DNA of 64,000 bases, from NCBI GenBank assembly GCA_011032825.1, contig JAADJZ010000014.1, positions 62,001 through 126,000 on the forward strand, read 5' to 3'. Positions 1 to 64,000 of the stretch are shown here, piece after piece. The DNA comes from Massariosphaeria phaeospora. Taxonomy: Eukaryota > Ascomycota > Dothideomycetes > Pleosporales. A program made the position numbers and the translations under genes. A model generated the notes under the pieces. It saw only the letters and a list, made by a program, of their open reading frames with translations, had not been told where the DNA came from and did not search any database. Numbering within the stretch: position 1 is the first letter of the stretch; every line of letters begins with the position of its first letter.

Positions 1-642
1 CCTGACACCACCACCACTAAAGCCACCGCCGATGCCGCGACCACACCCAAAGCTGCCCTCCCTATCTTCCGCACCCGCAACCGCACCCGCAGCACGCGCA
101 CCGACTCCTTCTCCGCGCCCCTAACCCGCACCCGCAACACCAAGCTAGCCAACGCGCTCCCTCCCCCACCACCCCCATCTCCTCCCCTCCTCCCCACAGC
201 CCTTTCCCTCTCCCGCACCCACAAAACCACTATGCACGCCCTGCGCATGGCCATCGTAGACATCTACATCGCAGGCCGCGACGCCTATGCCGCGAACTTA
301 TACGGGCGGACCGGCGGCCGCGAGATCGCGGCGCAGAAATGCGAAGCGGCGAAAGTGGCGCACGGCAAGGCAATACTGTACGATATTGTAAGGGCGGCGA
401 AGGCGGCGCATATGAAGTTGGAGGGGGCGGTGGAGAAGCTGCGGGAGGGGTTGGGTGGGGAGGAGGAGGGTGAGGCTGAGGTGGGGGGTAAGGAGATGTG
501 TGGGGAGGAGGTGTGTGTGATGCTTGAGAAGCAGTTGGAGTTTTCGAGGGGCGTGTTTGAGAGGGTGGCGTGGGCGGATGAGTGGTTGGGAGGGGATGCG
601 GTGCTTGATGGGGTGCGTGTTGATTGGGAGAAGGACGCTTGA
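1..642 (+). CDS. Unknown protein, C-terminal part (5' end outside window)
   Basis: The reading frame is open from the first base of the window to a TGA at 640-642, so about 213 C-terminal residues are visible and the start lies upstream. The first 75 or so residues are rich in Thr, Arg and Pro with a run of prolines, which looks disordered. From the Met at 232 the sequence becomes a Lys/Glu/Ala-rich, probably helical region with an acidic glycine-rich insert, ending in Trp-Glu-Lys-Asp-Ala. I recognise no domain and see no splice site that would be needed within the window. The strong bias to G/C at third positions and the single long frame argue that it is real. The function is unknown. Confidence 0.5.
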   Translation, partial: PDTTTTKATADAATTPKAALPIFRTRNRTRSTRTDSFSAPLTRTRNTKLANALPPPPPPSPPLLPTALSLSRTHKTTMHALRMAIVDIYIAGRDAYAANLYGRTGGREIAAQKCEAAKVAHGKAILYDIVRAAKAAHMKLEGAVEKLREGLGGEEEGEAEVGGKEMCGEEVCVMLEKQLEFSRGVFERVAWADEWLGGDAVLDGVRVDWEKDA

Positions 643-1061
643 GCGAGGAGATGGGGTTTGCGATGATACCAGAGTTGAAGGAGAAGCTGGGTTGCCTGCT
701 TGAGAGGTTTAGTGTCGTCGGCCATGCTGTGACTAGGCGCGAACCAAAAACAAACTGGTATGATAGCTGTAGATATGCAGGTATGGATGATCGATAGTCT
801 GTACCAATTAATTGCAAGATTGCTTGCATTTCTCTTCTAGTCTCGATCACCGTCCATGAGAAACCTTTTAGTTCAATACCAGTGTTCCGATATCCTTCTA
901 CTGACTGCTATAGCATGACTACCAAATTTCCACGTTGTGGAACTTGAATCTTTGGACATGTCGCTTCGAGCTTTGGTTTCCTCGTCACGGATGACTTCCA
1001 CTAGATGACATTGTGCATTGCACCATATTGTGAGACGAGGCAGTACCCTTGGGCACGGCTA
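643..1061. other. Intergenic, convergent gene ends
   Basis: About 420 bp between the stop of the partial gene on the plus strand and the stop of the oxygenase-like gene on the minus strand. I see no open frame or repeat here. It presumably holds both 3' untranslated regions. Confidence 0.5.
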
Positions 1062-2624
1062 CTACTCGAGTGTGTATCCTTCAGCCTTTGCAACCTAGAT
1101 GATTGATATTAGAATATGTTGTAGAGATATCGTACTGCCTTGTGCACTCACCTCGACACGTTTAGCGTATGACAAGACATTGAACAGAAGTGCACAGTAA
1201 CTGTAGCCGAACTCGATAGACGCCTCGTTCCCATACTAAAGATGGACGTGTTAGCAGTGATTCACTTCGCTTGTTGTGATACTAACCCTCAGATATGCGA
1301 ATTCAACGGATGAGGTGTTGTGGCGTGGACCATTTAACCAGGTCACCGCTTCCCATGAGTGTGGATATTCGGCGTAGACATCTTCGATGCTGTCTTGTTC
1401 ATAACTATCGACGGCGACGGGATCCCCGAGCCCCATTCCAACGTGGTCTCGTTTGTGAAACTTCTTGTCAAGCGGCCCGCAGCCATCGTCTTGATTGGTG
1501 ATGTGATCGAGGACAGGCCGAATCCGGATATCAACACCAAGGGCACTGAACACCTCATGCGCGACCATATCTGAGCCCTTGAGTACCTGAGGGAGGGTAT
1601 CCGCTCCAGCTTTGGTAGTGTGGGCATATGCATGACGACAATACTGGCCAAGAGTACCACCTGCGAGTATTAGCCTGGCTATCGCGTGAAGCAGTCCGAT
1701 CTTGGAGCATACCGTCCGGCATGAACTGTGGATTAGCAAGAGCGTTCTTGACTTCTTCGTAGAGAGGTAACTGCTGGGACTCAAGAGCAGTACAGTTGCC
1801 GCCTAGCTGCCCCAGGCCAGTGCATGCATAGAGGTTGTAGGTAAGGGTAAGACGGTAACCTGAGGTGACTTCGAGTACTTCGTGCTCACAGTCACTGAAG
1901 AAGGCGGCCCACTGAACTGAGTCGGACGAACCGGTCCAGTCAAAGGTCCTCGAGTGACCATCATGGCGAACGACCAGCTGGCCGCCCTCATGAGCGCATG
2001 GAAGGCAAACGACGAGCGAGCCGAATTGTAGCGTGGAACGTGGGGTATCAACGTGGGCTTTAAAGAGACCCGAGGGAGCTCGATAGACCTAGCGTGATGT
2101 CAGTTATGCTGTGTTCCTATAGTGCTCAACAGAAGAGATGACGCTACATTCAGCTTGTAGAGCTCGGCTCGTACACCGTGGTATTTGGCGGTGCGGGTGG
2201 GGAGCAGGGCCTGCGCAATCGCATCAACGATACCAGCCTCGTAGGGACAGAAGTTGGTCGAGAAACCCGTGGGGTCTAGCTTGGACGCCTTGCGATATGA
2301 CTCGTCGACAACGTCCTTGCCCTTGAGCCCGAAACCTGCTGGCTGTGTGTCGCGGACGAGCGCCGCCAATCGTGCATCTCGATCAGCATTGCGATCCAAA
2401 GACAGAGGCAGAGTCAGTTTCTTGATCGATCGGGACGAGTCCCAGCGGATGGTGACAGGCGCGGCAGATGTCTCGTCGTCTTTTCGATCTTGGATGGGGA
2501 CCGCTCCCCCGCAGGCAAATATTGCCGATTTGGAGAGGAAGCTGGCCAAAGCCCTCGCAATCTGCACCGTGAGGTTGTTGTCGACACTCGTGCTGGAGGT
2601 ATCCGAATCGCCGTTGTCAGACAT
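1062..2624 (-). CDS. 2OG-Fe(II) oxygenase-like protein, five exons
   Basis: Minus-strand gene; exons by coordinate are 1062-1094, 1152-1235, 1287-1660, 1713-2088 and 2148-2624, giving 447 residues. The four introns (51-59 bp) have GT-AG ends, and the joined frame is open throughout. Residues 171-173 read His-Val-Asp followed by Thr-Pro-Arg, the iron-binding HxD motif. The distal His228 and Arg238 lie in a Cys-Glu-His-Glu-Val-Leu-Glu-Val segment, where the third iron ligand and the 2-oxoglutarate-binding Arg are expected. Fungal proteins of this type are soluble non-haem iron dioxygenases of unknown substrate. I chose the Met at 2624 (Met-Ser-Asp-Asn) because the upstream residues in frame look like untranslated leader. 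The gene is intact although a transposon island begins about 400 bp upstream of its start. Confidence 0.8.
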
Positions 2625-2681
2625 GGCTAAGGTGAACGACTTCTGTCGTGAGGGTGGGTGAGTAGAAGATAGGCAGAACAA

Positions 2682-3027
2682 AAACAGCGAAGTGGAGAAA
2701 AATATAAAATAGGAAAGAATAAAGTTGTTGTAGTGCTGTAATTGTAATCTTGTTGTAGTTGTAATTGTAATCTTGTTGTGGTTGAACTATCTACTTGCCG
2801 CGAGGGTCCGCCTCTATATATACTTAATATCCCTACATTGTATAACTATAAACAATGTAAACAAAGAGTTATAAATAGTTTTTGTTCTAAAAAATGTAGT
2901 AAACAATGTTATAGTCTATTTATAGATCTAACAACGTTTCTTTGTTATAAACAATGTTATAACTCTATTTATAGTTATTAACAATGTATAGTTAACAAAG
3001 AATCTCTTTATCTAACGTAAACCACTA
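2682..3027. other. AT-rich palindromic flank of the transposon island
   Basis: About 345 bp of AT-rich sequence with many variants of AACAATGTTATA and TTTATAGTTA in both orientations. No gene is visible. It ends in the TA (3026-3027) into which the first transposon is inserted. The last 14 bases are complementary to sequence found at 13098-13111, so this is the left arm of a palindrome now split by transposons. Confidence 0.6.
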
Positions 3028-3473
3028 GTAACCCGGCCAAACCAGTAACCCGGCCAAAAATGCTTGGCACAACCAACTTATCTCAAAGAACATTAAATGA
3101 ATCGCTATTGAACAAGGAACCTGCGTACGTCGTGCTAGCTCTAGATTCAGAAGCTTCTTTTGTATCCTTTTAGCAGGTTTGGGCATTGTGCCTTGTATCA
3201 CCACAGTTTCTACAGCGCCGTAGAGCTAGTTGTAAGTTGTGCTCTTTCTTAACCCTCTTTACTACGCGCTTTCTTTGATAGCTAAGGCGCTGTAGACGCT
3301 TTAGCAGCTACTTGCGCTGATCCGTTACTGTACTCCATTGTACCGCTATGCTGAATCCGCTTCCGTTTGCGCGATTTCCGCTTGGTTATCTCTGCTAATT
3401 GATCTTCAAGCTTTTTGATACGGTAGTCTTTGAGCGCGTTCTAATGCAGCATTAATTCAGCTCCTTTTACAAG

Positions 3474-3713
3474 CTAAAAGAAGCCACTCTGCGCTGAAGT
3501 AAGCGATCTAGTAATAAAATCGCGTACTAGCTTTAATTGTAATCCAAATTCGAGTGTATTAGTTAGAGTCTTTGACTGCCACGGCGTTTCTAGTGCGGAA
3601 AGTAGTAGCGAGGTACGCAGCCGTACTTCAAGACAACTAAGAACTACTTGCGCGTTGATAGGGACTAGCTCTAAAGCCTTAAAAGCTTTCTTGCAGTTCT
3701 CTGTCGTAAACAC
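3474..3713 (-). pseudogene. Element A transposase, C-terminal fragment
   Basis: A 79-residue open stretch with the Pro-Trp-Gln-Ser-Lys-Thr motif and an Asn-Thr-Leu-Glu segment seen in the C-terminal region of fungal pogo-type DDE transposases. It lies downstream of the insertion of element B and has lost its connection to the DNA-binding part at 6716-6940. No separate function is expected. Confidence 0.6.
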
Positions 3714-3962
3714 TTCAAAAAACGCGTCTCTAAAGGCTGGCAGGAAGCTTTTTTTGTTAATATAGAAAACGCGCTAGCGCGCCAAGTCTTGAACGCGTTG
3801 AGAGTACTTCAGCTTCAGCGGCGAGAAGCAGACCACATCTAGCAGCTAAAGAATATAAGATGAATAAGCCGGCATGCAGAGCGTAAGAATCTTGTTCTCA
3901 AGGCAATAGTCTTTAAAATCCTAAGATTGGTAGCTCTCATGGCCGTCTAAAATAAGCAGCTA

Positions 3963-6098
3963 CCATGCCCGTCGGCGTAACGCGCGGATCGGCGTAACGC
4001 GCGGGGAAAACCAAAACACCAGACAAGGCCCTAACTTCAACGCGTCGTAAATACACCAATATGAGCCCGATTGAGGAAGCGCTTAAAGATCTGAAATCGC
4101 TGGAACCAGAAGAAGATTTCTCGTATACGGAAATTGCTGCCAAACATGGTGTAGTACGCTCTACCTTAACGCGCAGGCACCAAGGCGTTCATGCACCACA
4201 GGCAGCCAAGGCAATCAACCAACAAAAGCTCAGCCCACAACAAGAGAAAGAGCTTGTACGATACATTGAAAGTCTTACAAAGAGAAGCCTTCCACCTACA
4301 CAAGAGATAATACAGAATTTTGCATCACAGATAGCTCACGAGCGCGTTGGAGATAGCTGGGTAACGCGCTTTATCAACCGCTAGAAAATCCATCTTATCT
4401 CCAAATAGACAACTGGGATGGATCGTGCACGCCACGAGGCTAATTCAGAGGCTAAATACAAGCTCTACTTTAATCTTCTGCACCAGAAGATTCAGAAATA
4501 CAACGTAGATCCGGCCAACACATACAACATGGATGAGAAAAGCTTCCTAATCGGGATCACAGGCAGATCAAAGCGGGTGTTCAGCAGGAGGATGTGGGAG
4601 AAGAAGGAGGTTCAGGAGTCTCTCTAGGATAGATCGCGTGAGTGGATAACCCTCCTAGCGTGCGTTGGGGCAGATAGAGAAGCTCTTCCTCTTGGGATTA
4701 TTTACCAGGCTGCCAACGGCAACATACGAGCAAGCTAGGTAGAGGATATTACTACAGAACACTCAGTTTTCATCACTTCATCTCCTTTAGGATGGACCAA
4801 TAATGACGTAAGCCTTGCCTAGCTCGAACAGGTGTTTGATCGATCTACCAAGTTGAAAGCAGGTCGATCGTACCGACTCTTAATCCTAGATGGCCATGGA
4901 TCTCATGTCACGATGGACTTTATCAAATATTGTAACAACCACCGAATTCTCTTTTGTATCTTTGCTCCCCACTCAACCTACACGCTTCAGCCACTTGATG
5001 TAGTAATGTTTAAACCTCTTTCATCCTCCTACTCTAAAGGCCTCTTCAACTACCTCCACAAGACCCAGGGCCTAGTCTCTGTTAAGAAAGGCAATTTCTT
5101 CCCTCTCTTCTAGCAGGCCTGGATCTCCTCCTTCAAAGAAACCTCCATCCTCAAGTCTTTTGAGGCAACTAGGATATAGCCTATGGATCCTAAGGTTATA
5201 CTCAAAAGATTCCATTACAGCAGATCAGACGATGAGGAAGAGAAAGGAAGCTTAGGATCTCTCTTAGATACAGATTGGAGAAAGGTTAGGAAGATTCTAG
5301 ATCGATCCGTTGAGAAGGGAGCTCAAAAGGAGGCTAAAAAGATCAGCCTTTCATTTCACTACCTTCAGGTTCAAAAGAAGCTTGTAGACCTTGAAAATAA
5401 GAGGTTAAGAAAGGCTCTTCAGGTCAAAAAGAAGCACAAGAACAAGGGAAAGAACCTTGATCTTCAACAGCGTCAGGAGTATCATGGTGGGGCTGTATTC
5501 TGGTTACCAAGAAAGGTCAGGGAGGCCCGTGCTCGTGAGGCTGTGAAAAAGCGAGAAGATCACGATCTACAACTCCAGAAAGTTCAGTCAAAGAAAATTA
5601 AGGAGGCTACTAAGTTGTACAAGCTTCAGATAGCTGAAGAAAAGCGTGTAGCTCGAGAAAAGGCCAAAGAAGAGAGAGAGAGAGAGATCTGAAAAGGCTG
5701 AAAAGGCACGTCAGAAGAAGGCTCAGAAAGAGGCTAAAAAACAGGCTGCAAACGCTGCAAACGCGACTCAATCAATTCAAAAGGGAAAAAGAAAAGCCTC
5801 CTCAAAGCCTCCTGTTCAGAGGCCTCGAAAGATGGCCAAAAAGGAGGTAAAAAAGGTAGTGGGTAGTGAGAACCGTGCATTAGATCCTCTACCTAAGATC
5901 ACACGCCATGGCCGCAACGTCAAACTTCCAAGTAAATTTAAGTAGTACAAATTAATCCCTTAACTTTATTTACTACTCTATCTCGAGATCTTATTATACT
6001 AGCTATTGTAGATGGCTCTGCGGCTTTATTCTTGGTTGAGCTGATATTAGTGTTCGCCGCGCGTTACGCCGATCCGCGCGTTACGCCGACGGGCATGG
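3963..6098 (+). mobile_element. Element B: pogo/Fot-like transposon nested in element A
   Basis: A 2136-bp element with 42-bp terminal inverted repeats that match perfectly (3963-4004 and 6057-6098). Each repeat starts CCATGCCCGT and holds two copies of CGGCGTAACGCGCGG with a 17-bp period. TA flanks both ends (3961-3962, 6099-6100). It sits inside the transposase region of element A, so it is the younger insertion. Its terminal repeats are undamaged although the transposase carries nonsense codons. Confidence 0.92.
4061..5945 (+). pseudogene. Element B transposase, seven in-frame TAG codons and one frameshift
   Basis: One reading frame encodes a full pogo-type transposase. Residues 1-105 hold the Psq and CENP-B-type helix-turn-helix, ending Trp-Val-Thr-Arg-Phe. 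The DDE domain follows, with a Tyr-Asn-Met-Asp-Glu-Lys segment, Leu-Ile-Leu-Asp-Gly-His-Gly-Ser-His and the Thr-Leu-Gln-Pro-Leu-Asp-Val motif. The tail is basic and coiled, ending Lys-Leu-Pro-Ser-Lys-Phe-Lys. TAG stops lie at 4382, 4406, 4625, 4736, 4820, 5111 and 5177. Where the sister element D gives a guide these replace Trp or Gln, which fits CpA-to-TpA change. A shift at the GA repeat 5669-5687 moves the tail to another frame. The gene cannot make a full protein. Confidence 0.85.
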
Positions 6099-6715
6099 TA
6101 ATACTCTCTTACCTAACGCGCTTTTGTATGCGCGTTAAAGTGCTTTAACTACTCAAGACCAAGAGCGTTGTTTGTCTAGCCGTTTTTAGAGACTAAGAGC
6201 TTCTAATTGCTAGGTATAGAGTTCTCCTCGTACTATGCTAAGATGTAAACGCGCTCTTTGTAGATAATAAACGGCAGGATCGCGTACCCTGCGGCGCAAA
6301 TGCTCTAGATAACTATTACCCACTCTCGATCGCCTAGCTGGATAAGATTAGGTCGAGTACGTTTCTAAGAGCCTGTGAAAACTTTCATAGACCCAATAAC
6401 ACCTATCTAGAAGCTAGTCTTATTAAAGTTGTGCACGCTGTCTAGGTGTACGCTATACTTAGCTATTGTCTTCTCTACTAGCTTGGACCACGCGCCAATT
6501 ACCTTAGGATCTTCCTGCAATATCCTCTGCCTATCCTTAGCTCAATTAAAAGCTATTTTGAGCTCAGATGAACGCGTTACGAAGCGCGCAAGCCAGTTCT
6601 TGCTTACTAGCCTGCTACTGTACTACGCTCGCGGCTCGCCTAGCAGTTTATCAGCTATATCAGCTACCTTAGATAGAAGAGGCGCGAATCCTCGCGCGTT
6701 AAAGTCGAGGATGTA

Positions 6716-6940
6716 TCAAACGATAGTCTCTTTTTCGGTGCTCGTAAGCTTACGGAGAGTAGAAGTAGTTTTTAGGCCAAAGAGTGTTCCTTTATCGCGT
6801 TTAGCAAGTCGACGGTGATTAACAGTAAAAGACCGTGCAGCTGCGCGAAGGCTTCGGAATTTGCCGGCTCTAAAAGCTTTAAGAGCAAAGAGGAGTCTGC
6901 CTTTGTGTTCACGTAATTGCGCGTTCGTAGGTGTAGGCAT
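6716..6940 (-). pseudogene. Element A transposase, N-terminal DNA-binding fragment
   Basis: Starts Met-Pro-Thr-Pro-Thr-Asn-Ala-Gln-Leu-Arg and contains a Phe-Arg-Ser-Leu-Arg-Ala-Ala-Ala-Arg segment typical of a Psq-type helix-turn-helix that binds transposon ends. It stops after 74 residues. The remaining minus-strand sequence to about 6100 has several stop codons. It sits about 70 bp inside the right terminal repeat, as expected for an N-terminus. Confidence 0.6.
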
Positions 6941-7019
6941 AGTAGGAGCAGGTTAGTGTTCGTAGTCTTGGCATTTTTTGGCCGGGTTACTGGTTTGGCC
7001 GGGTTACTAACGTACCTTA

Positions 7020-9133
7020 CCGAGGATGTGCGTGTAATGCTCGTGTTCGCGTAATGCTTACCTCAACTACATTACTGCGATAGCAAATATGAGGCTGCGC
7101 AACCACCTACAATAGCTATTATTAGAAGATAACTTGGTGTATTGTTCTATAGAGGTAGCTCTACAACTTTGGCTATCTAAGTTTTGCTAGAAGATTGACG
7201 GCCCGGCCGCGCCGGGTGAGGGTTGGTGGAGGCGCTAGTGCAGGCACCTTCTTAGCAGCACCCCTAACAGCACCACCTACGCGTCGTTCTTTTACCTGAG
7301 GCTTACAGGTACGGGGCTTTGATACCTTGCGATTACAATCCTGGTGTTGTTGTTGCAATTTTTTGGCGTCGTTGGCTCGTTTTTGAGCATCGCGCTTGGC
7401 TGCCTTTACAGCTCTCTCCTCCTCCTGCGCCTTCTTGAGTCTTTCACGCTCAACCCGCCTAATCTGAGCCTGCTCTTCTTAAATACGTTTAGCCTCAGCC
7501 TTCATATCCTTCGTCTTAAGTCGCTCAAGTCGCTTTTCTTCCTCCTCCTCTTCCCTCTGTACCCTCCGATTAGTGGCATGGCGGATTGTCCTTGGTAATA
7601 AAAGTTGAGCCCTTCAATGAGCCTCTCTATTCATCTAAAGATCTAGAGCGTTAATAGGGGTTTCATAGTCCCTCTGCTTCCGTCCCAAGGCGAACCTAAA
7701 GCCGTTGTTTTCGTGCTCTACAATAGCTTGCTGCGCTTGTAGTAAAAGAAGCGTTCTTTTTACTATCTCAGCCTTACGGCTACCAGGGGTAATAGGCTTA
7801 CTCATAAGCAACCGGATCGAAACTCTATTAACCGTATCAATCGTAGTAGAGTACTTAGGGAACTCTGGCGTTGTATTGCGGAACTTTTTAAGCACTTGCT
7901 TAGCGTCAAATGGAGCAATACTAGTAGTCGAAAATAAGCTTCGGACGTTGGCGACAGTGAAGGAGGCATTCTAGGCATTCTTGAATAGGTAGTAGAAGTT
8001 GCTTTTCTTAAGGGATAGTAGCCTTTGTGTCTTTTCTAGGTAATCTTCTAAAGCTGTGCTATACGCTCTGCTAAGAGAGAAGAAAAAGCCTACATCTAGC
8101 GGCTGCAACGTATAAGTACTATAAAAAAGTAGCAACAAAGGTAGAATTCTCTAGGGACGACAGTAGTCTATAAACTCCTGTGTATAATAGAATGAGTAGC
8201 TATCTAGAAGGAGTAATCGGTGACGTAGAGAGTTCTTGTCCTTAGTATACCTATCAAACACGTTCTTTAGCCAAGCTACCTCTATGTCGTTGTTGCTCCA
8301 TCCCGTCTAGGTTGTAACTACTATTACCTTATTGTTCTCGTACTCTATATCCTTCGTCCAGCGTTCTTGAATGTTACTAGAAGTTGAGCTATACAGTACG
8401 CTTGGTAGCAGCGCGCTTCTATCAGCACAAACAGCTGCTATCACCGTCAACCACTCCCTTAACCTATTTTGAATAGGTTGACGACGTTCTCCTCGCTCTT
8501 ATGAGTCTCTACTAAAGACTCTGTAGCTACTTTTACCTCTACCAAAGTAGAAGCCCTTCTTATCTATATTGTATATATCAGACGGTCGGCAGTGGTATTT
8601 GCAAAGGATTTTGTTGAGATCGCGAAACCACTACTCGTATTTGTATAAGGAATCTGCCTTGTGGCGGAGACAGTCTTTCCCCTTGCCGTAATGCGATTTC
8701 AGCTCATCTTTGTGACGGGCGAGGAAGCGCGTTACCCAAGTTTCTGAGGCAGGCTTCCTAGCGATTGAGGCGCATAAATTCCGCAGCATCCGCCTGGTAG
8801 GTAGCAAGCCCTCTTTAGTCAACCGTCTGATATGTCCTATAAGATCTAACTCTTGTTGTGAGCTAAGGTGTTGCTGGTTGATTGATTTGGTGGCATACGC
8901 GTCACATTTGCCTTGATGTCGGCGGGCGAGCGTGTGGCGTGATACACCAAAGTGGAGAGCAACTTTTGTGTACGAGGATCGTGCATTCGATAGCTGCGAT
9001 TCTAAAAATTCAATCGCTGCATTAATCGGATCCATATTGGGTGAGATATCGCGTGTGGAAGTTATAGGTAAAACGGTGTTGTTGTGTTGAGGTGAGCATT
9101 ACGCGAACACGAGCATTACGCGCACATCCTCGG
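7020..9133 (-). mobile_element. Element C: pogo/Fot-like transposon
   Basis: A 2114-bp element starting CCGAGGATGTGCGTGTAATG with the complement at 9133, flanked by TA at 7018-7019 and 9134-9135. The terminal repeat has two copies of a CGNGTAATGCTC unit 17 bp apart. The transposase lies on the minus strand. Its right-hand TA is also the left-hand TA of element D. Confidence 0.9.
7173..9035 (-). pseudogene. Element C transposase, decayed
   Basis: The N-terminus (8631-9035, Met-Asp-Pro-Ile-Asn-Ala) carries the helix-turn-helix part, with an Arg-His-Gln-Gly-Lys segment and Trp-Val-Thr-Arg-Phe at the end of the CENP-B-type domain. Further left the minus strand still reads Tyr-Asn-Ile-Asp-Lys-Lys-Gly, Leu-Leu-Leu-Asp-Ser, Tyr-Thr-Leu-Gln-Pro-Leu-Asp-Val and a basic coiled tail (7635-7895 and 7173-7358), interrupted by stops. 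The acidic residues of the DDE site are partly replaced (Asp-Ser-Tyr instead of Asp-Gly-His). The order and spacing match elements B and D. Confidence 0.7.
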
Positions 9134-9135
9134 TA

Positions 9136-11239
9136 CCGTGTTGGCGCACGTGCCGACCGGAACGCGTGCCGACCGCCGAACTTCAATCGACGCCACTGAC
9201 ACCCCAACTTCAACACGCGATAACTCTACCACCATGACCCCAGTTGAAGAAGCAATTGCAGCAATTAAATCGCGCGCTCTAGGAGATGATCTTGTATACC
9301 AGGAGTATGCTGACTGGTTTGGCGTAGATTGAGTTACGTTGGCGCGAAGACACCAAGGCCGTCAGGGCTCAAGAACAGCTAAAATCTTCGACCAGAAGAA
9401 ACTTACGCCACAACAAGAGGAGGAGCTTGTACTCTACATTAGAGACTTGACTAAGCGTGGGCTACCACCTACTCGAGCCATGATACAAAATTTTGCCTCT
9501 ACGATAGCTCACGAACGCGTTTCTTTGGCCTGGGTGACGCGCTTCAAGCACCGCCACAAGGACGAGCTCATCTCAAAATACACCACCGCCATGGACGCTA
9601 CGCGCCACACAGCCGACTCATATATCAAGTACAAGCTATACTTTGACCTGCTACACGGCAAGATAGAGGAGCATGAGATTCTGCCCGAGAATAGCTACAA
9701 TATGGACGAAAAAGGCTTCATGATAGGTGTAATCGGACGATCGAAAAGGACCTTCACAAGGGCCCAATGGGAGAAGCGTGAGGTTACTGCAGCCTTCCAA
9801 GATGGCTCACGTACCTGGATAACAACTGTCGCTGCAGTTTGCGCTGATGGAACTGCGCTGCCGCCTGGCCTAATCTACGAGTTTGCAAACTGTACTCTAC
9901 AATCGTTATAGGTAGCTGATATCAAGCCCGGCGTACACGACGTTTTTGTGGCTTCAACACCATCTGGATGGACGAATAATGACGTAGGATTGGCCTGGTT
10001 AGAGCAGGTTTTCGACCGCTGCACGAAGAAAAAAGCGCGGCATGAAAGAAACTAGCGCTTACTTATTCTCGACGGCTACAGCAGCTACCTTACGAAGGAC
10101 TTTTTACACTACTGCTTTACTTACAAGATCTATGTTGCTGTATTTCTACTTTATAGTACTCATACGCTGCAGCCGCTAGATGTAGTTTGCTTCGAGCCGC
10201 TAAGTAAAGCTTACTCCAAAAAGCTTGCAGAACACACCTAGCGCAGCTAAGGGCTAGTCCCAATCAAGAAAGGCAACTTCTTTTTGTTGTTCTAGGACGC
10301 CTAGTAGGCAAGCTTCAAGAAGCAGACAATCTTGCAGTTTTTTGCTGCTACCGGTATATGGCCTATAAATCGAGAGAGAGTTATAAAGCGCTTCTTGCCA
10401 AAGCTTCTAAACAAGCTAGCAAACAAGCCTAGCTCTACTTGGCGTAAGGCCGATTGTCTCTTACGAGCAGCAGCTAATACGTCGTTGTCTAATCTCAAAC
10501 AAGTGTCCTCTATAATCTACTACTTAGCCAACCAAAACGAGCTTTTTACTAATAAGAATGAGGGCCTACGCGAGGCTCTTACTACTAAAAAGAAGCACAA
10601 TAAAAAAGGCAAGGTCCTTAACTTGCAGCAGAGAAAGGAGTATCATAGTAGAGCTGTGTTCTAGTTACCGCGTAAAATAGCTAAGAGTAAGGCACGTAAG
10701 CGCACGAACAAGCGACTAGCTAAAGAGAAGAAACTTTAAAAAGCTTAGATAAAGCAGCTCTAAGCTGCTAACGCTTTATACAACAAAAAGCTTAAAGAGA
10801 AGAAGCGTGTAGCGACTGCAGCAAAGCGAGAGAAGCGTAAGAAGAAGAAAGCAGAAAAGGCAGCTTCTGCGGCAGCTCGAAAGGCGCTCCAAAACACTCA
10901 GAAACCTATCTAAACTTCTTAAACAGCTAAGCGCAAAGCTTCGGCTACAACTACTCTAAAGGCAAAGCAACAGAAGCGTTCTAGTGCTGCTGCAGCACCT
11001 GCTAAAGTCGTACCTGCTGTTCTAGCTAAGGTTGCTCGCAGCGGCCGCGCTGTCAAGCTGCCAACTAGATACACATAATCTAAGTAGTACAAATTGTTTA
11101 TTATAATCAATGTATCAATCTACCAAAAAGTCTTGCAATAATAGCTATTGCTGCTGTTGTTACATCTTTATGTTTGTAGTAGTGATAATCTCGATAGAGC
11201 GATCGTCACGCGTTCCGGTCGGCACGTGCGCTAACACTG
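9136..11239 (+). mobile_element. Element D: pogo/Fot-like transposon
   Basis: A 2104-bp element with terminal repeats CCGTGTTGGCGCACGTGCCG at the left and a near-perfect complement at the right, containing two GTGCCGACC units 16 bp apart. The flanking TAs are 9134-9135 (shared with element C) and 11240-11241 (shared with element E). The transposase lies on the plus strand. Confidence 0.9.
9234..11081 (+). pseudogene. Element D transposase, multiple nonsense codons
   Basis: One frame runs from Met-Thr-Pro-Val-Glu-Glu-Ala at 9234 to the basic tail ending near 11080. It keeps the CENP-B-type helix-turn-helix (Trp-Val-Thr-Arg-Phe-Lys-His-Arg-His), Tyr-Asn-Met-Asp-Glu-Lys-Gly, Leu-Ile-Leu-Asp-Gly-Tyr and Thr-Leu-Gln-Pro-Leu-Asp-Val. 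The first stop is a TGA at 9330 where Arg (CGA) is expected. TAG follows at 9909 and at several later sites where element B has Trp or Gln, for example in the Ala-Val-Phe-Trp-Leu-Pro-Arg motif. All the changes examined are C-to-T on one strand or the other. It is the closest relative of element B here. Confidence 0.8.
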
Positions 11240-11241
11240 TA

Positions 11242-13085
11242 CGGGTTCGTGCATTACACGGGTTCGTGCATCACTTTTGCCAAGCCCCTACCAAAACCAC
11301 TCCATTCTAGCGCAAAACAGCTTACTTTGGCTCTGTGTAGAGTAATATAACACGAGATATTATTTAGAGTCTACTTTTACTGCTTGCTTACACGTACGCG
11401 CGTTGTGCCTAGCCTAATAACACCGTTCACACTGTCTTTGAAATAGTTCACCTGCTTTAGCGCGCACTTGCGTCTTTAGCTTTTTTTTATTACTACGCGC
11501 TCTAAACTTCTTTAGAGCAGTTAGACAAGCTCTATTCTCAACTATCAAAGTTTTTTCTGCTTAAACCTGCTTTCTTTTATGCGATTTACGTCGCGTAGCA
11601 GCTTTATTTGCTATCTTTAGCTTAGCTATTTTTTGTTGCGCCAACACTAGCTTGTGTGCAATAATAGCTGCTCTCTTTAAGACTTTCTTAAAGGCTTCTA
11701 CTATAAACGTTAGTAAGCTATCTATATGCTTTTAAATTCTTGCCTTTACAAGCGTCAATTGCGACCTTAGTTTAAAAGTATTGCTTAGAGTTTGCGACTG
11801 CTAGGGCTCGTTGTTAATAGGTAGTAGTAGTAATAGAGTACGTAGCCGAACGTCAAGAGCTGTTATAACTCGTTTTAGATCAAATAGAACTAATCTAGCG
11901 CTTCAAAACTCTTCTTGGATATTACTAAAAGTAATTGCTGCATTATAGGCGCGTATAAAGTATAGTAAAAACTTAAGTTTTGTAATATAAGTAATCTAGT
12001 TGCGCATAAGATTTTTAGCTTGGCGCCCGTACGCTTTCTTTAGAGAAGCAAAACAACTTACATTAAAAAGCTGCAGAAAGTGCGATAAGTGCAGAAGCAT
12101 GCAAATAGTAATAATCTTGTTTTTCTTGTAGTATTGCTAGAATGCAAGCGAGTTATAGCTCTTATAGCCGTTAATTGCGAGTAGTTAGTAGCTGCTAACT
12201 ACTTTTTTCTTTGTATGCTTATTAAAGTGCTTTAACTACTGCAGCCTAAGCTTATTTATTGTCTAGCTTTTTTTAAAAACTGCAATAACCTAGTTTTAAA
12301 GCAGATTCTCCTCTTTGTACTAGGCAAAAAAGTAATAGTAGCCTTTAAAAATAATAAAAAGTAGAATAGCTTACTTTGTTGCGTTGATGCTTTGAATAAC
12401 TGTTGTTTACTTTCTATTGCCTTGCTGTATTGCCTTTGGCCGTCCTCGTTTCTCTAAAGCGGTAACAACTGCTCTAGTTAATATCTAGCTTATTATAAAG
12501 CTTGTTTTGTTAAAGTTGTACGTGTTTACATTCTAGATACTATACTTAGCTTTTATGTTAGCTACTAGGCGAAACTAGCTTTAGATAACTTTAAAATTCT
12601 CGCAAAGCGCTTTTTTGTAATTGTACTTGCGATTAAACTTTATTGTAAACTCAAAGCAGTGCATAACCTACGTACTAGGCTAGTTTAAGCTAACTTGGCC
12701 TAGATTGCGCTTTGCGCGCAAGAAATTGGCTATATTAGCTACAGCTGCAAGCTTAAAAAGAAATCCGCGCGATATAAGCTTAAGTATATACTCAACAACT
12801 ACGCTTTTCTTAGTTTTTGTTAGATTTCTTAATTTAGGCTAGTAATTTGCTTGTAAAGTCTGTTCTGCGCGTTAGCAGCTTAGTGTTAATTAATTAACGT
12901 TGTAAATAGCTGCAGCGCGTTGCTAAGAAAGTGTTGCGTTTTGTTTAAAAGCCTAAAGAGCAAGCTGTATCTAACGTTCTTTAGAAAGTTTTATTTAGTG
13001 TTGTTGTTAAGGCATTACGTAGGAGGTAGAGTTTAGTAGAAGCTTGGCAAAAGTAATGCACGAACTCGTGTAATGCACGAACTCG
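11242..13085 (-). mobile_element. Element E: decayed pogo-like transposon
   Basis: An 1844-bp element starting CGGGTTCGTGCATTACACGG and ending with its complement. TA lies on both sides (11240-11241 shared with element D, 13086-13087). Two CGGGTTCGTGCAT units lie 17 bp apart in the terminal repeat. The interior is rich in TA and nearly the same as element F over its whole length. Minus-strand transposase remnants are too damaged to give a long open frame. Confidence 0.85.
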
Positions 13086-13087
13086 TA

Positions 13088-13169
13088 AAGTACGTTAGTA
13101 GTTTACGTTAACTATAATAAAGACATTGTTTATTAACAATCTATAAGTTATACTTATAGTAACGTACTT
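13088..13169. repeat. AT-rich spacer bounded by inverted 12-mers
   Basis: The spacer between elements E and F, together with the flanking TAs, begins TAAAGTACGTTA (13086) and ends TAACGTACTTTA (13171), a perfect 12-bp inverted repeat. The middle also has short palindromes (TTGTTTATTAACAA). No coding potential. It may be a tiny non-autonomous element or a hairpin-forming target region. Confidence 0.55.
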
Positions 13170-13171
13170 TA

Positions 13172-15012
13172 CGAGTAGTCGAGCTACACGAGTTCGCAGA
13201 ACACTTTTGCCAAGCTCCTACCAAAACCACTTTATTCTAGCGCAAAACAGCTTATTTTAGCTCTATATAAAGCAATCTAACCTAAGCTATTATTTAAAGT
13301 TTACTTTTGCTGCTTGCTTACACGTACGCGCGTTATGCCTAGTTTAATTGCACTATTTACACTGCCTTTGAGATAGTTCACCTGCTCTAGCGCGCACTTG
13401 CGTCTTTAGCTTCTTTTTATTACTACGCGCTTCAAACTCTTTTAGAGCAGTTAAACAAGCTTTATTTTCAACTGTCAAAGTTCTTTCTGCCTAAACTCGC
13501 TTTCTTTTATGCGATTTACGTCGCGTAGCGGCTTTATTTGCTACTTTTAGCTTAGCTATTTTTCGTTGCGCTAACACTAGCTTGTGCGCGATAATAGCTG
13601 CTTTCTTTGAAACTTTCTTAAAAGCTTTTACTATAAAAGTTAGCGAGCTATTTATATGCCTCTAAATTCTTGCTTTCACAAGCGTCGATTGCGACTCTAA
13701 TTCAAGAGTATTGCTTAGAGTTTGCGACTGCTAGAGCTTATTGCTAGAAAGTAGTAGTAATAGAGTACGTAGCCGAACGTCAAAAGCTATTATAACCCGT
13801 TCTAGGTCAAATGAAACCAATCTAGCGCCTCGAAACCTTTCTTAGATATTACTAAAAGTAATTGCTGCATTATAAGCGCGTATAAAGCATAGTAGAAACT
13901 TAAGTTTTGTAATGTAAGTAATTTAGTTGCGCATAAAATCTTCGGCTTGGCGCTCGTACGCTTTCTTTAGAAAAGCAAAACAACTTACATTAAAAAGCTG
14001 TAGAAAGTGCGATAAGTGCAGAAGCATGTAGATAGTAATAATTTTGTTCTCTTTGTAGTATTGCTAGAATGCGAGCGAGTTATAGCTCTTATAGCTATTA
14101 ATTGCGAGTAGTTAGTAGCTGCCAACTACTTTCTTTTTTGTATGCTTATTAAAGTGCTTTAACTACTGCAGCCTAAGCTTATTTGTTGTCTAGCTTTTTT
14201 TAGAGACTGCAATAACCTAGTTTTAAAGTAGATACTCTTTCTTATACCAAGCAAAGAGGTAGTATTAGCTCTTAAAAATAATAAAAAGTAAAATAGCTTA
14301 CCTTGTTGCGTTAATGCTTTGGATAACTGTTGTTTACTTTTTATTGCCTTGCTGTATTGCCTTTAGCCGTCCTTGTTTCTCTAAAGCTGTAACAACTGCT
14401 TTAGTTAATATCTAGCCTATTATAAAGCTTGTTTTGTTAAAGTTGTACGTGTCTACATTCTAGATACTGTACTTAGCTTTTATGTTAGCTACTAGGCGAA
14501 ACTAGCTCTAGATAACTTTAAAATTCTCGCAAAGCGCTCTTTTGTAATTGTACTTGCGATTAAACTTTATTGTAAACTTAGAGCAGTGCATAACCTACGT
14601 ACTAGGCTAGTTTAAGCTAACCTAGCCTAGATTGCGCTTTGCGCGCAAGGAATTGGCTATATCAGCTACAGCTGCGAGCCTAGAGAGAAATCCGCGCGAT
14701 ATAAGCTTAAGTATATACTTAACAACTACGCTCTCTTTAGTCTTTGTTAGATTCATTAATTTAGGCTTATAATCTGCTTGTGAAAGTCGTCTAGCGCGTT
14801 GATAGCTTAGTGTTGTTCGAGAGACGTTATAGATAGCTGCAGCGCGTTGCAAAAAGAGTGTCGCGTCTTGTTTAAGAGCTTAAAGAGCAGTTTGTATCTA
14901 ACGTTTATTAGAAGGTTCTATCTAGTGTTGTTGTTGAAGCATCGTGTACATAGGTAGAGTTGGTAGGGGCTTGGCAAAAGTGTCCCGCGAACCCGTGTGG
15001 CTCGACTACCCG
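13172..15012 (-). mobile_element. Element F: decayed pogo-like transposon, sister of E
   Basis: An 1841-bp element with terminal repeats CGAGTAGTCGAGC at the left and the related CGGGTAGTCGAGCC, read inward, at the right. The left flank is TA (13170-13171). The right flank reads TG (15013-15014), a mutated TA. The interior matches element E closely, but the terminal repeats differ. A 76-residue minus-strand fragment at 14622-14852 (Gln-Arg-Ala-Ala-Ala-Ile-Tyr-Asn-Val-Ser-Arg-Thr-Thr-Leu) is the Psq-type helix-turn-helix of the transposase. Confidence 0.82.
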
Positions 15013-15014
15013 TG

Positions 15015-16392
15015 AGGTACGTTAGTTATAAACTTAAATATAGCTTATATACTATATTTAGTATTCTAACAAAAAAGTCTCGACGCGCTATCACGTGAAT
15101 TGTGGAACCCTTGCCAGCAACGTGGCACGGCGAAGGCTGTGACTAGGCAGCAGCGGTTGCTTCCAATGGGCATGATTCACTTTGAATGAAAGGTAGTACC
15201 GAGCCATAGTCGGTGATTTGCCCCACTAGGAACAAATCGCAGGATGAGAAGTCAACGAGTAGATTGAAAGCGACTCATGAGGCGGGCGACCATTCCCGAT
15301 ACGGCGTCACGATAAGCAGAGAGAAGTTGTGCATTCGGCCAACGATGACGCCAAGAGACGGTCGGACGACGAGGAAATCTACCGAGCGATGAGTAAGCGG
15401 ATAAGCGAGTGTGCTCTGCGCTAGCCGTTTCTGGCGTAGCGCGCGGATCGGGGCTAAAATCGGCCGCGAAACCTCGGAACGCAGCGACACACACTAGAAG
15501 GGGGCCGCAGAAGCTTCCATGCCTCCACCATCAGCAGTGCAGCCAATGGCCCCCCTCAGCGACACCCCTCAGCGACACCCCGGTCGGATGACCTGCCGAA
15601 AGCGATATTAAAAGCAATTCTGCAGGCGCGGTGCTTATTGAGCGGCCCGTGCCCCGGGGACTATCCAACGATCATCACCCTTCAAAGTCCGATGGCCTGC
15701 TTGTCTGCTCACGCCCTCGCTCTTCGGTCTCTACGCAGTCGTCCATCTTTCGTCCAAAGGCTCACTCATCACAGCCTGCTCGTTTTTGCCTGGCCCCGCG
15801 TCGCCTGCATGCACCGTCAGCCCTCCCGCCGCTGATCACAGCCTCTCGCACGACGCCGCGACGCTTGCTATTGTATCCCCTCCTGCACCGTGCACGGCTA
15901 TGGGTGGGCCCGCGAACGATCATGTCTGCTGTCTAATTGCAACTCCACATGTTTTCCCAGCGGGACGGCTCTCGATATTGGTTGGTACAGGCCTTGCGCT
16001 GCGGCCCCCGGACTTGGAGGGCTCAGATCGCCTTGAGGTGCTGCAACCCGACGCCAAATCAGGTGCAACGTTGATGCACCCGGGCCTGAGCGTAAGCGCA
16101 ATTAAGCTCACACTCCGGATCCTACAATCTCACCCTATCGCGCATTCGCCCCGCCATAGCCCGCCTTGTCTCTCACCCTCGTATCCACCTAGCGTCGTCG
16201 CTCGCGTGTGCATCTATAAGCGCCCGCCCGCCCAGTTGCTGTCCTGCACCTACGGATACTGCTCGGAGGACTTGACGTCGACTATTGCTGGCCGCCCGGC
16301 CGGTGCGACCCATCACATGACCTTGGAGGACCTTCGAATTCTACACCCGCCGCGGATCCTAGGACTTTATTTTCTGGACGACTTCTTTCAAC
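15015..16392. other. Right edge of transposon island and upstream region of rhodopsin-like gene
   Basis: The first 90 bp are AT-rich (TATAGCTTATATACTATATT) and match the palindromic style of the left flank of element F. From about 15100 base composition returns to normal. Several overlapping open frames on both strands up to 16392 have low-complexity Ser/Pro/Arg composition and no recognisable domain, so I treat them as chance. The last few hundred bases must include the promoter and leader of the next gene. Confidence 0.5.
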
Positions 16393-17933
16393 ATGCTTGA
16401 TGGCGTGGTTGAGGTGCTTGAGAGGAGGCGGACTGCCCCCATTGGCGACAGGGGGATGATCATCAGCGTCGTATCGTGGATACTACTCGTCGCTGTGGTC
16501 TTTACACTCATTGGCCGTTTCGCTGTGAAGTTGACAATGCCAAAGAGCAGCAAGAGGCTTGGGTTAGACGATCTCTTCATCGGTCTCGCCGCTGTAAGTT
16601 CCATCTTTACTGTGATTTGATGTAATCACAGCTAACAAGTGCAGATTTTTAGCCTGGGCCAGACAATTGCAGTATCCTTTGAGTCAATGCATGCCCTAGG
16701 GACACGCCAGACTGATCTTACTCCTGATCAAATGATGACCTTCCAAAAGGCAGAGTATGCTGGCTGCATGCTTTATATTGCCAATATGGGCTGCGCTAGG
16801 ATCTCCGTCTGTCTCCTGATAAGAAAGGTTCTGCCAGGCACTGTACCGCAGTGGACGGCGACCGTCTTTGCCGTCTTTACTGCCCTATGGACCGTTTCAG
16901 GAGTTCTTGTCACCGCCTTTCCTTGTCGTCTCCCGGAGGTGTGGAGGTTGACCTTCGGCCAGAAGAACTGTTATGATATCATCAAATTTGTAAACTACAT
17001 CGGCATTACCAATATCGTGGTGGAGGTTCTTCTTGTCTTTATACCCCTGGTTGTTTGGAATCTACGCCTTACCGCTGGGAGGAGGTTGTCTGTTTCTGGC
17101 TGCTTCGTCGCGCGGTTGAGGTAAGCGCACTCACACTTGAGTCCCAGCGTAACGCATATTAACAGCTCCGTAGCATCGTGGCTGCCGTGGCTGCGCAACT
17201 CTCTTTCTTCAACCACTACTCCCACTCCAAAGACTTCACCTACGACTACTGGCGCAGCGTCCTCTGCGTCCAAATCGCGCAGAACCTCTCCATCATCACC
17301 GCCTGCCTCCCCTGCATGCACCCTTTCATCATCGGCATCCTAGCCGGCAGAGAAAAAACCGACGCGCTACTGTACAAGTGCCCCGCCCGACAGGGCATCA
17401 AAGACTGCCTGAAAGGCAAAAGCTTCAAGTTCGACTCCACCTCCTCCCAATCCTCCGTCATGCCCATGAAACACCGCGACGACGACGACGACGAGTACTG
17501 CCGGCCGCTCGCCACCTACGGCCTCGACCGCTCCTCCGCACACCTCAACTCGCAACACTTCAACCGCTTCCCCGCCAACACCGCCAAACCTGTCTTCGAC
17601 CCGACGCCGCCGCAAAACGTCTTCAACCGCGTCATCGCCATCCCGCCATCCCGCCCGCTTCCCGCCGGCGCCGTCAAAGACCTGCCGCCGATCCCACACC
17701 ACCTCGGCCAGGTCGGCGTGCTGCCGACGGTCGACTGGGACACAGACAGCGACCGCGACTCCGGCGCCAGCAGCCATGCGTCCAGGCGACGCGGCTCCGA
17801 CTACGTCTTCAGCCGGTCGAAGGTGGTGTCGGTGCCGGAAGCCGACGCCATGATGGGCGACGGCGAGTACTACAAAAAGTACTACCCGCCGTTGCCGTCG
17901 CCCGGCATGCCCAAGTGGGCGCGCGGTCCGTAA
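16393..17933 (+). CDS. Rhodopsin-like (SAT4/PTH11-type) integral membrane protein
   Basis: Three exons (16393-16593, 16645-17120, 17174-17933) give 478 residues. The first intron has a CTAAC branch site. The second uses the AG at 17172-17173, because the nearer AG would break the frame. The N-terminal 300 residues contain about seven hydrophobic segments. The first (Ile-Ile-Ser-Val-Val-Ser-Trp-Ile-Leu-Leu) is followed by a Gly-Leu-Asp-Asp-Leu-Phe-Ile motif typical of the fungal rhodopsin domain family. Later marks are Phe-Pro-Cys, a Phe-Val-Asn-Tyr-Ile-Gly-Ile-Thr-Asn-Ile segment, and Met-His-Pro-Phe in the last membrane segment. The C-terminal tail is hydrophilic, with an Asp run, and probably cytoplasmic. 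Family members are plasma-membrane proteins, some implicated in surface sensing. The ligand is unknown. Confidence 0.78.
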
Positions 17934-18105
17934 CGTAACGTAAATACAATACCCAGCATAATGCTTCAATGTCAATGTTTGATACTTATTTATTTCCATC
18001 ACCACTTTCCATGTATCCACATGGCAGTTCCACGACTGCTCCGTACGTATCCCTAGTGACATACCCCTCGCGAACCCAACCCAGCTCCAATCCCAAACTC
18101 TAGCT

Positions 18106-18174
18106 CCCTTCCCTTCCCTTCCCTTCCCGATCTCGTTCGCTCCCCCCTGCCCTTCCCTTCCCTTCCCTTCCCGC
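18106..18174. repeat. TTCCC microsatellite
   Basis: Two runs of CCCTT units, separated by about 25 bp, lie some 170-240 bp after the stop of the rhodopsin-like gene. Confidence 0.8.
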
Positions 18175-19076
18175 ACCGGCATGTCTAAAGACTAAAAGCT
18201 AAAACAGCGTCGGAGCCGCCGAGCATGCATCCTGGGCCCTGGCCCCCGTTTCGCCCAGCATAGCTCTAATGTGGCCTAGAGGCTGCTGTTTTCTCAAACG
18301 ACAAAACGGCACTAGTAGCAGCAGGGCCTGTTTTGGTTTTAGCGCATGTTAGCGCTTCGTGTGGACACGTGGGTGACATTCGCGACGCTAGGCTGCGCTA
18401 GGACGAAGAGGGGTAAGGGGGAGGGCTAGGTACGTGAGCTTAGCTTAGTTGGGCTGGTTCGGTCTGCCTAGTTTACTGCGCGGGAGTAGTTTTGTTACTA
18501 GTCGTGTTTTGTTCTTATAGTCATTACTTATCGCCAATATCGCGTACTCTGTGTACCTCCTTCAAACTGCAAGGCTGAAAGACAACAAACCTCATGACGC
18601 CCACACGCCAGTCAACTCACCTCTCGTGTGAGCATGAGCACTGCCCAAGTCAAGACGACGACTGCGCACCGCCAATGAGCGTGCGCGATCGCTGTCCGAT
18701 GCGGACTTCCGCGGGGCGCTGCTGAGTGGCTTTCGGGGTCCGAGATGTGCACGGGCCTCGGTTGTGGTACAGATGGGGGCGTGGCTTGGGGGCTTACGTT
18801 TGGGGAGGGTGAGAGTGGTTTGGGGTAGGGCGAGGCGCTGATTGGTGCGTGTAGGAGGATCTGACTGTTGGGGAGAATGGGTAGATGGGATGCGAGAGTT
18901 GGTCACGTGATGAGTGTGGGAACAGGTGCAGTCGAGATACCTTTGTAGGGGATTTTGCCGGATTGGATAGAGAGAGGGAGACGTAGAACGTGGTTTGTAA
19001 TGCGTAGGTTGGGGTGTAGGTAAATGGTGTGTGGTAGGTACGGATTGCATGGCTTCGTACTATATGGAGATCGCGC

Positions 19077-19131
19077 GGTGCTGTGTCGGAGTATTAATGG
19101 ACATCGGTGCTGTGTCGGAGTATTAATGGAC
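19077..19131. repeat. Short direct repeat
   Basis: A unit of about 28 bp containing GTGCTGTGTCGGAGTATTAA and TGGACATCG occurs twice in tandem. No gene overlaps it. Confidence 0.6.
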
Positions 19132-20014
19132 ATCGCTGCTGCGTTGCGTTCATGCACGTCTGTCATGCATGTGAGTTTGGTGGCTTGCAATGATGCGATG
19201 GGATCACTTGGAAATTGAATGCGGACAAACACTTGAAGCACTAAATGAGCATCAGGTATTGTTGGTCACTTCGCTGCGTAGATAGAGCGTCTTCACATCA
19301 CTCCGTTCACTGGAGGAGCTCGATACGTTTGCTCTCTCGGGGAAGAGTCTACAATACAAAGTTTGAGAACTGTACCACTACACTACTTTGAACCGGACCA
19401 AAATCGGCCGAGCTGGATATGTACGGTGGGTGATACCGCAGCAGAGTGGACAGCCTCACTCCGCTCTTCGCACTGCAGCCCCCAAACCCAGGGAGTCGTC
19501 ATCGATGTCGGCTGTAGGGCGGGGCGGTGCCGCAGTGTTGGGAGTGAGATGGCTCACACCTTCCTTCTACAGTAAATGATCCCCTACCTTGTTGAGTTCT
19601 GGGTTGATGGGCTTCTTGAATGTAGATCGTATATGCGTGAGGTATGTGCTGTTATAGGTGATTTATTATCTTATAGGTAGGGACGAAATTGCCCTACGGG
19701 TATATGAGGAGGACAAGATAGGTTTGGAAGGTGAGTGAAGAGGAGCAGATACTGTAACGGTGCTGGACGCTCGGAAACTTTGGCTTTGCATAGTTGTTGT
19801 TTGTCTCTTGAGATATGTTCTGAGATGCGGCATTCTGGATACCTTAGTAGATCTGACGCTACTGAATCGGCTTTTTGCTTCAGGCCTAGTCTGGCTTGGG
19901 CGATATCCTGGGTAGTGAAGGCCCGACACGTGACTGAAGCTTGAGGAGGGCAATGCATTTGTGCACGCATCTTGCTGGGATGTTCCGGTTATATATTAGG
20001 GCCATATGCCATAT

Positions 20015-20849
20015 TCATAAAAGAGTAACTCTCGATAGTGTGGTGTTGTTGCTTGGTGCCCCCATCGGGTTGGGCCGGCCGAGATCCGAGCTTATCTCCG
20101 GATCCGGCACGAAGTAAAGGCTCGTTATCGCTCCGTTCAAAAGCATAGCAGCGATTACCGTCGAGATTATAAGAACAGCGCGTCGCACGTGTGTTTCCAG
20201 GAAGTACTGGATGTTGTTGCGAGGATCTGGGCGCGATGTCCCTCGGAACGGCCAGTGGTCGCGTAGAAGTCGAGAAAGGGGATCGCTATCTGCCGGCGGA
20301 CGAAGAGCTACTAGGTCTTTCTCGTCATCCAACACAGTCTTAGCTTTTCCGGCGATGATGCGAGAAGGATTGTTGAAGAAGGAGCGAAAGGTGGCGAGAA
20401 CGCGACTACTAGGACGTTCGAGGTTGCATATCTGCGACTGCAAGAGCAACGCTTCATCTACAGCCATCAGTAAGATTTCCGGACCAGGTAACAAAGAGAG
20501 ACGCCCACGGTATTCCTTGATTTTCTCCTTTAACTCTTCCTCAAGTTTCATTCTCCTATGCTCTTGTCTTTGCGGATCAGTTGCGAATCGTTCAAACGTC
20601 TCCCATCGCCTGCCGGATATCGAATCGCTGGCTCCGCCTCGCCTCCTCATCGCAGCGATCAATTCGAGTCTCAAGCTCTATCATTCGACTCTGCAGGTTT
20701 AGCAGATTTCGAGCGCTGAGCCTATCAAACTTTCGGAATACATAGGACTCGCTATCCGGGTCGCGAGCAATCCACGCGGCAAGGCTAGGGTAGCCATCCC
20801 GGTGCAGTACCTCTTTCTCGAGATCCTGAACGTCGTTCGTGTTTTGCAT
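20015..20849 (-). pseudogene. DUF6594 family protein, frameshifted and shortened at the C-terminus
   Basis: The N-terminal part (20592-20849) reads Met-Gln-Asn-Thr-Asn then Gly-Tyr-Pro-Ser-Leu-Ala-Ala-Trp-Ile-Ala-Arg-Asp-Pro-Asp and Phe-Arg-Lys-Phe-Asp-Arg-Leu-Ser-Ala-Arg-Asn-Leu-Leu, the signature of DUF6594. The frame then closes, and the family continues one frame over with Trp-Glu-Thr-Phe-Glu-Arg-Phe-Ala, a Leu-Leu-Leu-Gln-Ser-Gln-Ile segment and Pro-Ser-Ser-Arg-Val-Leu. I see no intron that would repair the shift, which lies between about 20590 and 20660. The C-terminus has one hydrophobic segment followed by unrelated sequence. From memory of the family, two more membrane segments would be expected. 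Members are fungal membrane-associated proteins of unknown function. Confidence 0.7.
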
Positions 20850-21103
20850 GTCATTATCGAACTCGGGCTGTCTTGGAGCCAGATCTGGTGCAAGCCTATC
20901 TTGTTTTGTGTTATCTGGTGCGTGACGTAGCGAGGGCGAGAGCTTGACCGGTCAGGGAACCCCGCCGGTCAGGAATCGCCGCCAACAAAATTGCGTGGTG
21001 GCTGAGCATTGCACAAAAGCCGAGAGCGGGGCACTTTTTATATCAGTTACTGTCTTTTAAACCCCTCTCCCATCTTTAGTCGACACCAACGGAGTAGCCT
21101 ATA

Positions 21104-21381
21104 CGGAGGTGTTGTTCAAAAGTGTGGGCCGCCACGCTAAGAGCTAACGTGTGCACAGACTACACAGAAGCAGAGCGCCTTTCTAATAGCAACACTAGAG
21201 TAGTTAAATCTATCTATATAAGTTCCTTGCTTTTTTCTCTTTCTTCCAATATAACTTTTTTATCTTTAAAAAAATCTAAGCGTAGGCAAAGAGAGAAAGA
21301 AAGAGAAGAATGAGAGATACTAGCGTGTACGCTAGCTAAGCCTGTGGCTTGGCCGGCCTTTACTTTTGAACAACACCTCCG
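21104..21381. mobile_element. 278-bp MITE-like element
   Basis: A perfect 20-bp inverted repeat, CGGAGGTGTTGTTCAAAAGT at 21104-21123 and its complement at 21362-21381, flanked on both sides by TA (21102-21103, 21382-21383). The next bases inward also match loosely (GGCCG). There is no transposase. Just outside the right end, CAACACCTC is repeated 13 bp away, so these ends too carry a tandem unit. It is probably mobilised by a TA-targeting pogo/Tc1-type transposase. Confidence 0.8.
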
Positions 21382-21406
21382 TACAACACCTCTTATATAA
21401 AGTGCC

Positions 21407-21968
21407 ATGGAAGATACCACCGCATTGTCGGGCCTTTTCGGCCCATTCGCCACCACCTTCTCAAGAATTCATCAGTCTGGGTACCCACGATTCCAAACTC
21501 CTGCACTCACCCCCACTCACGACACTTTTATGAACACGAATAAATATAACTCCTTCACGCAAGATACAGGGTCCATAGACTCGACCATGGCAAGTCATCT
21601 TTCGATGAAGCAGGCCCTCATAGATCAACAAGACGACGAAGTTCCAGAATTCTCCCACTCAGCACGACATTCGGTGTGCTCATTTCACGGAAAGTCGGAG
21701 CAAAGGTCCTGGCGTAAGGCGTTTCTGGGGAAAGAACCTACTCCCAGTGAGTGTTCTCCCGAACTAACGGTGACGAAGTAGTCCTGATAGCATGTTAGAT
21801 GCACCGTCTCTCATAACTCCCAGCTCTGCCGAACTATGGGAGATTGAGTTACGTCGACGAGGAGACGAGGCTGATCGCATCGATGCGCTACCGTCGTCTG
21901 AACAACCCGCAGCGCGCGACGCTGAACACAGGAGGAAAGAACAATGGGATCAAGATCACAACTCATAG
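21407..21968 (+). CDS. Small unknown protein, probably two exons
   Basis: The first exon (21407-21750) encodes Met-Glu-Asp-Thr-Thr-Ala-Leu and contains a polar segment with Asp-Asp-Glu-Val-Pro-Glu-Phe-Ser. Read straight through, it stops at 21779-21781. An intron at 21751-21781 with a weak GTGTTC donor, a good CTAAC branch site and TAG acceptor would join it in frame to 21782-21968 (Asp-Ser-Met-Leu-Asp-Ala-Pro-Ser-Leu, ending His-Asn-Ser). That gives 176 residues. The intron would be only 31 bp, shorter than usual, so the exact structure is doubtful. The start is 25 bp from the MITE, so the promoter must lie in or beyond that element. No domain is recognised. Confidence 0.4.
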
Positions 21969-22537
21969 CAGAACGCTAAGATAACTCCATATAATCCACT
22001 ATCTCAACTGCAGTCGCAGTGCTAGAATATAAGTGTTGGAAGTAATATAGCCCAACTTGGACGACTCAAACTGGCCACACGCAAACCTTTCGCACGGGTA
22101 TATCGAGCTACACGTGTACGTCGCCCAGACGCGTCCAAAGACGACGGCAGATGATACGATTTTAGATGCCATGCCGCTTGAAAGGGAGTCCAGCGCAGAG
22201 GAAGACATGCAGACGCAGGAATGGGAGTCCACTGCAACAACCTGTCCGTCGAGACTGAAGCTGGTTATAGCGTCGCACTCCCAGAAGCTACCCCTTGAGC
22301 ATTCGCGCAAACTTTTATCGTCCCAGACGCTACACGGGTGACTTCCACGATAGGTACAGTCATCAAGCAGCTCAACCAGGGTGCGGGGTAGATCTTGGCT
22401 ACGCACCTGTTACGATGGGCTGAATATCAGCTCTCCTTGAGCTCACTCACTCCTCGGTATCTTCTTTAATACGGAAAAGTCATAATAAGACCTTGTTTCT
22501 CCTTGGATATCAAAACAGTAGGGGGCAAATCGCTACA

Positions 22538-24230
22538 ATGAACAATCACATCTACCGCCACGGCCTCATGCCCAAGAAGAGCAGTTGGTTGTACTTCCAC
22601 CAGGACAAGCCCGGTCCGCGCCCTCCATACGACCACCAAAATACTCTCCTCGCCGACGACCTGCGCGACGGCTGTTGCCACTTCCAACATGCACCCTACA
22701 TATCAAACCTCGAGACTCTTGACAAACAGCCGTCAAACCACGCCGGCTTCGAACTGTGGACTACAGTAGGCCATGTTGAAAGCGCCGCCCAGTTCTGCGC
22801 GTTCTGCCGCATCATCTGGCTGGGGCTCCAGAGATATCGACATCGTTGGGCGGCGGAATGTGCCGAGTACAACTTCCACGGTAGTTTGCAAGAGCTTGCG
22901 GATGGGTGTAGCAAGGATGAGTTCCAGGCTCGGGTAAGAGATGGATCCGCTTGGGCGGAGTATCGCGCGACGCACAAGGTGGATCTGGGCAAGATCATAT
23001 TTAAGCTGTCTTCAAAGGATGATGGGAAGCCGTTAGAGGGGCGGTTGCTCTTGGAACCGAGGGAGGACTCGACGTGGGCTCGACCACGACGGTTAATGGT
23101 GTTGGATTTCCATACTATTGAAGGTATGCCGTTTCCCTGGACATGCGTTGTATGGGGTTATAGGGTGCGGAGTAGTCGCCACCTTTGACTATCGTTTTTT
23201 GTCAACAGTGCTTGCGGCTTCAGTTCTGACTCGCGTAGGGAGACCTAGCGAATGGGCTGCCTTTCATCCAGCTCCGCAAGTACATATGGATGTTCTGAGT
23301 GATCGGGGCATTCAACAGCTCTCGGCATGGATAGAAGACTGCGTTGAAAACCACGCGTTATGCAACGCAGCTACCAAGAAAGTACAACCTACCAGATTAC
23401 TTCATGTCACAGTAGCCTCTGATCCAACAAGAGCATTAGTACGACTACACCGCACTGAACCACTTGAACACTACAAGTTCGTAGCTCCAAGCCACTGTTG
23501 GGCCCGGACCAAGCCCATCAAGACAACATCCGACAATCTGCAAGAGCGAATGCGCGGCATCGCTTAGGAGGAACTACCGCATGGTTTCCAGGACACCATC
23601 CAGCTCGCGCTACGCCTCAGCATCGAATACATCTGGATCGACTCGCTCTGCATCATCCAGGACTCCGAAGTCGACTGGCTCCACGAATCCCCCAAAATGG
23701 GCGCCATCTACGAAAGCGCGCACATCGTCTTCGCAGCGCATGGGCCCTGGCTCTACCTCACCAAAGACACCACCACATGCACGAAAGGCGCCGACGACGT
23801 GCACTGCGCCGCTGCTCCGGAAGCACCGCTTGGGCGTGTCGTGCCAGACGACGCGTATATCACGCTGCGCGGACATGTCGTGTGTATGCAGTTCGAAGAC
23901 GACGAGGGGTGTTACGAGTTCGGACGGCTGAAAATCGTGCCGCTGGGTAGCAGCGAGGCGGGCAGCGCTAAGGAGGGAGAAGATACGCACGTGGATAAGG
24001 AGAGGGATGCGTATGTGTGTATGGACGCCGTGGAGGATATGCTCGAGGCGCGGGAGCAGATCGTCACGTGTCTGGATATTATGCGGGATAGAACGGAGAT
24101 TGGATATGTTTATGCGTTGGTGCTTGTTGCTGTAGAGGATCGGGTGGGCGTTTATAGGCGGGTGGGGTTTTCGACGATGACGAGGGGGTTGTTTGGGGGG
24201 GCGGAGGTGGGGGATGTGACGATTGTTTGA
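22538..24230 (+). pseudogene. HET-domain (heterokaryon incompatibility) gene with one in-frame TAG
   Basis: Exon 1 is 22538-23123 (start Met-Asn-Asn-His). An 85-bp intron (23124-23208) precedes exon 2. The HET domain is clear: Ser-His-Cys-Trp, then Pro-Ile-Lys-Thr-Thr, Leu-Pro-His-Gly-Phe-Gln-Asp-Thr-Ile, and Tyr-Ile-Trp-Ile-Asp-Ser-Leu-Cys-Ile-Ile-Gln-Asp-Ser followed by Lys-Met-Gly-Ala-Ile-Tyr. The frame is interrupted once, by TAG at 23565-23567 between Gly-Ile-Ala and Glu-Glu-Leu-Pro, where Trp is usual in the family. Otherwise the frame is open to 24230. HET proteins trigger cell death after fusion of unlike hyphae. This copy would be cut in the middle of the domain unless the stop is read through. 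Confidence 0.78.
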
Positions 24231-24701
24231 AGAGGGCTTGACTAGGGGAAATGGACGGCTTAGATGGAATTGTAAAGGATTGGATTAGAGAAAGACTCGC
24301 GGGGACGAGACGCTTTGTCCGGTTGGGTAGTAGTCCTACAAATAGATGTTGCGAACTCTTTCCAATCTGGTCATCTCGAGCCATCGCTACGTCTTCGTCT
24401 GGATCCTTCACTGACCTCCCGCTTTATACAATCGCTACCAACGACCTATCTTATAATGTGTCCGGGGACCTCAACATCAACAATCTACTTTCTACCAACA
24501 GATTGCACCTCTCCATCTAACAGTACCAAGCGCACCGTAGATCGATCGAACCCTGCCAAACATGCTATGGGCCCCGCCGAACTCCCCCTTCTCTTCTCTT
24601 CTCCTCTCTTCCATTTCAGTTCAATTCTCTTCAACCTCAAAACCCATCCTCTCATTCCTCTCGAACCAGACCCCCACCCTCTCCTCCCCCTCCCCCAACA
24701 C
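24231..24701. other. Intergenic, convergent gene ends
   Basis: About 470 bp between the stop of the HET gene and the stop of the minus-strand GTPase gene. Overlapping short frames are present, rich in Ser/Leu/Pro, without a domain. It probably holds both 3' untranslated regions. Confidence 0.5.
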
Positions 24702-26911
24702 TCACTCCTCCTCATCCTCCTCTTCAACTCCCCCCTCCGCCCCCAGCAGCGAATTCCCCGCCACCTTCGGCTTAATGTACACGCCATTACCCTGCAAGAA
24801 CTCGCGAAACGGCGACGACATATCGCGCTCCGGGCCAGGGTCCTGCGACGCCGACTTGCCGCACGTGAAAGCCACGACGTAGCCGTCGGCTTGGTCGATG
24901 TTGAGCGCGAGATCCTAGTATCACCAAGCACGTCAGCGAGCCATCTAAACCAAACCAAACCATGCCAAACCAGTCCGTCCATAAACGAATTGCGCTGAAC
25001 TAGACGATTCGGTGCGAACTGCACACTGCGCACTACGTACGTACCTTAACCCTACACCCCGAACACGCCCTACAACTCCTCAACGCCTTATCCAACCCCG
25101 CATAGTTTCCATCCAACCTCCACTTAATCTTGCCCTCCATACGCTCAAGCACATACGTGCTGTCGACGCCCAGCCACAGGCGCTTGACGTCGGCCCACAG
25201 CGCGGCGTCATGCCCCTTGTGGATGCTCTTGGGCAGGTTGTACTTGTAGGCTTTGCCGGTGCGCATGTAGAAGTAGCCGCGGGGGCCGAGCGAGACGGTC
25301 GTGGGGCAGGCGGAAGGGTCGCGGCTGGAGAGGTGCGAGGCGAGAGAGGGGTAGGTGGTGGGGAGGTTGGGGGAGAGTTCTGTGGGGGTGGGGGGTTAGG
25401 AAGGGAGGAAAGGGGGAGGGTATGGGGGTGGGGACAGGGGGTGGGGACGGACGGACGTACGCGTTTTGCAGCGGCCGTTGCGGTGGTAGTGGTGGTACCA
25501 TGTGCGGTTGGCGCCCATGCTGACATACTTTGTTCGGAACTCGCCGTCGGGCTTTCCCAGCTTAAGTTTGCTGCGAGACTCGTATCAGTAACTTCCCCCA
25601 GCCACGGTAGCTCAGATCAAACATACGCGGTATAGTAATTCGGCCCCAGAAAATAATACCGATCCGAATTCATGCTCAGACTAAACTCCTTGCTTGACCG
25701 CCACCCAGCCGGCGGCCTCAACTCCTCCTCTTTAGCCTTCCCCCCGCCCTGGCTCTTCCGAAACTTCTTCTTCAGCTCCTGCATCTCCTTGTCGCGCAGC
25801 TTGCCTAGCTTGGCGTTGGCCTTGCGCTCCTTGTCCAGCTTGCGCTCGACCTCAGCGATCTTTTCCGTCTGCAGCATTTCCATGTCGGCTTTGAGTTTCT
25901 CGCGGTCGAAGTTGATCTGCTCGATGCGCTTGTTCATGTCTTCCTGCTGCTCGCGCAGCAGCTCCTGGGCGAGTTCGTCGCGTTCTTTGAGCGCGGCTTG
26001 CATGTCGTCGTGGGCGTCGGCGAGGATCTTCTCGAACTTTTTTTGCTGGCGCAGCAGCGCGCTTTGCACTTCGCGGCCTGCATCCGTCTGGTCGAGCGCT
26101 TGGTGGTGGTTTACCATCTGCTCTTGTATGGCTAGGGTTACGCCCGATCGGCTGGTTTTGCTGGCGACGAAGCGTTTGATGAGGCTCATGGCTGAGGTTT
26201 GGGTGTTGTGGTGCCGGAAGACTTCCGATCCGTTTTCTACAAAGTGGCCCCAGTACTCTTGGCGAGTGACTAGCTCTTGCTCACGCTGGGATCCTTCTTG
26301 CTCGGAAACGTTGTCCCATCTGGTCGTCGTTAACACGACTTTCTTCAGTGCGTCGTCGCCGCAGAGCTTTCGGAACATTAGAAGGTTGCGTCTGCCACTG
26401 CCTTGCATTCGAGGATTATCGATCCGGTGGAGATATACAATGCCATCGAGCCGGATGTCGTGCACGTAGGAGTCAGTCAGCCAGGTCGCGATCTCCCTCA
26501 GGACTTCAGTGTCCGACCGATCCGTGTCGTCGAACCCAGGTGTATCGATGAGGTAGACGTTGGCCAGCGAGCCTGGGATATGGCACTGATACACGCCAAC
26601 TTCTTGGGTGCCTTATTCATAAGGTAAGCATGAGCTTGCTCGACAGTAACGCCACTTGACATACACGACTGGAGGTTATGTCCAATTGGAACTTCCAGGT
26701 GTGAGCATTTGGAGATCAACGTGCTTTTGCCGGATCCAGTGACGCCCATGACGGCAATGAATATATCTGATTCATGTCGCTCGAATCCACCGGTGAAGTT
26801 CTTGGCCGATGGTTGCGACTCTGTTGGGGAAGCCTCGGGGGTGAAGACATCTGAGACTGCATCGGGCGAGCTCGACCGAGTCACACGTAACGGAAGTACT
26901 TGTTCCGACAT
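24702..26911 (-). CDS. AIG1/IMAP-like GTPase with coiled coil and extra C-terminal region
   Basis: Minus-strand gene with five exons (24702-24914, 25045-25379, 25461-25570, 25627-26611, 26665-26911) giving 629 residues. The P-loop Gly-Val-Thr-Gly-Ser-Gly-Lys-Ser-Thr is at 56-64. Ser-Cys-Thr, the switch Thr, is made by splicing the 53-bp intron (26612-26664). Asp-Thr-Pro-Gly is at 105-108 and Thr-Thr-Arg-Trp-Asp at 178-182. A Lys/Glu/Gln-rich coiled coil follows, at roughly residues 255-360. The last 240 or so residues, reached only through the downstream introns, form a separate region with Tyr-Phe-Tyr-Met-Arg-Thr-Gly-Lys, Trp-Arg-Leu-Asp-Gly-Asn-Tyr and an acidic end. I cannot name that domain. 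It is divergent from its paralogue at 27520. Confidence 0.82.
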
Positions 26912-27519
26912 CCTCGCGTGTGCTCGCTCTTGATAATATGGTGGAGACTTGTCGAATTTTTAAATAGGGGCAAAGACAGGTCGAGTACAGTATCTCAGAA
27001 AATCAATGACGACGACAGAGAGAGAGAGAGGTAGAAAACGACACATGCGGGAACGAAAGTAATAAACAAGGCTCAGCTTCGCGGTCTTCGAAGATACCTA
27101 CATAGCCCTGGGCATCAGCCGCACTTCGCGCTGGCCGTCACCAGACGAGCGGGGAAGTGGGGGTTTTGTCATTTTACCGCCTGGCCGCAGCCTCATAAGG
27201 CATATAGTGTCCTCACTGGTTAACGACTATAAATCTGCCTAGTTGCCTACCTGTCGCGTGGGCGCATGCACATACTGCGCCCTCGTATTGATAAGCGGAG
27301 TGGTTCCACCAATCGCGAGAATGAGGCTGAGCCGACCTCGCGATGGGCACAGCCTCCAACCCAGCGGTGACGCAACGGGGATATGTTCTGTTCCTCAAAG
27401 AAAAAGAGCGAGTTAGTTTCATCCTTTGCTCACGGTTCACGAAACTGTTTTTGAAAAGATGGTGTTAGTGGTTGTTCTACGACGTGAAAGTAAGAAAGCT
27501 AACCGGGGACAGGAACGTC
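26912..27519. promoter_or_regulatory. Shared upstream region of two divergent GTPase genes
   Basis: 608 bp between the two start codons. It contains a GA repeat (27019-27031) and no open frame of note. Both genes must take their promoters from it. No specific binding site is claimed. Confidence 0.5.
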
Positions 27520-28715
27520 ATGCCTTCGGACCTGATCGTACTGGTTATGGGAATGACGGGTGTCGGGAAAAGCTCGTTCATCTCTTCTCTCGTGGGAGAA
27601 GATGTTGGCATTGGCCATGGAGTGGATTCTTGTGCGTGTTCGCTGGACCGAATCATGGAAAGCGAGACTCTGATCGAAGAACAGGTACTGCCGGCCTTAC
27701 CCTCCACTGCATGGAAGCCGAGAATCGGAAGGTGTACCTTGTCGACACTCCCGGGTTCAACGACACATGGCGCTCCGACGATGCGATTCTGAAAGAAATC
27801 GCCTATTTCCTGGCCCAAACGTACCGGACGGGACTTCGAGTAGGGGGCATCGTCTACTTACATTCTATAGCTGAGAATCGTGTAACCGGGTCAGCGGCAA
27901 AGAACTTTGCGATGCTGGAAAGACTATGCGGGCCAGATGCTGCGAGGCAACTCATACTAGCGACCACGAAGTGGGACCTCGTCGGCGACGAGGCAGACCA
28001 AAGGGAGGCGGAACTTATCAGTACGAAGAAGTTCTGGGGCACCATGTTCGAGAACGGAAGCCGAGTCCAGCGCTGGGATGGCCATCGACCCTCGGCGCTG
28101 GCGATCGTGCAGAGCCTGACAGTCCGCGCAGACACCTTCGATCTCGTCCCTTTGCGCATCCAGCTCGAGCTCGTAGACCAAAGCCTCGCTCTCGAAGACA
28201 CCCTAGCCGGGCAAGAAATCCTCCAAGTGTGCACACAATCCTGGCAAAACATCCGCGCCGAGCTCGACGACATCCGCACGGAACTAGGCCAAGGCAACCG
28301 CGACTTCGCGCACGCATCCGACACGCAGACGCGGCGCACGCGGCTCCGCAAAGACCGCGCGGCGAACGACGCCTTGCTGCAGCAGGCGCTGGCGTCCGAA
28401 GACGCAGCCCTGCACCACGAGCTCACGCAGCAACACCAGAAGCTGCAAGCGGGCGTGGACACGCGCCTAGCCGCCTCGTGTACGCAGATCGTCAAGGAGA
28501 AGAAGCGCAGCGTCGTGCGTCGCAATGTTATACCGTTGCTGGCGTGTCTGGCGGGTGTGTCGACGATCGCGGCGGGGGCGGCGACGGCGCTGATCCCGAT
28601 TGTTGCGGTGGGGATTGCGGTGACGGGCACGGCGGCGACGAAGTTGGATTTCCATCGTGCGCGGACGAGGAGGAAGGAGGAGGAGCCGTGGGAGATTGCG
28701 GAGTATGATGATTGA
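27520..28715 (+). CDS. AIG1/IMAP-like GTPase with C-terminal hydrophobic segment
   Basis: Two exons (27520-27631, 27685-28715) give 380 residues. The 53-bp intron (GTGCGT donor, AACAG acceptor) restores Asp-Ser-Cys-Thr and joins the two frames. It has the same phase, position and length as the first intron of the neighbouring GTPase gene. The motifs are Gly-Met-Thr-Gly-Val-Gly-Lys-Ser-Ser (11-19), Asp-Thr-Pro-Gly (58-61) and Thr-Thr-Lys-Trp-Asp (131-135). A long helical region follows. Near the C-terminus lies a hydrophobic stretch (Val-Ile-Pro-Leu-Leu-Ala-Cys-Leu-Ala-Gly to Val-Gly-Ile-Ala-Val-Thr-Gly) that could span a membrane twice. The tail is basic then acidic. Other members of this GTPase family act at membranes. 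The fungal role is unknown. Confidence 0.82.
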
Positions 28716-29337
28716 TTGATGGATAGATGGAGGGAGAGTTGCTGGGTGATAGAGGGAGCGATATGGGCGATGGAAAGCCGTCGATGGAGTACCGCTAGCT
28801 GGATTCGGACGGTAGACGCTGTGCTATCCCATATCTACAACGCGCGACTCTCCCCATCATCATATTTCCTACATAATACCTATTCCATGTAAACCACTCA
28901 TAGTACATATTGAGCACACACAAAACCTAGTTCATAGTTCCGTTCTAACGCTTTTCCGCATCAGCGCTTGCTTCAGCAGCCATGATAAACGGAGTACGTA
29001 CCTAGCTTGCTGTACTGTAGAACCAAATAAATTAAAGTGACCTACTTTGCATACAAAGAGAATACTCCCTAGCAAAGAATGTTGTATAGACAAACACAAA
29101 CACACTCGTAGAGACGCAAGCAAACATTCTGCCCAAGTAGCAAACAAACTACCTAGAATAAAAATGCCCCGCCCACTAGCCCCCTCGCTTACCCCCCTCC
29201 TTCCCACACACACCCCCCAAATTCCCCCCTGTCACCTCTCTCTCGCCCCACCCCACTCCCTCCCTGCCCCTCCCCACTCCGCCCCCTCCCCCATTATAAT
29301 CCCCCCCAACCCGCAAACCTCCATCAAACAAACAAAC
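28716..29337. other. Intergenic before the tRNA gene
   Basis: About 620 bp. The last 170 bp are C-rich on the plus strand (runs of CCCC), directly upstream of the tRNA. I see no gene here. Confidence 0.5.
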
Positions 29338-29373
29338 GGCTTCATGGTCTAGTGGTATGATTCCTGCTTTGGG

Positions 29374-29391
29374 TATTCCAAACACACAATA
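29374..29391 (+). other. Canonical tRNA intron (after position 37)
   Basis: Eighteen nucleotides between anticodon-loop positions 37 and 38, the only standard place for a eukaryotic nuclear tRNA intron. CCAAA at 29378-29382 can pair with TTTGG of the anticodon loop, forming the helix recognised by the tRNA splicing endonuclease. Confidence 0.85.
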
Positions 29392-29399
29392 TGCAGGAG

Positions 29400-29455
29400 G
29401 TGAGTCATTATTCCCAACTATCTGCGATGGACCAATCAGCTAACGAGCCTTCCAG
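29400..29455 (+). other. Spliceosomal-type intron inside the tRNA variable loop
   Basis: Fifty-six nucleotides lie between the anticodon stem and the T-stem. They begin GTGAGT, contain CTAAC 11 nt before the end and finish CCAG, the same signals and length as mRNA introns elsewhere in the window. Removing exactly GT to AG leaves the standard AGGCC variable loop with C at position 48. A normal variable loop here has five bases, so this is an insertion. How it is removed, if at all, is unknown. Confidence 0.75.
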
Positions 29456-29510
29456 GCCCCGCGTTCGAATCGCGGTGGAGCCCGTTTACAAGTAGCCTTC
29501 GGGTGAACAA

Positions 29511-29517
29511 TTTTTTT
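29511..29517 (+). terminator. RNA polymerase III terminator of tRNA-Pro
   Basis: A run of seven T, 28 nt after the tRNA 3' end, on the coding strand. Confidence 0.75.
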
Positions 29518-30015
29518 GGATTGGATTTTTGTATATGTATGCGTATTGATTGATTGATTGATTGATATAAGAGAGAGAGACTGGTGAGTGAAGGGGGAAT
29601 TTTTTTTGGGGGGGCGGGCGGAAAGGCGCAGGTGAGTGCGCACATCGCACATCCCTTATCACGTACAGCTCTCTCTCTCTAGCATGTCTCTCTTTAGGTA
29701 CAGGCACTGTTCCTTACGTACACTGCACTGTTTATTTCACACAGATAATTCAGCAATGCAAACTCTGTAATGGCCTTCAGGTATACTATCCAAGGCCGTG
29801 CAACCATAAATCATACCAGTCTCGTAAGACATGCCATACCCTCACATCAACCCCATAATACCCCATATAACGCCGCCCATCCGACGCCGTCCTTGATATA
29901 GGTATCGCGCGAAACCCTATCCCTCGAAAATGCAGTACAACGATGTGAATGAGAGAAATGACAGAACAGTAACACACCCACACACACACCACATATATCC
30001 ATACGCCGCCGTTGC
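29518..30015. other. Intergenic with simple repeats
   Basis: About 500 bp holding a GATT tetranucleotide repeat (29547-29565), a GA run next to it and an eight-G run. The right part carries CACA-rich sequence. No gene is seen. Confidence 0.5.
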
Positions 30016-32884
30016 CTAAAGATTCCCGATAACGACCATAAACCGCAACTTGCCATCGCCCTTCTTCTCCGGCAGTCCCTCGCCCTCGTCACCACCCCCG
30101 TTCAGCGCGACTTCATCCAGCATCAGCGTGCTGCTCTTCCAGCCCCAGCTCTGGCTGAAGTTGAACCGGTCCGGGGCGCTCTCGTAGATACTCAGCATCC
30201 TGCCGCCTTTCGACGGACTGTAGATCTTGAAGTACGTTCTAATCGTTGGGCGACCGTCTACGTACGGCGGGAGGGTGTATGATTTGCGCCCAGCGGGGTT
30301 CGCGAGGGAGGGGTTCGGGTATGCCGTGTTGGGCTCGTCCTCGTCGTCGGATGAGTCGGAGCCGTCTTCCGAGGCCGAGTAGAACCTCATGGGGAAAAAG
30401 GGTGAGTCTGCGCTTTCGCCCTCGACAGGCGAGGTGACGAGGGGAAGGAGCTGGGTTTGAGATGAGACGCGGGCGGCAGGGAGTCGGGGAACAGTCCCAT
30501 TTCGTCGCCGGCCCATGCTGCTTGAAAAGAGAGAATTTTGAGATCCGTTCGAGACGAGCGTGGCATCCGCATCGCCGCCGCTTCCGCTGGTGTCGTCTTC
30601 ACCAAGGTGCAGGGTGAGCGGTGCGCGAGTACTTCGTCTACGCTCACGACGTTCACTCCGCATAAGCATCTCGCGCTCAAGCTGACCGATGCGCTCATCG
30701 ACAGATCGAGGAGACTGTTGATTCAGACCGTTGCTCTGTTCGTCTGCCTCGCGCTCCTTCGCACGATGCAGGTAAACCCCCAGCTGTACATTCTTTGCAG
30801 ATCGAACCTTTTGAATGTATATGTTCCACAAAGACCCCGCGTAGGATACCGTTCGCGAATAGACCCGCTTCTTTTCTTTTAGAAATCGTGGATTAGGGAA
30901 CTCGGCAGAGAAGCGGAAAGGTGGAAACTCAGTAAATGCGATCGGTCTGGGTTGCCCCGCATTACTACCACCTGCGGACATAGGTCGGATTGGGTGGATG
31001 CTGGGATTGATCATCATCGACGGCGAAGACGCAAAATCTGTAGCCCACTGCGCATCTTCGGGCTGCATGGTAGCAGAGAGACGGTTGGCATGGCGCTGAA
31101 AGGAGCTAGAGGTAGTCACGACAGGATCCGACCCGTTTCCAAGCACAATATTGCAGTCGGAGCTTGGAATCCAGAACTTGCGCGGTCTCCCATTGCCATC
31201 CCAGCTGCCAGAGTCCATTTCTGTTTCTTCGTTCGTGGCGTAGTCTATCGCTTTCTGTTTGCCTTTGGAGGGTGCATCCTCATCCGGCCTAGAGTCGGTA
31301 CTTGTCCTGGCTGGTTCTGGAGGAGATTTGCACAGGCCCAACTCCTGAGAAGACTCGTCTGCATTCAGTACTTTCTGACGTAGTGCTAGTTGCTGCCACA
31401 AAGCATTCGAGATGACCTTCTCGGGCATGACCGGTAGACCGAATATGTCGCGTGCAGCCCTGATGTACTCTAACTGTTCGTAGTCCATGTGAATGTAGTG
31501 GATGCCTTCGTCCAGCAGCACCAGAACGCGCTCGACCTCAGGATTCGTATAGAGAGCGAGCCACTGGCTGTGCTTGTCGGATGTTGGTTGCGGTGGTGCA
31601 CTCTGGCGGTAGACGGCATCGAATCGGACCGCCATGAGCGACGACGAGTCCGGAGCCTTTGGAATCGGACGTTGTCCACGTTGGACTAGGCCAGCCTCGA
31701 TGGCGGCCTGTCGGAGGCGGCGGTCCAATATACGCTTGGCCAACACCCATCGGTCCCACTCACTGTCAACGAAGAATCCATCCGACGCAACCAGCTCCCG
31801 GATAACGTCTCCAGGTATCGTGTCCCAGTATTTCAGCGGCATCTCCCAGCCATTCCGACTCAGCATGGCTTTTGCGGACTCCAGGATACGGTCCCCAGAG
31901 CGTCCATAGTAGTTGGCGGTAACAAGTCGGATGAGCGGACCCAGGAGGTCGGGCGTCATCTGGCGTAGGATAGACTCGATGGCTGCATCTATCAAGTCTT
32001 GCATCTCTAGCCAACAGCCCGTAGCGAACAGGCCAACAGCCTCGGCGTCGCTCTCTTTCGAGATATCGACGCCGTACAGCTTCTTGATTGCCAGTTCAAA
32101 CGCAGCCGGTGTTATACTGATATCGATCTGTTCTGGGTAGAGATTGACCTCCTTTGATCTGCTTTCCAGCCAGGGTTCGGACAGGGCCGAAGTGAAGAAC
32201 GGTGCGCGGTCGAGAATCAGTCGGTGGAGGTTGTAGCTCTGGCCGAACGCTTTCACGGTGATGTCAGAGTGGCGGCCCTCGAGCAGTCCGCGGGTGTAGA
32301 GGTGGTCAGGAAGCGATCTGGACTCGTTCGACGCTGTGGAGAGTTAACAAGGGCTTCACCGCCTGAACACTAGCAGGACTACCTCGCAGGTACAAGGGAC
32401 CGGTAGCATGGTTGTATGACGGGGTGCGGGAATTGGGCATGGTACTATCCCCAGCAAACAGACGACTGAGGGTGGTTGATGTCGTGTGCTCGCGGCCGCG
32501 AGTGTCGTTTCTTCTGCGGTTGTCGACAGGCGTAGTGGGGTCGTCGGTGGCCTTCTGAGCACTGGGAAGTTGCGTGTTGAAGCGCACGCTGGGCGGCTGC
32601 TCGTCCGAGACAGTCAGTCTAGCGGTGCGCTTTGTCATGCTGGAGACGCCGGAGAGTGTGCTCAGCGGGCGTGAGGAGTTGGACGACAACGAGCTGCCCA
32701 CATGGACGTGAGTAGAGCTTGTCGTCGAGCCCAGGCCGGAGGAGAAGAGGCTAACATGTGGGTTGGAGGCGGCGCCATCTGGGTCACTTTCCGAAGGCAG
32801 GGTCCAGGCAGAGCCGAGCGATGACGTGGGGTCGGGAGCATCGCCCTCGTGCTCGTCGGCGGGAGTGTGATCCAGAGCGCTCAT
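30016..32884 (-). CDS. Large BTB/POZ-domain protein
   Basis: Two exons on the minus strand (30016-32333, 32383-32884) give 939 residues. The 49-bp intron (GTAGTC donor, TTAAC branch, CACAG acceptor) joins Tyr-Leu-Arg to Ala-Ser-Asn-Glu-Ser-Arg-Ser-Leu-Pro-Asp-His in frame. Residues 1-165 are Ser/Thr-rich and probably disordered. The BTB domain follows at about 180-260 (His-Ser-Asp-Ile-Thr-Val-Lys-Ala-Phe-Gly, then His-Arg-Leu-Ile-Leu, Ala-Pro-Phe-Phe, and Ala-Ile-Lys-Lys-Leu-Tyr-Gly). After it comes an alpha-helical region with a Tyr-Trp-Asp-Thr-Ile-Pro segment, then a long polar part and a conserved-looking C-terminus (Tyr-Phe-Lys-Ile-Tyr, ending Ile-Gly-Asn-Leu). The layout is like germ-cell-less-type BTB proteins, but I am not certain of that. 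BTB proteins commonly act as dimers or cullin adaptors. Confidence 0.8.
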
Positions 32885-33375
32885 GGTGACGGCCTGCAGT
32901 TGGCCAGCATAGGGCGGGCTATCGGCGCCGGTGCAGCGGAGGCTTTTAGCTGATAGCGGCGTGTCTGGGCTGGCGGCTGGCAGTACAGTACGTACAGAAC
33001 CGGAAAACAGACGTGTGCGACGACAGACTGCGAGACAAGGCGGATGGACTGTGAGGACAGACGAGCCCGCAGAGAAAACGGCAGCACAGGGACTCAGAAA
33101 AAGAACGGAGGGGAGGAGTGTGCTGGCGAGGAGTGCACTGTGGCAGCTGCGTCCGACGTCTGACGTGTGACGTCTGATGACGGTGCCGTGTCATTTGGGA
33201 GGGGCGGCCTGTGCAGGGTCCCCGCCCGCGCCTTTCCGCTTCGGGATAAGGACGCGAAGACGCAAGCGCCATAGCCGCCGTGGATGTCAGCAGCGCCAAG
33301 CCGAACCTCTAAAAGTCCACCAGATGACTGCGACATCACTCCGTCCACGCTCACTCCTCGCCCGCCCCGCCTCCG
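32885..33375. promoter_or_regulatory. Shared upstream region of BTB gene and cox15
   Basis: 491 bp between two divergent starts. It includes a tandem-like GACGTCTGACGTGTGACGTC stretch (33152-33176) that contains CRE-like TGACGT cores. Whether these are used is not known. Confidence 0.4.
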
Positions 33376-34978
33376 ATGGCATCCATCTTCCAATCCTTCC
33401 CGCAGCTGCGGACGGCAGCACCACGACTCGCCCGCCGGCTCTTCGTGCCCCCGCCATGCCTCAACGCGCCCATCAGCTCGTCCGCCCGCGCGGCCCCCGC
33501 CCCTCGCCATGCACGCCCGAAGCCGTCCGTCCTGCACGCCGTGCGATATAAGTCCACGCAGCCATTGAAGAGCAGCGCGGCTACAGCTCCTTCCTCCGCC
33601 GGTGACCACGCCACACGCCCCGAGACGACAGTCAACACGGACGGCAGCAGCGGCTCGCCCAAAACCAGCTCCAAGAGCGTGGCGTACTGGCTGTTGGGCA
33701 GCGCAGCGAGCGTCTTCGGCATCGTCGTGTTCGGGGGGCTCACGCGGTTGACCGAGTCGGGGTATGCTCTCTCTATGCTATACTAGACAGCCCTTTCACA
33801 CAACGCTCCATCCTAACAACCCCAGCCTGAGCATCACCGAATGGCGCCCGGTCACCGGCTCGCTGCCGCCCCTGAGCGCCGCCGACTGGGAGCGCGAATT
33901 CGCCAAATACCGCTCGTCGCCCGAGTTCGCGCGCCTCAACGCGAACATGACGCTGCCGGAGTTCCAGCAGATCTACTGGATGGAGTGGACGCACCGGCTG
34001 TGGGGCCGCCTCATCGGCGTGACCTTCCTCGTGCCGACCGTCTACTTCATCGCGCGCCGCCGCGTCCCGGCTTCCATGGCCGCCAAGCTCGTCGGCATCT
34101 GCGCCATGATCGGCTTCCAGGGCGTCATCGGCTGGTGGATGGTCAAGAGCGGGCTGAAGGACGACCTGTTTGCGCCGGGCAGCCACCCCCGCGTCAGCCA
34201 GTACCGGCTGGCAACGCATCTGGGCGCCGCGTTCGTGGTGTACTGCTCGATGCTGTACACGGGGCTCTCGATCCTCAAGGAACACCGCATGCTCGCCGAC
34301 CCCGCCGCCGCCCTCGCGAAGCTCGCAACGCTCAACCACCCGGCGCTGCGCCTCTTCCGCGGCTCCGTCGTCGCCCTGTCACTACTCGTCTTCACGACCG
34401 CCATGTCGGGCGCCCTGGTCGCAGGCCTCGACGCCGGCCTCATCTACAACGAATTCCCGTACATGGGCCTCGGGCTAACGCCGCCCCGCAAGGAACTCTT
34501 CGACCCCTTCTACAGCCACGTCCCCGACCACTCGGACCTATGGTGGCGCAACATGCTGGAGAACCCGTCACTCGTGCAGCTCGACCACCGGCTTCTCGCA
34601 ACCACGACCTTCACCGCCGTCATGGCGCTCTTCGCCTACACGCGCTTCTCGCGCGGCGTGCGCGCCCAGCTGCCGCCCGATGCGCGCAAGGGCCTGCTGG
34701 GCATGGTGCATCTGGTCTGGATGCAGGCGGCGCTGGGTATCAGCACGCTCGTCTACATGGTGCCGACGTGGCTCGCGGCGGCGCACCAGGCCGGCGCGCT
34801 GGCGCTGCTCACGGGCGCTGTGGTGCTGTACAGCAGGATCTCCATGCCGCGGCGGAGCTTCGTTAATCAGGTGACGGCTATGCGACAGCTGCTGCCCCGG
34901 CATCTTTCGCCGGTTTCGCGGTCGCGGCTTGGCGCTGCGAAGGGGAGCCCCGCGAAGAAAAGTCCGGCGAAAGCGTAG
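33376..34978 (+). CDS. cox15: Haem A synthase Cox15
   Basis: Two exons (33376-33761, 33826-34978) give 512 residues. The intron (GTATGC donor, CTAAC, CCAG) joins Leu-Thr-Glu-Ser-Gly to Leu-Ser-Ile-Thr-Glu-Trp. The Arg/Ala-rich N-terminus is a typical mitochondrial targeting sequence. The body has eight or so hydrophobic helices with the family histidines in Glu-Trp-Thr-His-Arg-Leu-Trp-Gly-Arg, Ala-Thr-His-Leu-Gly, Leu-Asp-His-Arg-Leu-Leu and Ala-His-Gln. Other marks are Phe-Gly-Gly-Leu-Thr-Arg-Leu-Thr and Asn-Glu-Phe-Pro-Tyr-Met-Gly. Cox15 converts haem O to haem A in the inner mitochondrial membrane for cytochrome c oxidase. The length fits the family, and the short Lys-Ser-Pro-Ala tail is normal in fungi. 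Confidence 0.95.
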
Positions 34979-35137
34979 ACAGAGCATGCGCGTAAGGCGG
35001 TTGTTGGCTCCTGTACTTTGTACTCTTATGTGTTCTTGAATAAGACATGTGAAAAGCCCGTGTACAATATGTAGTATAAACAACTCTACCTACCACACAC
35101 ACAAATATCCACACACCCCCCCTCCTCACTCAACCAT

Positions 35138-36890
35138 CTACCCACTCGGAACCGCCAGCACGCCCATGCTCCCCTCCTCCCCCTCCTCCTCGTCGCTCTC
35201 ATCCCCACTCCCCTCCCCATCATCATCCCCCTCCACCTCATGCAACCCTCTCGCACTCTTCCAATCCCCATCCGCAATCTTCCAAAACGCCGTAGGTCCC
35301 GCCGGCCCATGCGGATCGTAGTCTTTGTCGAACCACGTGCCGACGACGCCGCGCTTGGCGTTGGGGCCGCCGACTTGGATGCCTTCGCTGCGCCAGCGCT
35401 GTTCTCCGCTGGGGGGGAGGGTCAGTAGGATATGAAGCTTAGGGGAGGGGGGAAGGGAGGGAGGAAGGAGGGGGAGGAAAGGAGGTAGAGGGGTGGAACG
35501 TGGGGGAATGGGGGAAGTGGGGATGGGCAGGAAAAGCGGCTTACTTGCTTACTTACCCGTAGAAGATGGATATCGTCGTCCACTGCACCTCGCCGTCAGG
35601 CGTCATCCGCACGGCGCCGCGGATGCGCGAGTTGGCGTTCGGGTCGAAAGTTACATCCACGGAGCGCGTCTTGCCCGCGAAGTGCACGACGGGCAGGGCT
35701 TTGCTGGCGCCCGCGTCTGCGCCCGCCCCGGCCGGCTCGATGGCCGTGACGCGGATCTTCATCATCAGGTGGCGGATGGCTTCTTCGGTGTTGAGCGGGC
35801 TGCGCGGCTGCCCGGGCGCGTCGCTCGGCGAGCTGAAGTTGAAGGCCCACAGGTCGTTGTAGTCGAGGAAACACACGATGCGCGACCACGTGCCGGACAC
35901 GTTGTAGGGGTCGCGCATGGCGAGCGGGATGGCGGGGCCCCGCGGTATGCTGGGCGATAGTGGAGCGGCGGCGGCGGCGGCGACGTAGGGATACGGCAGC
36001 GCGTCCTTGACGACGCCCTCGAAGGGCTCCAGCCACGGCGGCGTGAACCACGGGATGTAGCGCCGACAGCACAGCTCCGAGTTGTAGCCCAGCAGTATCA
36101 TAATCGCCTCCAGCATCTCCCAGTCGACGCGCATGCTGCCGTCGGCGAGGAACGGGCCCCACTTGTTCTCGGCCGTGTAGTTGCGCAGGTCGTAGACCTT
36201 TGCGCGCGCGTACGGGTGGATGGAGAGTGAGCGGCGGCCGGGGGCGCTGGCGGGTGCGCCGTGCAGGCAGTGCAGTTTCGCGCTGAGGTGGTGGTGCTGG
36301 GTTTCGAGCGCCGTGGGGGCGCGGCACAGGTGGAAGACGGCGGCTGTGGAGGGCGAGGAGCGCGCGTAGAGCGAGGAGCGGTAGATGAGCGGGTCGAGGT
36401 TTGGTGGCGTGGCGAAGTGGGTGGTGAGGAAGGTGTGGTTCGCGGACATGCCGGCGTGGGCGGTGCCGGTGCGGATGAGGGTGGAGATTGTGGAGGTGAG
36501 GAAGGGGAGGTGGTCTGTCTACATCAGCAGTTCAGCCGTGTCCTTGAGTGAGCAATTGGGCAATATTCTCACCTTGACCTGCGCGTCAGTGGATTGCAGC
36601 ACCTTCTTGCATTTGACCAGGTTCTGGAGCTCGGAAACCCATTCCGGCTCTGGACCTGACGGGTTGGAGCGCGGGTCGTCCTAGACACTCCATCAGCACC
36701 GCCTTTTACTACCCAAGAGCTGCTGCCCTACAAAGGTCCGTAGGTATATCGCTTTGTACAGCCGCGTGTTCTTCTTGATGAAGGTGTTGAAGCCGCGCGA
36801 CGTCTGGGCACATGCCGCGATGTCCTCGGGGTTGATCTCCTCCAGGATGCGGATCAACACGTCGTAGCAGAGGTCCAGGAGTTCGGTCAT
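35138..36890 (-). CDS. F-box protein
   Basis: Four exons on the minus strand (35138-35408, 35557-36518, 36573-36680, 36732-36890) give 499 residues. The N-terminus is an F-box: Met-Thr-Glu-Leu-Leu-Asp-Leu-Cys-Tyr-Asp-Val-Leu-Ile-Arg-Ile-Leu, Asn-Pro-Glu-Asp-Ile-Ala-Ala-Cys-Ala-Gln-Thr-Ser-Arg-Gly-Phe-Asn. The rest has Trp-rich segments (Glu-Asn-Lys-Trp-Gly-Pro-Phe, Trp-Ser-Arg-Ile-Val-Cys-Phe-Leu-Asp-Tyr, Gly-Thr-Trp-Phe-Asp-Lys-Asp-Tyr-Asp-Pro-His-Gly-Pro-Ala-Gly-Pro) and an acidic end. F-box proteins select substrates for SCF ubiquitin ligases. The third intron is 148 bp, longer than the others, because of a purine-rich run on the plus strand. It is the least certain join, though the frame and the Trp-Phe-Asp motif support it. 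Confidence 0.82.
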
Positions 36891-39487
36891 ATTTGCCAGT
36901 GTCGTGTGTTACATGGAAGGAGATGTGTGGACTGGACTTGAGGGTGCTTCATGGAGTCCCAGCGATGTGGTGGGGTGCGCGGGCGGAGGTAAACGGAGGT
37001 AAGCAGCGCGGGCTGATTGGCCGAGGAAGTCGCGGGGTTAAGGAGGTGAGGCTGTGAGCACATCTACGTCATACGTTCATCCTCTCCTCTCTCAACGCAA
37101 CTCCAGTATCTATTCGAAACATGCAGTACCAGTGACAAGGAAATAATCCTCTACAACAGCTTCTCGTTATTCTTCGCATCAAGATTAGACCTTCCCTGAA
37201 CGTAACTTGAGTGCCAACCAGCCTCAGTTATATCCCCTCCTCCAGAGTCTACCATTGCTTTCTATTTTCATCACGCAACAGTGCTCTGAGAAATAGCTTG
37301 TCCTTAAATTGTAGCACCTCCATCGCCTTTCTCGAATTGCCAGGCTTGCTAGAAATACGACTAAAGAGATGAAAAGATTTCTTTCATTCTTGTATAACCT
37401 ACCAAATCCAGTCATTACTACCACTCTGTTTCTCTCTGTTTCGATATACCTATGCTCCCATCTGTATGCTCACCCTCTTCGCCACCTAGAACGGCCCGTC
37501 GATGACATAAACAGCCGCCTGCGTCGGCTAATTACTGCCTTGCTCGGTAAGGCCCTTGGAGCTCGTTACTCATACGTTCTTACCGGGTACACAAGAGACG
37601 ATTGTCTTCAGATTATTCACAACAACCTCGAGGCCTCAGCGGTCAGGACCTGTGTGTGGGATTTCAATACAGAGCGTTGTAGAGGCATGAGGATATTCGA
37701 CTGATCAATAGCGAGTAGTCGTCGTGGAGGCATAGGGACCGACACGTTGTGAGAGGAGCTCGCGCAACAACCGGACCGTAAGATCGTCAGTTGTAATACT
37801 TATCACTTCGACGGATCCCGGTTGTAAGTGTGCGTGCGTCCTGCCACATTATCGCTATCCACTATTCCTGGATATCGACCCTCTCCTGGGTATCATTGTA
37901 GTTCCGAAAATCTTCAGACGCTCTGCTAACGTTCATAGATTTGTTCGATCAGCTTTCCTCTTACCAGGAACCTCGGACTTACACCGAGACACACAAACCA
38001 AGATAACACGATTTTCCAAAGATTCCGTAGGGTAAGACAATGCGAGAAATTTTACTCTTGCTTGATATATGAGATAGACGTCCGCATAAGGTTGAAAGCC
38101 TTATAGTAGCGGCCAGCCCTAAGTTAGCCATGATCTCGGCCCAAAGGGCCGCCATGGCGCTACGGACGAAAGGTGTTGGGACTGGAAGAATTAAGACTTA
38201 CCAAGAGAAGATCCGGAGGAATATTCTCATGCAGGGCTGTGTGTTGAGCGCGACCGGCATCCTGGGATTGCCGTCGTAGCGGCTCAACTCAACCTGTCCT
38301 CCTCAATCGGGAAGATGGGATCTCTTCTGGATATGGAAAACGTTCAGCCTTGACCCATTGGTAATGCTTTATATTGTCAATGTTCGGTCACGTGCTTTGT
38401 CATGCATCCATAGCACGCATGAGCCAATCGGGACCCGGATACGAGCCGGTTTTGCCGAGGTCTAGCGTCCGCCGCGTCGTCTTCTTTCCCGTCCTCAACA
38501 ACCGGCTATGGCGCTTCGCAAGACTACAAGCTCGATATGTTTTGTGCATGCCCTCGCGGTCTTTGGATGCCGCTGGTGGTACGATAGACGAAACGGCAGT
38601 TTTCATGGGGTCGAATATGCAGACCGCCATGAGCATCAACCAGCAGCATCGTCTTCCGTGCTCAAGAGTCCCGGCCCCATCCGTCACGCCGAAGCCGGCA
38701 GTTCGTTCCGTGTCTCCTCCAAGATACGAGGTTGGAACCATGCTTCGAACAAAAAACATGACGACCGGACAACGGCACAAAATGCAGCAGTAATTTGGCA
38801 TTGGGCCCGGATTGTACCACCCAAGCATGTTATTGACCGATTTCTAGGCAAAATTCAAAGCCGATAAGTACATTTGCGCGTTTTTATCTTCATCTACACA
38901 GCTAGCATCCCGTGCCTCAACGTCTTGCAATATGCGCTTATGCACTTTACATCGGGAGGCGTGCTGACAGCGGCACCTCACGCAACACGATCTGGCACGT
39001 ATCAACCACTCATCTCCAGCCATGTGTAGTGGTGGTCCCGTCTTCCAGCCTTACATTGCATGTCACCCTTGCGTCAATCCACAAACACGACTGGCGATTC
39101 GACTGCTCGAACGACCTGTTCGCGCCACACATCAATTTATCCGCTTTAGCCAGATCATGTCTAGCTCCTCATTGGGCTTCCACTCCGTCTCACACAGATA
39201 GGGCTTTTATTTTTCTCCAGATGCTTAACGGGTGGGGTGCGATCTGGGCTTCTAGAATGAAGTTCTGCATTGCTGATGGTGGGCCCCACGGTCGACGGGT
39301 AAAATGCTGGCATCTCGATCAAGCTTGACGGGCGTTTTCTGGGAACACACTCCCAATACAAAGGGAGCTCTGAGCCCCCCACTTCGATTCTGACCCAGCG
39401 TCGTCCAAGACCCTCGTTTGCGTTGTCTGATTTTCGACCACTCGCGTATCAACTTCTCGTATACTTGTCCAGGGCTCAATCGTGACC
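36891..39487. other. 2.6 kb without a convincing gene, promoter of MFS carrier at the right
   Basis: Short open frames occur on both strands. The longest (37369-37704, 38374-38793) have no domain, and their composition looks non-coding. The first starts with a hydrophobic stretch and could be a small secreted or membrane protein, but nothing else supports it. The last 300 bp should contain the promoter of the MFS gene. GTGGGG-type motifs are present at about 39231 and, inverted, at about 39376. Confidence 0.4.
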
Positions 39488-41260
39488 ATGGCCGGCACTT
39501 ATGTCCAAGGTGAAACCGTTAGCACGGTCGATACTTCATTCAAAAAGGGCTACTTCAGAGTAGCCGGAAAGAGCTTCGAGAATGTCAGCTGGCTGAAGCT
39601 TCCCAAGCTGAGGAGCACCTATTTCCTGCTCTTCTTCGTCATCTTGACCAGCGCTACGAACGGGTACGATGGGTCCATGGTGAACGGTCTTCTGTCACTG
39701 GAGCAGTTCAAGGAGTGTGAGTATTGCAGCGTCAACCTGGTATGATTAGTCAACTGACCACGCCCAGACATGCATAACCCATCCGGTTCGATCAAAGGCC
39801 TCTTTTCCGGCATCATGTTCCTCGGTTCTCTGGTCGCTCTCCCGATCACGCCCTACATCGCTGACGGCCTTGGCCGCCGATGGGGTATCTGCATTGGCTC
39901 GACCATCATGATTCTCGCTGTTGTGCTCCAGAGCGCTTCGGTGAACTTCCAGATGTTCATCGCCGCTCGCTTCTTCCTCGGTTTCGGAGTCGCGATTGCC
40001 CATGGAGCTGCTCCTCTTCTGATCACTGAGCTTTGCCATCCTCAGCACCGCGCCATCTTCACCACCATCGTAAGACTTACGCATCGCTTCACACATGCAG
40101 CTGACCTTGATGCAGTACAACACCACGTGGTACATCGGATCCATCATCGCCGCGTGGCTCACCTACGGCACCAATCGCGTCCCCAACGAGTGGTCGTGGC
40201 GCATTCCCTCCATCGTCCAGGCTCTGCCTTCTATTCTCCAGATCACATGCGTCTGGTTCATTCCCGAGTCTCCGCGTTGGTATGTCTCCAGGGGTCAGCC
40301 AGAGAAGGCTCTCAGTGTTCTCGCCCACGTTCATGCTGAAGGCGATGCCAATAACGAGGTTGTGCAACTCGAATATGAGGAAATCAAGGAGACACTTGCC
40401 ATCGAAAAAGAAGCCGAGCAGACTGGCTGGCTCGAGCTGTTTAAGACCAGGGGCAATCGCCATAGGCTTCTCATCCTAGTCTCAGCCGGTCTCTTCAGTC
40501 AGTGGAGCGGCAACGGTCTTGTAAGTTACTACATTACTGGCGTCCTCGACAGCATCGGCATCACGGATCCCGACATGCAGCTCAAAATCAACGGCTGCCT
40601 CAACATCTGGAACTGCGTCGTCGCCACGACCATGTGCTTCTTCGTCGAGAAATTCGGGCGGCGGCCGCTCTTCCTGATCTCCACGGGCGGCATGATGGTC
40701 TCCTTCGTCATCTGGACCATCTGCTCGGAGCGCTTCAACGCCACCAAAGTCGAGGCCAACGGCTCCGCCGTCGTCTTCATGATCTTCGTCTACTACGGCT
40801 TCTACAACGCCGCCTGGTCCGGCCTCCTCGTCGGCTACACGGTCGAGATCCTGCCCTTCTCCATCCGCGCTAAGGGCATGTGCTATATGTTCGCTTTTGT
40901 CGACATTGCGCTGTTCTTCAATACGTACGTTAACCCGATTGCGCTCGACCACATCGGCTGGAAGTACTACATCGTATACGTAAGTTACATCTGAACACCC
41001 ATTTCCCGTCTATGGAACGTAGCGGCTAACACACGCCACAGTGCGCCTGGCTGGCCTTCGAGCTCGTCTTCGTCTACTTCTTCTACATCGAGACGCGCAA
41101 CACGCCGCTCGAGGAGATCTGCAAGCACTTCGACGGCGACGCCGCGCTCTTCGGCGGCTCCAACGCTACGGAGAAGGGCCGCATTCTGCAGAACGAGATC
41201 CATGAGAAGGAGCATAAGGCTGCTACGCATGAGGTGCGCGAGGAGAACGTTAGCTCGTAG
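39488..41260 (+). CDS. MFS sugar transporter (hexose/lactose-permease type)
   Basis: Four exons (39488-39716, 39768-40069, 40116-40979, 41042-41260) give 537 residues. All three introns are 46-62 bp with GT-AG ends and keep the frame. Twelve membrane segments are expected. Signature motifs include Gly-Tyr-Asp-Gly-Ser-Met-Val-Asn-Gly in the first segment, Asp-Gly-Leu-Gly-Arg-Arg-Trp-Gly after the second, Pro-Glu-Ser-Pro-Arg-Trp before the central loop, and Glu-Lys-Phe-Gly-Arg-Arg-Pro after the eighth. The tail is charged, as in fungal carriers. It probably imports a sugar or oligosaccharide with protons across the plasma membrane. Its position next to a beta-mannosidase suggests a mannoside substrate, but the sequence alone cannot show that. 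Confidence 0.88.
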
Positions 41261-41991
41261 ATGCTGGGGCGAGATGAGATGAGGTGTGTGCGGCGTTGGA
41301 GAGGGTTTGTGGGAAGTGGAGTGTTGGATTGCCTGATTGTATGTGCTTGGCTACTAATCGGTTTCGATGGTGTTTCTGAGGGAGTGTGATGGCCTACTGC
41401 AATCTAATCCGCCGAATCAAGGCGATCGACTCGTGGGTTCCATCTGTCCCAATCACACTCAGTCCCCTTCTATGCACCCATCTACCCTTTTCCATATTCT
41501 GTTTCCGGAATTTCTTGTCAACCCGTTTTCAAAACCTCAGCTCCACTCGCGCGCCCGCCGAACATATCTGCACTCTCCGCTGCTTTCGGCCTTGCACACA
41601 GCACCGCGAAATTACTCTCCCACCACTTGGAATCTTCCAAAGTGTTCGCCAACCGAACCGAACCGAACCGCGTATACATGACTGCTTGCATACGCATATG
41701 CATCTGAGTTATACATGGACTAGTCGAGATGCTTGATTTTCAAGTGGGCGGTTGCGGTCGCGGGAGCGGGGAGTGGGGCTAAATGGACACAGCAGGGGTG
41801 GATGTGCAGGTGGCTAGAGGAATGTGCTCAATGGTTTGGGGTAGACTGGATATACATGGGGGTTAGGGTGGGGGCGGAGATCTTGGGAGGGTGCTTTTAA
41901 CTTGCGCGTGTGTCTGTGTTTAAGTATATTGCTTCACCGTGATATGAGCGGCTAGCATTCTCTATAACATGCTAATTTAAAAGACCACCAT
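41261..41991. other. Intergenic, convergent gene ends
   Basis: About 730 bp between the stops of the MFS gene and the beta-mannosidase gene. It contains a CCGAA tandem repeat (41649-41669). Open frames here are short and low-complexity. Confidence 0.5.
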
Positions 41992-44613
41992 TCACATCCC
42001 CACATACATCCACTGCAATTGCTCCGCCTCAATACCCTCAACGGCCACTTCTCGCATTCTCCCAGGCAAGACATCGAATCCGTTATCACTCAACTTCACC
42101 CCCTGCTTCTCGCTGAACACAAACCCCTTCACCGGCCTGCGAGCAGACACAAAGGCTCTCGCCCCGTCGTCTGAATACTTGACTTCCACGCCTCGGTCTG
42201 GGAACGTGAGATACTTGATCGGATCCGGCCACGACGTATCGCTCGCCACTTCATTCCCGTCGATGCTTAGAGTTGCAGAGATGACGAAGGGGTCCACTTT
42301 CGACAGGTCGAACGGGGTTTTGTCGTCTTCGAGATGAGGGAGTTGGAACGTGTGGTTTTGTAGGACGTCGCTGGTGCCGTTCGGTGCGATTTTGACGGGT
42401 TTGACCAGGGGGGCGCTTAATTCCTTCCCGCTGCGTATAGATATGAACTTCACGATGACTTCGCCATGTAGCTCTTCACGCTTGTTACTCGCAACCCAGA
42501 CGTCAAACTCGACATCCTTCCAAATAGCCCTCATATCAATGTGGCTCGTATCGCGCTGCCACAACGCATCCGCCGGCCGCACCGTCCACGGCCGAAACTT
42601 ACGCTGCACAGAAACAGTAACAGGTTCCATCGCCCGCCTCATCACATAGTACGCCGGCTTCGGCACGAGATAGTAGTCCACGACCGCCCACGACATGGTC
42701 GGCCAGCAGTCATTCAACTGCCACACCAGCACGCCGCCACACTTCCTCTGCCCCTGGGCTCCCCACTGCCGCCGCCACGCCTGATACGCCCAGCCCAGCG
42801 CATCCGCCTGCATGACCTGCGTCAAGTGCGCAAACCCCGGTAAGTCGTAGCGGAGCGTGAAGTTTTCCGCGACATAGGACACCAGGCGGCGCTCGTGGCC
42901 GATGGCTTTGTTGCGGAAGTCCATGGCCATGGAGCCCGGGATGCGGTCGTCGGCGCGCGTGATGCACTGCTCGAGCGTCTCGGTGTGTGGGTACGCTTCC
43001 ATGCCGAACTCGGAGACGAAGCGGCCGCCTAGGTCGGGGAGTTTCTGGTAGGGCTCCATGGTGCCGTGCCAGACGTTCCATTGGTGGATGTCGCCGACGG
43101 TGGGGTCGACTTTGAGGGTCGTGGATGTGCCGTTGCCAAAGGGGGAAGATGGGTGGTACGGCACGCCTTTTGTTTCCTCGTTCACGATCTTCGGGAGCAG
43201 GTATTCGTAGATGTAGCGCGCGGGGAAATCCGTCTTGAGCCACGACTGCGGGTCTTTGTCTTGCTCGAAACGGTACTCGAGGCCGTAGCGCTCGACAATC
43301 TGGTAGTCTTCGTTGTTGCCGGCCCAGATGACGACGCTGGGGTGGTCGCGCAGGCGGCGGACGTTCTGGCGCGCTTCGGTCTCGATGGAGACGAGATAGG
43401 ATTGGTGAGCGGGATGGTTTGCGCACGCGAACATGAAGTCTTGCCATATGAGCACGCCGAACTCGTCGGCGGCGGCGTAGAACGCGTCGGGCTCGTAGAT
43501 GCCGCCGCCCCAGACGCGCACCATGGTTTGGTTGCCTTCGGCCGCGAGTTTCATCCAGTCGCGGTACTTTTCTGCGGTCAGCTGCGTGAGGAACGAGTCG
43601 GCGGGGATCCAGCAGGATCCTCCGGAGAAGATGTCGACGTTGTTGATGCGGAAGTAGAACGATGTGCCGTTTGCGTCGGGCTCTTGGATGAGTTCGACTT
43701 TCCGGAAACCTGTCGTTATGTTCTTTTCGTCAAGAGGTGTTCCGTCTGTGGTTTCCAGATAGACTCTTGTCTGATAAAGGGATTGCGAGCCGTAGCCTCG
43801 GGGCCACCAGAGGTCCACGTCCAGTTCGAAGTCCATAGTGAGAACGCCATCTTTTAATACGTCCTGGACTTCGTCCCAGTACTCTGTTTTCCCAATAGTA
43901 AACCCGAGAAGCAGTTGGTCAGATCCCCACCCTTCCACCCGAACATGAAGCTTCCCCTTAGCTATCTTCAGATCATCGCTAAGCTCGTACTCGATAGTGA
44001 CATCCGCTAGACGCACCGTATACGTCTCCAGACGGACCGGCTTCCAAGGCCCGCACGTGATGAGCAGAGGTCCCCAGTCCCATCCCCAATGATATTGAGC
44101 TTTTCGCACCGGACCCCGCGAGATCTCCGTTTGATGTACAATGAATCGATGCTCCTTGTGCTCCTTGACTAATTCTAGCCCCTTTTGACGAGCCGAATCG
44201 AAGACTATCTCTAGCGCGTTTTTCTGACTTGGGTCCACTTGCAACAAGGTGGTGACATCGACTCGGTGTGCAACGAACATGTTATCGGCTTCTAAGATGA
44301 GCTCCCCGTTTAGGTAGACCGAAGCGTATGTGTCCAATCCTTCGAATACTAACATCGTGTTCATGTTTTCGCCTCGGATAGCCGCGGGAGTCTCGAACTC
44401 GTGTGAATATGTCCATGTCTCGTCGGCTACCCAGCGGACTGAGAGCTCGTTCATATTCTGGAACGGGTCGGCAATCTTGCCATTGAGTAGAAGATCGCGA
44501 TAGATCTCGGTAGGGACATCGTTGGCCGGAAGAAGTAGAGCTGTAGAAGAGCGGCCGCCTTGTTTGAAGCGCCAGCCCTCCTGAAGGGTGACCGACGTAA
44601 TCGAGGATGCCAT
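41992..44613 (-). CDS. Beta-mannosidase, glycoside hydrolase family 2
   Basis: A single exon of 873 residues without a signal peptide, so it is likely intracellular. The GH2 layout is complete: an N-terminal sugar-binding region with Trp-Gly-Trp-Asp-Trp-Gly-Pro at 176-182, an immunoglobulin-like middle, and a TIM barrel. Glu435, in Trp-Ala-Gly-Asn-Asn-Glu, is the expected acid/base. Glu535, in Phe-Val-Ser-Glu-Phe-Gly-Met-Glu, is the expected nucleophile. Trp-Gly-Gly-Gly-Ile-Tyr-Glu at 368-374 is also typical of family members. It releases mannose from the non-reducing end of beta-1,4-manno-oligosaccharides, the last step of mannan breakdown. The length fits the intracellular fungal MndB type. 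It is divergent from a sugar carrier, with 424 bp between the starts. Confidence 0.93.
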   Translation of the reverse strand: MASSITSVTLQEGWRFKQGGRSSTALLLPANDVPTEIYRDLLLNGKIADPFQNMNELSVRWVADETWTYSHEFETPAAIRGENMNTMLVFEGLDTYASVYLNGELILEADNMFVAHRVDVTTLLQVDPSQKNALEIVFDSARQKGLELVKEHKEHRFIVHQTEISRGPVRKAQYHWGWDWGPLLITCGPWKPVRLETYTVRLADVTIEYELSDDLKIAKGKLHVRVEGWGSDQLLLGFTIGKTEYWDEVQDVLKDGVLTMDFELDVDLWWPRGYGSQSLYQTRVYLETTDGTPLDEKNITTGFRKVELIQEPDANGTSFYFRINNVDIFSGGSCWIPADSFLTQLTAEKYRDWMKLAAEGNQTMVRVWGGGIYEPDAFYAAADEFGVLIWQDFMFACANHPAHQSYLVSIETEARQNVRRLRDHPSVVIWAGNNEDYQIVERYGLEYRFEQDKDPQSWLKTDFPARYIYEYLLPKIVNEETKGVPYHPSSPFGNGTSTTLKVDPTVGDIHQWNVWHGTMEPYQKLPDLGGRFVSEFGMEAYPHTETLEQCITRADDRIPGSMAMDFRNKAIGHERRLVSYVAENFTLRYDLPGFAHLTQVMQADALGWAYQAWRRQWGAQGQRKCGGVLVWQLNDCWPTMSWAVVDYYLVPKPAYYVMRRAMEPVTVSVQRKFRPWTVRPADALWQRDTSHIDMRAIWKDVEFDVWVASNKREELHGEVIVKFISIRSGKELSAPLVKPVKIAPNGTSDVLQNHTFQLPHLEDDKTPFDLSKVDPFVISATLSIDGNEVASDTSWPDPIKYLTFPDRGVEVKYSDDGARAFVSARRPVKGFVFSEKQGVKLSDNGFDVLPGRMREVAVEGIEAEQLQWMYVGM

Positions 44614-45037
44614 GGTGTGTTCTTGTTACAACCAATCTGGTGCTGGATTTCGAGGTTGAAGTATCACACACGGAAGACCGCAAAAGGGAATCCGGAACTG
44701 AGTATGTCCAGCAATGGTGTGAATGGCTGGCGCGTGGTTCGGTAGAGGTGCCGAAAAGATCGACACATGCCCACATGCGGGGTTCCAACGCTCGTCTTCT
44801 TGTGGTAACGATCAACGCCTTAGACAACAACCAACACCTCTTATCGGGTAACTGATATCCGAGCACCCCTGGCTATTGACGAGTCAGCGATAAGATGCGA
44901 CGTGACTTTACTATAAGAGCGCTGGAACCGGATACCTGGGTTGCACAATGCGGGGCTTGTCTTGTCAGGCTGCACATTTCCACACACGCCACCCCGCAAC
45001 TCCTTCTTCTTCACATTCATCATAACCGGCTGCGAAA
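44614..45037. promoter_or_regulatory. Bidirectional promoter with three CreA-type motifs
   Basis: 424 bp between the beta-mannosidase start and the second MFS start. GCGGGG occurs at 44777-44782 and 44950-44955, and inverted at 44992-44997. All three fit SYGGRG, the binding consensus of the carbon catabolite repressor CreA of filamentous ascomycetes. Such motifs also occur by chance, so binding is an inference. Confidence 0.45.
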
Positions 45038-46912
45038 ATGACTGAAAAGGACGCGAAAAGTGCAGAGCACGTGGGTGAGCGAGCACTCACAGAAGATGGC
45101 AAGAAGATCGTCGAGGAGAGCGAGGTAGAGGGCGTGAACACGGCTTTTGCGACCATCATGGCGAAGCACAAGCCCAATCAATGGGGAAAGGGGCATCTGC
45201 AGCTATACCTTCTGGCCTCTGTCTGCTTTCTGAACTCGACTATGAGTGGTAAGTACCTATACGAGCGATACTGGTGGACAGGCTGACTGATAACGAAAAG
45301 GGTTCGACTCCTCTTTAATGGGCTCCATCAACGTGCTCGAAAACTACACCAGCTACTTTGGGCTGCCGAACACCGGAACAGCATCGACCGGCATTGTGTT
45401 TGCCATCTTTCAAGTCGGTCAGATGAGTGCTGCGTTTTTTGTCTGGGTCGCCGACTGGCTTGGTAGGAAGTGGCTCATCTTCATCGGCACTGTCGGCGTC
45501 ATCGTAGGAACGGTTATTACTGCGACGGCGACATCGCTGCCAACATTCATCGGGGGGAGGTTTCTGCTGAGCTTCTTCGCGCAATTGGCATGCTCCGCTA
45601 GTCCGCTCTACTTGGTCGAGGTTGCGCCGCCGCAGTATCGAGGCACATTGGCGGGACTGTACAACACTTTCTACTACTTCGTAAGTATCGATTTGTCTCG
45701 AGACTGAGCAGCTCTGACGATAGCAGGGCTCAATCCTCGCCACGTCATCTGTCTATGGCGCCCACAAGAACCTCTCGCACACAGGTAACCTCGACTGGCG
45801 CATTCCTCTTTGGCTCCAAATGGTCTGCCCAGCCTTCGTCTCTTGCGTCATCCTCTTCTTCCCCGAATCTCCTCGTTGGCTCGTTGGAAAAGATCGTCAT
45901 GAAGAAGCCCGCAAGTTCCTGGTCAAATACCACGCGAACGGCGACGAAAACCATCCTCTCGTCGCGCTCGAAATGGCCGAGATGATGGAGTCGCTAAGCA
46001 AAGACCCCGTCACGAACTGGAGCAACTTCTTCGACCTGCGCGTTCTCTTCAAGACCAGAGCACGACGGTACAGAACCATGTTGAACATGACCTTTGCGTG
46101 GTTTGGCCAGTTCTCGGGGAACAAGTAAGCTTTCAGTCTCCAAGCCAGCCACAAGGCTTGCTAACGCTTGGCAGTGTCGTCTCCTACTACCTCCCCTACC
46201 TGCTTGCCAACGTAGGCATCAAAGACGCCGACACGAAGCTGATTCTCAACATCGTGTATGCTCTCATCAGCTACTTCTTCGCCACGGCCGGTGCACGCAT
46301 GCATGATGTTGTCGGGCGCCGGAAGATGCTCATGGGTGCCACAGCGGGCATGGTAGTTGCGCTCGCCATCACTGCGGGGACAGCTGCCGGATATGTGCAC
46401 ACGGGGAGCAAGACGAGCTCGTCGGCTTCGATTGGCTTCATTTTCGTCTTCGGTGCCATCTTCGCTTTCGCGTATACGTCGATGCAGCCCATCTACCCGG
46501 CTGAAGTCATGGCGAACGACATGCGCGCAAAGGGTATGGGGACTTACAAACTCACCGGAGGATGTGCCGGCTTTATCAACACCTTCGCTGCACCGATTGC
46601 TTTAACCAACGTAAGTCTAGCATCCTTCTCGTCGTCCTTCTCAGCATCCTCCTCATCAACCTTTTACTAACACCTCCACAGATTGGATATTGGTTCTATG
46701 TTTTCTTCGTCTTTTGGGACTGCTTCCAGCTCGTCTTTATGTACTTCTTCTTCGTTGAGACCAAGGGCCTCACGCTCGAGGAAATGGACGATATCTTCGA
46801 AGCCAAGAATCCGAGGAAGGCGAGTACCCAGAAGAAGAAGGTGAAGGTGAGGACGGTGTTGGACGGAGATGGAAAGTTGGAGAATGAGATTGTGCCGAAG
46901 TTTGGATGCTGA
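45038..46912 (+). CDS. MFS sugar transporter (lactose-permease type)
   Basis: Five exons (45038-45248, 45301-45680, 45727-46124, 46175-46610, 46682-46912) give 551 residues. Splice signals are standard (GTAAGT or similar, a CTAAC branch in the third). Motifs are Gly-Phe-Asp-Ser-Ser-Leu-Met in the first membrane segment, [19 protein letters not shown] after segment eight, and Glu-Thr-Lys-Gly-Leu-Thr-Leu-Glu-Glu near the end. The first 60 residues are hydrophilic and cytoplasmic. It differs clearly from the carrier at 39488, so the two are probably not recent copies. Together with the mannosidase they look like a small uptake-and-cleavage cluster. Confidence 0.88.
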
Positions 46913-47396
46913 GGAAAGGGAGACTGGGATAAGCCGGAGCGGAAGGTGCGCGCGGTTTGGTATAACCGCGACAGCCTTGCACGATTCTCCACCTCGAACG
47001 ATGGACACAGCGTTGCGGCCTTCCGATAGCTGTTTAATATGCAGGCTCTGATAATCTCCCTGCGACAGGGCAGCGATGTCGATTATGGTACACCCACTAT
47101 TGCGGGTGCTTTGTCACAGACTCACCTACACAAATGAGATCGGTCTGTCTCTTAGAAGTCACGCATTATTTCTAAAGCAGGTGAGAGTAGTAATAGCATC
47201 TTCTGATGACGCAATATAAGATTTGCAATACCACTCGAGCATCACCTTCACTTCGACGGATAGCGCGTCGCTAGTGAGATCTACTACCTTCGTGCCTTCC
47301 TTCCTCTTCCATCGTCTGTCTCCCTTCCACTCTCCATATCTTAAGCCCGGAGTTTCATAACTCTTCTTTCCCAGCAACAACTTGGAATCTTCGATC
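46913..47396. other. Intergenic between MFS gene and BTB-like gene
   Basis: About 480 bp with no supported gene. The right part must contain the promoter of the BTB-like gene at 47397. Confidence 0.5.
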
Positions 47397-48251
47397 ATGT
47401 CGAAGAAACGCAAGCCCGATGAGGTGTCGGTCACCGAAGAGGACCCTATCACACAAAAGTCACGCTCTGATGCGAAAACTCTTCTCAAGAGGTAAGTGAC
47501 CGCTGCCAAAAAAGACTCAATCACACCAATTCTCATCCGTCTCAGTGCCAGGGAAAACAAAGACTTCGTTCTCCTGGTAGACAATGGCTCGAAATGGACA
47601 CTCCCACAAGCCCTCTTATCCCTGGAATCAAAGCTCATAAAGAGAAAAATCGCTTCTGGATCTTCCGAACATTACACCAACAGACATCTGGCTTCCGCTG
47701 TAGAGCTCTGGGTACAGTGGCTCCACACACGAAGTTATCATGAGGAAGACTTTATCGTCCCAGACATCTCATTGTATAGCGGCAGCCTCGCACCTCATAC
47801 CCCGGATCCCACACCCGATGACCTAGATATTGGAATCATCTACCCCATCAAAGCGGCTCTGGTCGCTTGGCACCTTGGTGATCGCCTCGAGTCCCCACGC
47901 TTCCAAAACTACGCCATGACACGCCTCTCCCACGCTCTCAACCACAAGCTGCCTACGCCACAAGCAAGTGCCCGCATACTGTACCACTTGAGCTTTCTTG
48001 GAAGCCACTGGATGCCCTTGAGGTTCTTCGAAGATTTCCTGTTACGCAATTGGGGTGATTGGACGGTGATCGAACGGGGTGATGCACAGGATTGGGCCGA
48101 TCTTCTGAGGCGTAATGATCGATTCAGACTGGGGTTTGTGCACGCGTCAATTTGGTCGCTTGAGCATAGAAGGGCGATAGAGATGAAAGCTGAGCAATAT
48201 TTCGTGGACGAGGAAGGAGAACGTCCGCCTTCAATTTTGGATTTCATTTGA
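47397..48251 (+). CDS. BTB-like protein, first tandem copy
   Basis: Two exons (47397-47491, 47546-48251) give 266 residues. The intron is 54 bp and follows Leu-Leu-Lys-Arg. The protein begins with a basic Lys-Lys-Arg-Lys stretch. Residues 32-105 read like a divergent BTB/POZ fold: Asp-Phe-Val-Leu-Leu-Val-Asp-Asn-Gly-Ser, then Leu-Pro-Gln-Ala-Leu, and Trp-Val-Gln-Trp-Leu-His-Thr-Arg-Ser-Tyr. The second half has Ala-Trp-His-Leu-Gly-Asp-Arg-Leu, Phe-Gln-Asn-Tyr-Ala-Met and Arg-Asn-Trp-Gly-Asp, all matched in the copy at 48905. Fungal BTB proteins of this size are common and mostly uncharacterised. Confidence 0.75.
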
Positions 48252-48566
48252 CGAGGATATGTAATCCATCAAGTTCATGGTTCTGGCAACAGCTATGGAG
48301 CGAGCAGTCAGCGATGATTCCAGTCTTTTGCAAGCTGCCCCATATCCAGGGCTATTCTTGACATTACCATCGGTCTCAGAAAACGGGGATTTACGACATT
48401 GAGGCGAAAAGATCTTGCATTCCACCAAGTATTTCACGCGGCTAGAAGATAGAGCCGATTTTCTTACTATAAGAAGTCAATTCATCTTACCCTTTTCCTC
48501 TCAGGTACCCCTATTTTACCAGAAATCCAACATCTAATAGCCGATCTCTTTACTCAGTCGTCCAGC
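48252..48566. other. Intergenic between BTB-like copies
   Basis: About 315 bp without a supported gene, between the first BTB-like gene and the truncated copy. Confidence 0.5.
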
Positions 48567-48710
48567 ATGGCAATGAAAAGAGACGTGAACGACATGGTAG
48601 CGACGGGAGACGGAAATGATAACGCGCTTGAGACTTTCAATTGTGCGGAGAGTCTATTAGAGTGGCTACAGTGTATCATGTGCCATATTGCATTTGTACG
48701 AGTCTGGTAA
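48567..48710 (+). pseudogene. Truncated BTB-like copy
   Basis: A 47-residue frame, Met-Ala-Met-Lys-Arg-Asp-Val-Asn-Asp-Met-Val-Ala-Thr-Gly, resembles the first exon of the next gene (Met-Pro-Arg-Lys-Lys-Lys-Leu-Val-Glu-Met-Ala-Ala-Thr-Gly) in order and length up to Leu-Leu-Glu, where that gene has its intron. After this it runs into a stop, and no second exon is found. It is best read as a remnant of a third copy. The match is short, so chance cannot be excluded. Confidence 0.45.
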
Positions 48711-48817
48711 ATTATTGTTTTGTAAGGTAAAGGCCAAATCGAGGAACCGCCTGGAAAGGGCGGTGAGAGCCCGCTGGCCCGCATTTATATGAGCGGCCTT
48801 TTCTATAGTTTTCCCTC

Positions 48818-48862
48818 TCTTCTTTCACACACACACTCTCTCTCTCTCTCTTCTACACTGAA
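48818..48862 (+). repeat. Pyrimidine-rich CA/CT repeat upstream of BTB-like gene
   Basis: A CACACA run followed by eight or so CT units ends 40 bp before the start codon at 48905. Such CT-rich tracts often precede transcription starts in filamentous fungi. Confidence 0.55.
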
Positions 48863-48904
48863 CGTCTCGACCAAACCAACCTTATTCAACAATCACCACA
48901 CGGC

Positions 48905-49718
48905 ATGCCGAGAAAGAAGAAACTTGTCGAGATGGCTGCGACGGGAAAGACTGAAGAGGCTGAGCTTGAGGAGTGTCTTGATTCTGATCTTCTTGTAGAG
49001 ACGTGCGTCGAACTAAACACAAAATGCAAATCATCACTAACGATCGATCTATAGTTGCCGCAGAAATGATAGCTTCACCCTCGTCGCGGGATCCGAAACG
49101 TGGAGTCTACCAAAAGCTGGGCTATGCCGGGAGTCGAACGGCAATACTAAGTCCCGTTTGCGACTGCCCGGGCATCATGCGACAGCCGTCCCGCTCTTCA
49201 TACAGTGGTTCTTCACGAGGCGCTACCAGGAGAAGGATTTCCGAACTTCATTGATTAGTGTGGACGATAGCCTGGAGTTCTCAGAAGAAGACAATCATCA
49301 AACCATGCCCTGGCCACTCAAAGCCGCAATCCTCTCCTGGTACTTGAGCGACGCTCTCGATGCCCCAGAATTTTCAAATTACGCTATTACACGCGTGTAT
49401 GAAGCATTATCACGCAGCTCTGGTACAGCAGAGGTTCGTCCCGAGATATTTAGCCCTCGGAGAGAAATGCTTGTGCGGGCAGCGCTAGGCAGAAGCTCGC
49501 TTAAACGCTTCATTGAAGACATCACGGTTCGGAATTGGGGTGACACTGCTACCGTGAATCACAGTAACGAGGAAGGCTGGCATGAACTGCTGAAGAAGTA
49601 TCCCCGATTTCAGAAGGCATTGAACAAGGCCACTATGCTGCCGCTTGAGAAGAGACGGGAAAAGGCCATGCAGCTGAGTCTATATCTGGTGAAGGAGGAT
49701 CTGGTGAAGGAGGAATAA
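48905..49718 (+). CDS. BTB-like protein, second tandem copy
   Basis: Two exons (48905-49002, 49055-49718) give 253 residues. The intron is 52 bp with phase 2, as in the copy at 47397, and at the matching position after the basic N-terminus. Shared features are a Phe-Thr-Leu-Val-Ala-Gly-Ser strand, Leu-Phe-Ile-Gln-Trp-Phe-Phe-Thr-Arg-Arg-Tyr, Trp-Pro-Leu-Lys-Ala-Ala-Ile-Leu-Ser-Trp-Tyr-Leu-Ser-Asp-Ala-Leu, Phe-Ser-Asn-Tyr-Ala-Ile-Thr-Arg and Arg-Asn-Trp-Gly-Asp. The two genes are old tandem duplicates. The BTB part is divergent, so the assignment rests partly on the layout. Confidence 0.75.
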
Positions 49719-50792
49719 GCAGCCGGACATCAGCGCTTCAGCACTCAAAAGTTCAGGTTGTTTCTTTTCACTGGGGATGTCTACATGGCTTTGCTAAAGT
49801 CAGTTTAGCGACAGTGCGACATCATATGCACAAGTCACAACACATGATTTCGTACTATAGACCTGCATATCAAATAAAAGCGTATCGAAGAAATTGTTAG
49901 AACCTTTGCGACTTGGTATTCACGACTACGCCGACAAAGTTCTAGCACAAGTCAAAATTTCATTCCAAAGTTTTCTAGATACCTGGCCATGCCGCATCCC
50001 ACCATCTAATTAACAGCTCTAAAAGATCTCCGCGATCCCTCAAGGACGCGGTGACTATCGGTGACATGGAAAGTAGTTGGTTGGCCTCACGTCATTCTCG
50101 CTTAACCTCAGCAGCAAGCTCCCTCCGCTCAATAGAATCATCACTTCCTACCACACTTCTGCTTCGATAAGATCAGCTCCGGCTATTATGCGCATCTGAC
50201 CCATTACGAAGGTTCTTGTGAGAACTACTTGAGCCAGCCGCGATCGCTTCCTCGCGAGGTCAGACGACCTAATCAATCTAGTGCTCATACAAAATATACG
50301 TGTAAGAAAAGGACACTCCAAGTTTCACTGCTATCGGCGCAGAATTCAGGTAAGGTGCGCTCATAGGCCGTGGCTTCTTGACTCGCACGACTTCTCTTGC
50401 TCCGGTCTGCAGGAAAATCGCAATCACAATCAGATTGTCCGTCCTTCCGGCCGTTTGCTCTTCCCGTCGACGCATGCCGTGTTTCTAGAACATTCTCCGT
50501 GCGGCCAATGTACCAGGAGCGATGCGTAACAAAGTTCTCTGTGTTTTCACTGAGACGCATGCTCGATACCTGTACATGCTGACAATACCGAATCATCAGC
50601 CCGTCGCGACAGGTCGCTTGATCCTGCTATCTGGACTCGCCTCGAAACTACTGCAATGGGCCCTACAGGCCCCTCATGATTGATGTTATCAGATTGTCCT
50701 AAGATCGTGTTTGCGTGTTTCCCTCAGGATTTATGCTAGAGGTTTATTTGTTTCATCACCTGTCTATCCCAAACTGTACCAGACACAAACGA
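49719..50792. other. Intergenic without a supported gene
   Basis: About 1.1 kb. Overlapping short frames between 50278 and 50596 on both strands have no domain. Composition is AT-richer than in the neighbouring genes. Confidence 0.45.
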
Positions 50793-53304
50793 TTATTCAA
50801 TAGTATCAATCTTGCACTTAGAAGAACAATCAAGGCTATTTGTAGAATGCCATCGCATCAAGCGATATTGCCTGCCCATATATGTGTAAATCGAGAGCTT
50901 CCGCTTCCGTGAACGACCAAGGCTCTCCACCCACGCCAACCCGGTTGTTAGACGTATACACTCCACTATGCTTGAAGCACTGACTCGCACGTCGGGCGCC
51001 GTTCGCTCTACTTTTTCCGCGATGCCTCGCGCATATCTGCTGGTCCCATCCGGCATTGTGCTGCGAACGAGCACAATGTCTTTCTTGGCGACACGGCGTG
51101 TGGGCCCCCACTCTTCATCGAACGCGGGACAGTGTCTTAGTAACAGGTAACTACCCATGACGTTCCTCGGCGTTGAGCATATCTTGGGAGCGATCCGTTT
51201 TTCTGGTTTAGATTTCCGATTTGTGCGAGCTATCCGCATGTGGGCGTGCATCCATCGCCCGTTCACGTAGGTATTTAGACTGCTCAACCGCAGCAACGAC
51301 TCTAGCCGGGCATCATTTTCGATAGATTGGGCGTCTTCCTCCTGGAAGCGCAGATCGTTCCAGAAGAGCTTCGAGGAAGAAGGAAAGAAGATACTTTCGT
51401 AACCCGATAAAAGATTACGACCACCAAAGAAGGCATCGTGTAGGCTTTCGGTCCCCCATTCAGTAAAAGCCCCGCCTGTTATCCTCCGCCCAGCGATCGA
51501 TCCGTTCCCGCGAATCTTCTTTCACGTCCAGACAGCTGATGCTATCGACGTAACCAATCCTCGGCTTGTTCTCCCAGTCCTCTTCAAGGTCCACCATGTC
51601 CTCTATGCTGCAGCAGTCTTTCTGGCATAAGACGTCCGCGTCGTTTGCGTTGGGATCGGCAGTATCCTTATTATTTTCGCCTTCCGCTAGTTCGGGATTT
51701 GTTGCTGCAATGACGACGTCCAGCCATTTGTCTAGGCGATCAAAGTCCGTTCGTTGCATGGAGTATACACTGTCTTTGTGTATCAGGTCCTCGGTAGTGA
51801 GAGTATCCGCTTTTGCAGCCGGCGGGGCATAGGCTGTCGGCTGGACTTGTTGGGGCAATTTGATTTGCTCTCCGTTCTCGTGCGGCGCTTTCGGCCCATT
51901 GGGTTGGTTTGCGTCCACGTTACGCTTAACCGTGTCCTTGTCTTTTTGCTCTTCCTGTCGCTTGTGTTTCTCTGCATCTTCCAATATCTTGCCTTGTTCA
52001 TCCATCTGCTCCTTCTCCTGTGTGGCTATCTTCGCCAAGACTGCCGCATCGCAGCAGTCGTAGTTGCGGTTTTGGAAGACCCAGTCACTGTCGCATCCCG
52101 TGGACCAATCCTCCCTAGATTTGGAACTAGCACTGTCGTGGTCGACGTGGCTGTCCTCATTGCCGTAGGGGTCATGGTTGTACCCGTCTTCGCTATTCGG
52201 GAGTAGGCCACACTTGATGAGCATCTGCATAAGGGACCAGTCGAGCGCCATCAGATGTTTCATCCAGTTCTTGTGCGCCACACGCATTTCCTCCCTGATC
52301 TCTTGCCGCTCTTCTTCGTCCGCTTTCCTAATCTCCAAGGCATCGATATATCTCAGCCGCAAATGCTCAAATTTGACTTTCTGGCTCTCGGTAGGGCCGT
52401 TTGCTTGCCCGGCAATGATCTTTCGTTGGTCCTCGAGAGCCAAACGAGACATTAAGATCCTGGCGTCAATGTCTTTAATCTTACGCTTGACTACCTGAGC
52501 ATCTGTATTGAGCGAGGCCATCACGGATCGGAAGTGGCGTCCCTCAGCGGCCGAGGTCCTCATTCTGTGGAGCAAGTCTTGAGTGACAAGGATTCCGTAG
52601 ACCAGTGCACTCCCGTCGAAGGTCTCAATCATTGTACCATACTTTTCATCCCAGGGTTCGTCGTCGTCCATTACCCTGTCGGCATGCCACCTTGAATAGC
52701 AACATCCATGGGAGTCAGGATAGGGCGCATACCGATGTGAGGAATTGTCCGTGTGTATGGTGCTGTTACCGGATCCGGACTCCTTTTCGGGCACACTATC
52801 TTCGTCGACGAAGCGCTCATCCGAGCCTCCACCTATGTTATTGTCACTCAACACAGCATGAGCCGAACACTGGCTTGCAGCCTGTTTAGGTGCATCGGAG
52901 TCTTCAAGTATCCGATCGAGGTCAGCCATGTGTACTCTATGAAAACCTGCGCGTCCGCCGTCGAGCTGCACGTTTGTCGTGACTAGCAAGCTGACATCGG
53001 TCAGGGAACTCATTCTTCCTATTCCGCTGTCTGTCTGCCTCGTAACTTCATGTTCACGAGAATAGCCACTCCCCCCTTCCGGACCATCGCTTGCATCCTG
53101 ACCGTCTTCCATTATTGTATCCCCAGTCTTGTGTTTCGATGGCTCGATAGATGCTCCATCATGGGGTCTGTCCTTGACTCCACTTCCCGGGAGATCTGTC
53201 GAGCGTGTCGGGGTGGATACCTTGAGCCTCTTGGCTGGCCGCTCGTCCTCCTCCCTTCTGGATTCTCCACCCGAAAGGTCGATAACAGAATCGGTTGGAT
53301 CCAT
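50793..53304 (-). pseudogene. Unknown large protein with a single frameshift
   Basis: The N-terminal 614 residues (51460-53304) start Met-Asp-Pro-Thr-Asp-Ser-Val-Ile-Asp-Leu-Ser and include a basic Pro-Ala-Lys-Arg-Leu-Lys-Val stretch like a nuclear localisation signal. A charged coiled region follows at about 270-350 and a Lys/Glu/Gln-rich part at about 440-480. The frame ends at TGA 51460-51462. One frame over, an open stretch without stops continues from about 51473 to 50793 (Thr-Glu-Trp-Gly-Thr-Glu-Ser-Leu, Lys-Leu-Phe-Trp-Asn-Asp-Leu-Arg-Phe). A one-base change in the CGGGGC run near 51470 would join them. This is either a real frameshift or an assembly error. No domain is recognised. Confidence 0.6.
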
Positions 53305-54339
53305 TAAACCCGCTGAGCGAGGCGATGTAGTAATTTCACGCGCTCGCTTCTAGGGAATTGTCCGAATCACCTCTATAGTATGTCTCAGCTCGAACCGCCC
53401 GCTTTTGAGCAAGGACGTGATGGGTATAGTAGCCGTAGCAGTGGACATGTTGACCCCGACGTTTGGCGTATCTGAAGTGGTGATATGTGTTGCGCTCATG
53501 GTGGTGGTATCGGTAATCGAGTGCGATCGCGGGGTGTGGAGGAATGTTTAATCGAACACGGAAAAACCTTCCGCCGGAGCCGAGTACGTACCAGTGAAAG
53601 GAGGGCAAGCACGACCTTAGATCTACCTGGAAAAGGAGGGCAATTTCGACGTCATGGCTTGCCATGCCCCACTACTGTTTCGCTCGCCCAAGAACCACGC
53701 ACCTATCCACCACAACTCCCTTTCTGCAACCAGAAACAGACATTGCTCCTCAAACAGCTCTTCCCGCGGGACTATCAGGAGACAGCGCCCAGCATACAAG
53801 AGGGTAGATAGGGAGGCCGATCCAGCGCTGCACACCCGCAGGCCCTGCGGCTGCCTCTTCGCGACTGTTTTCCCACGGTCCCAGCGCGCCGGCCATCAAC
53901 TTGAACCTAAACTCATCCGAACGGGCAGTCATGGCGAGAACTAGTCGTAGTATGTATAGCGACAACCCATCCTCTAGCCGCCTAACATTAGATTAGAAGG
54001 CCAACAGAAACCAAACCATGTCCAAGCCTATGAGGATCGAGGAAGCCCTCGGGGCCGTTCGGCCCACCAGAATCTACTGAGGCCGGATCGAAACAACAAT
54101 CATCGCATCCACAAACCTGTCTGAGACAACAATGCCAATACAAGCCGCCGCGACGGTACCACTACATATCCGGTATATGAACAGCGGTACCATCGATCAC
54201 CAAGTCCAAGGGCCAGGCATGCTCGTGATCGTTGTCTCCGAAGCCCAAGGAGCCCATCAATGGAAAGCGATTGTTCGTGGGTCGTGAGTTGCACCATTTC
54301 CCTGCTCGAATTTCTTCGCATAATCCACTCGTTGGTGTG
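53305..54339. other. Region between unknown genes with decayed coding remnants
   Basis: About 1 kb. From about 54032 one frame can be followed into the gene at 54340 but contains TGA at 54178-54180 and 54226-54228. To the left, several overlapping frames have no recognisable domain. Confidence 0.4.
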
Positions 54340-55290
54340 ATGGAGCTCACTGGGGACATGTTACAAGTCGCCAAGAAGGTAAATATCAATAAGTTTCAGC
54401 AGATGCAACTAGTCGAATTCTACCAAACAGAGGTCACAACCGATCGGAATGCCCAATTAGGCGACGGCTTGACTTCGGCGACTAGTAAAGGTCTCATTGT
54501 GGCAAAGTCCCGCCGGATGCTCGTTACTAAGGTTGTCAAAGAAGCGAATTTTATCAGGGGCTACGAGATCTACTCGTATAACGGGAAAGGTTTGGTGAAT
54601 AAGACAGAGGCACGTCGTACTCAGCACGTCCGCATTCAAGGGCAACAAGAGGAATCCACGAATCTGTCTCAACATCAGCCAATTATAATCACCAACAGCA
54701 AATTGACTTACTCACCAGAGTCATATATCGATATGGAGAAGTTGGTCAGCGTCACCCCTTCCACGCTTGTAACTGTACACGGGAGTGTGGAGGCATCCGG
54801 CTTCAGAGAGCTACTCAAACTCCAAATGCAGCTTACCATCGAGGATTTGCGCACGTTTGATGAGAAGCAGGAGAAGGAGCAGAAGCTAAGGGACCAGGAA
54901 CCAGGGGACCGTCAACAAGTGCAAGAGACAGAAGCGTTTCAGATGCCGAATTGTGACGAGGGCAATATACTAGCCAGGATCCAACATCCCACCGAGAAAA
55001 TGCAAGAGAAAGAAGAATTTCCAGAGCCGAATCGAGACGAACAAAGCGTACCAGCGGAAGAAAGTAATGCCACTGAGAAGGGAGAAACGCCGAGCACCAA
55101 GGTCGAGTATGAAGAAGGCTCAGAAGATGGAGAGTTGGTAAAAGCGGATGACTCTATCAAGAAAGAAGAGGACGTGGACGGACATGCTGATGTCAGAGGA
55201 CCTGCAGCTACTCAAGCCGCAGCTCTCGCCGGCGAAGGGAGTTCAGAATCTGCCGTGCGCGACTCGGGGTTTGTGTCAGAGAATCCGTAA
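54340..55290 (+). CDS. Unknown protein, 5' end uncertain
   Basis: The frame is open from 54229 to 55290. The first Met is at 54340 (Met-Glu-Leu-Thr-Gly-Asp-Met-Leu-Gln-Val), giving 316 residues. The residues before it (Arg-Leu-Phe-Val-Gly-Arg-Glu-Leu-His-His-Phe-Pro-Ala-Arg-Ile) read like coding sequence. Further upstream the same frame continues through two TGA codons that would be CGA Arg if restored, so the 5' part may be decayed. The C-terminal third is highly acidic, with Glu/Lys-rich repeats and two similar Gln-Glu-Thr/Glu-Glu-Phe segments. No domain is recognised. The gene may be a pseudogene or may have an unseen first exon. Confidence 0.45.
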   Translation: MELTGDMLQVAKKVNINKFQQMQLVEFYQTEVTTDRNAQLGDGLTSATSKGLIVAKSRRMLVTKVVKEANFIRGYEIYSYNGKGLVNKTEARRTQHVRIQGQQEESTNLSQHQPIIITNSKLTYSPESYIDMEKLVSVTPSTLVTVHGSVEASGFRELLKLQMQLTIEDLRTFDEKQEKEQKLRDQEPGDRQQVQETEAFQMPNCDEGNILARIQHPTEKMQEKEEFPEPNRDEQSVPAEESNATEKGETPSTKVEYEEGSEDGELVKADDSIKKEEDVDGHADVRGPAATQAAALAGEGSSESAVRDSGFVSENP

Positions 55291-57853
55291 CTGCAGCCAC
55301 AAGGTAAGTCCATCTCTTCACGAGGTCCTACAGAGACACTCACCAGTTTAGGATCTTCGAAGCCTGCTATAATTAAAGCAAGATGGGTTCGACGGAGATA
55401 TTCCGCCATGGAGGATGTATGATAGCTATGATGGAACATGAGGTCGCACGCTCCTATCTCATCAGCATAGGGGACACGGACACGTCTGTAGGAATTGAGA
55501 CCGCTTTTTCATGGCTCTATCGGGTCGAGAACGTCAGGCAATATGTTAGCAGGGCTGGGGACAGAGGGAGGGGTGCGCGATGCTCCCAGCTTGTACAATG
55601 TTTGTAACACAATGCCGGAACGCTCAGAACTGTATCCAGAAAGAACTTCGTGTGATGATTGACTAGTTGTGATGAACGAAGAGACCCCCCTCTGGCATAA
55701 ATAGTTTCCAATGCGCACCTTTACGCAAGCCGTACCTTTGCAAGTCCTATATAGACATTACCTGGCATGGTAGATACAATATGGCTTTGTGAAGCTAGAG
55801 GTAGGCTATATACCTGTTGCTGAAAACTCTTAGGCCGTCAAGAGGATCGCTGCCTTGCCGGCGATAGATTCTGCCAGGGGGGTGGAAATATGAAAGCAGG
55901 AGAGTGCACAGGGAAGACTGGCAGGACTACAAAATGCATTGGGCCGCGGCCAGCCATCTAGCACTGCCTAGAGATGATATATTGAGTGAATTCGATGAGG
56001 GATGTCTATTGCCGATGATGTTGTCGCTGGGTGTGGTGGGTGTGTCAAGAAGAGTTCTGCGCGTGAAGTTTGCGAGGCCCAGATGAGATGACGTAAACAT
56101 CAATCTCGCTTAGTCTCGAGGTTGATTGGACGGAAGCGGCCCCACCCACAGCAATTCTGCACTGCGCCCTCACCGCTCCGGCCTGCCGCCTTGCAGCCTC
56201 GCGCTCTCATCAATCTATCCGGCCTCGAGCTCCCTACGGTGTCCGTCGAATGATGCACGATACGCCAACAACGGGAGTTACTCACCGTGCTTTCAGCTCG
56301 CGGGTATAGGCCCGAACCCTGGGCGAGCGCACGCAGTACCACCTACGGCTGCGTCATCATCGCTCAACCCCAGTCGTCCCTCGGTTTTTGCAAAGCAAAT
56401 TCTGGTCGTTGCGATACGATTGGTCCCATTGCTATAAATAACGGTGAGACATGAGCTGGGATGACTTCCAGATGCTCGATAAGGCTGATGACCAGCCATG
56501 TCGACCAGCCATGTCGACCAGCCAAAGGAGCATAGTGCCAGCTTGCTACACCGACTCGACAGACTGTGATGCTGGCCTGAGGGTGGTCAGCTAACGGCCG
56601 CCTCCTGGCTCGCGGGATGCGCTTCCCTTCGCCGAACGTTGACTTATGCAGGCACAGTCAACAACTAGCAGCCCAGGACCGAGCACGCATTCCAGCGGTA
56701 CGGCCACGGTGAGACAGAGCTTTTCTCCGGGTTGATGGCTGGCGCATACTGGTGCTCAGCATCGAGTGTTACTGGCATGGTCCACGCCGGCTCGCCCGTC
56801 TCGTGTTGGGGGGAGTGCAGGACACGTTGGTTATGGCTAGTAAGAGACGGGAGACGGGATAAGAAATGTTTTACCATCGGGAGCTGAAAAGCCACGCAAT
56901 CACATGCCGCTTCTCCCATAGGTTTCCGAGTTCGAGACAGGTCGCCCATAGGTATTTACAACATCTCTCGATCGTGTGCCGATTGGAGTTCAGCTGAAAG
57001 TGGATATCGCTGCCAGTGGACTGCACGCCCTGTTCCATCAATCATGCAGCTTTAGCCTTTTGCCAGAGCACCAAATCCGAACATTCGACGCAAACGTTGT
57101 GCCTCAATCATTCCGTGGCCTGATATCGGATCAATCTTTGACGGATATTCAATGAGCGCATGAAACACGGCTAGGCCCTTTGATCGCGACGGCTGCTTAG
57201 TCACACTGTCTACTGGGTTGTGTTGCAGCGTCACGCTGCAGACTGTCGTCGGCGAAGATACCGGCTACTTCCTCCAAGTCACGTGTAGAAACCATGTCTG
57301 GGTGTTGCAGTTGCTTCACCAAGAGTCGGTCAGTCTGGTAGAGTTCGGCATCCAACTCTGGTTAGTCCTACGCCCCCAAGCCGAGAGCGCAAGGATCATA
57401 CCCTCGCCGAACGAACGACACTTTCGGTCTACCGCCTTGATGGGTATGGGCTGCAGCGCGATTCGCTCTCGAGGACGCCAGGCTGCTGAACATGCAGCCG
57501 GCCTGGTTCGTTGCCTGCTGGCCTGTCCGCCTTTTCGATGCCTGGGAAGCGCCCCGATATGGCCTGCCGTTCCGCGCACGGTTGATTCGTCGGACGTGCA
57601 TCGAGCGGGGGCTGGCGCTGCGCCGAGAAATCTCTCGTATTTGACCGCCCCACTAGATTTCTCACGAAACTGCTTCTGAAAATACCACACAGACAACTGA
57701 GCTTGTACCGTCATTGCTGGGGGCTGAGGTCCTCCATCTCTGCGTTATTCATTTATTAACTAGCTTGGAGCCCCCAATGGCCGCCTTCCCACTTCACCAC
57801 CAGACTCTACCCCTGAGCATCTTCGCCAGTTCTCGCGCGGCTCGGGATTAACA
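55291..57853. other. 2.6 kb without a supported gene
   Basis: Many short overlapping frames on both strands, none with a domain or consistent composition. A 13-bp tandem repeat GACCAGCCATGTC lies at 56489-56523. The last 150 bp should hold the promoter of the calpain-like gene. Confidence 0.45.
56489..56523. repeat. 13-bp tandem repeat
   Basis: The unit GACCAGCCATGTC occurs two and a half times. Confidence 0.75.
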
Positions 57854-60800
57854 ATGGACTCGCAAATATCCAATGTCGAGATTGTGAACGTCACCAGACC
57901 TCAATCGAAAGCTCCTAGTATGGCGCCCGAGGCTCCTCCTACTCGCCCACGGGTTCGAGCAAAGAAGCAGCCACCGCAGAAGGGCATCGACGAGTTTTGG
58001 TACAATTTCACCACTAAGCATCCAGGCAAGATCTTTACGATTTTGCCGGACAACCTGTTAGCTGGCACTTTCCCCTCTAGCTAGCTGGTCTAATGATTTC
58101 AATTAGATACGCAAAGCGAGCGGCCGCACATGCACCCAAAGGCTCTATCCCCGGGCAAAATGCCGTCGCATCTTATGAAGAGGCGGTCGACGCATGCAAC
58201 AAGAAGATCGAGAAGATCGTGAAGGAGTGCAGACGGTTAAACCAGAAATACCGGGACCCCCACTTCGACATCGAGTCGGATTTCAAGCGATCGCAAACGT
58301 TTCCCGAAATACCACCCGATTGCCTGACAGCGATGAACGAGGATACGACCACGTTCCAGCCCATGTCGGTCAAGAGAATTGAGGTAACGCGCCTCGTTCC
58401 GTCGCTGTGTCACGCGCCACCATGCTAACGAAAAACCTTGCTCTTCATAGGATATCTTTGACAAGCCCCAATTTTTTGTGGATGGAGCCACCGCCAACGA
58501 CGTGCGGCAAGGCAACGATGGCGACTGCTGGTTCATGGCAGCGCTGGCAACGATAAGCAATAAGGAAGAGCTCATACAGAAAGTCTGTATCGCGCGAGAT
58601 GAGCAGGTTGGGGTCTATGGATTTGTGTTCCACAGAGGTAGGTCTTCGGTGCATATGCGATCTAGGAGCGACGCTAATATGGTTTAGACGGCGAGTGGAT
58701 CTCGGAAGTCATCGACGACAAGCTATACCTGATCAAAGAAGATTTTGATGACGCCACCTTAGGACGCCATCAATGGCTGGAACTACAGAACCGGAAAAGT
58801 CCGGATGACGAATACCGCAAGGTAATGCAGACCGGTTCGCGGGCATTGTACTTTGCTCAATGTAGCGATGCCAACGAGACTTGGCTACCGCTCCTTGAGA
58901 AGGCCTATGCAAAGGCCCATGGCGACTACTCGTCCATCGATGGGGGATTTGTAGGCGAGGGCATTGAAGATCTAACTGGTGGAGTCACTTCCGAAATCTT
59001 TGCTACGGATATCCTCGACAAAGAAAAATTCTGGCGTGAAGAACTCCTTCGGGTGAACTCTGAGTTTCTCTTCGGTGCAGGACAAATGGGTGGCATATAT
59101 GGAGAACGCAGCGGCATCCAAGAGAAGCATGCTTATTCTATCATGGAGGCTCGGGAGATTGACGGTGAACGCCTGCTAAAACTCAGAAACCCTTGGGGCA
59201 GGACAGAGTGGACTGGTACGTTCTGGGAAATTCATCAAACATTGCGAGAGTTTCGTCATGCTAACATTCCTCAGGAAAATGGTCGGATGGCAGTGAAGAG
59301 TGGACGCCGCAATGGATGCAAAAGCTCGATCACAAATTCGGCGATGACGGCATGTTCTGGATCTCATATTCAGACCTCCTTAAGCACTACCAGCATTTCG
59401 ACAGAACTAGGCTTTTCGGCCCGGAGTGGACCATTTCTCAGCAATGGACGAGTGTCAACGTCCCTTGGTCAGTCGATTACTTGAACACCAAGTTCAAGAT
59501 TCACCTCTCCAAGCCTAGCCCGGTGGTCATAGTACTGAATCAGCTGGACGACCGCTATTTTCAAGGTCTTGAGGGCCAGTACGAGTTCAACCTTCAGTTC
59601 AGACTCCACAAGGACGACGAGGATGATTACATCGTGCGCAGCAACGGCACCTACTACATGAAACGCTCTGTTTCTACGGAACTTGACCTTGAAGCTGGTA
59701 ACTACACAGTGCTTCTCAAGATTAAGGCCACTCGGTTCCCTAATCCAACACCCGAAGAGGTCATTCGCGCTACCTGCGTGAAGCGACGGGAGAAGCTACT
59801 CTCTATCGGATTGTCATATGATCTCGCTCATGCCAAGGGACAATTCCGAGCACAAGCGAAAGAGAAAGCCCGCCAGGAACAGGAACGAAATATCGAGCGG
59901 AAGAAAGCAGAGCTGAAGCGCTCGCACGAACAGCGGAAAAAGAGGCGTACGAAAGAAAAGCTTCGCGAGGAGAAGAAAGCCGCAAAGCATGCCAATAACA
60001 AGTCCAAGAACAGCGAACTGCGAGAGGTTGAGATAACACTCCAAGGCCTTGCTGGACTTGGAATTGACGTTGAAGAGAACACTCGTCTACATGGCGATGA
60101 TGCCAAGCCCATGCATGCTAATGTGGCACGCCATCAAAGAGCCTCAAGCACAAGTGCGATTGATCCTCCGGAGAGGTCCTCGAGTCCTAACGGTGGTTTC
60201 GGCGGCAGGTCAGGCTACAACAAGGGTCGAGATGGGTACTTGCTCCCACTCATTTCATGCCTTTACCAGTTACTAAGACTATTCTAGGTACAATCGAGGC
60301 TCAAGCATGGCAGAAGCGCTTGCTCTTCAAGGGAACGTTTCCCACCCACAGGTTTCATCTAGTGGATATGGCGGACGCGGAGGATACCAAGCCGGTAGAG
60401 ATGGGTGAGTCCTCCACTCTATGAAGACATCACCTGGGTGTCTGAGCAACAGAACGAGAACACTGAAGAATGACCACTGACAACATCTAGTTACAATGAC
60501 TCAGGGCGCGATGGATACAATGCCTCAGGACGCGACGGGTACAATATCATCAGCGACTCGCCAATCCCAACTCCACAGATTGATGAGTTCCGGCCGGGAA
60601 CCCCAGCCCAGCGTCCATATAGCCCGCGACTCGATCGAAGGCCTACAGCGCCCTCGCCCACGCCTTCGCGCCGGGCAACCTTATCGCCACATCCTGGCAA
60701 CCCACCACGTATCCAAGTGAACAGGGGCAGAGATACGAGCAGATGTTCTCACCGCGCTCGACGCGGTGTTTATGCTGGATCCGATTCAGAGTCATCCTGG

Positions 60801-61238
60801 GACTCGGAGCTCGACGGCCCAGATTCATACGACTCGGGTCTTGAAGACTCAGACGATGATGCACCTCATTTCTATGAGCATCACTCCCGCACTTACCGTG
60901 TCCACTACGACGAGGAAGAGGATGAATTCGAGCGCGATCCATGGAACGCCATTTGCGTGGTAGGACTTCGTGTCTTCTCCAAGGACACGGACGTTACGAT
61001 CGAGGTCCAGAATGGCGATGGTGGACGAAAGACAGCTGTGGATGGCGACGATGGCTCCACTATCAGCAGCGGCATTACTAGGAAGGAGACTGTTTTGGAT
61101 GTCGACGACAGTGCGGCCGATGCGACAAGCCCTCTTCGAACCAGAGGCAACCTTGACTCGGCTCTGGTAGAGAAGGTCAAGCTAGTGGGCAGTGCGCCTG
61201 CGGGTAAAGAGAGGGATCGGCAAGGAACGCTTTCTTAA
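57854..61238 (+). CDS. Calpain-like cysteine protease
   Basis: Seven exons (57854-58056, 58107-58383, 58451-58637, 58688-59215, 59275-60235, 60288-60404, 60491-61238) give 1006 residues. All splice sites are GT-AG and the frame stays open. The C2 peptidase core is intact: Cys186 in Gly-Asn-Asp-Gly-Asp-Cys-Trp-Phe-Met-Ala-Ala-Leu, His370 in Glu-Lys-His-Ala-Tyr-Ser, and Asn390 in Leu-Arg-Asn-Pro-Trp-Gly. A C2L-like region follows (Phe-Lys-Ile-His-Leu-Ser-Lys-Pro-Ser), then a long Lys/Arg/Glu-rich coiled coil (about 600-680). The C-terminal part holds four Gly-Arg-Asp-Gly-Tyr-Asn repeats and an acidic Ser/Asp-rich tail. Calpains are calcium-dependent cytoplasmic proteases. I see no MIT domain, so this is not the PalB/Rim13 pH-signalling type. 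Substrates are unknown. Confidence 0.88.
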
Positions 61239-61763
61239 GATGTCACTGCTTCCGTTCTTTTGCGTTCTCATATCCTCAATAACGGTCGCGGATTGTCCTA
61301 TCTCTTCAGGTCGTTCATTTTCTTACGGGCGAGGTGTTTTGGATAGGTGTATACGGCCACTCCTCTTTGTTCACAGACTGTTCTATCGATTGACATGCTG
61401 CTTAGCTAATGAGGAAATTGTAAGAGCTCTTTGGGTATACTAGCGATTTCTTATAATCTACTTCGATTTCACGCAGGTGTCCTGGAAATTGCCGTGTATG
61501 CGAGCGAAGTCTCAAGAGGAAAAATATGCAGGCTGTAGTGCCGAGCACATGGATTGTGGAACAAGCTGATGAATACAGGTATCGGTCTCGTACTCTGTAG
61601 GCAACCGCAATATGAGACGCCGCGCTATCCCCCATTAGGACATACTAGGCCGCACTCAGAAAATAACCTGGCCAAGCTAAACACGGGACTACCGTATTAT
61701 CCCAAATGCCACCAGATACCTATAAGAAATCGGAATCACGCAAGTCTATCCCAGCTTTGCCTC
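61239..61763. other. Intergenic between calpain-like gene and hydrolase
   Basis: About 525 bp. The hydrolase frame is open from 61554, but the residues before the chosen start at 61764 look like a translated leader. No other feature is seen. Confidence 0.5.
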
Positions 61764-62843
61764 ATGTCTTTCCTTACCACAGCCGTCAACTCGCTCGCCA
61801 GACGCAGCCGTTCTCCCCTTCTTCGCATCCTTTTCTATCGCCCCACACCTCGTCGTCTCCACCCCACAATCCAGCACCTCACCTTCGCAATCCGCCACAA
61901 CACAAATACAGTCTCCCCTCCGACATGGCCTCCCCTCGCCCCAAATGAATCTCTCAAGTACACGCTCCCCGACAACCGCACCCTCGGCTTCAGCACCTAC
62001 GGCCCAGAATCCGGCTACCCAATCCTCCATTTCCACGGCCTCCCCGGCTCCCGCATCGACGCCCGCCGCATCGCCGCCCTAGACCCCGGCCTCCATCTCC
62101 GCATCATCGGCATCGACCGCCCAGGCATCGGCCTATCCTCTCCGCAGCCCTCCCGCACGCTCCTAGACTGGCCCTCCGACGTGCGCAGCCTCGCCCACCA
62201 CCTCGGCCTCCGCGCCTTCAAAGTCCTCGGCGAGAGCGGCGGCGGGCCCTACGCCCTCGCCTGCGCCCACGCCTTTTCCCACGGCCGCTTGCCCGGCTTG
62301 CGCGGCACAGGCGTGCTGTACGGCCTCGCGCCCGAAGGCGCCGGACACGATGGCATGCGTCCGCGCCAGCGCTTCAGCTTCGCGCTACTACCCTACATCC
62401 CGCAGCCCGTCCTGCGCCTGCTCCTCACACCCCTCGCGCGGCGCGCGCAGAACAGCGACCCGACCGCCTTCGAGGCCGCCCTGCACCAGATCTTCGTGCG
62501 CGAGCTGTCCGCTGAGGAGAAAGAAATGTTGCTGCAGCCGCGCGCGTGGCGCGAGTTCGTGGATGCGATGCGGCACGCGCTGATTCAGGGCGCGGATGGG
62601 TATGCGCGGGATACGAAGATTGTGATGGGGGGGTGGGGGTTCGATGTTAGGGATATTAAGGGGGAGGGGGGGATGGTGCGGTTGTGGTGGGGGGTTGAGG
62701 ATGATTTGGCGCCCGTGGGGATGGGGAGGTGGATGGGGGAGAGGGTGGAGGGCGCGGTGTTGAGGGAGTGGGTGGGGGAGACGCATTGGACGTTGTGGGA
62801 GAGGAGGGGTGGGGAGATTTTGAGGGATTTGGCGGATGTGTAG
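61764..62843 (+). CDS. Alpha/beta hydrolase
   Basis: A single exon of 359 residues from the Met at 61764. The frame extends upstream to 61554, but the extra 70 residues do not look conserved. The Ser/Arg-rich start (Met-Ser-Phe-Leu-Thr-Thr-Ala-Val-Asn-Ser-Leu-Ala-Arg-Arg) could be a mitochondrial targeting sequence. The fold is clear: the oxyanion motif His-Gly-Leu-Pro-Gly-Ser-Arg at 91-97, Gly-Ile-Asp-Arg-Pro-Gly-Ile-Gly at 116-123, and the nucleophile Ser158 in Gly-Glu-Ser-Gly-Gly. A candidate acid lies at Asp313-314 (Gly-Val-Glu-Asp-Asp) and the base is His341 in Gly-Glu-Thr-His-Trp. The triad is complete, so it should be an active esterase, lipase or related enzyme. The substrate is unknown. 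The last 250 bp change from C-rich to G-rich codons. Confidence 0.85.
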   Translation: MSFLTTAVNSLARRSRSPLLRILFYRPTPRRLHPTIQHLTFAIRHNTNTVSPPTWPPLAPNESLKYTLPDNRTLGFSTYGPESGYPILHFHGLPGSRIDARRIAALDPGLHLRIIGIDRPGIGLSSPQPSRTLLDWPSDVRSLAHHLGLRAFKVLGESGGGPYALACAHAFSHGRLPGLRGTGVLYGLAPEGAGHDGMRPRQRFSFALLPYIPQPVLRLLLTPLARRAQNSDPTAFEAALHQIFVRELSAEEKEMLLQPRAWREFVDAMRHALIQGADGYARDTKIVMGGWGFDVRDIKGEGGMVRLWWGVEDDLAPVGMGRWMGERVEGAVLREWVGETHWTLWERRGGEILRDLADV

Positions 62844-63295
62844 GGAGAGGGGAGAGGGTGTGTATGTGTATGTGTATGATGGAGGTGTGTTTGTAGCGAG
62901 TAGAAGGTATACCCCTCTCTGTTCGAATGTCAGACAAAGGTCTTTGGTGGAGCAGTCATGTTATCTAGGGAGCTAATCGAGTAGAGAGGTGGACGTCGTA
63001 GAAATAGGTAAGGTTCAGTATTTCGGGCGTGCGTCTCAGCAACTGCACAGTCCCATACCTATATGCAACGGCATACCTACATAGGTACGTGAACTCCCAT
63101 CCGTACTCCAGCCGCAGACCGCGACAAACCACGCGAGAAAGCAAAGATGACGCAAAAAAGCAAATGTAAATCAACGCGAGAAAGTCCCCATACAAACAAC
63201 CAGATATCGCCAGTCGCCGTCCCGTTCCCCGTTTCCCGTTTTCCGTTTTCCGTACGCCGTAATGTTAAGACACAAACCACCCACCAATTTTTTCC
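62844..63295. other. Intergenic, convergent gene ends
   Basis: About 450 bp between the hydrolase stop and the stop of the last minus-strand gene. It contains a short GT run (62859-62877) and, near 63220, a CCGTTTTCCGTTTTCCG repeat. No gene is seen. Confidence 0.5.
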
Positions 63296-64000
63296 CTACC
63301 GTCCAGCCCCATACCCCATGCCCTGCGTCCCAAACCCCGCATGCGCATTCGCACGTCCCGCACTACCATACGCAGCGCCCGCCGGCGTCGCAGCTCGCGG
63401 CCCGCTGAACCCACCATACTGCTGCGCACCTTGGAACTGGAAGCCGCCGGGAGGCGTGTTGAACACGGGCGGAGGGCGCCGCGTCCCCTTGCTAAACTCG
63501 CTAGCAACGGCGTCCATGAAGGCGAGCAGGTGGCCGTTGACATCCGTGTCCGCGAGGCCAGCGATACTCTTCGCGAAGCTAGTATTAACCTCCAGGTTAA
63601 GCGTCTGGTACCTCTTCATCTTCGCGACGGCAAATTTCGCCATTGTGGCTCGGGTGCCTTGGTCGGCGAACAGGGTTCCCACGCGGCTGAGCGCGGTGGA
63701 CAGGCCTTTTTGGAGGTGTGCTAGGTCGGGCCGCACTTGGAACTGCTCGGCCTGGACGGTTTCGAGCGCGGTTTCTAGGCGTGCGAGGGAGGCTTTTGTG
63801 TTGCTGTGGTCGTTTTCCGAGCTCGTTACGAGGTCGTGGAGCATTTGCAGGAGCTCGATGCGCTCGGTGATGCGCTTCTGCTCTTGGAGGTGCATTGCGG
63901 CGTGCAGGCGCGAGACTTTAGTTTGGGCTTGCCAGACGACGACTTTTTGGCGCGCGAGCTCGCGCATCAGGCGGGAGAAGAGCGTGCAGAGGTAGATGGT
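63296..64000 (-). CDS. Unknown helical protein, C-terminal part (5' end outside window)
   Basis: The minus-strand frame is open from the window edge at 64000 to TAG at 63296-63298, giving 234 residues. The first 170 are helical and rich in Leu, Gln, Lys and Ala, with heptad-like spacing (Leu-Gln-Glu-Gln-Lys-Arg-Ile-Thr-Glu-Arg-Ile-Glu-Leu-Leu-Gln). The last 50 are Gly/Ala/Pro-rich with Phe-Gln-Phe-Gln-Gly-Ala-Gln-Gln-Tyr-Gly-Gly-Phe. I do not recognise a family. The beginning may hold a hydrophobic segment (Thr-Ile-Tyr-Leu-Cys-Thr-Leu-Phe), but too little of it is visible. Confidence 0.55.
   Translation of the reverse strand, partial: TIYLCTLFSRLMRELARQKVVVWQAQTKVSRLHAAMHLQEQKRITERIELLQMLHDLVTSSENDHSNTKASLARLETALETVQAEQFQVRPDLAHLQKGLSTALSRVGTLFADQGTRATMAKFAVAKMKRYQTLNLEVNTSFAKSIAGLADTDVNGHLLAFMDAVASEFSKGTRRPPPVFNTPPGGFQFQGAQQYGGFSGPRAATPAGAAYGSAGRANAHAGFGTQGMGYGAGR

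Follow-up and report, generated by a model that had tools for sequence, protein, structure and literature searches.

Can a spliceosomal intron sit inside a nuclear tRNA gene, and is the tRNA then still made? This question is raised by a tRNA-Pro(UGG) gene whose variable loop is interrupted by 56 nucleotides that begin and end like an mRNA intron. The gene lies in the window, the whole 64-kb stretch of DNA analysed here, which corresponds to positions 62001-126000 of contig C6 in a fungal genome of 42.08 Mb and 51 contigs. The host probably belongs to the Pleosporales, the order of Corynespora cassiicola, whose protein is the best outside match of a beta-mannosidase gene in the window, and of most other named top matches. 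The initial annotation proposed an mRNA-type intron in the variable loop of a tRNA gene of RNA polymerase III (Pol III), which would make the tRNA either spliced or silent. The sequence evidence supports the first part of this proposal; of the two outcomes left open by the second, it favours splicing over silence, since no normal Pro-UGG gene was found and the three Gly-GCC genes found are interrupted as well.

The gene spans 29338-29483 and contains no run of T longer than three (Table 1). Its A and B boxes were assigned from their places in the cloverleaf and are presumed on that basis. All the signals described at the outset are present: the insertion starts with GTGAGT, carries CTAAC followed by 11 nt and ends in CCAG, giving the arrangement AG/GTGAGT...CTAAC...CCAG/G (slashes mark the exon borders). 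The insertion point can be slid by a few bases because AG/G is present at both ends, and a single register yields GT...AG. With the 56 nt retained and introns allowed, ARAGORN takes the gene for a tRNA-Val whose intron measures 59 nt, which is a misreading. Deletion of 29400-29455 changes the call to tRNA-Pro(tgg), now with an intron of 18 nt in the normal place, and the acceptor (7/7), anticodon (5/5) and T stems (5/5) are fully paired with G-U allowed. The variable loop of this spliced form has 5 nt, in agreement with the normal tRNA-Pro(UGG) described in the initial annotation.

Table 1. Features of the tRNA-Pro(UGG) locus, and the insertions outside 37/38 in the ten interrupted tRNA genes (positions refer to the window unless a contig is named)
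Feature	Position	Strand	Length	Place	Basis
TATAA box	29295..29299	+		about 40 bp upstream of tRNA-Pro(UGG)	sequence
tRNA-Pro(UGG) part 1, including 37/38 intron	29338..29399	+		tRNA positions 1-45	ARAGORN on spliced form; stem count
A box (presumed)	29345..29355	+		tRNA positions 8-19	place in cloverleaf
Anticodon TGG	29370..29372	+			ARAGORN
Usual tRNA intron	29374..29391 (alternative reading 29375-29392)	+	18 nt	37/38	ARAGORN
Putative mRNA-type intron	29400..29455	+	56 nt	45/46	sequence, ARAGORN, genome comparison
5' splice site GTGAGT (AG/GTGAGT)	29400..29405	+			sequence
Branch-site motif CTAAC, probable branch A 29443	29440..29444	+			sequence
3' splice site CAG	29453..29455	+			sequence
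tRNA-Pro(UGG) part 2	29456..29483	+		tRNA positions 46-73	ARAGORN; stem count
B box (presumed), uninterrupted	29462..29472	+		tRNA positions 52-62	place in cloverleaf
T7 run, probable Pol III terminator	29511..29517	+			sequence
Insertion, Pro-UGG (window gene)			56 nt	45/46	
Insertion, Ile-AAU (L028)			47 nt	45/46	
Insertion, Ser-UGA (L056)			56 nt	53/54	
Insertion, Leu-CAA (L108)			52 nt	53/54	
Insertion, Glu-CUC (L115)			53 nt	52/53	
Insertion, Ala-AGC (L035)			50 nt	58/59	
Insertions, Gly-GCC (L055, L093, L094)			49, 51, 48 nt	24/25	
Insertion, Gly-CCC (L135)	C11, around 125150	-	48 nt	58/59 (T loop)	

A default tRNA finder called no tRNA in the 64-kb window, and no Rfam family reached its gathering score there. 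The catalytic core of group I and group II introns takes up a hundred bases or so at the least. They were rejected as an explanation for insertions of 47-56 nt, no such family having been found by Rfam in the window. A search for a trailer hairpin 3' of the Pro-UGG gene gave no signal (z 0.06).

Judged from its sequence, the insertion is probably a spliceosomal intron of the U2 type, and the nuclear tRNA gene that carries it probably works. Pol III would transcribe the gene from the upstream TATA box together with the internal boxes, and the precursors of this and the other interrupted genes would carry one or two introns. The spliceosome would then excise the 56-nt intron at AG/GTGAGT...CTAAC...CAG/G via a lariat, while the tRNA splicing endonuclease would take out the separate 18-nt intron at 37/38. 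No fewer than eight further tRNA genes may follow the same route, on which the fungus would depend for tRNA-Gly(GCC). We infer the spliceosome as the agent, the order of these steps and the use of the tRNA product from the features described below.

The interruption is not confined to one gene. In the same genome, insertions outside 37/38 were found in 10 of the 67 tRNA genes read, an incomplete sample. The ten insertions occupy five sites (24/25, 45/46, 52/53, 53/54 and 58/59, numbered by hand on the cloverleaf), and none of them lies at the canonical position 37/38; a usual 37/38 intron is additionally present in eight of the ten genes. The unspliced forms are called wrongly or missed by ARAGORN in all ten cases (one Gly-GCC gene was called as Gly with anticodon CCC). 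When the exons are joined at GT-AG, or at GA-AG in the Gly-CCC gene, ARAGORN recognises all ten as tRNAs, each with the identity expected. Moreover, each spliced form pairs 12/12 in the acceptor and T stems (G-U allowed), though five of the introns split the T arm. In Ser-UGA the anticodon TGA was given by ARAGORN, and the anticodon stem TTAGA/TCTAA was read by hand.

The sample of 67 genes is neither complete nor random. A first genome search contributed 47 genes (49 rows, two L054 rows being dropped as doubtful tRNA-like elements), and a Pro D-arm pattern contributed five (seven places, L036 and L050 being one gene and L038 no tRNA). Nine came from 20 regions chosen among the matches listed of 128 overlapping ones (control 12), 11 tRNA-less regions being dropped. 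Five came from 13 chosen regions (eight dropped) of a pattern whose 75 matches hardly exceeded the control (70), and one from the pattern for an intron-free Gly-GCC gene. L107, called by ARAGORN with a 165-nt intron, was excluded from the count. The remaining 57 genes are ARAGORN calls each. By a lenient script, all 57 have extra bases only after the anticodon loop and at least 4/5 pairs in the anticodon stem (L019 has one mismatch there). The anticodon or intron reading of ARAGORN was wrong in some of them, e.g. L019, L031, L040, L051-L053 and L117. The two elements at L054 (C11:305000-305556) lie 186 bases apart on the same strand and have the odd anticodons TTA and TCA according to ARAGORN.

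Most of the insertions share a set of intron-like signals. A GT start, CTRAC and a YAG end occur together in 9/10; CTRAC is followed by 9-11 nt to the end in 9/10, and YAG is present in all. GTRNGT begins six of the ten, Pro-UGG included (GTGAGT three times, in Pro-UGG, Ile-AAU and Ser-UGA; GTACGT twice; GTAAGT once). The exception is the Gly-CCC insertion, which has a GAACGT start, a CTAAT branch motif and a CAG end and is possibly a decaying or unusual intron. The 5' sites of the Gly-GCC introns (GTCCGT, GTCCGA and GTTCGT; GTYCGW) match CAG/GTAAGT at only 4-5 of nine positions, and their hexamers were not enriched in a genome sample by an unsupervised motif count. Between Gly-GCC introns 1 and 2, 37 of 52 alignment columns agree, with GTCCG, ACTAACAA and TTCTAG kept.

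A chance match of any one insertion to the intron pattern is unlikely. Among 2,000,000 random stretches of 46-57 nt from the fungus' own genome, each read in three registers, 23,700 had GT...AG, 311 also had CTRAC near the end and 39 in addition started with GTRNGT. To compare, a scan by coding score over about 205 kb of this genome, in which both CTRAC and YAG had to be present, gave 11 candidate mRNA introns vs 1 in the reversed sequence. These are 46-69 nt long (median 51), a range that includes the lengths of all tRNA insertions (47-56 nt), and GTRNGT starts 4/11. A version with a stricter threshold left one candidate; when CTRAC was no longer demanded, 54 clusters came out, 7 of them with CTRAC, and most of the clusters are probably noise. 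The unsupervised count of mRNA-intron motifs was discarded as too noisy (674 matches observed, vs 919 after reversal and 828 after shuffling of the sequence); in it, GTAAGT was seen 9 times vs 2 reversed and 3.0 shuffled, and GTGAGT 9 times vs 3 and 3.9.

The upstream signals are those of other tRNA genes. TATAW lies at -65 to -20 in all ten interrupted genes, in 47 of the 57 others and at 5.9% of random places in the window. Each of the ten thus combines a complete cloverleaf after splicing with a TATA box as found in other tRNA genes. No T run inside the ten genes is longer than four; TTTT occurs within the Ser-UGA and Gly-CCC introns and is possibly a weak Pol III stop. The B box is divided by the intron in five genes (Glu, Ser, Leu, Ala and Gly-CCC), which may therefore rely on their TATA box.

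The comparison with paralogues helps to place the intron borders. The Ile-AAU paralogue L020 has no 45/46 insertion and, provided that the cut for its 37/38 intron falls after position 37, is by reading identical in its mature form; the Glu-CUC paralogue L092 also has no insertion and differs from L115 only inside the 37/38 intron. Since these insertion-free paralogues share the mature sequence, the boundaries of the Ile-AAU and Glu-CUC introns are fixed. The interrupted Ala-AGC gene differs from its paralogue at three places. Two of them form a compensatory T-stem change from A-T to G-C, in a pair whose halves flank the intron on either side, and the third turns an acceptor pair from T-A to T-G. 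The three Gly-GCC genes found have mature sequences that are the same by reading (37/37 bases of the 3' part in one comparison).

It could be argued that the tRNA splicing endonuclease, acting at unusual positions, excises the insertions and that GT, CTAAC and AG are incidental. According to the consulted part of PMC4090602, archaeal tRNA genes can be interrupted in the D, variable and T regions, with 45/46 and 53/54 among the sites, and other non-canonical tRNA introns are known from Cyanidioschyzon merolae and the Guillardia theta nucleomorph (consulted parts of PMC4090602 and PMC3978253). The insertions found here resemble these introns in their D-, variable- and T-region sites. They differ in that those introns are cut at a bulge-helix-bulge or by an unknown way, with no mRNA splice signals described for them in the parts of these sources consulted. 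The weakness of the Gly-GCC 5' sites as mRNA sites would also suit the endonuclease and, being common to three paralogues, possibly points to another removal route for Gly. In a scan of eight of the ten introns for bulge-helix-bulge motifs, the scores were no better than those of shuffled introns (20-61% of the shuffled versions as good); five 37/38 introns of this genome scored no higher, so that the scan is weak evidence at most. Cutting by this enzyme would give no reason for a grammar of 5' site, branch and 3' site that recurs in unrelated introns at five sites, and we consider this explanation improbable.

A second possibility is that the interrupted genes are silent pseudogenes, with intact copies elsewhere doing the work. 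As far as the consulted part of PMC4090602 goes, 37/38 is considered the place of most nuclear tRNA introns, and a protein endonuclease the enzyme that cuts them. Arm insertions (D or T) in eukaryotic tRNA genes mostly affect a single copy among many synonymous ones and are commonly regarded as signs of a pseudogene. An insertion-free gene of the same anticodon indeed exists for six of the eight anticodons concerned, namely Ile-AAU, Ser-UGA, Glu-CUC, Leu-CAA (L053, its anticodon read by hand), Ala-AGC and Gly-CCC, so that need can be argued for Pro-UGG and Gly-GCC only. For these two, no intact copy appeared within the searches made. Moreover, the exons are undecayed, all ten genes have their TATA boxes and the intron grammar of 9/10 insertions is unlike random damage. 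We therefore find silence quite improbable for the set, while the Gly-CCC gene may be a pseudogene.

The initial annotation asked for other intact tRNA-Pro(UGG) genes, and none was found with the pattern used. A 19-base D-arm pattern with at most two mismatches hit seven places in the genome (one Pro-UGG, two Pro-AGG, one Pro-CGG, two Ala-AGC and one that is no tRNA), and the window gene, with its exons intact, is the sole Pro-UGG gene found by this search. This alone is no proof of need, because tRNA-Pro(IGG) could in principle read CCA. For Gly-GCC, three genes were found, and all three carry the 24/25 intron. Of 11 places that fitted a pattern for a Gly-GCC gene lacking this intron, a number equalled by the control, nine were read and none proved to be such a gene, though the Gly-CCC gene L135 is among them. 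The position of the tenth identifies it as the known Gly-UCC gene L002, and the eleventh was assessed from its matched letters only. The codons GGC and GGU require the anticodon GCC, and therefore the 24/25 intron must be removed if no further Gly-GCC gene exists. As tRNA-Gly(GCC) is indispensable, the introns are very probably removed, and the signals of the set point to the spliceosome. One Gly-GCC junction was also searched for in prokaryote and viral collections, where no copy was found.

Genes for Phe, Trp and Arg-UCU tRNAs were not located. A joined DNA query matched only the Gly-GCC and Pro-UGG loci; it also missed the known Pro-AGG genes and is thus insensitive to short matches. A further D-arm pattern gave 14 places vs 5 in the control, two of them the Lys genes L004 and L016 by position and three, which were read, no tRNA. 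Another pattern gave three matches vs two in the control, and a stricter one, too strict to count as evidence, gave none.

A third explanation holds that the loci are made within Pol II transcripts, the tRNA genes overlapping with longer, mRNA-like RNAs to which the introns belong. The spliceosome normally acts on Pol II transcripts, but no result obtained here speaks for such RNAs. Against this, the splice sites restore a tRNA in 10/10 and the TATA boxes are placed as in other tRNA genes, which renders this origin very unlikely. An assembly or sequencing artefact is scarcely credible, as the one assembly used shows ten interrupted genes on eight contigs with differing intron sequences and exact boundaries.

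Splicing of a Pol III precursor by the spliceosome, the reading we prefer, has a precedent in U6. Outside fission yeast, mRNA-type introns also occur in the U6 genes of some other fungi. The U6 snRNA gene of fission yeast contains an mRNA-type intron that is thought to stem from reverse splicing (consulted part of PMC10484740). The introns described here share with it the spliceosomal type and the short Pol III RNA gene as host, but the hosts are tRNA genes, 10 of 67 read, and five positions are used. Two loci of this fungus, L095 and L109, which we recognised by eye and take to be U6 genes, contain no intron and are closely followed by a B box. Compared with canonical 37/38 introns, which also interrupt nuclear tRNA genes, the insertions differ in position, length, GT-AG ends and branch motif. 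In the open-licence literature searched, which was covered mostly by titles and abstract openings, we met with no nuclear tRNA gene reported to hold an mRNA-type intron, and the stem 'spliceosom' is absent from the main text of PMC4090602. Within this coverage, mRNA-type introns of Pol III genes are known from U6, and tRNA genes appear without report as hosts.

Introner-like elements of Dothideomycetes are a case of recent spliceosomal intron gain, and the initial annotation had linked the insertion to their multiplication. Introners are named in the part of PMC8476143 consulted. The tRNA introns would likewise represent spliceosomal intron gain in the same fungal class, but the link was not supported. 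Seven tRNA introns, searched as one query, matched only their own loci and one Gly-GCC paralogue; no near-identical copies and no multi-copy family emerged for these seven, so that an introner origin was rejected. Another origin may be guessed from the interrupted Ile-AAU (L028) and Ala-AGC (L035) genes, which lack a 37/38 intron while their paralogues L020 and L050 retain one. Because of this lack, we propose that an mRNA-type intron may have entered an already spliced tRNA by reverse splicing and was then copied into DNA.

The mRNA-splicing machinery is probably needed for some tRNAs of this fungus. Going further, we think it likely, with rather less assurance than for the Pro-UGG intron itself, that a class of spliceosome-dependent nuclear tRNAs exists. 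The decoding of Gly GGC/GGU and by tRNA-Pro(UGG), and hence general protein synthesis, would then rely on mRNA-type splicing of Pol III precursors, and mature tRNAs would be targets of intron gain, perhaps by reverse splicing. If this is true, the spliceosome can serve tRNA synthesis and translation is tied to splicing capacity. tRNA gene finders would miss such genes, since ARAGORN was wrong or silent on the ten unspliced forms. Ideas on intron origin could also be tested on the interrupted genes, which would form a natural collection of intron gains; some of them have a paralogue with an empty site in this genome.

Upstream of the tRNA promoter, at 29245-29286 of the window, a 21-bp C-rich unit occurs in two tandem copies that are 81% alike. 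The neighbouring genes in the window encode a HET-domain protein (23568-24227), a COX15-like protein (33752-34975), a GH2 beta-mannosidase (41992-44625) and a calpain-like protease (58678-60284). The best outside match of the beta-mannosidase is from Corynespora cassiicola, with 69% identity.
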